Source: a virus. Taken from it: a stretch of DNA of 23,325 bases. The notes beneath the pieces were generated by a model. That model was not told the DNA's origin, searched no databases, and saw nothing but the letters and a program-made list of their open reading frames with translations. Positions 1 to 23,325 of this stretch are shown here, one piece after another (position 1 is the stretch's first letter; each line of letters starts with the position of its first letter). The stretch lies in IMG/VR virus record IMGVR_UViG_3300047551_001787, positions 1 to 23,325 of that record. One strand, written 5' to 3'. Both the position numbers and the translations under genes were made by a program.

Positions 1-218
1 GGCCCATTAAAAGATGATATACCAGAAACATATATATCATCTTCAAAATAAACTGGACCACTAAAAGTTGTAACTCCACTAGCATTAATATTTGAATAAG
101 AACTTATTCCAGATTTTTTAAAATCATAATGCAATATTCCATAAACATAAACATCTTTAAAGAAACTCGCATCTTCATTAAAATAAGATTCATTACCAAT
201 TACTGTAATATCTGCCAT
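1..218 (-). CDS. Virion structural protein with repeated beta-motifs, N-terminal part (cut by window edge)
   Basis: Only the first 72 codons are in the window. The protein starts MADITVIGNESYF at an ATG one base after the stop of the upstream beta-helix gene. The visible part alternates short hydrophobic strands with Gly/Asn turns (FFKDVYVYGIL, VTTFSGPVYFEDDIYVSGIS). This is the repeat style of tail-fibre-like or baseplate-attached structural proteins of T4-like cyanophages. As the last visible gene of the hub operon it is probably a virion component made late. The exact role (fibre, spike-associated protein or decoration) cannot be decided from this fragment. Confidence 0.7.
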   Translation of the reverse strand, partial: MADITVIGNESYFNEDASFFKDVYVYGILHYDFKKSGISSYSNINASGVTTFSGPVYFEDDIYVSGISSFNG

Positions 219-219
219 A

Positions 220-960
220 TTATTTTTCCGTTATAATTGAATTTAAAGATTCTCTAAAGTCTTGAGAAGACTGTAAGGTATGAATAGTAGAATCTACAAT
301 TTGATCAATTGGTAAATTATTTTTTAAATTTGATGTTGCTAATTTAGTGGCACCTGAAATTAGAGATCCAGGTCCTCCAGAAAGAGCATCTTTTGCTCCA
401 ATTGCAATATCTTGAGCAGTTCCAATAACATTTGGAAACCCCGCCATAAAACTGCTACTAATAATATCGCCACCAACATAACTTTTAGCAAACGCCAACG
501 CTCCAAAACTTTCTGGAACCAAATTACCTAGTAACCCATCTGCTTCACATTTATTTCCTTTTATTAAAACTCTAGATTTACCATTAATATTAATATTTCT
601 TCCTGCCTTTAAATCAATATCTTCATCTGCTTCAATAACAATATTTTTTCCTTTTATTTTTACAGCACCATTTCTCATTGCAGTAATAGTAATATCACCA
701 CTCATTCCAGCAATTACAATATCAACACCATCACTAGAATCTTTATTACCAGCAATAAATTCTATTGTTTTATCATTCCAAATTCTGTAAGTACCACATT
801 CAGTTAAACCAGAAAAATTTATATCTTTCTTATCAGTCGTTGCATATAATGCATAAACATTAGTACCATTTCCACCCATTTGTGGGTTATTTGTGTCAAT
901 CCTAAATTTAGGACCATAACTACAAATATCTCTTCTTTCCCAATTTTGCTTTCTTGGCAT
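220..960 (-). CDS. Beta-helix spike protein, like the C-terminal part of T4 gp5 / VgrG
   Basis: The 246-aa protein has at residues ~78-138 a run of short alternating strands (DIVIAG, DITITA, AVKIKG, NIVIEA, DIDLKA, NININGK, RVLIKG), spaced about 8-10 residues apart. This is the pattern of the trimeric beta-helix that forms the membrane-piercing needle of gp5 and VgrG proteins. The C-terminal ~100 residues are Gly/Ser/Ala-rich and hydrophobic and are not recognised. The gene starts one base after the gp5 OB-fold gene stops, so the two are probably translated together. In T4 the needle is part of the gp5 chain, cleaved during assembly; here it seems to be a separate gene. An alternative is another virion protein with a similar repeat. 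The fold is well supported and the role is inferred. Confidence 0.65.
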   Translation of the reverse strand: MPRKQNWERRDICSYGPKFRIDTNNPQMGGNGTNVYALYATTDKKDINFSGLTECGTYRIWNDKTIEFIAGNKDSSDGVDIVIAGMSGDITITAMRNGAVKIKGKNIVIEADEDIDLKAGRNININGKSRVLIKGNKCEADGLLGNLVPESFGALAFAKSYVGGDIISSSFMAGFPNVIGTAQDIAIGAKDALSGGPGSLISGATKLATSNLKNNLPIDQIVDSTIHTLQSSQDFRESLNSIITEK

Positions 961-961
961 T

Positions 962-3151
962 TTATGTAATACAATCTTTTACAAACTTGGTTTTTCTTAT
1001 AGAAGACTCATTTCCTTTAATTACTTCAATTGGTAACTTATCTAAAATTGGATTTAAAATAGCACCAACACCAGTTTCAGATTCTATAGTAATTGTTGGT
1101 AGATCTTCAACAATAATATAGTTATTTATTGTTAATGGTGGATCTGATATAGTAACCGTATTTAATATTAAATTTGGTATTATATTATTTTCTTCTATTA
1201 TTTCTTCTTCTGGTATAATAGGAGTGATATCAGGAGTATCTATGTTAACATCAACTATTGAACCATCTTCATCAACAATGATTGAATATTGATTTCCATA
1301 GTCATCAAAACCTTTATCAGTTGATTGATACCCATAACCAGATTGTTCTATATAAACATCAGAAACATAATTTGGAATTTCTGATGGGTTTGTTTCAGCA
1401 ATTTCTTCAGATGTATTAATATTTACAGAACCAACTGGATAATTTTCACCTTCCGAAACTATATAAATGTCAGTTACTTCTCCATTTTCATCAATTACGG
1501 ATCTTGCAACAGCACCATATCCTTGATCACAATCATCAACTATTTCTACAAATGGTGGATACTTATATTTTTTACCTTTTTTCTTGACCTTTATTCCTAT
1601 AACACTTGCAGTTGTAACACCAGAGGCATCTGTAGTAAATGAACCTAGTATGGCTTCTGCTTCTACTCCTTTTCCAGATCCACCAAATACCTTTACTTTT
1701 GGTGCAGAACAACTTGTTTGTTGTAGAGTATAACATCCACCAACTGAACTTTTATTTTTTTTATTTTTTGTTTTTTCTGAAAAAATATCCCATCCAGATT
1801 TAATATCTTTAACACCATCAACTACATCTGCAATTGCATTTGCAGTATTCATATTTTTGAGAATATTTGCAAACTTTATTGCATCTTCACCAGCATCAAC
1901 GATACCAACCCCAATTATCCATTCTTCAACGTTTCCTGAAGACTTATTTTTATTTTGATTAACATCAAATAATCCACCAATTGATCTTATAGCACTTACT
2001 CCACTTCTCAAGAAATCACTTACCGAAAATGCTGCTGATAATATTTTACTTACACCACCAAGAACACCAGAAAGACCACTTTCTATCTTATTAATAATAT
2101 CATTTAATAAAGAACCAACAAATTGATCTCCAACGCAACTTCTAAAATATTTTACATTTTTAACTGTATCAGTTAACATACTTTCAACAGTCTTAAAAAG
2201 ATTATTTACAACAATACCAACTATTTTTGGAATGAACGCCTCCAATGCTTTTACTGGAGGTATCATTGCTTCTTGTGCCGCAACTCCTGCCAAGTGTGCT
2301 ATGGGATGACTTTGAGTTGCGGCATAAACTGCGGCATAAACTGCTTTATATAATGCTTCCAATCCAGCCTGCAATAATGGTATAAGTTTTAAATATAAAG
2401 AATTAGTCGCTTGCCCAACAAACCCATTTGCAATTCCAACAATTTTATCTACAGATCTACTAATTTCAGTCTTTACATTTTGTATTTTATTTGTTACGTC
2501 ATTTACTTTTTGTAATAAATTATTTACTTCTGCTCCAATTCCTTTGGCAACAGTATCATTACTTGAATTGCCAATTACAACTTTTTTACCAACACCAGAA
2601 AAATAAAATACTTCATCTTTTGCTTCACTTTTTTGATTTAATTTGCTTATAATTTCTGGAGTTACATCTCTTGGAGATTTTTGTGAATTACTTTTTTCTT
2701 CACTTGCTTCAGACTTATATAACGTTCCATTTGGTGCAGGAATTCTTTTTGTATATCCAGTAAAAGGAACAAATGGTGATTTAAAATTTGTACTTGGTAC
2801 TTGATCTGTTCTACCAAAACAACCAATAATAACTGGTATTTGAGCATTATCACCATCTAAGAAAAATCCAAGTACTGTGTCACCAGGTCTTAATTTTGGA
2901 TTCACTGCATAGTTTGCTGCACCACTTCCAGATGTTGGGGGCATAAGAACTTGTGCCCATGGTAATTCATCATTAGGAAGTTCTGCAGTACTATATGGAT
3001 GATATCCCAAAATTCTAACTTTAGTTCTATTTCCCCATCCACCACCGTTTGCTTGAGTTTTTTGTGCTTCGATAGGTGGAATTTGACCAATCCACCATCT
3101 AAAACCATCTCTTCCTATAAAATTACTTTTAAGTATTGATTCGTCTATCAT
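962..3151 (-). CDS. 5: Baseplate hub protein gp5 (OB-fold), no lysozyme domain
   Basis: A 729-aa protein. Residues ~10-115 match the T4 gp5 N-terminal OB-fold: an FRWWIGQI start, a VRILGYHPY strand, the ELPWAQVLMPPTSG block, then PGDTVLGFFLDGDNAQIPVIIGCFG. T4 gp5 next has a lysozyme domain. Here residues ~200-470 are instead a long Ala/Val/Leu-rich helical segment without lysozyme motifs. The C-terminus (~475-729) is beta-rich with repeats of the kind YPPFVEIVDDCDQGYGAVA...GEVTDIYIVSEGENY, which are common in cyanophage tail proteins. The gene overlaps gp27 by an ATGA, as expected for partners that form the (gp27-gp5)3 hub. It is longer than T4 gp5 (575 aa). The hub identity is solid; the function of the middle and C-terminal regions is unknown. 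Confidence 0.8.
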   Translation of the reverse strand: MIDESILKSNFIGRDGFRWWIGQIPPIEAQKTQANGGGWGNRTKVRILGYHPYSTAELPNDELPWAQVLMPPTSGSGAANYAVNPKLRPGDTVLGFFLDGDNAQIPVIIGCFGRTDQVPSTNFKSPFVPFTGYTKRIPAPNGTLYKSEASEEKSNSQKSPRDVTPEIISKLNQKSEAKDEVFYFSGVGKKVVIGNSSNDTVAKGIGAEVNNLLQKVNDVTNKIQNVKTEISRSVDKIVGIANGFVGQATNSLYLKLIPLLQAGLEALYKAVYAAVYAATQSHPIAHLAGVAAQEAMIPPVKALEAFIPKIVGIVVNNLFKTVESMLTDTVKNVKYFRSCVGDQFVGSLLNDIINKIESGLSGVLGGVSKILSAAFSVSDFLRSGVSAIRSIGGLFDVNQNKNKSSGNVEEWIIGVGIVDAGEDAIKFANILKNMNTANAIADVVDGVKDIKSGWDIFSEKTKNKKNKSSVGGCYTLQQTSCSAPKVKVFGGSGKGVEAEAILGSFTTDASGVTTASVIGIKVKKKGKKYKYPPFVEIVDDCDQGYGAVARSVIDENGEVTDIYIVSEGENYPVGSVNINTSEEIAETNPSEIPNYVSDVYIEQSGYGYQSTDKGFDDYGNQYSIIVDEDGSIVDVNIDTPDITPIIPEEEIIEENNIIPNLILNTVTISDPPLTINNYIIVEDLPTITIESETGVGAILNPILDKLPIEVIKGNESSIRKTKFVKDCIT

Positions 3152-4473
3152 TTTTTCTGTCCGAAGGTATCTCTTACTAATTTCATTGATGTATAAGAAC
3201 TTTCAGTATCAAAATGGTGACATAATTCCTTTATCATATATAGTCCACTTGTTTCTTGATCAAATTCTTTTTTATCAGAACTACTGATTTTTGGAAAATT
3301 ACATTCAATAATATCACCAGCACTTAAGTTTGTATTCAATGGAACAATTACATTCAGTTGTTGAGTAAATAAACTATTATATCTCATTAATGATTGTGAT
3401 TGATACTTTTGTGGATCAGAATTCTTATCAGTTGATACATTTTGTTCCAATGTTCCAACATCTAAAATTTGTGTGATCATTCTTGATGGAATATCTCCAA
3501 GAGTTTGTTCAGATCCATCAGAAACTTTAGGTAACTTTAATCGATCTCCAAGATTTTCAGTTGATTTGACATAATCACTTTGTTTAAAAACTCCCTCTTC
3601 TGGATTTGAAAATTTAAAGTCTAATGGATTGAAGAACATCCTGTAACTAGCATAAGTTCCTAATCTCAACTTCTCAATTAAATTTTGATTACGATCGATG
3701 AAATAATTTAAAATCTTAAAATCATTGTTGACTTTTTGATTTTCTTCAGAATAAGATTGTACTGCTTCACTGTAGATGTAAGTTGCTTTTGGTTTTTCTT
3801 TATTCATTTCATCAATAGATCTAAAATTAAATCCATCTTTCGTTTGATAAAATAGAAATCCTGCTGTACCATCTTTAGATTCTATAGGTACAGATTTGGA
3901 AGCCAACCAAGTTAATATAGTGAATGGTTTTCTCATATTACCAATAAATCCATACTTATTTGAAGTCTTATCAATTTTTCCAATCTTTTTGGATTGTAAA
4001 ACTTCTTTTAAAATTTTTTCAACTGATCCATCAATACTTAATGTTGTTGGGTATTTTCTTGTGACCCTTACGGTTTCATTTGTAATCGCTTCTCTAGGAA
4101 CTAAATGTAATGTAAAACTTTCTCTTTGTGTTTCCGAAATTACATCCGTTATACTTGAAACATAAAAATAATTTTCAACTTTATTTGCAAAGTCTAATGC
4201 AATGTTAGTTTTTGTATTTGGTCTTACTTTAATTGATATTCTTTCACCACCTCTTAATGGAAGACCATTATAAAGAGATTGTTTGCTAGTATCTTTTTCT
4301 GTGGATGCAGAATTTCCAGTATTTGCAATTTTAAGTTTTGCAGTAACAATTGGAGAAAATATATCTTCATAGTATTCAAAAGCAACAATAGATGTTCTTA
4401 GATCAATTCTTTGCTTTTGATCATTAGATTCTATTAATACTGTATCATATATGGACTTCTTTGCTGCTTCCAT
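3148..4473 (-). CDS. 27: gp27-like baseplate hub subunit
   Basis: The 441-aa protein has the layout of gp27/gpD-type hub proteins. An N-terminal beta-domain (residues ~10-140; IVAFEYYEDIFSPIVTAKLKI, then ENYFYVSSITDVI and FTLHLVPREAI) is followed by a helical middle (KILKEVLQ, TILTWLASKSVP). A C-terminal barrel ends in NLSAGDIIECNFP, then SGLYMIKELCHHFDTESSYTSMKLVRDTFG; an SGxYxI...H...Y.T.MKLVRD ending is typical of this family. Gene position agrees: it directly precedes gp5, with a 4-nt overlap. The T4 protein is 391 aa and binds gp5 and the tube. Primary-sequence similarity between T4 gp27 and cyanophage hubs is low, so the call leans on architecture and context. Confidence 0.7.
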   Translation of the reverse strand: MEAAKKSIYDTVLIESNDQKQRIDLRTSIVAFEYYEDIFSPIVTAKLKIANTGNSASTEKDTSKQSLYNGLPLRGGERISIKVRPNTKTNIALDFANKVENYFYVSSITDVISETQRESFTLHLVPREAITNETVRVTRKYPTTLSIDGSVEKILKEVLQSKKIGKIDKTSNKYGFIGNMRKPFTILTWLASKSVPIESKDGTAGFLFYQTKDGFNFRSIDEMNKEKPKATYIYSEAVQSYSEENQKVNNDFKILNYFIDRNQNLIEKLRLGTYASYRMFFNPLDFKFSNPEEGVFKQSDYVKSTENLGDRLKLPKVSDGSEQTLGDIPSRMITQILDVGTLEQNVSTDKNSDPQKYQSQSLMRYNSLFTQQLNVIVPLNTNLSAGDIIECNFPKISSSDKKEFDQETSGLYMIKELCHHFDTESSYTSMKLVRDTFGQKK

Positions 4474-6509
4474 TAGAGATAGTTAAAGTCTAAGAGTAAT
4501 TTTTGTTTCATAAATCTATTTAACATATCAAACTCAGTTATTTGACCAGAAGCACCACCTCCACCATAAGATTTTTGAGAAACTGTTGCTGCTGATGGTT
4601 GTGGTGCTGATCTGTCGTCAATAAAAAGAAACTGTTGTCCCATTCTTTCTACTTTTACAGCCTCTGCAACTGCCATTTGTTCTTGTAAAGAAAGTGAAGA
4701 AATTTGTGGTTGTTGTGATTCTGCAGATGGTGATGGAGTTAAAAAAGTTTCTGATGGAACTTTTGCAAGTTGTGGTGAAACTTGACTTGCTTTTGAACCT
4801 GCGGCACCATGAGATACTGTAATTCCTCCAGTTCCTATAATTTCTGCCTCTCTTCCATATCCACCACGATAATAAACTTCACCAACAGCAAATGGGAATT
4901 TAGTCGCTGATCCTGGTTGAGAGGGGAAAGTTTGTTTTGTTTTTGGATTATGTTCTTGAATATCCACACCTGCACTACTTCTTGCACCATGTGCTCTTTG
5001 TTCAGCAGCAATTAAAGATCTTAACTCAGAGTCTGATACATTACTATAAACATTTTTTTTAATATTTCCAAAATGAACCCATGATCCTCTAGCAAACATT
5101 GCTTTTACTGCTTGAAAAGAAACTTCACGAATATTTGCAAGTTGTTCTGCATTTGGATTTGCATTTTTAGTATCTATATGAAAGTGAGTTGCATATGTAG
5201 TGTCTCCTTCAGATCCGGACCCACCTTGAATAAAACCACCAGAACCAGTTTGTGGAATTAAATTCATAGTTCCAGTTGATACTGGTCTTGGTGGTGCTGA
5301 TGGTGTTTGTGTTGTTGGTGTTGTTGATGTTTGTGATGAATCAGTTTTTATTTGTTTTAAAACAGGTTTTAACTTATTAAAACCGATACTTCCAGTATTT
5401 CCAGGTAAAACATATCCACTAGCACTTTTAAAAGCTCCAAATTCTCTTGCTAGTTCTTCACTAAAGGCTTCATCACTTATTTTTCCTTGTTCCCATTCTC
5501 CAAGTTTTCTATTTTTTTTCAAATATGCAATTACCATTTTATCTTGATTTTCTGGAGAAAACTTGGCAGTTAGAGGAATTCCTGCCGCTGCTGCATACTT
5601 TTCAGGATAAAGCATTTGATATCTACCAATTGCTGCAGATATTCTTCCATCTTTTAATTTTTGTTTTTGAAATTGAATTACTTCTTCAATAGACATGTTC
5701 AATATTTGTGGATGGTTTTCACTAGGATACATTGCAGAGTACCCACCACCAAGAGATTCCCCAGAAGAAATTAAGTCCAATAATGGCTTATATTTTCCAC
5801 CACCTCCTCCACCACCAGGAGAAGGTGCAGGAACTTCAGGGAAACCAGTATCGGGTTGTTGTTCACCAGTAGAAGGAATATCAACCTCACCAGTTGGTTG
5901 CAACATCAATTTAAATCCATCTACAATTTGTGTTCCTAGTAAATCTATAGTATCATTTAATTGTGTAAATGAATTTCGTACTTCATTGGAAGAATCAGTG
6001 AAATCTAAATTACGAATATTTGTTCCTACTGCCTTTAACACATTACCAAATCCTTGAAGAATTCTCCACATAGTCTGAGGAATTGAATATATGAGTTCTC
6101 CTGCTTTTTTCATTCTTGCAATGAACTCTTGACCCATTGCAATCCATGTAGGAAGATTTTCAATAATCCATCCAGCACCCATATATCCAAGGAAAGATAA
6201 AATTCTACTCAATGGACCTTGACTGCTAGACGAAGCAACTCTTAATCCAGATTGAAAGTTTGTAGTTACTCTTGATGCTTCTATTTGATCTTCATATTCT
6301 TTTCTCTTAGATGCTTCTCTTCTTCTTTTTTCTATTATTTGGTTTCTAAAGAACAAATCATTTCTTACTTTTGTTTTTGTTTCTACAATTTTTTGTATTC
6401 TACCAATACTACTATTAGTACTTGATAAAGAAGAACGAGTAGAAGATATTGATTTCGTAATTGAATTAATACTAGAAGTTTGAGATATAACGTCTGCTGT
6501 TATTGCCAT
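4473..6509 (-). CDS. Hub/tape-measure-like tail protein with lambda-R-like (GH104) transglycosylase domain
   Basis: A 678-aa protein. Residues 1-90 are Ser-rich then charged coiled coil. Residues ~100-160 contain LGYMGAGWIIENLPTWI, a motif shared with the next-upstream protein. A Gly run (232-238) leads into a muramidase-like domain at ~240-370: LLDLISSGES with candidate catalytic Glu251, GRYQ at 295-298, FSPENQDKM, and a C-terminal helical part ending near SASGY. The order matches phage lambda endolysin R (SEG..., AGRYQLL, FSPKSQDA), a GH104 lytic transglycosylase. Residues ~500-575 (HGARSSAGVDIQ ... FPFAVGEVYYRGGYGREAEIIGTGG) resemble an M23/LytM-type barrel without clear zinc ligands. In this hub operon it probably digests peptidoglycan during DNA entry, replacing the lysozyme absent from gp5. 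Enzymatic activity is inferred. Confidence 0.7.
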   Translation of the reverse strand: MAITADVISQTSSINSITKSISSTRSSLSSTNSSIGRIQKIVETKTKVRNDLFFRNQIIEKRRREASKRKEYEDQIEASRVTTNFQSGLRVASSSSQGPLSRILSFLGYMGAGWIIENLPTWIAMGQEFIARMKKAGELIYSIPQTMWRILQGFGNVLKAVGTNIRNLDFTDSSNEVRNSFTQLNDTIDLLGTQIVDGFKLMLQPTGEVDIPSTGEQQPDTGFPEVPAPSPGGGGGGGKYKPLLDLISSGESLGGGYSAMYPSENHPQILNMSIEEVIQFQKQKLKDGRISAAIGRYQMLYPEKYAAAAGIPLTAKFSPENQDKMVIAYLKKNRKLGEWEQGKISDEAFSEELAREFGAFKSASGYVLPGNTGSIGFNKLKPVLKQIKTDSSQTSTTPTTQTPSAPPRPVSTGTMNLIPQTGSGGFIQGGSGSEGDTTYATHFHIDTKNANPNAEQLANIREVSFQAVKAMFARGSWVHFGNIKKNVYSNVSDSELRSLIAAEQRAHGARSSAGVDIQEHNPKTKQTFPSQPGSATKFPFAVGEVYYRGGYGREAEIIGTGGITVSHGAAGSKASQVSPQLAKVPSETFLTPSPSAESQQPQISSLSLQEQMAVAEAVKVERMGQQFLFIDDRSAPQPSAATVSQKSYGGGGASGQITEFDMLNRFMKQKLLLDFNYL

Positions 6510-6510
6510 A

Positions 6511-8226
6511 TTATATCACCACATTGTAGCAAGAGTAAGAATATAATGTATAAAAATTATCCGGATTAGATGATCGAATCAAAGGGACATCTGTTAGAGG
6601 CCCATTAGAAGGAGTTTGATTCATCTGAGCACCTTGTTGTTGAGAAGATCCAGAAGATGCATAAATGACATTTGGTTTTGGTTCTGGAAGTTCTCCAACT
6701 TTTGGTGTTTGTGTTGGTATACTTTGAATTTGTGTTGGTTGTATTGGTGTTGTTTTGTCTAATATAAACTCTTCTGCTTTTAAGTTACTATAATTTTCAA
6801 GGAAGTTATTTGGATTCTCTGGTTTAAACATAGAAGAAGCATCAAAACTCAGTTCCTTACTTTGTGGTAACATTGCTTGATTTGGTTTTATTTCACTTTC
6901 TGTTGATTTTTCTGGAGTAATATTTGGTGAAATAAAAGTATTATCTGCAGAAAGATTAAATGTATTTGAATAATTTGGAAAATTTATTTTAGATTCTTTC
7001 ACCATTTCTTGTTGAGGAGATGGTTTAAATGCCTCACTCTTTTGTTCTGCTAAAGATTCTGCATTAGCAGGTAAAATTAAAGGTTGAGATGGTTTTGCTT
7101 CTAATTTTGGTTCTTCTTTACTTAATGGTTGAGATGGTTTTGCTTCGGGTTGAATTTTTGGTTGTTCTTTTCCAAAAAACTTATCATATATGTCTTTACC
7201 AAATTCTGCAGATGGATTATAAGCAATAGCACTTGAAACTACTCCACTACCAGGAATAGGTAATAAAGACCCTGCTGCAAATGCTGCTGCAGATCCAATC
7301 ATTCCAGTAGTAGCACCAGCAACTGCTCGACCAGGATCTTCTCCAGTAGCAATATCAAGGCCTGTCATTGCAGATCCAACTAGTAATGGTGCTGCTAATC
7401 CTTTTATAAAGTTTCCTGCTCCACTTGCCATACCTTTAATTGCACCACCAAATCCTCCACCAGATGGTTTTGGTGGTGCGGGTGCTCCAGGAGGTTTTGA
7501 TCCACCTGGGGTTACCATTCCCTTAACAATATTAAAAGGTGCTACTACAGTTTTTCCTAGTAATCTTGCAACTTGTGTTGTAATACCAAACAATGATCTT
7601 GACAAAGCGGAAATACCAAACTTTACCGCAAGTAATGCACCACCAGCAATGACAATATTTTTAATAATATTATCTTTAATTTCTTTTAATCTTTCATTAT
7701 TTCCTTCACCTTCTTCTTTAATATAATCTATGACTTGATTAGTTAACCATCCACCAAAAAGATAACCAAGAGATTGGAGAACATTTCCAAAAAGATTTTG
7801 AACTTTTGGAGCAAGTCTTTCTACTGGAGCAATTATTGCTGCTTGTATTTTTCTTTCAAGATCACTTTCTTTTCCAATTCTTACTTGCTCTTCTGCAAGT
7901 CTTCTTTCACTTTCTTGTTGCGCTCTTAATATTCTTTCTTCATTTACAGCATCTTGTTGTAATAATGTAGCAATACTGATTAGTCCAGTATTTAATTGAC
8001 TAATATCTTGCCTTATTCCAAGTATTCCACCTTGAACTTCAACTAATGATGCCTGATTCTGTTGAAGTGTTTGAAGATTTTTAATTTCAGTTTCACTAGG
8101 TGCAACACTACCTAATAAATTAGATCCTCGTATTGTTTGTCCAGATACTGATGTACTTCTAGCAATAACTTGCCTAGACTCTTGAGAAAGAGGAGAACCT
8201 GTAAGTGGTGTGACTTGCTCAGCCAT
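6511..8226 (-). CDS. Tape-measure / hub-like tail protein (gp29-position)
   Basis: A 571-aa protein. Residues ~45-130 are Gln/Glu-rich coiled coil (LVEVQGGILGIRQDISQLN; ERILRAQQESERRLAEEQ). Then follow VLQSLGYLFGGWLTNQVIDYI (~150-170), hydrophobic helices (IVIAGGALLAVKFGISALS; Ala/Gly-rich MTGLDIATGEDPGRAVAG), and a Pro/Ser/Glu-rich disordered C-terminus with a repeated EAKPSQPL. Coiled coil, hydrophobic segments and a disordered tail are usual in tail length-determining proteins, and T4 gp29 (590 aa) lies in the same part of the hub operon. It starts inside the end of the gp51-like gene (8-nt overlap) and ends one base before the transglycosylase protein. Direct homology to gp29 cannot be shown here. 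A second tape-measure-like protein or hub chaperone is also possible. Confidence 0.55.
   Translation of the reverse strand: MAEQVTPLTGSPLSQESRQVIARSTSVSGQTIRGSNLLGSVAPSETEIKNLQTLQQNQASLVEVQGGILGIRQDISQLNTGLISIATLLQQDAVNEERILRAQQESERRLAEEQVRIGKESDLERKIQAAIIAPVERLAPKVQNLFGNVLQSLGYLFGGWLTNQVIDYIKEEGEGNNERLKEIKDNIIKNIVIAGGALLAVKFGISALSRSLFGITTQVARLLGKTVVAPFNIVKGMVTPGGSKPPGAPAPPKPSGGGFGGAIKGMASGAGNFIKGLAAPLLVGSAMTGLDIATGEDPGRAVAGATTGMIGSAAAFAAGSLLPIPGSGVVSSAIAYNPSAEFGKDIYDKFFGKEQPKIQPEAKPSQPLSKEEPKLEAKPSQPLILPANAESLAEQKSEAFKPSPQQEMVKESKINFPNYSNTFNLSADNTFISPNITPEKSTESEIKPNQAMLPQSKELSFDASSMFKPENPNNFLENYSNLKAEEFILDKTTPIQPTQIQSIPTQTPKVGELPEPKPNVIYASSGSSQQQGAQMNQTPSNGPLTDVPLIRSSNPDNFYTLYSYSCYNVVI
7082..7146. 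repeat. Pair of 20-nt direct repeats inside the 571-aa tail protein gene
   Basis: GGTTGAGATGGTTTTGCTTC occurs at 7082-7101 and exactly again at 7127-7146 (plus-strand reading). On the coding strand both copies encode EAKPSQPL within the disordered C-terminal tail. This looks like a recent short internal duplication in a linker. Confidence 0.85.
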
Positions 8227-8395
8227 TATTTGTTCCGTTCTTTAAATTTTCCTCTTCAATATACTGTTGGAGTAAAGAAACGTACACTTCTCTTTCCCAA
8301 GGTATCATGTTTTCTAAGTCTGTCAAGCTATATTTATGGTGTTGAAGAAGAGCAAAATTTATTTTATAATATGACGCAAGACTCTCATGCGCCAT
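8219..8395 (-). CDS. 51: gp51-like small baseplate hub assembly protein
   Basis: A 58-aa gene. It starts MAHESLASYYKINF two bases after the gp26 stop and ends ...EEENLKNGTNNG, with its stop overlapping the next gene's ATG by 8 nt. The core QHHKYSLTDLENMIPWEREVY followed by SLLQQYIEEEN is a signature I recognise from the small proteins after gp26 in T4-like cyanophages, annotated as gp51 or unnamed. T4 gp51 (249 aa) is a catalyst of hub assembly and is much longer, so this would be a minimal version. The reading frame, tight packing and signature make the gene certain; the gp51 label is less so. Confidence 0.7.
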   Translation of the reverse strand: MAHESLASYYKINFALLQHHKYSLTDLENMIPWEREVYVSLLQQYIEEENLKNGTNNG

Positions 8396-8397
8396 CG

Positions 8398-9117
8398 CTA
8401 GGCGAAAAAAGATGTTAATCCCTCAAGTACAATCTTGTTTTCTAAACCAGTATTTGGATTTGTTACCTTAATAGTATGACTTAATTTTGGCATAGTCTCA
8501 AAGAATTTTTCAATTTTTTTGAACTGCTTTGAACTCAATGATTCCAAAAAGTCTGTCAATTCTTTTTTAGTACAATCTGATGCTGACCAAGATTCTTCTT
8601 CATTATAAATTTGTTCAATGCATGAAGTAATAACTCCAAAAGTATCATCAACACTTATTTGATCATTACGAATAAAGTTATTTTTAATAAATTCTTGAAT
8701 AGATGGATATTTCATCCTAATACTCAAATTATCATCTAATTGAATATCACGATTATGATCTTTGTTTACTTCAACATTAATATCATCTAAATTCACTGTC
8801 ACTGGTACTTGTGTTTCACCATCATCTGGGCAAGTAATTAAAACTTCTGCCGTTTCACCAACAGACTTTCCTCTAATATTTAAAAATAAGTATTCAATGT
8901 CAAAAGTTGCTAATGTATCAACTTTAATTCCTCTTGTAATAATACAATTACTAATTACATCCTTTACTGCTTCAGTAATTTGCTTTGGATCTTCACTTTC
9001 CATTGCAATGATTAAAATCTTTTCTTCTTTAACTAAAAAAGGTCTATACTTGACTGTCTTTTTTATAGAAGGAATTTCCAACTCATATGTTGGTGTAGAA
9101 ACTTTTGGTAATGGCAT
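8398..9117 (-). CDS. 26: Baseplate hub subunit gp26
   Basis: A 239-aa protein from ATG 9117 (MPLPKVSTPTYELEIPS). The frame also runs back to a TTG at 9126, but ATG 9117 gives the family's usual MPLPKxxxPTYELxIPSxxK start. The family block KTVKYRPFLVKEEKILIIAMES (residues ~20-40) is followed by a domain with ITCPDDG and by a helical C-terminal region (FIKNNFI, TKKELTDFLESLSSKQFKKIEKFFETMPKL). This fits the T4 gp26 / 'T4 base plate protein' family; T4 gp26 is 208 aa. A TCTAAATA late-promoter motif lies 23 bases upstream, at the end of the preceding gene. Confidence 0.85.
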   Translation of the reverse strand: MPLPKVSTPTYELEIPSIKKTVKYRPFLVKEEKILIIAMESEDPKQITEAVKDVISNCIITRGIKVDTLATFDIEYLFLNIRGKSVGETAEVLITCPDDGETQVPVTVNLDDINVEVNKDHNRDIQLDDNLSIRMKYPSIQEFIKNNFIRNDQISVDDTFGVITSCIEQIYNEEESWSASDCTKKELTDFLESLSSKQFKKIEKFFETMPKLSHTIKVTNPNTGLENKIVLEGLTSFFA

Positions 9118-9139
9118 AATAATCAATGACTAGTGAAAA

Positions 9140-9147
9140 TATTTAGA
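9140..9147 (-). promoter_or_regulatory. Late promoter motif TCTAAATA before gp26
   Basis: TCTAAATA on the minus strand contains the TAA stop codon of the upstream tube-like gene and sits about 23 bases from the gp26 ATG. It resembles the T4 late promoter TATAAATA and equals the motif found at 9917-9957 and 17028-17035. Confidence 0.55.
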
Positions 9148-9916
9148 CTGCTTTTTGACTTCCAGTTAAAGTAGTATAAAGTTCACCTTGTACTATTGCT
9201 TCAGTAGGAGTTAAATTTATAGGTCTAAAAACTACTCCACCAGTTCCTGCTTGTCCAGGAGACATAGGAACTCTTCTAGGTATTGTTGAATCATTATTAA
9301 ATGAAATTCCTTGAAATATAGGTAAACTAAGTGCCCTACCTGCAATATAACGATCATATTCAAATGTAGCGGCAACTTTTAATATATCAGATGGTCCATA
9401 AGAAACTGGAATACTTGAAATTGAAGCAGGAAATAAACCCCTAAAAGTATATTCAATTTCTCTATTGTAGTCTCTATCAAATTTTATAATTCTTGTTTGA
9501 TCAGATTTATAAGTCGAAGGATATTGCATTCGAATGAAGTAATCATTAGATGCTTGATTTGCTGCAGATCCACTTGCAATATAATCCATCCAATGTTCCA
9601 ATAATTTTAAAGTATTATAACTACTGTCTACATAAAATTCTAAAGTTATATTTGTGTATATTCTCGTATGTGCTATTTTTTCTTTTAGTCCAATATAAGG
9701 AGATACTTCTGTAGTTGCAAAGGAGGAGGTTGGCAATGATGCGGAAAAACATAGTAATCCAAAATCACCTCCAGTAAAGAATGGAGTAATACCCTTACCC
9801 AATAGAAAAGATGACAGTTCTGATGGCAATCCACCAAACTGAACTTCATAATGAGATGTTTGTGCTAAATTTCCAAATAAAGATTTTACACTCGATAAAC
9901 TCCTAGGAATTGGCAC
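9143..9916 (-). CDS. Tail-tube-like baseplate protein (gp54-like)
   Basis: A 257-aa protein starting with GTG (VPIPRSLSSVKSLFGN). The core at ~55-190 follows the tube-fold pattern of T4 gp19/gp54: SASLPTSSFATTEV, then ITLEFYVDSSYNTLKLLEHWMD, then EYTFRGLFPASISSIPVSYG and ILKVAATFEYDRY. It compares well by eye with T4 gp54 (KMPENRLSYET; ISFRMDSEACNYRAMQDWV; FTGCIPISVSAPELSYDGD; FDVTFAYRVM). gp54 is the baseplate protein on which the tail tube starts to polymerise, which fits the first place in a hub operon. It is shorter than T4 gp54 (320 aa). A gp19 paralogue with another baseplate role remains possible. Confidence 0.65.
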   Translation of the reverse strand: MPIPRSLSSVKSLFGNLAQTSHYEVQFGGLPSELSSFLLGKGITPFFTGGDFGLLCFSASLPTSSFATTEVSPYIGLKEKIAHTRIYTNITLEFYVDSSYNTLKLLEHWMDYIASGSAANQASNDYFIRMQYPSTYKSDQTRIIKFDRDYNREIEYTFRGLFPASISSIPVSYGPSDILKVAATFEYDRYIAGRALSLPIFQGISFNNDSTIPRRVPMSPGQAGTGGVVFRPINLTPTEAIVQGELYTTLTGSQKAV

Positions 9917-9957
9917 TCTAAATACCTATAATTGATCTTTTATTATAAGTATTTAGA
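9917..9957. promoter_or_regulatory. Divergent late promoters arranged as an inverted repeat
   Basis: TCTAAATACCTATAAT (9917-9932, plus) and its mirror, TCTAAATACTTATAAT (9957-9942, minus), agree in 15 of 16 positions. They lie between the divergent starts of the gp54-like gene (GTG 9916) and gp4 (ATG 9957). Each arm supplies a TCTAAATA late-promoter motif pointing into one gene. The right arm runs into the first base of the gp4 start codon and the left arm begins at the base next to the GTG, so the two promoters overlap both gene starts. Confidence 0.65.
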
Positions 9958-10394
9958 TGGCATATAAAGGAAAATATCAACCATCATATCCACAAAAATA
10001 TAAAGGTGATCCCACAAATATTGTGTATCGTTCATTGTGGGAAAGACGTTTTATGAATTATTGTGACTTAAATGAAAATATTTTAGAGTGGGGTAGTGAA
10101 GAAATTGCTCTTCCATACAGATCACCAATAGACGGAAAAATTCATAGATACTTTCCAGACTTTTATATTAAAGTTCGTGAAAACGATGGAAAGATACAAA
10201 AGTATATTATTGAAATTAAACCGAAGAAACAAACAGTTGAACCAAAAGTCCAAAAAAGAAAAACAAAAGGATATATTTACGAAGTAACTGAATGGGCAAG
10301 AAATCAAGCAAAATGGAAAGTTGCTGAAGAATTTTGCCAAGATCGTCAATGGAAATTTAAAATTATCACCGAAGATCATTTAGGTATCAAGTAA
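9957..10394 (+). CDS. 4: Head completion protein gp4
   Basis: A 145-aa protein, close in length to T4 gp4/50/65 (150 aa) and colinear with it: MAYKGKYQPSYPQKYKGDP, YRSLWERRFMNYCDLN, ILEWGSEEIALPYRSP, HRYFPDFYIK, YIIEIKPKKQT, then WKVAEEFCQDRQWKFKIITED. The family has a TnsA/PD-(D/E)XK-like nuclease fold: Glu near WGSEE, Asp in RYFPDFYI and ExK in IEIKPKK fit the catalytic set. In T4 it acts on packaged heads before tail joining. It is preceded directly by the divergent late promoter and overlaps the next gene by one base (TAATG). Confidence 0.92.
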   Translation: MAYKGKYQPSYPQKYKGDPTNIVYRSLWERRFMNYCDLNENILEWGSEEIALPYRSPIDGKIHRYFPDFYIKVRENDGKIQKYIIEIKPKKQTVEPKVQKRKTKGYIYEVTEWARNQAKWKVAEEFCQDRQWKFKIITEDHLGIK

Positions 10395-10993
10395 TGGCAC
10401 TCACAGGTTACGAAAAACCAAAACTTGAAGATTATTCATTAAGTGAATTAAAAGAGATTGCAACAGTATATCATGTATCCCATCAGTACACAAAAACTGG
10501 AGCAACGAGTACAAATTATAGTCGTTTAAATAGAACACAATTAATTTATATCATTAAATATGATGTTGATTATGAAAGAGCAAATCCAAAACGTAGATCT
10601 GGTGGTAAAGGTGTAAAGCAAAAAAGTGATAATAGAGTTACATCAATCAAAAGAGACTTAATTGGTAGTGAAAGTCCCTCAGAATTAATGAATATGATTA
10701 TTGAACAACTACAAGACAGTCAAACATCTAGACCATCCATGGGTAAATATTATACCTACATATATTATGCTAAAACACCAAATATTATTTACGACCGATA
10801 TCCATTGATACTTGCATCCGAACCCATGGATTATGGATTTTTTGGGTTTAATTATCATTGGCAACTCAGGGGTGGTCAAAGTCCATTTAGACAATATACT
10901 TTTAAAGAAGTTGCAAGTCCTTTTTATGAAGTGAATTTCAATGAATTTACTACACTTCGTTCTATTCCTTATGCAGATTTTCGTCAAACTTAA
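10394..10993 (+). CDS. Conserved T4-like protein with Rho-N/SAP-like N-terminus, function unknown
   Basis: A 199-aa protein. Residues ~13-55 (YSLSELKEIATVYHVS...LNRTQLIYIIK) resemble the helical Rho N-terminal or SAP-type nucleic-acid-binding motif. The second half contains GKYYTYIYYAKTPNIIYDRYPLI, then DYGFFGFNYHW, recalling a 'YDRFPL...GFxGLNxHYL' block that I have seen in unnamed T4-like virion or packaging genes. It lies between gp4 (1-nt overlap) and gp48. In T4 the neighbour of gp4 is the DNA end protector gp2, but I see no convincing gp2 similarity. A role in head completion or DNA-end handling is only suggested by position. Confidence 0.6.
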   Translation: MALTGYEKPKLEDYSLSELKEIATVYHVSHQYTKTGATSTNYSRLNRTQLIYIIKYDVDYERANPKRRSGGKGVKQKSDNRVTSIKRDLIGSESPSELMNMIIEQLQDSQTSRPSMGKYYTYIYYAKTPNIIYDRYPLILASEPMDYGFFGFNYHWQLRGGQSPFRQYTFKEVASPFYEVNFNEFTTLRSIPYADFRQT

Positions 10994-10994
10994 A

Positions 10995-11002
10995 AATAAA
11001 TA
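10995..11002 (+). promoter_or_regulatory. Possible late promoter AATAAATA before gp48
   Basis: AATAAATA lies just after the stop codon of the preceding gene and 13 bases before the gp48 ATG. It fits the NATAAATA form of T4-like late promoters, but the region is A-rich, so chance is possible. Confidence 0.4.
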
Positions 11003-11015
11003 GTTAAAAAAATAA

Positions 11016-11912
11016 ATGTCACAAATACTACGATACCCAAAAGCTAGTATTGGAAAAAATGATGATTTTTTACAGATTAAAGTTATAGAATATAAACCTC
11101 CAGGATTATCTGCATCAACACAGGGATCTTTTGCACTTGGAACAACTGAACAAGCACTTCAAGGAAGTATTCAAACTCCAAAATCAACTATCATATTACC
11201 TATGCCACAATCTGTTGCAGACTCAAACTCTGCAAACTGGGGTGAAAACACATTAAATGCTGCTCTTGCTGCTGGCATTGTTGCTGGAAAAGAAACTATT
11301 GAAAGTGGAGATTTTATTGGCGGTGCTATGTCAAAAGGTCAAGAATTGTTTTCTAAATTTCAAGGAGCATTTACTAGTGGGACAGGACAAAAAACATCAT
11401 CATCTGTCTTTTCAAAACTAGCAGTTCAGGCACTCACTGGACAAGATGCAAATATAACAGGATTAATATCAAGAGAAACTGGAGCAGTAGTAAATCAAAA
11501 CGTTGAATTATTGTTTCAAGGAGTAAACATAAGAACAGCATTTCAATTTACATTTGATTTAATTCCAAGGTCTCAATCGGAAGCAGAAGAAATAAAAACT
11601 ATCATTAGAACTTTTAAACAAGAAATGACACCAAGGAAAGGTGCAACTGGATCTACTGGAGGAGGATTTTTTGTAAAATCACCAAATGTTTTTCAAATTG
11701 AATATAGAACAGGAGCAAAACCACACCCATTTTTAAATAAATTTAAACCATGTGCTTTGACAAACATGAGTGTTAATTATTCTGGATCTGGTCAATATTC
11801 AACTTTTAGTGATGCAACTCCAGTTCATATGATTTTATCTCTTCAATTTCAAGAACTTTCTCCAATTTATGCAGAAGACTATCAAAATATTACAGAAGGA
11901 GTCGGTTACTAA
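11016..11912 (+). CDS. 48: Baseplate tail-tube cap protein gp48
   Basis: A 298-aa protein. The N-terminus (MSQILRYPKASIGKNDDFLQIKVIEYKPPGL), the TIILPMPQSVAD block, an Ala/Gly-rich middle and the C-terminal tube-like part match the gp48 family. The C-terminal part reads VELLFQGVNIRTAFQFTFDLI, EAEEIKTIIRTFKQEM, then CALTNMSVNYSGSGQYSTFSD and MILSLQFQELSPIYAEDY. T4 gp48 (364 aa) sits on the hub and starts tube growth together with gp54. It overlaps gp53 by one base (TAATG). The promoter is probably the A-rich late motif just upstream. Confidence 0.85.
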   Translation: MSQILRYPKASIGKNDDFLQIKVIEYKPPGLSASTQGSFALGTTEQALQGSIQTPKSTIILPMPQSVADSNSANWGENTLNAALAAGIVAGKETIESGDFIGGAMSKGQELFSKFQGAFTSGTGQKTSSSVFSKLAVQALTGQDANITGLISRETGAVVNQNVELLFQGVNIRTAFQFTFDLIPRSQSEAEEIKTIIRTFKQEMTPRKGATGSTGGGFFVKSPNVFQIEYRTGAKPHPFLNKFKPCALTNMSVNYSGSGQYSTFSDATPVHMILSLQFQELSPIYAEDYQNITEGVGY

Positions 11913-12559
11913 TGACATACTTTAGAGAACTTCCAAACGTTCAGTATCAATCATTTCTTTCCGATAAACAATCATCACAAGATTATCTTCTTGTAAAAAA
12001 TATTTTTAGAAGAGCAAAAATTAGAGATGACTTACAAAATGTATTAACTTTATTCAATAAATACACAATTATTGAAGGAGCAAGACCAGAATTAGTTGCT
12101 GAAGAGGTTTATGGAAGTGTTGAATATGATTGGGTAGTAATTATCAGTGCTGGTATTACTAATTTAAGAGATCAGTGGCCTTTATCAAATAAAGACTTAT
12201 ATCGTTATTGTGAAAGAATATATGGAAATGATTTAAATTCTATTCACCATTATGAAACAAAAGAAGTAAAAGATAATAATGGAAGATTAATACTTTCTGC
12301 TGGTCAAATTGTAAATTCAAATTTTACAATATCAAATCCAAATTCACCTTTACAAACACTAAATCCTGTAGTTGGAATTAGTAATTACGAATATGAAACA
12401 ATAAAGAATAATGAAAAAAGTTTAATCTATCTTTTAAAACCACAGTATCTTCAAACTGCCCTTAAAGATATGAGAAGAGAATTATTTTATGATGAATCTT
12501 CTCAATATATTGATCAACAAACTATTAGAACTGAAAATACTTATAACACATTACCATAA
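11912..12559 (+). CDS. 53: Baseplate wedge protein gp53
   Basis: A 215-aa protein with the gp53 signature: an MTYFRELPNVQYQSFL start, then GARPELVAEEVYGSVEYDWVVIISAGITN followed by QWPLSNKDLYRYCERIYG. T4 gp53 (196 aa) joins wedges around the hub to complete the baseplate ring. The extra C-terminal ~80 residues (from HHYETKEVKDNNGRLIL onward) are usual in cyanophage versions. The gene is convergent with the Mom-like gene and their ends overlap by 9 nt, with no obvious terminator between them. Confidence 0.9.
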   Translation: MTYFRELPNVQYQSFLSDKQSSQDYLLVKNIFRRAKIRDDLQNVLTLFNKYTIIEGARPELVAEEVYGSVEYDWVVIISAGITNLRDQWPLSNKDLYRYCERIYGNDLNSIHHYETKEVKDNNGRLILSAGQIVNSNFTISNPNSPLQTLNPVVGISNYEYETIKNNEKSLIYLLKPQYLQTALKDMRRELFYDESSQYIDQQTIRTENTYNTLP

Positions 12560-13138
12560 GAGTTTTAAATTCTTATCAAAAATCATCACATATCTGTGCT
12601 TGCGGGAGCGGTCTTTCCATTCTCCTGCAGCACCTTTAATTTTGCCTCTAGAGTGTTTAGTTCCGTCTGCATAGTAGAAATCTTTCTTTGGGTCTGTGAG
12701 TCCGCAATACTTAAAGTTACAAGCGCGATAGATTGTACCATTATGGAAATCACTATCAGCGTAAGAGATGATTGCTTTAACTTCAGTATCCTTTCGTAAC
12801 TGTCTAATCGATCTTGAAACAAACCAAGAAGTGATATTATGCTCCCCAGATTGGATGTCTGGGTGAATGCAGAGCCGTGAAAGTTCAAAAAGTCCCTGTT
12901 GTTCGTTCCTCTCAAGTCCAAATGCTCCTTTTGCGATTTCGGGTACTGGCAGTCCAGTAAAGATACAAACTCCCTGAAGACCACCAATATTCAGAGGAGA
13001 GAACTCGTTCTTTTTAAAGAGACCGTAGTTATAACCAGACTTAAATCCTTTAGAAATATCCTTAAGATAATGATACTTTAGCAACAGTTCTCCTGCTTGG
13101 TGCTTAGTAATTCGGTCAATGTAAAAATCAGACTTCAT
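12551..13138 (-). CDS. Mom-like DNA modification protein (GNAT-fold)
   Basis: A 195-aa protein from ATG 13138 (MKSDFYIDRITKHQAGELL). An upstream in-frame ATG at 13168 lies within the gp32 terminator and upstream of the likely transcription start, so it is less likely. Recognised blocks: KYHYLKDI (22-28), GVCIFTGLPVPEI (56-68), LFELSRLCIHPD (83-94), SWFVSRSIRQLR (104-115), IISYADSDFHNGTIYRACNF (123-142) and YCGLTD. This order is that of the phage Mu Mom family, which converts adenine to N6-methylcarbamoyl-adenine and protects DNA from restriction. No Com-like translational activator is seen nearby. It follows gp32 with its own candidate promoter. The family call is good; the actual base modification is unproven. 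Confidence 0.75.
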   Translation of the reverse strand: MKSDFYIDRITKHQAGELLLKYHYLKDISKGFKSGYNYGLFKKNEFSPLNIGGLQGVCIFTGLPVPEIAKGAFGLERNEQQGLFELSRLCIHPDIQSGEHNITSWFVSRSIRQLRKDTEVKAIISYADSDFHNGTIYRACNFKYCGLTDPKKDFYYADGTKHSRGKIKGAAGEWKDRSRKHRYVMIFDKNLKLLW

Positions 13139-13166
13139 AAAAAAGGGAGAGACCCTTGCCTCCCCC
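13139..13166 (-). terminator. Rho-independent terminator after gp32
   Basis: On the minus strand GGGGGAG (13166-13160) pairs with CTCTCCC (13151-13145), 7 bp including one G-U, around an 8-nt loop. Six T follow (13144-13139). It lies 17 bases after the gp32 stop and directly before the Mom-like ATG. Confidence 0.75.
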
Positions 13167-13168
13167 AT

Positions 13169-13197
13169 ATTATAGTAGATAATCAGTCTTCTGCCAA
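13169..13197 (-). promoter_or_regulatory. Sigma-70-type promoter for the Mom-like gene, inside the gp32 end
   Basis: On the minus strand TTGGCA (13197-13192) and a perfect TATAAT (13174-13169) are separated by exactly 17 bases. The -35 box lies in the last codons of gp32. Transcription would start near 13162, inside the left arm of the gp32 terminator, so this transcript could not form the full hairpin. Confidence 0.6.
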
Positions 13198-14100
13198 GCG
13201 AGCAAAATACGAGAGAGCATCATCGTCATCATCTTCCACTGGTGCAGCAGCACGACGAGTGGGTTTCAGATTGTTCAGTTCAGATCGGAGATCATCATCA
13301 AGTTCTTTCGTAGAACCACGATGATCATCTTCGTCATCAACTTCTTCATCAATCTGAACAGACTTAGCACCAAGGACAGAACTGAGACGCTTCTTCAGTT
13401 CTTCATAAGTCTTAAACTCACTGGGGGACATAAAATCTGCAAGAGAGTATTGCTTCTTCCAGATTGCTTCAAGTGCATCATCATCATCCAGAAGAGCACT
13501 CTGAGAGGCAAATTCACTGGAATCATAGTTGCGATAACCAGCAACGTTCTTTGCCTTCAGTTTGAAGTTAGCACCTTGCCAGAAGTCAAAAGGATCAATC
13601 GGAGATTCATCTTCAAATTCGGGTTGCATGGCTTCGGTGATCTTATCAAAGATCTTCTTACCATATTTGAAGAGGAACACTTTACCCTCATTTTCGGGGT
13701 TAGCAGGATCCTTCACCACATAGATGTTAGATACATAGGTCAGTTTACGCTTTTGCTTACGGGCAACTTCTTTACCAGCATCAGTACCGTTGTTCCACAG
13801 ACCAGAGTTGTGCTCACAAACAGGGCACTTCAGATTGATACTTGTCAGGCAGTTATCAATTAACCAACCGCCAGGACCTTGAAATGCGTGAGAGTAAACT
13901 TTCACGAAAGGAAGATCTTCACCATCAGGAGCGGGAAGGAATCGGATTACTGCATACCCATTTCCGCTTTTATCACAGTCTAACTTCCATACACGTTCAT
14001 CGGAAGAACTGTTAGAACTATTCATTTTTTCTACTTCTTTCACCAGTTTTTCGGTAAGAGAACCAAGTTTAGATTGCTTTTTAAGATCGGCAAATGCCAT
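13183..14100 (-). CDS. 32: Single-stranded DNA-binding protein gp32
   Basis: A 305-aa protein, close to T4 gp32 (301 aa). The N-terminal basic B-domain (MAFADLKKQSKLGSLTEKLVKE) mediates cooperativity in the family. The zinc module has His71, Cys84, Cys92 and Cys95 (SHAFQGPGGW, then NC, then KCPVC). The core continues with YVSNIYVVKDPANPENEGKV and FLFKYGKKIFDKI, then PFDFWQGANFKLK. The C-terminus is acidic (DDDDDALSYFARLAED), as needed for contact with replication partners. It follows the DUF1825-like gene and gp59, has its own sigma-70-type promoter and repeated leader, and a good GAGG ribosome-binding site 8 bases before the ATG. The base composition is more GC-rich than that of the tail genes. 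Confidence 0.95.
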   Translation of the reverse strand: MAFADLKKQSKLGSLTEKLVKEVEKMNSSNSSSDERVWKLDCDKSGNGYAVIRFLPAPDGEDLPFVKVYSHAFQGPGGWLIDNCLTSINLKCPVCEHNSGLWNNGTDAGKEVARKQKRKLTYVSNIYVVKDPANPENEGKVFLFKYGKKIFDKITEAMQPEFEDESPIDPFDFWQGANFKLKAKNVAGYRNYDSSEFASQSALLDDDDALEAIWKKQYSLADFMSPSEFKTYEELKKRLSSVLGAKSVQIDEEVDDEDDHRGSTKELDDDLRSELNNLKPTRRAAAPVEDDDDDALSYFARLAED

Positions 14101-14165
14101 TTGGATACCTCGGATAGTTTGGATTCGGGGGATTACTCGGATAGTATAACAGGATTCGGAGGATC
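14101..14165 (-). promoter_or_regulatory. gp32 leader with repeated ATCC elements (possible translational operator)
   Basis: Between the upstream stop and the gp32 ATG the minus strand holds seven ATCC units at intervals of about 5-16 bases. They form an imperfect direct repeat: CCGAATCC...ACTATCCGAG appears twice. About four units fall within the predicted mRNA leader, overlapping the GAGG ribosome-binding site. T4 gp32 represses its own translation by binding its leader, so such repeats are a candidate operator. That role is inferred. Confidence 0.4.
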
Positions 14166-14171
14166 AGTCAA
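14143..14171 (-). promoter_or_regulatory. Sigma-70-type promoter of gp32
   Basis: On the minus strand TTGACT (14171-14166) and TATACT (14148-14143) are separated by 17 bases. The -35 box overlaps the stop codon of the DUF1825-like gene. The predicted start near 14136 leaves a ~35-nt leader. Confidence 0.7.
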
Positions 14172-14493
14172 GGTACTTCTTGAGGGATTCGATCGTTTTT
14201 GTCATACTAGTGAATAAAACTTGCATATCAGTTTCAGGGGAAAACCCCATGATTGCAACTGATTTGCGAAGATTCTCTTTCATCTCAACCGCTTCTGGGT
14301 CGTTTGAGAGAGATAACCTAGTATACATCACTCTCTGCTTTTCTAGCAAGAGGGACAGTTTTTCAATATGTTCTAATTTATCTTCACGGGACATCATACC
14401 GAAAGTAAGAATACTTCCGTAAATTTGTTCTTGTAACTTATTGATTTCTTTCAGTTCGTCTTGAATAATATCGGAATCGAAAAAGCTACTCAT
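14164..14493 (-). CDS. DUF1825 family protein (cyanobacterial type)
   Basis: A 109-aa protein from ATG 14493 (MSSFFDSDIIQDELKEINKLQEQIY). This start overlaps the gp59 stop by 8 nt. The frame extends to a TTG at 14535 inside gp59, which is unlikely to be used. The start FFDSDIIQDE, then MMSREDKLEHIEKLSLLLEKQRVMYTRLSLS, then a helical C-terminus, match the small DUF1825 proteins found almost only in cyanobacteria and their T4-like phages; host copies start MGFFDSxIVQEE. Function unknown. Its place between helicase loader gp59 and gp32, where T4 has no gene, suggests a role in replication or late transcription. Confidence 0.75.
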   Translation of the reverse strand: MSSFFDSDIIQDELKEINKLQEQIYGSILTFGMMSREDKLEHIEKLSLLLEKQRVMYTRLSLSNDPEAVEMKENLRKSVAIMGFSPETDMQVLFTSMTKTIESLKKYLD

Positions 14494-15082
14494 TGATAAT
14501 TTCCCGTAAAATTTTTTTATAATTGAACATATCAATATTTAGAAATGGATTATATTTTTTAATTTTTAAACTTACGGTTTCCCATATGGGATCTAAAAGA
14601 TTCTTATCAAAAGAGTTTGAAAAATGGAATATTTTTTCGTAAATTGTTAAAGTTTCTATAGATAATTGCCCGCTTAGAAATTTTTTGAGAACTGGTGGAT
14701 GACCTTTGGAACAGTTCAAGGCATCCTCTAATTTGATCTCCGAGAACAATTCGTTGCTTTGCTCTTTGAACAAGTAAGTCAAACTCTGTTGTCTCCGCAT
14801 CCAATCTGCGTAATTTCTTTCTCCAGAATTGATAATCTCTCCAATCCATAAGTTGCCAGGTGTGTCTGATGCTACAAAGTTTGATACAAGAAAATCTACG
14901 ACTTCTTTATCAGAATATTTACGCGAAGTTTTTTCGAACCAGTATTTGTCCTTTCGTTTGTTAAACGAAGTGATACTGGCGCGAGTTTTCGCACCGTATT
15001 TAAAGAAGTCGTATTTTGGATTTGTGAAATGATTTTTGAGTGACAAATAATGTTGATAAGTTTCAAAAGGAGTCACGATCAT
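14486..15082 (-). CDS. 59: Helicase loader gp59
   Basis: A 198-aa, all-helical basic protein (T4 gp59 is 217 aa). The N-terminus is colinear with T4: FETYQHYLSLKNHFTNPKYDFFKYG matches the VYKLYLMIKQHMNGKYDVIKY region, followed by KRRDKYFF-like KRKDKYWFEKTSRKYS, then VVDFLVSNFVA and LWIGEI. The C-terminal half has GHPPVLKKFLSGQLSIETL, equal to the family's P-x-LLxxxxISFET block. It loads the replicative helicase onto gp32-covered forks. It is coupled to gp33 by ATGA and to the DUF1825-like gene by an 8-nt overlap, so it would be made together with gp32-related functions. Confidence 0.88.
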   Translation of the reverse strand: MIVTPFETYQHYLSLKNHFTNPKYDFFKYGAKTRASITSFNKRKDKYWFEKTSRKYSDKEVVDFLVSNFVASDTPGNLWIGEIINSGERNYADWMRRQQSLTYLFKEQSNELFSEIKLEDALNCSKGHPPVLKKFLSGQLSIETLTIYEKIFHFSNSFDKNLLDPIWETVSLKIKKYNPFLNIDMFNYKKILREIINE

Positions 15083-15339
15083 AAAGGCAATTTGGCACGC
15101 GATGTTTTCTTCATAAAGTTAAGACGGGTTGCGTCCCACTTTAATCGTTCTTTGAGTGGTTTTGAAATAAGTTTTGTAACCGATTCTACTTCAAGACTAT
15201 TAATTTCACAAAAATGAACAATTGCATCAATATAATTAAAATTTTCAGTTGCAACTATGTTCTCAATTTCCAATGCAAATTTGGAAGGTGTAAGAAACTT
15301 ATTTTGTATTGCTTGTTCTAACTCTTTATTTTTTTCCAT
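15079..15339 (-). CDS. 33: Late transcription co-activator gp33
   Basis: An 86-aa protein from ATG 15339 (MEKNKELEQAIQNKFLTPSKF), whose start overlaps the nuclease gene's end. Longer in-frame starts at 15420 and 15438 would lie well inside the nuclease gene. The core KFALEIENIVATENFNYIDA, then IVHFCEINSLEVESVTKLI, then SKPLKERLKWDATRLNF, is the cyanophage gp33 pattern. gp33 joins RNA polymerase to the sliding clamp at late promoters (T4 gp33 is 112 aa). Its place before gp59 and gp32 repeats the T4 order 33-59-32. The late sigma gp55 is not in the window. Confidence 0.82.
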   Translation of the reverse strand: MEKNKELEQAIQNKFLTPSKFALEIENIVATENFNYIDAIVHFCEINSLEVESVTKLISKPLKERLKWDATRLNFMKKTSRAKLPL

Positions 15340-16006
15340 ATGATTCCAATTTATCTCTAACAAACTCTCTAATGTATTGGGTGAGTAGTTTGATGTACTT
15401 TGATTTGTCTCTTTCTTCATAAACGACGCATTCTCCATTTTCGCAAGCCATAATAATTACAAGTTTTTTGACAGGAATACCTGTTAGTTCATAGAACATA
15501 CAAGCGTAAGCAACACACTGAACAAAATAATGTTCAATCCATTCCCGTGGTTTTGGTTTTTTAGATGTTTTAAAGTCGATTATTGCTAATTCGCCATCAA
15601 ACTCCGCAATACAATCTACTGTTCCCGCTATTCCAAGAACTTTGCTATACAGAGAACCTTCAAGAGTATAAACATTATTTATACGATTTAAATCTGGTTT
15701 AGCAATTTTAAATAAGAATTCTGACAAAGGTTGAACTTCTGGTAGATTTTCATTTTTAAGATGATGTTCTACCAAACTGTGCATGTCAGTTCCACGACTT
15801 GTTGCTTGTCGTGTAATTTTATCTGCTTCTTCTTCACCAATTTTTTTACGCCAGTTTGCAAAAAACTGGCGATTTTTATGACTTGTTACAGAAGTAATAG
15901 AAACAAGTCTAAGTAACTCTTCAGCATCTGGAACTTTATAATATCGAACACCATCTATAGTCTCCCTTTCAAGGCAAGGAAGATTCACATCAATATGATT
16001 AAACAT
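15326..16006 (-). CDS. PD-(D/E)XK exonuclease (RecB/Cas4/MGME1-like)
   Basis: A 226-aa protein with nuclease motifs in order: RGTDMHSLVEHHL (71-83), a Glu at 116 (YTLEGSLYS), GIAGTVDCIAE with Asp131, AIIDFKTSKK with Asp144 and Lys146, and the family's Q-x3-Y at FVQCVAYACMFYE (Gln163, Tyr167). These are the residues expected for a RecB-type single-strand exonuclease. It starts within the PhoH stop (TAATG) and runs into gp33, so it belongs to the replication/recombination operon. The likely role is DNA degradation or recombination during replication. The exact substrate cannot be told. Confidence 0.8.
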   Translation of the reverse strand: MFNHIDVNLPCLERETIDGVRYYKVPDAEELLRLVSITSVTSHKNRQFFANWRKKIGEEEADKITRQATSRGTDMHSLVEHHLKNENLPEVQPLSEFLFKIAKPDLNRINNVYTLEGSLYSKVLGIAGTVDCIAEFDGELAIIDFKTSKKPKPREWIEHYFVQCVAYACMFYELTGIPVKKLVIIMACENGECVVYEERDKSKYIKLLTQYIREFVRDKLESYGKK

Positions 16007-16761
16007 TAAAATCCTGCTTCCATTTTTGCAATAATGTACTCTTTAACAAGTCCAGAACGAACAATATCATCTACACCAAATTCAATTATATCAAACGATG
16101 GCATTTTACGCAAGATAGACATAAAATCAATAATCCCATTCCTATCATTAGTTTTTACAAGGTCCGATTGAGTTGCATCTCCACAGAACATAATCTTAGA
16201 ATTTTCTCCAATACGTGTAATGATTGAATCTAATTCATGACTTGTGCAATTTTGAAACTCATCCACAATAATAATTGAATTATCAAGAGTAGTTCCACGA
16301 AGAAAAGAAGTGCTCCAAAATTTAATTGTTTCCTGCCCTTTAAGATTACCGTAGAGCATTTCAAACTCTGAATCAGTAGACATTTGAAACATATACTTTA
16401 CCATATTCTTATAAGGAATTTGGTAAATATCAGACTTATCTTCATATGTTCCAGGAAGAAAACCAATTTCACGAGTAGCGACTAGTGAACGAACAATATA
16501 AACTTTTTCATAAGGAGTTCTTTCATTTAAAACTTCTTTAAGCGCATTATAAAGTGTGATGAAAGTTTTACCTGTTCCAGCACAACCATATGCAACTAAA
16601 TGTTTTTGATTAGCATATGAGTCAAAAAGTTTTTTCTGATTATCAGTAAGAGGATCAATATCAATCAAATAATCAGAACTAAGTGGTTTTCTACGCTTCA
16701 TTTGACGGGTTGTTAAACCAACACCAATTGGTTGGTCATTCGTCCTTCTTTTTCTTGTCAT
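16006..16761 (-). CDS. phoH: PhoH-like ATPase
   Basis: A 251-aa P-loop ATPase. Walker A is GCAGTGKT (59-66), Walker B IIIVDEFQN (~163-171), with the PhoH-type blocks VYIVRSLVATREIGFLPG, then TSFLRGTTLDNS, then KIMFCGDATQSDL between and after them. The N-terminus is a basic tail (MTRKRRTNDQ). PhoH is near-universal in T4-like cyanophages; it is often placed with phosphate starvation, but its biochemical role is unsettled. No pho box was seen upstream. The small FmdB-like gene ends one base before its ATG, and the nuclease gene overlaps its stop by one base. Confidence 0.92.
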   Translation of the reverse strand: MTRKRRTNDQPIGVGLTTRQMKRRKPLSSDYLIDIDPLTDNQKKLFDSYANQKHLVAYGCAGTGKTFITLYNALKEVLNERTPYEKVYIVRSLVATREIGFLPGTYEDKSDIYQIPYKNMVKYMFQMSTDSEFEMLYGNLKGQETIKFWSTSFLRGTTLDNSIIIVDEFQNCTSHELDSIITRIGENSKIMFCGDATQSDLVKTNDRNGIIDFMSILRKMPSFDIIEFGVDDIVRSGLVKEYIIAKMEAGF

Positions 16762-16762
16762 A

Positions 16763-17005
16763 CTAGATTTTTTTTACAGTTGAACCAGGAGTTTTTGATG
16801 CACGATCTAATACGTCATTCCATCCAGGGTTTTTGGAAATTAGTTTATTTTTCCAATCTCCAACTTCTCCTGGACTTGCACATCCTTCAGACCAATCTCT
16901 CTTCCATTCAGGATTGTCTTTATACCATTGCATAATGTCGTTGACACTCATTTCGACGACCTTTTTTTCACCTGTTTCTTTGTGAATAAGCGGATAAATT
17001 GCCAT
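16763..17005 (-). CDS. Small FmdB-like conserved protein
   Basis: An 80-aa protein. The start MAIYPLIHKETGEKKVVEMSV followed by DIMQWYKDNPEW is like the beginning of FmdB-type small regulatory proteins of T4-like cyanophages, which usually accompany phoH. The CxxC zinc-ribbon of classical FmdB is missing (a single Cys, in SEGCASPG). The C-terminus carries the phrase NPGWNDVLDRASKTPGSTV, similar to the FmdB 'f.e.l.ki.k..p'-type tail. Function unknown. It is the first gene after a TCTAAATA motif and probably co-transcribed with phoH. Confidence 0.6.
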   Translation of the reverse strand: MAIYPLIHKETGEKKVVEMSVNDIMQWYKDNPEWKRDWSEGCASPGEVGDWKNKLISKNPGWNDVLDRASKTPGSTVKKI

Positions 17006-17027
17006 TTGTTAAAATAATATGTACGAT

Positions 17028-17035
17028 TATTTAGA
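17028..17035 (-). promoter_or_regulatory. Late promoter motif TCTAAATA before the FmdB-like/phoH genes
   Basis: TCTAAATA on the minus strand begins immediately after the ThyX stop codon and lies 22 bases before ATG 17005. It is identical to the motif at 9140-9147 and in the divergent region 9917-9957. Confidence 0.55.
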
Positions 17036-17791
17036 TTAGGGACTCAAACGTGCTTTATGAAGACGCTTCTCTTCATAATAACTAAAAATCTCAGGAACCC
17101 ATTCTTTAATCACAGGAACCATACCTTCACAAAGTGCCTGAATTTCTACTTGAGCATCCAACTTTGCACGAAGATCAAGAAAGTGAAGTGCAGCACGAAG
17201 TGAGAATGAAACTACAAAATTCTGACGAATATTTTGTGGAAGATAATCACGAAGATGTTCCTCTGCCATACCACGAGTATTATAACCTTCTGCATATCTC
17301 TCAGATGCTGCCAGACAGAACTTTAACTGCCTTTCGTAATCTTCCCTCGTCCATTCATACTTATGCCCTTTACGGTCCAGATAGAGACCTTCTGGACGCA
17401 CATAATAAACCTCTTCTGGTTTAAGTTCTCCACTTGCAACTTTCAACACACGACGACCAGTATATCGTTGGGATTGGACATCAAATGATACACCAACACG
17501 ATGGGTTCGTGCCTGAACGATTACATTATGAACAAATCCAACACAGTCCAAAGTAATCGCAGGATGCTCCAATGGACCCCAGTGCCCACGTTCATTTGCA
17601 AGTAGTTGCTCAATAACCCATTTACCACATTCATTTTCATTTGGTGGAAGTTTGGTATGAATAGGGTCTTCAGAATAGTCATTCTTACCTCCTTGCCATA
17701 CAAGAGTTTGTGGAAGTTGTGTCTGACTAAGCATCACAACTTTCATCTCTTTATCCAATTCAAGAAGATCTTTTGCTTTAATTGGTTTCAT
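17036..17791 (-). CDS. thyX: Flavin-dependent thymidylate synthase ThyX
   Basis: A 251-aa protein. The ThyX signature lies at residues ~93-112: QARTHRVGVSFDVQSQRYTG, a variant of RHRx7S in which the first Arg-His pair is shifted (RTHR, then S...QSQRY), as in marine cyanobacteria. Other family landmarks are GHWGPLEHPAITLD (69-82), the C-terminal LPQNIRQNFVVSFSLRAALHFLDLR and the AQVEIQALCEGMVP helix. It makes dTMP from dUMP using FAD, NADPH and methylene-tetrahydrofolate, which supports phage DNA synthesis. It is coupled to the small coiled-coil gene upstream by ATGA. Confidence 0.92.
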   Translation of the reverse strand: MKPIKAKDLLELDKEMKVVMLSQTQLPQTLVWQGGKNDYSEDPIHTKLPPNENECGKWVIEQLLANERGHWGPLEHPAITLDCVGFVHNVIVQARTHRVGVSFDVQSQRYTGRRVLKVASGELKPEEVYYVRPEGLYLDRKGHKYEWTREDYERQLKFCLAASERYAEGYNTRGMAEEHLRDYLPQNIRQNFVVSFSLRAALHFLDLRAKLDAQVEIQALCEGMVPVIKEWVPEIFSYYEEKRLHKARLSP

Positions 17792-17967
17792 TTCTTTCCA
17801 AATCCTTTTGAAATTTTTGTTTCTAAGTCTGCAAGTTCTTCCTTTACTACTCGCAATTGTGCTTTCATCTCTATAATTTTTTCAGCAGTATAAAGATGTT
17901 CTTGTTTAACCAGTCTTTCTAGAAGTTTAACAAGTTTTTTTGCTCTACTAATCCGCGTACCCATCAT
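17788..17967 (-). CDS. Small coiled-coil hypothetical protein
   Basis: A 59-aa protein if started at ATG 17967 (MMGTRISRAKKLVKLLERLV); ATGs at 17964 and 17988 are also in frame. I prefer 17964/17967 because they overlap the upstream stop region closely. It is helical and charged throughout (AEKIIEMKAQLRVVKEELADLETKI), so probably a short coiled coil, with a basic N-terminus. Its stop overlaps the ThyX start by four bases. I do not recognise a family. It may bind another protein or nucleic acid. Confidence 0.6.
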   Translation of the reverse strand: MMGTRISRAKKLVKLLERLVKQEHLYTAEKIIEMKAQLRVVKEELADLETKISKGFGKK

Positions 17968-18121
17968 CGTCGTCAAAGATTTCGTCATAATCGTGGTGCA
18001 ATCCTTTTTTTACCTCATCATAATTTAGATAACTCTGAGCATCAGAATATACTTCTGCTTTCAAAGAGTCAACTAAGAGTTCCAAATTACGGACGATGAG
18101 TTTAAGTTTTTCTTTGTCCAT
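17948..18121 (-). CDS. Small acidic-tailed hypothetical protein
   Basis: A 57-aa protein from ATG 18121 (MDKEKLKLIVRNLELLVDSLK); the frame also runs back to a TTG at 18139. The N-terminal half is an amphipathic helix. The end is strongly acidic (HHDYDEIFDDDDGYAD). It is the first gene of the operon leading to ThyX, and a sigma-70-type promoter overlaps the terminator just upstream. No family recognised. The acidic tail resembles those of DNA-mimic or partner-binding phage proteins, but that is only a resemblance. Confidence 0.6.
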   Translation of the reverse strand: MDKEKLKLIVRNLELLVDSLKAEVYSDAQSYLNYDEVKKGLHHDYDEIFDDDDGYAD

Positions 18122-18142
18122 AAGATAATATTCTCTCAACCC

Positions 18143-18171
18143 ATTTTACCATAAAAAAAGGAGGGGATCAA
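18143..18171 (-). promoter_or_regulatory. Sigma-70-type promoter overlapping a terminator
   Basis: On the minus strand TTGATC (18171-18166) and TAAAAT (18148-18143, preceded by TGG) are separated by 17 bases. The -35 box is the loop of the terminator at 18155-18179, and the spacer contains its T-run. It would serve the small genes and ThyX. Confidence 0.45.
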
Positions 18172-18179
18172 CCCCTCTT
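18155..18179 (-). terminator. Terminator of the riboswitch-controlled small-gene operon
   Basis: On the minus strand GAGGGG (18177-18172) pairs with CCCCTC (18166-18161) around a 5-nt loop, followed by C and a run of seven T. It lies 14 bases after the last small gene's stop codon (18193). Confidence 0.8.
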
Positions 18180-18192
18180 TAAAATCTTGCGA

Positions 18193-18276
18193 TTACTTAG
18201 AAATCCACTGAACGTACAGGGATAATAGTGTAATAAAAGTAGCAGATGCCACTGTAATTTGTGCGATGATTAACAT
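18193..18276 (-). CDS. 27-aa single-span membrane peptide
   Basis: The reading frame MLIIAQITVASATFITLLSL continues YVQWISK and stops with TAA. Residues ~2-22 form one hydrophobic transmembrane helix with a short C-terminal cytoplasmic or luminal tail (QWISK). Its start overlaps the previous gene's stop (TGATG) and AGGAG lies ~7 bases before it, so it is translated with the 31-aa gene. It resembles small photosystem or cytochrome b6f subunits only in size and topology; no named subunit matches. A membrane-protein regulator is possible. Confidence 0.65.
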   Translation of the reverse strand: MLIIAQITVASATFITLLSLYVQWISK

Positions 18277-18371
18277 CACTTTGCTCCTGCATTTACAAGC
18301 AATGCTTTATAACGACGATCTTCTTTTTGCTTTTGTTCTTTAATAAGTTGAAGGAAGTTTAGTTTTTTCAT
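18276..18371 (-). CDS. 31-aa basic hypothetical peptide
   Basis: The reading frame MKKLNFLQLIKEQKQKEDRR continues YKALLVNAGAK. It has a strong ribosome-binding site (AAGGAGG, ~9 bases upstream) that lies inside the end of the 45-aa gene, and its start is also within that gene's stop (ATGA). It is basic and helical with no recognisable family. The strong Shine-Dalgarno element and tight coupling on both sides argue that it is truly translated. Confidence 0.65.
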   Translation of the reverse strand: MKKLNFLQLIKEQKQKEDRRYKALLVNAGAK

Positions 18372-18505
18372 TTGTGCCCCTCCTTTACAAACTTAACCCC
18401 ACGATAGGTTTCGTTGTACTGTTGGGGTTGTTGCATCATCTGTTGTTGATATTCAATGCGTTTTTGAGTATCATACTCTACGCCTCTGTAAATAACTTTA
18501 GACAT
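18368..18505 (-). CDS. 45-aa YRG-repeat peptide (DUF4278-like), riboswitch-controlled
   Basis: The reading frame begins MSKVIYRGVEYDTQKRIEYQ and ends ETYRGVKFVKEGHK. Two YRGV phrases, VIYRGVEYD near the start and ETYRGVKFV near the end, flank a Gln-rich middle (QQQMMQQPQQ). Short proteins with paired YRG(V/A)xY motifs are the cyanobacterial DUF4278 group, of unknown function. GGAGG lies 9 bases before the ATG. It is the first gene after the glutamine riboswitch, the position of the 'downstream peptide' for which that RNA class was named. It probably acts in nitrogen-related host control, but that is inferred from the riboswitch only. Confidence 0.75.
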   Translation of the reverse strand: MSKVIYRGVEYDTQKRIEYQQQMMQQPQQYNETYRGVKFVKEGHK

Positions 18506-18538
18506 TAGGATTTTCCTCCAGATTGAGATGATTAGTCC

Positions 18539-18623
18539 CGTTCCTTTGGGCGGTTTGCATCCTTTTTGGGATCAACGAATCCGTTGCGCCGTCCTACTTG
18601 CGTCCAGTTTCCTGGATGAACGT
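18539..18623 (-). ncRNA. Glutamine riboswitch, Downstream-peptide / glnA class
   Basis: On the minus strand the RNA begins ACGTTCATCC (from 18623). CGTTC (18622-18618) pairs with GAACG (18543-18539) to close the domain (P1). TCCAG-GAAA-CTGGA (18616-18603) forms a GNRA-capped hairpin. The highly conserved GGACGCAAGTAGG lies at 18605-18593. Small stems fill the variable arm (CAACG/CGTTG, ATCC/GGAT, GGCG/CGCC), and AAAGGAACG closes it. Conserved order and spacing fit the glnA/Downstream-peptide glutamine aptamers of cyanobacteria and cyanophages. The predicted transcription start falls at its first base, and a small-peptide gene starts 34 bases after it. Ligand and direction of regulation are inferred from the class. 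Confidence 0.85.
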
Positions 18624-18629
18624 AAGGGT

Positions 18630-18658
18630 ATTATACCCTTGTTACGCATATTTAGCAA
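18630..18658 (-). promoter_or_regulatory. Sigma-70-type promoter of the riboswitch operon
   Basis: On the minus strand TTGCTA (18658-18653) and a perfect TATAAT (18635-18630) are separated by 17 bases. The -10 box is inside a palindrome, GGGTATAATACCC. The -35 box also contains CTAAATA, so late-type use is conceivable. The start would be near 18623, the first base of the riboswitch. Confidence 0.75.
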
Positions 18659-18703
18659 TATCGATTTGTAACAAACTATACAATTTATAAAATCTTAAGG
18701 GGC

Positions 18704-18733
18704 AAAAAAATACCTGGAAATTTTTTCCAGGTT
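18704..18733 (-). terminator. Strong Rho-independent terminator after the 117-aa gene
   Basis: On the minus strand ACCTGGAAA pairs with TTTCCAGGT in a 9-bp perfect stem with a 3-base loop, followed by A and seven T. It ends the glutaredoxin/DUF6433 gene group and insulates the riboswitch operon. Confidence 0.9.
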
Positions 18734-18741
18734 CTGGGAAA

Positions 18742-19095
18742 TCACTTACGCTTTTTCTTTTCTGGAGATTTATATCCCCAGAGTTTCGGATTGACTCTAC
18801 CATATCCAAAATCAATACTCTTTAAGTTTTCACGAAACTTATCCCAATACATATCAAATAATTTAATTCTAGTTCCTCTTGTAAGATCAAAACAAATTTT
18901 TTCATCAACAAGATACTTTATAATATAAGCATCATTTGGAGCATCTTTGGTGCAAACATCAGCATAAGAACTGTTTTCAATTAGGATATCACACCCGTAG
19001 CGTGACTTGCAGGTTTCTTTTTCTACTGGTGTCCAATGATCCATATGCTTTTTTGTATTTTGGGTTCTCTCAATTACCTCATTATATTGACTCAT
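18742..19095 (-). CDS. Conserved hypothetical phage protein
   Basis: A 117-aa protein from ATG 19095 (MSQYNEVIERTQNTKKHMDH), two bases after the stop of the DUF6433 gene; an earlier ATG at 19116 lies within that gene. It is basic and polar, with three Cys (ETCKSRYGCD and DVCTKD) plus KICFDLTRGTRI, then FDMYWDKFRENLKSIDFGYG, ending in SPEKKKRK. A zinc site is not obvious. I do not recognise the family with certainty; the pairing with DUF6433 and the terminator that follows make it the last gene of this operon. Confidence 0.6.
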   Translation of the reverse strand: MSQYNEVIERTQNTKKHMDHWTPVEKETCKSRYGCDILIENSSYADVCTKDAPNDAYIIKYLVDEKICFDLTRGTRIKLFDMYWDKFRENLKSIDFGYGRVNPKLWGYKSPEKKKRK

Positions 19096-19097
19096 AC

Positions 19098-19688
19098 TCA
19101 AGAACGCCCTCCCCATTGAATATTAGGATATGCCTGACTTGCAATTTCTTTTGTGATCTTATATTTTGTTTCTAATTTTTTATCCTTAACAAGGCATAAA
19201 ATTTCAGCTTCAAGAGGATGTAATCCTTGAAGTAAGTTAATGAACATTGTTTCTCTGCGAAGAGAACTTAAAGAATCATTTCCACCTTTAACAAAATTAT
19301 AAAACTTTTGATACTCTTTACGGATGGAAGAACGTCCTTGATCTTGAGATCCAAGAGAATTTGACCCAAGTTCTTGCATTTTGTAAACAGCGTCATTAAT
19401 TTTTTCGCTAATTGTTCCACTAAAAGAATTTTGTTCTCCAACACTTGCATAAGGAACTTCTCCTACAGGAAGTGCTGAAATAATACTTTCATCAAAATTC
19501 CAAACAAAAAGAGTTTGAATTGATGGATGAAAATATTTTTGAAGAACTTCTACTTTTTTTGAATTTGTCTTCTGCTTTAACGCCAAGTTAAAGACTTCAA
19601 ATACAAAAGGATTTGAAGGCAATTCAATACTTGTAGTGGTTGTTGATTTAGATCTCGTCGTCGTCTTCTTCTGTGTCGTTGTAGTCAT
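19098..19688 (-). CDS. DUF6433 family protein (conserved in T4-like phages)
   Basis: A 196-aa protein from ATG 19688 (MTTTTQKKTTTRSKSTTTTS); the frame also extends to a TTG at 19712. After a Thr/Lys-rich N-terminal tail come the conserved blocks LALKQKTNSKKVEVLQKYFH, LFVWNFDESIISALPVGEVPY, EYQKFYNFVKGGNDSL, RRETMFINLLQGLHPLEAEI, then CLVKDKKLETKYKITKEI, with the terminal YPNIQWGGRS. This order is that of the DUF6433 group in T4-like phages; its function is unknown. The start lies inside the upstream membrane-protein gene by 41 bases, where the same DNA codes for an acidic tail in the other frame. Confidence 0.8.
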   Translation of the reverse strand: MTTTTQKKTTTRSKSTTTTSIELPSNPFVFEVFNLALKQKTNSKKVEVLQKYFHPSIQTLFVWNFDESIISALPVGEVPYASVGEQNSFSGTISEKINDAVYKMQELGSNSLGSQDQGRSSIRKEYQKFYNFVKGGNDSLSSLRRETMFINLLQGLHPLEAEILCLVKDKKLETKYKITKEIASQAYPNIQWGGRS

Positions 19689-19881
19689 GATAGTTTTCAA
19701 AATTAAATGCAATTACCTCATCTGGAATTAAATTTCCCTGTCCATCAAACATTTCGGGGTGAGGTCGTGGAATTTCCCGATAGTTCATCATATATTCTCT
19801 AGCAACCCATCCACCTATAAGTCCCACTATAAGAAACAAAACTGTTAAAAATGAACCAAATACTAGACTGACTGCTAACAT
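19648..19881 (-). CDS. Small membrane protein with acidic cytoplasmic tail
   Basis: A 77-aa protein with one transmembrane helix (residues ~3-25, SLVFGSFLTVLFLIVGLIGGWVA). A soluble part with the phrase PHPEMFDGQGNLIPDEVIAFNFEN follows, which I know from other T4-like cyanophages. It ends in an acidic tail (NDTEEDDDEI). GGAG lies ~8 bases before the ATG. No function is known; host-membrane association is likely. Its 3' end overlaps the start of the DUF6433 gene. Confidence 0.75.
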   Translation of the reverse strand: MLAVSLVFGSFLTVLFLIVGLIGGWVAREYMMNYREIPRPHPEMFDGQGNLIPDEVIAFNFENYHDYNDTEEDDDEI

Positions 19882-20078
19882 TTTTTTCTCCGGGAAACTA
19901 CTACTTTTTCCTTACCTTTAAGGAAAATTCAAAATAGACGGTTACTTCCCGTTTAAGAAAGCAAACCATCTTCTCAAAGATGATATGGAAAGGATACGTT
20001 TGCTTTCTTTTACCTCCATTAAGAATAAGTTCAATACCCCGATTGACACTCGGGTTCTTATGTGTATTTATAGTATCA
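19882..20078 (-). ncRNA. Hairpin-rich untranslated stretch, candidate structured RNA
   Basis: There is no ORF with a convincing start here; the 73-aa frame crossing it has no ribosome-binding site and no recognisable sequence. The minus strand instead can form several hairpins. CCCGA/TCGGG lies at 20054-20038. A 12-bp perfect stem AAGAAAGCAAAC/GTTTGCTTTCTT lies at 20009-19955 and encloses a second CATCTT/AAGATG hairpin. A 9-bp stem TTTTCCTTA/TAAGGAAAA lies at 19927-19906. None is followed by a T-run, so they are not simple terminators. A late promoter lies just upstream. The region is either a long structured leader of the membrane-protein mRNA or a separate RNA; no known RNA family was recognised. 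Confidence 0.4.
20065..20072 (-). promoter_or_regulatory. Perfect T4-like late promoter motif TATAAATA
   Basis: TATAAATA on the minus strand lies just downstream of the glutaredoxin stop codon (20079-20081). It faces the hairpin-rich region and the small membrane-protein gene, giving a predicted leader of ~180 nt. It is the exact T4 consensus, unlike the TCTAAATA variants elsewhere in the window. Confidence 0.6.
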
Positions 20079-20315
20079 TCAAACAATTTGTTGTTCTTTG
20101 AGGAATTTGATTGTGTCAACACACCCTCCTAATTTTTTATCTCCATAAATTACTTGTGGAAATGTAGATCCTTCACCAAATTCTGAGTAAAACTCTTCTC
20201 TAGTAAAATCTTTATCTAAAGTGTAAATAACATGTTTACACTCAGACAATTCTAGCACCTGTTTGATTTTTGTGCAATAAGGACAACTTTCTTTTGAATA
20301 AACTGTAAAATTCAT
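20079..20315 (-). CDS. grx: Glutaredoxin
   Basis: A 78-aa protein with the glutaredoxin fold pattern: FTVYSKESCPYCTKIKQVLE with active-site CPYC (11-14), the cis-Pro motif STFPQVIYG and GGCVDTIKFL near the end. It reduces disulfides using glutathione; in T4-like phages such proteins are thought to supply electrons to ribonucleotide reductase. Two TATAAATT-like motifs lie in the 29 bases upstream (20327-20344) and may act as weak late promoters. An upstream AAG stretch gives only a weak ribosome-binding site. Confidence 0.92.
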   Translation of the reverse strand: MNFTVYSKESCPYCTKIKQVLELSECKHVIYTLDKDFTREEFYSEFGEGSTFPQVIYGDKKLGGCVDTIKFLKEQQIV

Positions 20316-20344
20316 AATTTTCTTAAAATTTATAATAATTTATA

Positions 20345-23281
20345 TTATTTTTGAATCATATAAGATCTAACATCTGTGACTTCACTAATATTTTCTAATT
20401 TTTGTACAGTTTCATAATCTAATAAGTCTGGATGATACCACCAATCTTCAAATGAACTACACTCATTAGGAGAAACATTAGATACAAGTAACTTATATCC
20501 TTTACTTTCCAAATATTCTCTCGATTTAGTTCTATAAGAATTTGTAAGATCTACATAATGATCATGCTCGTAAGTTATAATTGCAAATTTATATGTTTCA
20601 AATGGAATTTTCAATAGAATTTGATAAGTAACTTCGGACGGTTCACAATCTAACTGAAGATAGTCAAATACTGTACCCTTATCAAATTCATTTAAAATAT
20701 TCAAGTAATCTACTTGCGTAGCATCTGCACATATAATTTTATTTTTTCTTTGTTCAGAAAACATCTTACATAGATTTTCTTTTATCTCTATAGAAATTCC
20801 ATCCCAATTAAATTCAGTTTCTAATAATGCAGTATTATTTTGATAAAAAGGTTCTTGTGCACCTATTTCTAAATATAAACCATTACGTTTTCCATTTAAT
20901 GCTGTTAAAATAAACAAGTCTTGAAATGATTGTGAATAATTTCTTTCAATTTTTTCGGATCCTTTAAAGTCAAATCTTAATTTTTGACCCCTATTTTTAT
21001 CATATTTAATTTCATGTTCAGAAATATGTCCAGTGGCTAAGTTAAGAAGCATTTCTTGAATAGGTTGAAAATCTTCTTCTCTAATTTTATGATTGTTTTT
21101 AATTTCTTGAAGAAGTGCTCTAGATTCATTTCCTTTTTCCCACCACCAAGCAGAAACAGCTTTCAAATATAGTATACCATATTTTCCTGGATATTCAACA
21201 TCAGTCCTCAATGGTGGAACATCAAAGTCACATAATCTCAAACATAAATCGGAATTAACATAACAATCTTGCCACCAAGCTTTACGTTGTGCAAATCTTG
21301 CCAATAAATAATATGCTTCTGGTCTATGGGGAAGAAACATTTGCGCTTGCCATAGTAAAGATCTAACACTTTCATCTCTAGTTCCTTGTTTAGCATAACA
21401 ATGAGATCCATGTAACAAAGCTTCATATGCTAAATTTTTATCCGATTCAGTTGCTCTTTCTGCACATCTTAAAAAGTAAGACAATGCAGGAGCAGTATGT
21501 CCTTTTTCTTCATACCAAAGTGCAAGATTAAAATTATGTTCTGGATTTTCAGTATCTAAAGAAAAAAGAGTAAGTAATTTTTCAATATCAGAGTTTTCAT
21601 TTATTTCAATTTCAGGTAATAAGAAATTTTTTACTCTTGGTAAATCGAATATAATTTTTGGTAATTTTTCTATTGGATATGGTTTTATTATTTTATTGAA
21701 ATCTCCACAAGGTGGAATATTATTTTCTTCAAATTTATAATTTTCAATAAATTTTTTCATTTTATCATCTGAATATTTTCCATGTAACAGATAATCAAGT
21801 GGTTGATCAGAATGACTAAATGATTGTGATTTAAATAATCTATTTTTATTATTTCCCATCCAACTAAAATGCCATCCCATATCATTCATTATTTTGCCGG
21901 GAATATATTGACCATTTTCTTCTCTTGGTTCAGTATGAGGCCAAACAATTGGATATGGAATGTAAAAAACAGATCTAATATCATTCAAACTAGTATTTTT
22001 CATATGTTCTTTAAGGCAGAAAAATAAAGAATATCTCCACTCATAAATTGTATTATCCTTATTATAAACTCTATAGTCTGCTCTTCCCTCAAAATGAATT
22101 AAATCAACTTTAAATATCTTGTCTCTTTCACTTCTTACAAGATTGCACATTAATGGAATATAATCTGGATTAATAATTTCATCACAATCACTCACAATAA
22201 AAACACAATCGTCATCAAAATTATTTGTTTCTAAACATTTAGAAAGAGCATCTCTTTGTATTCTTTCTTTTGATGGTATTCCAGGATGATAAAGATTATC
22301 AAATCCTGTTGGTTCTCCAAGATTTTCTGGAGATAAATCAACTTCTATTACTTCAATATTTTCGTCTTGTAATCCAAGTTCTTTGATTGTTTCTTTTAAT
22401 GTATACTCCTTAGGATTTCCACTAAAAGTATAGTTTGCTTCACAAACAATAAACTTATCAACATAATCTTTCAATAAATTAATTCTCAATTCAAAAATTT
22501 CTTTTTCATTAAAATATGTGAAACAATCTACAACATTCAACTTTTTATCATCTTGATTTGAGTTTTCGTGAATTGATTTCCACCATGACAAAACTTTTTT
22601 ATTTGCAATGTAATGGTTATTTTTTTGTCCATTACTCACATCATCATCATTCCCAATGAATGTAGATTTAAAATTTGTTTCTTCAACAAATAAAGGTATT
22701 GTGTAAGTTTTTCCATGACTAGCAAAAAGAATATTCTCAATCAAAGGCATGATGTTTTGATTTGGAACATATAAATGATATTCATCATCTTTTATATGTG
22801 CCTCAATTATTTTTTTGGCACAATCTCTAGTTAAAATATATGCAGTTGCGGACCAATCATCCCAATACCTTTCCCTCAAATTAAATGTATCATAGTTTTC
22901 ACGAATAGTTAATAACTGAACACAATCAGCATCATCGGGAATAGTTTCCAGAAATTCATCCCAAGAAAAATTCCAATATTGAACGGTTTCAAAACTTAAG
23001 TCATCTTCTGCAAAAAATCCATAATCATCATCGGTGTTTTCATACCATTCTTTTATCATTTTTAAATGTGAAACACAACATCCTTTGGTTCCATCATTTA
23101 ATTGATAAACATTTTCACCCTTTATAATATCATTTGATTCTGACAATCTTTTAGATACTAAGGGAATTGCTTTTATATTATATTCTTTACATTGAGACTC
23201 AAAATTTTCTCTTCTTTCAACACTTTCCTCTAAAGATGCATACCATACTGATTTAGGAAACCCTTCCAATTTGTTTTTCAT
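20345..23281 (-). CDS. Multidomain GT25-like / GT17-like glycosyltransferase, TPR and FkbM methyltransferase
   Basis: At least 978 aa. Residues ~10-230 resemble GT25 LPS-type transferases (VWYASLEESVERR, GCCVSHLKMIKEWY, DYGFFAEDDL). Residues ~247-540 resemble GT17 beta-GlcNAc transferases (NVVDCFTYFNEKEIFELRIN, KFIVCEANYTFSG, IPSKERIQRDAL, DDDCVFIVSDCDEI, MGWHFSWMG). Residues ~575-760 hold TPR-like helices (HNFNLALWYEEKGHTAPALS, AYYLLARFAQR). Residues ~781-955 are an FkbM-type SAM methyltransferase (SQSFQDLFIL, GLYLEIGAQEP, WDGISIEIKE, FDYLQLDCEPSEV). ATG 23281 is used as start, but the frame stays open to the window edge, so the true N-terminus may lie outside. The probable role is modifying surface glycans of host or virion; the acceptor is unknown. 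Confidence 0.82.
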   Translation of the reverse strand: MKNKLEGFPKSVWYASLEESVERRENFESQCKEYNIKAIPLVSKRLSESNDIIKGENVYQLNDGTKGCCVSHLKMIKEWYENTDDDYGFFAEDDLSFETVQYWNFSWDEFLETIPDDADCVQLLTIRENYDTFNLRERYWDDWSATAYILTRDCAKKIIEAHIKDDEYHLYVPNQNIMPLIENILFASHGKTYTIPLFVEETNFKSTFIGNDDDVSNGQKNNHYIANKKVLSWWKSIHENSNQDDKKLNVVDCFTYFNEKEIFELRINLLKDYVDKFIVCEANYTFSGNPKEYTLKETIKELGLQDENIEVIEVDLSPENLGEPTGFDNLYHPGIPSKERIQRDALSKCLETNNFDDDCVFIVSDCDEIINPDYIPLMCNLVRSERDKIFKVDLIHFEGRADYRVYNKDNTIYEWRYSLFFCLKEHMKNTSLNDIRSVFYIPYPIVWPHTEPREENGQYIPGKIMNDMGWHFSWMGNNKNRLFKSQSFSHSDQPLDYLLHGKYSDDKMKKFIENYKFEENNIPPCGDFNKIIKPYPIEKLPKIIFDLPRVKNFLLPEIEINENSDIEKLLTLFSLDTENPEHNFNLALWYEEKGHTAPALSYFLRCAERATESDKNLAYEALLHGSHCYAKQGTRDESVRSLLWQAQMFLPHRPEAYYLLARFAQRKAWWQDCYVNSDLCLRLCDFDVPPLRTDVEYPGKYGILYLKAVSAWWWEKGNESRALLQEIKNNHKIREEDFQPIQEMLLNLATGHISEHEIKYDKNRGQKLRFDFKGSEKIERNYSQSFQDLFILTALNGKRNGLYLEIGAQEPFYQNNTALLETEFNWDGISIEIKENLCKMFSEQRKNKIICADATQVDYLNILNEFDKGTVFDYLQLDCEPSEVTYQILLKIPFETYKFAIITYEHDHYVDLTNSYRTKSREYLESKGYKLLVSNVSPNECSSFEDWWYHPDLLDYETVQKLENISEVTDVRSYMIQK

Positions 23282-23325
23282 ATCTTTCTCAATTAAATGT
23301 TCTTCTAATTTTTCTTGTTTTACTA

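Follow-up and report, generated by a model that had tools for sequence, protein, structure and literature searches.

Comparative evidence for an interlocked double glutamine aptamer ahead of a DUF4278-related gene in cyanophages

A short stretch of a viral record carries blocks of a glutamine aptamer on its minus strand, and it raises the question of whether these blocks make one riboswitch or two, and which genes such an RNA would control. The whole DNA analysed here, called the window, covers positions 1 to 23,325 of IMG/VR record IMGVR_UViG_3300047551_001787 (23,325 nucleotides). ThyX, PhoH and gp32 genes are present in this viral record and it is syntenic with cyanophage S-SRM01; on this basis the window is a T4-like cyanophage.

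The original prediction had placed the element behind its own promoter, with the start site at the aptamer, ahead of three tiny genes and a terminator, and this layout was recovered. The sigma-70-like promoter TTGCTA-17-TATAAT was located at 18658-18630 with 10/12 matches, and CGTTC, the first aptamer bases, begins 7 nt past the -10 hexamer, so the RNA should start at or next to the aptamer. A -10 box was found 7-10 nt 5′ of CGTTC in 214/319 relatives. The ORFs of 45, 31 and 27 aa overlap one another and are followed by the terminator at 18177-18161, while a second terminator, at 18732-18712, ends the gene upstream and isolates the riboswitch unit. The phage origin and the control of a small operon by the element were likewise supported. 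A TAAATA late-promoter-like string (window 18645-18655) overlaps the -35 hexamer, and such strings occurred within 60 nt upstream in 131/319 composites, a hint that transcription may be early as well as late.

Identity of the aptamer and its two copies

All three conserved blocks quoted in the original prediction were found on the minus strand. When the whole window was searched with cmscan, RF01739 Glutamine was the sole Rfam match above cut-off (18535-18624 (-), 37.1 bits against a gathering cut-off of 35 bits, E 7.4e-5), in agreement with the class that had been proposed. The Downstream-peptide class, which had been named alongside it, did not hold, as its covariance model (RF01704, now Glutamine-II) gave no match at E 1 in the window. 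The element has a P1/P2/P3 junction with the conserved CGUUCA, GACGSAAGUA and AAGGAACG. RF01739 fits the window copy only with a 43-nt insert left in P3; this insert is the second aptamer unit, and the element proper therefore spans 18539-18622 (Table 1). An interlocked double architecture had not been part of the first reading.

The two copies are separated by 4 nt in the window and by 3-5 nt in relatives. Unit 1 contains GCAAGUARG and lacks GAAGG, while unit 2 lacks GUA and contains (G/A)AAGGAACG; since a canonical aptamer needs both the GUA and the GAAGG strand, one can be made only by joining the 5′ part of unit 1 to the 3′ part of unit 2. GUA and GAA presumably face each other in a loop E, one on either strand. 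A loop E is known in the glutamine riboswitch (PMC12510878). The 5′ half of copy 1 (P1 strand, P2a, GUA) and the 3′ half of copy 2 (GAAG, P1 strand) would thus build a canonical outer aptamer, and the cross-copy P3 would carry at its end a second aptamer-like module in circular permutation, formed by the inner P1 hairpin and P2b.

The alternative that survives best concerns this inner module: the outer aptamer would be the one working site, and the inner unit a structural cap left from duplication and binding nothing. In line with this, neither the GUA nor the GAAG strand is present in the inner junction, the inner core of the window has UGCAA where the others read CGCAA, a C to U change through which the second site may be weakened, and one relative (L135) has lost an inner P1 strand. 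However, hundreds of copies retain inner P1, CGUUCA, P2b and CGCAA, unpaired positions included, and we give the cap somewhat less than an even chance.

Table 1. Coordinates of the composite aptamer, its promoter and the genes below it in the window, with loci of nested ORFs in relatives
Feature	Position	Strand	Remarks
-35-like hexamer TTGCTA	18653..18658	(-)	consensus match only; overlaps late-like string GCTAAATA
-10 hexamer TATAAT	18630..18635	(-)	position conserved in relatives
Composite (interlocked double) glutamine aptamer, by comparison	18539..18622	(-)	RF01739 37.1 bits; held-out composite model R1 79.3 bits
Outer P1, 5′ strand CGUUC	18618..18622	(-)	
P2a hairpin UCCAG-GAAA-CUGGA	18603..18616	(-)	
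CGCAAGUA	18595..18602	(-)	includes GUA strand of presumed loop E
Shared P3, 5′ strand GGACGG	18589..18594	(-)	copy 1
Inner P1, strand CAACG	18582..18586	(-)	copy 1, 3′ end
Inner P1, strand CGUUG	18573..18577	(-)	copy 2, 5′ end
P2b hairpin UCC-CAAAAA-GGA	18560..18571	(-)	
Shared P3, 3′ strand CCGCCC	18548..18553	(-)	copy 2
AAAG (usually GAAG)	18544..18547	(-)	second strand of presumed loop E
Outer P1, 3′ strand GAACG	18539..18543	(-)	
Leader with Shine-Dalgarno GGAGG	18506..18538	(-)	
ORF1, 45 aa, twin-YRG protein related to DUF4278	18368..18505	(-)	PF14105 20.1 bits; phrog_5049 5.5e-10
ORF2, 31 aa, MKKLNFLQLIKEQKQKE...	18276..18371	(-)	overlaps ORF1 stop (ATGA)
ORF3, 27 aa, single hydrophobic segment	18193..18276	(-)	overlaps ORF2 stop (TGATG)
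Intrinsic terminator GAGGGG-UUGAU-CCCCUC then U-run	18161..18177	(-)	ends three-ORF unit
Nested-ORF loci (relatives)	L001 2646-2870; L002 2267-2480; L004; L597-L600		L001, S-SRM01; L002, DSL-LC02; L004, P-SSM2; also many IMG/VR loci

Pairing between the two copies

The two P3 strands sit in different units and covary, as in AGUCG/CGACU, AGUCA/UGACU, GGUCG/CGACU and GGACGG/CCGCCC; further cross-unit pairs of this kind were AGCCGACU/AGCCGACU, AGCCGACA/UGCCGACU and AGCCGACG/CGCCGACU, and the last P3 pair was U-A, A-U or G-C in sequences alike elsewhere. For a set of 64 distinct strand pairs, in which a parser flaw had added GCAA to some unit-2 strands, the cross-copy P3 reached -4.56 kcal/mol with its own partners as compared with -3.32 +/- 0.21 kcal/mol after shuffling; none of 2000 shuffles was as good (best -4.05), and local P3 hairpins within one copy gave about 0. 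When the composite structure was applied to 20 composites, 98.3% of cells were paired with 20 two-sided changes, against 92.7% and 4.0 in shuffles, and slid versions of the structure paired only 25-59% of cells.

The inner P1 also changed on both sides at once. When the search pattern fixed nothing but the outer part, 116 loci had GAACG/CGUUC, 3 had CAACG/CGUUG and none was mixed; over all loci in the set the counts were 323, 75 and 0, although several of the search patterns behind this larger count had fixed one form. The window has the CAACG/CGUUG form, and the swap was seen on three P3 backgrounds. Single host aptamers form their P1 from CGUUG/CAACG, so it can be taken as a genuine P1. Among the single glutamine aptamers collected from picocyanobacterial genomes (L587-L596), several have P1 CGUUG/CAACG instead of CGUUC/GAACG.

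A covariance model (R1) was trained on 20 GAACG-type composites with the window excluded, and it scored the window at 79.3 bits and Bellamy at 95.5 bits, whereas single host aptamers obtained 24-46 bits. One further locus (L534) does not differ from the window over 591 bases and was hence left out as independent evidence. Comparison across relatives shows, at the level of sequence, a pairing in which the two copies appear interlocked through one common P3, with both outer and inner P1 formed across the copies.

This pairing bears directly on the arrangement in which published doublets have been described, namely an independent tandem of two glutamine aptamers that both have a P1 of their own and act sequentially and pseudo-cooperatively. 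Doublet glutamine riboswitches are known and filed as such (PMC9481103, 157 doublets), and the P1 strands are identical in most phage copies, so that local P1s could form. On the other hand, the gap of 3-5 nt leaves no room there for an expression platform, a local P3 is impossible for either copy, each is without one loop-E strand, and P3 covaries between the copies. The CAACG/CGUUG class moreover breaks both local P1s; in the window, which belongs to it, independent pairing would leave C.C and G.G. The window thus has no local P3, two mismatched local P1s and a 4-nt gap without separate platforms, and independent tandem aptamers are improbable. For a kissing variant, with local P1s and a cross-copy P3, the inner-P1 swap is the sole ground of exclusion.

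Minimum-energy folding without constraints recovered no more than about half of the pairs of the composite. Least probable of all is a structured leader that does not sense glutamine but serves as a binding site for a protein of phage or host, or shields the mRNA: the low energetic preference for the fold would suit it, but the conserved blocks of a canonical aptamer are present in the outer unit, and the gene family under its control is that of proven glutamine switches (PMC6316151).

Distribution, downstream genes and nested genes

Pattern scans of IMG/VR returned at least 120 matches, and many of the listed contigs carried two aptamer units 3-5 nt apart. Among the loci listed, 371 composites were parsed, nearly all of them viral; this sampling was directed by patterns, so the frequencies, those of nested ORFs included, are no estimates, and some loci of the long-gap pattern were chance matches which the parsers excluded. 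In a collection of genomes from 84,980 species the double pattern was present in only 6 contigs; one of them equals a known viral contig in length, and the others are presumably phage contigs or contamination. In the 299 genomes of the order to which a Prochlorococcus single-cell genome belongs, it was found once, in that genome, while RF01739 matched in 74. Such rarity in genome collections makes the architecture essentially phage-borne as far as the patterns reach, diverged host versions being of a kind that they would miss. Six viral contigs (L041, L069, L070, L079, L113, L128) carry a single canonical aptamer, with its own P3 hairpin, before a different short gene.

A downstream ORF could be read in 315 of a subset of 325 composites, mostly 29-40 nt past the aptamer; almost all 315 encode the twin-YRG protein, with two YRG motifs, and the coupling of the RNA to YRG genes is thus a comparative result. 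ORF1 of the window scored 20.1 bits against DUF4278 (PF14105), below the cut-off of 25.3, while 12/14 representatives of the YRG family matched DUF4278 at E 0.01 (best 5e-7). We call ORF1 related to DUF4278 by sequence and not a member. Its nearest relatives in the phage collection are in S-SRM01 and DSL-LC02. Behind the YRG gene, many phage relatives have an ORF clearly related to ORF2. A hydrophobic single-span microprotein of 27-32 aa resembling ORF3 (window 18193-18276) was seen after the YRG gene in L237, L242, L264 and L272. In two marine phage contigs, two riboswitch-like RNAs lie close together: manA RNA (RF01745, 162-185 bits) directly follows the YRG gene under the glutamine riboswitch (L005 2680-2881, L009 2679-2876).

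In many composites a small ORF lies inside P2a, P2b or both, while the P2 loops of the window are short and hold no nested ORF. The arrangement was confirmed by reading the sequence of P-SSM2, Syn10, S-ShM2, S-SM2, ACG-2014g, S-SRM01 and DSL-LC02; in P-SSM2 the nested ORF is not annotated as a gene. Of 300 nested ORFs, with few exceptions, the ATG was 9-12 nt into the unit; lengths were about 49-79 aa, and the stop was usually at the aptamer edge or inside the aptamer. With a pN/pS of 0.26-0.32 they have the appearance of true genes kept by purifying selection. Their matches are PHROG 504 and 6471, two families of unknown function, and the P2b protein was found by tblastn in 309 phage records. 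Beside the nested ORF the P2 stem is conserved; its length exceeds that obtained with permuted partners (5.5 vs 4.2 and 5.8 vs 4.4 bp), and it often buries the start codon of that ORF. In L096 (-) 591-1230, a 196-aa ORF without Pfam match occupies the inner P1 loop and shows a GIY-YIG-like motif by eye (remnant in L053 3339-3480); it may represent the insertion of a homing endonuclease.

Nesting and buried start codons are seen in the relatives, and from them a wider reading may be drawn: a largely phage-specific two-site glutamine riboswitch, with canonical and circularly permuted aptamers on a common P3, in which the P2 loops serve as gene slots and glutamine switches nested and downstream genes oppositely. 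With glutamine bound, P2 would close over the nested microprotein's start codon, and the downstream DUF4278-like gene would be freed. We offer this reciprocal control of two genes tentatively and consider it rather unlikely as a whole; genes within riboswitch hairpins would be a new way of coupling translation and ligand sensing.

Proposed action and comparison with known systems

We consider it likely that the cyanophage element is a glutamine-I-type riboswitch forming one interlocked structure from two aptamer copies, with glutamine probably raising downstream translation. Transcription would begin at or next to the first aptamer base, and glutamine bound by at least the outer aptamer would most likely increase translation of the DUF4278-like protein; the output of ORF2 and ORF3 could be raised via translational coupling, and the protein would then act on, and perhaps tune, host nitrogen assimilation. 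The ligand is inferred along with this role. The ON direction and the translational level are those that host precedent makes probable: in cyanobacteria both glutamine riboswitch types activate expression with glutamine and are mainly tied to DUF4278 genes (PMC6316151). The glutamine synthetase inactivating factor IF17 has DUF4278 as its N-terminal part, which is dispensable for IF17 function (PMC6316151).

Several other devices were considered and not adopted. A transcriptional switch was dropped as no terminator lies between the aptamer and the ATG. An anti-Shine-Dalgarno in the aptamer 5′ strand of the window (UUCAUCCAG vs CUGGAGGAA) was suggestive by eye, but Shine-Dalgarno accessibility hardly changed, from 0.45 free to 0.49 with the aptamer folded, and it was raised in only 59/113 relatives. 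A leader hairpin, GGG after P1 with the pyrimidine run before the Shine-Dalgarno, gave no covariation signal. A link to the PII-binding protein PirA was also set aside, the PirA paper containing neither DUF4278 nor phages and PirA being reported absent from marine picocyanobacteria.

If the interlocked reading is right, phage tandem glutamine riboswitches are to be redrawn and retested as one interlocked device and not as two beads on a string. A widespread cyanophage RNA would be tied to a protein family that cyanobacteria keep under glutamine control, and this link makes phage manipulation of host nitrogen assimilation testable in P-SSM2, Syn10, S-ShM2 and S-PM2.

Phage and tandem glutamine riboswitches were already known (PMC9964418, PMC9004378, PMC2864571, PMC9481103). 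Our search covered the open-access literature, with subscription papers and preprints outside it, and found no description there of the interlocked fold, of a phage DUF4278 cassette or of intra-aptamer genes. As in the window, glutamine aptamers occur in the marine phages S-CREM1, Melnitz, Mosig and AG-345-P14 (PMC9964418, PMC9004378); the parts of these reports available to us contain no mention of interlocking, the YRG cassette or intra-aptamer ORFs.

Glutamine-II (RF01704) has CGUUCA/GGAACG and CGCA blocks and lies 5′ of short ORFs, as the window element does, but matches of its model were confined to weak ones in some phage relatives. The gifB/IF17 and DUF4278 genes of cyanobacteria (PMC6316151) share with the phages a glutamine riboswitch before a small DUF4278-type gene, whereas the phage protein is a 45-aa twin-YRG protein below the family cut-off. 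Glutamine-I (glnA RNA, RF01739) has P1, P2 and P3 at the same positions as the window and the same conserved CGUUCA, GACGSAAGUA and GAAGGAACG; its P3, however, ends in a small loop, while that of the window is common to a second, circularly permuted copy. The tandem pseudo-cooperative glutamine riboswitches (PMC9481103) likewise place two copies upstream of one ORF, whereas the copies in the window lie 4 nt apart, appear interlocked and have room for one expression platform only.
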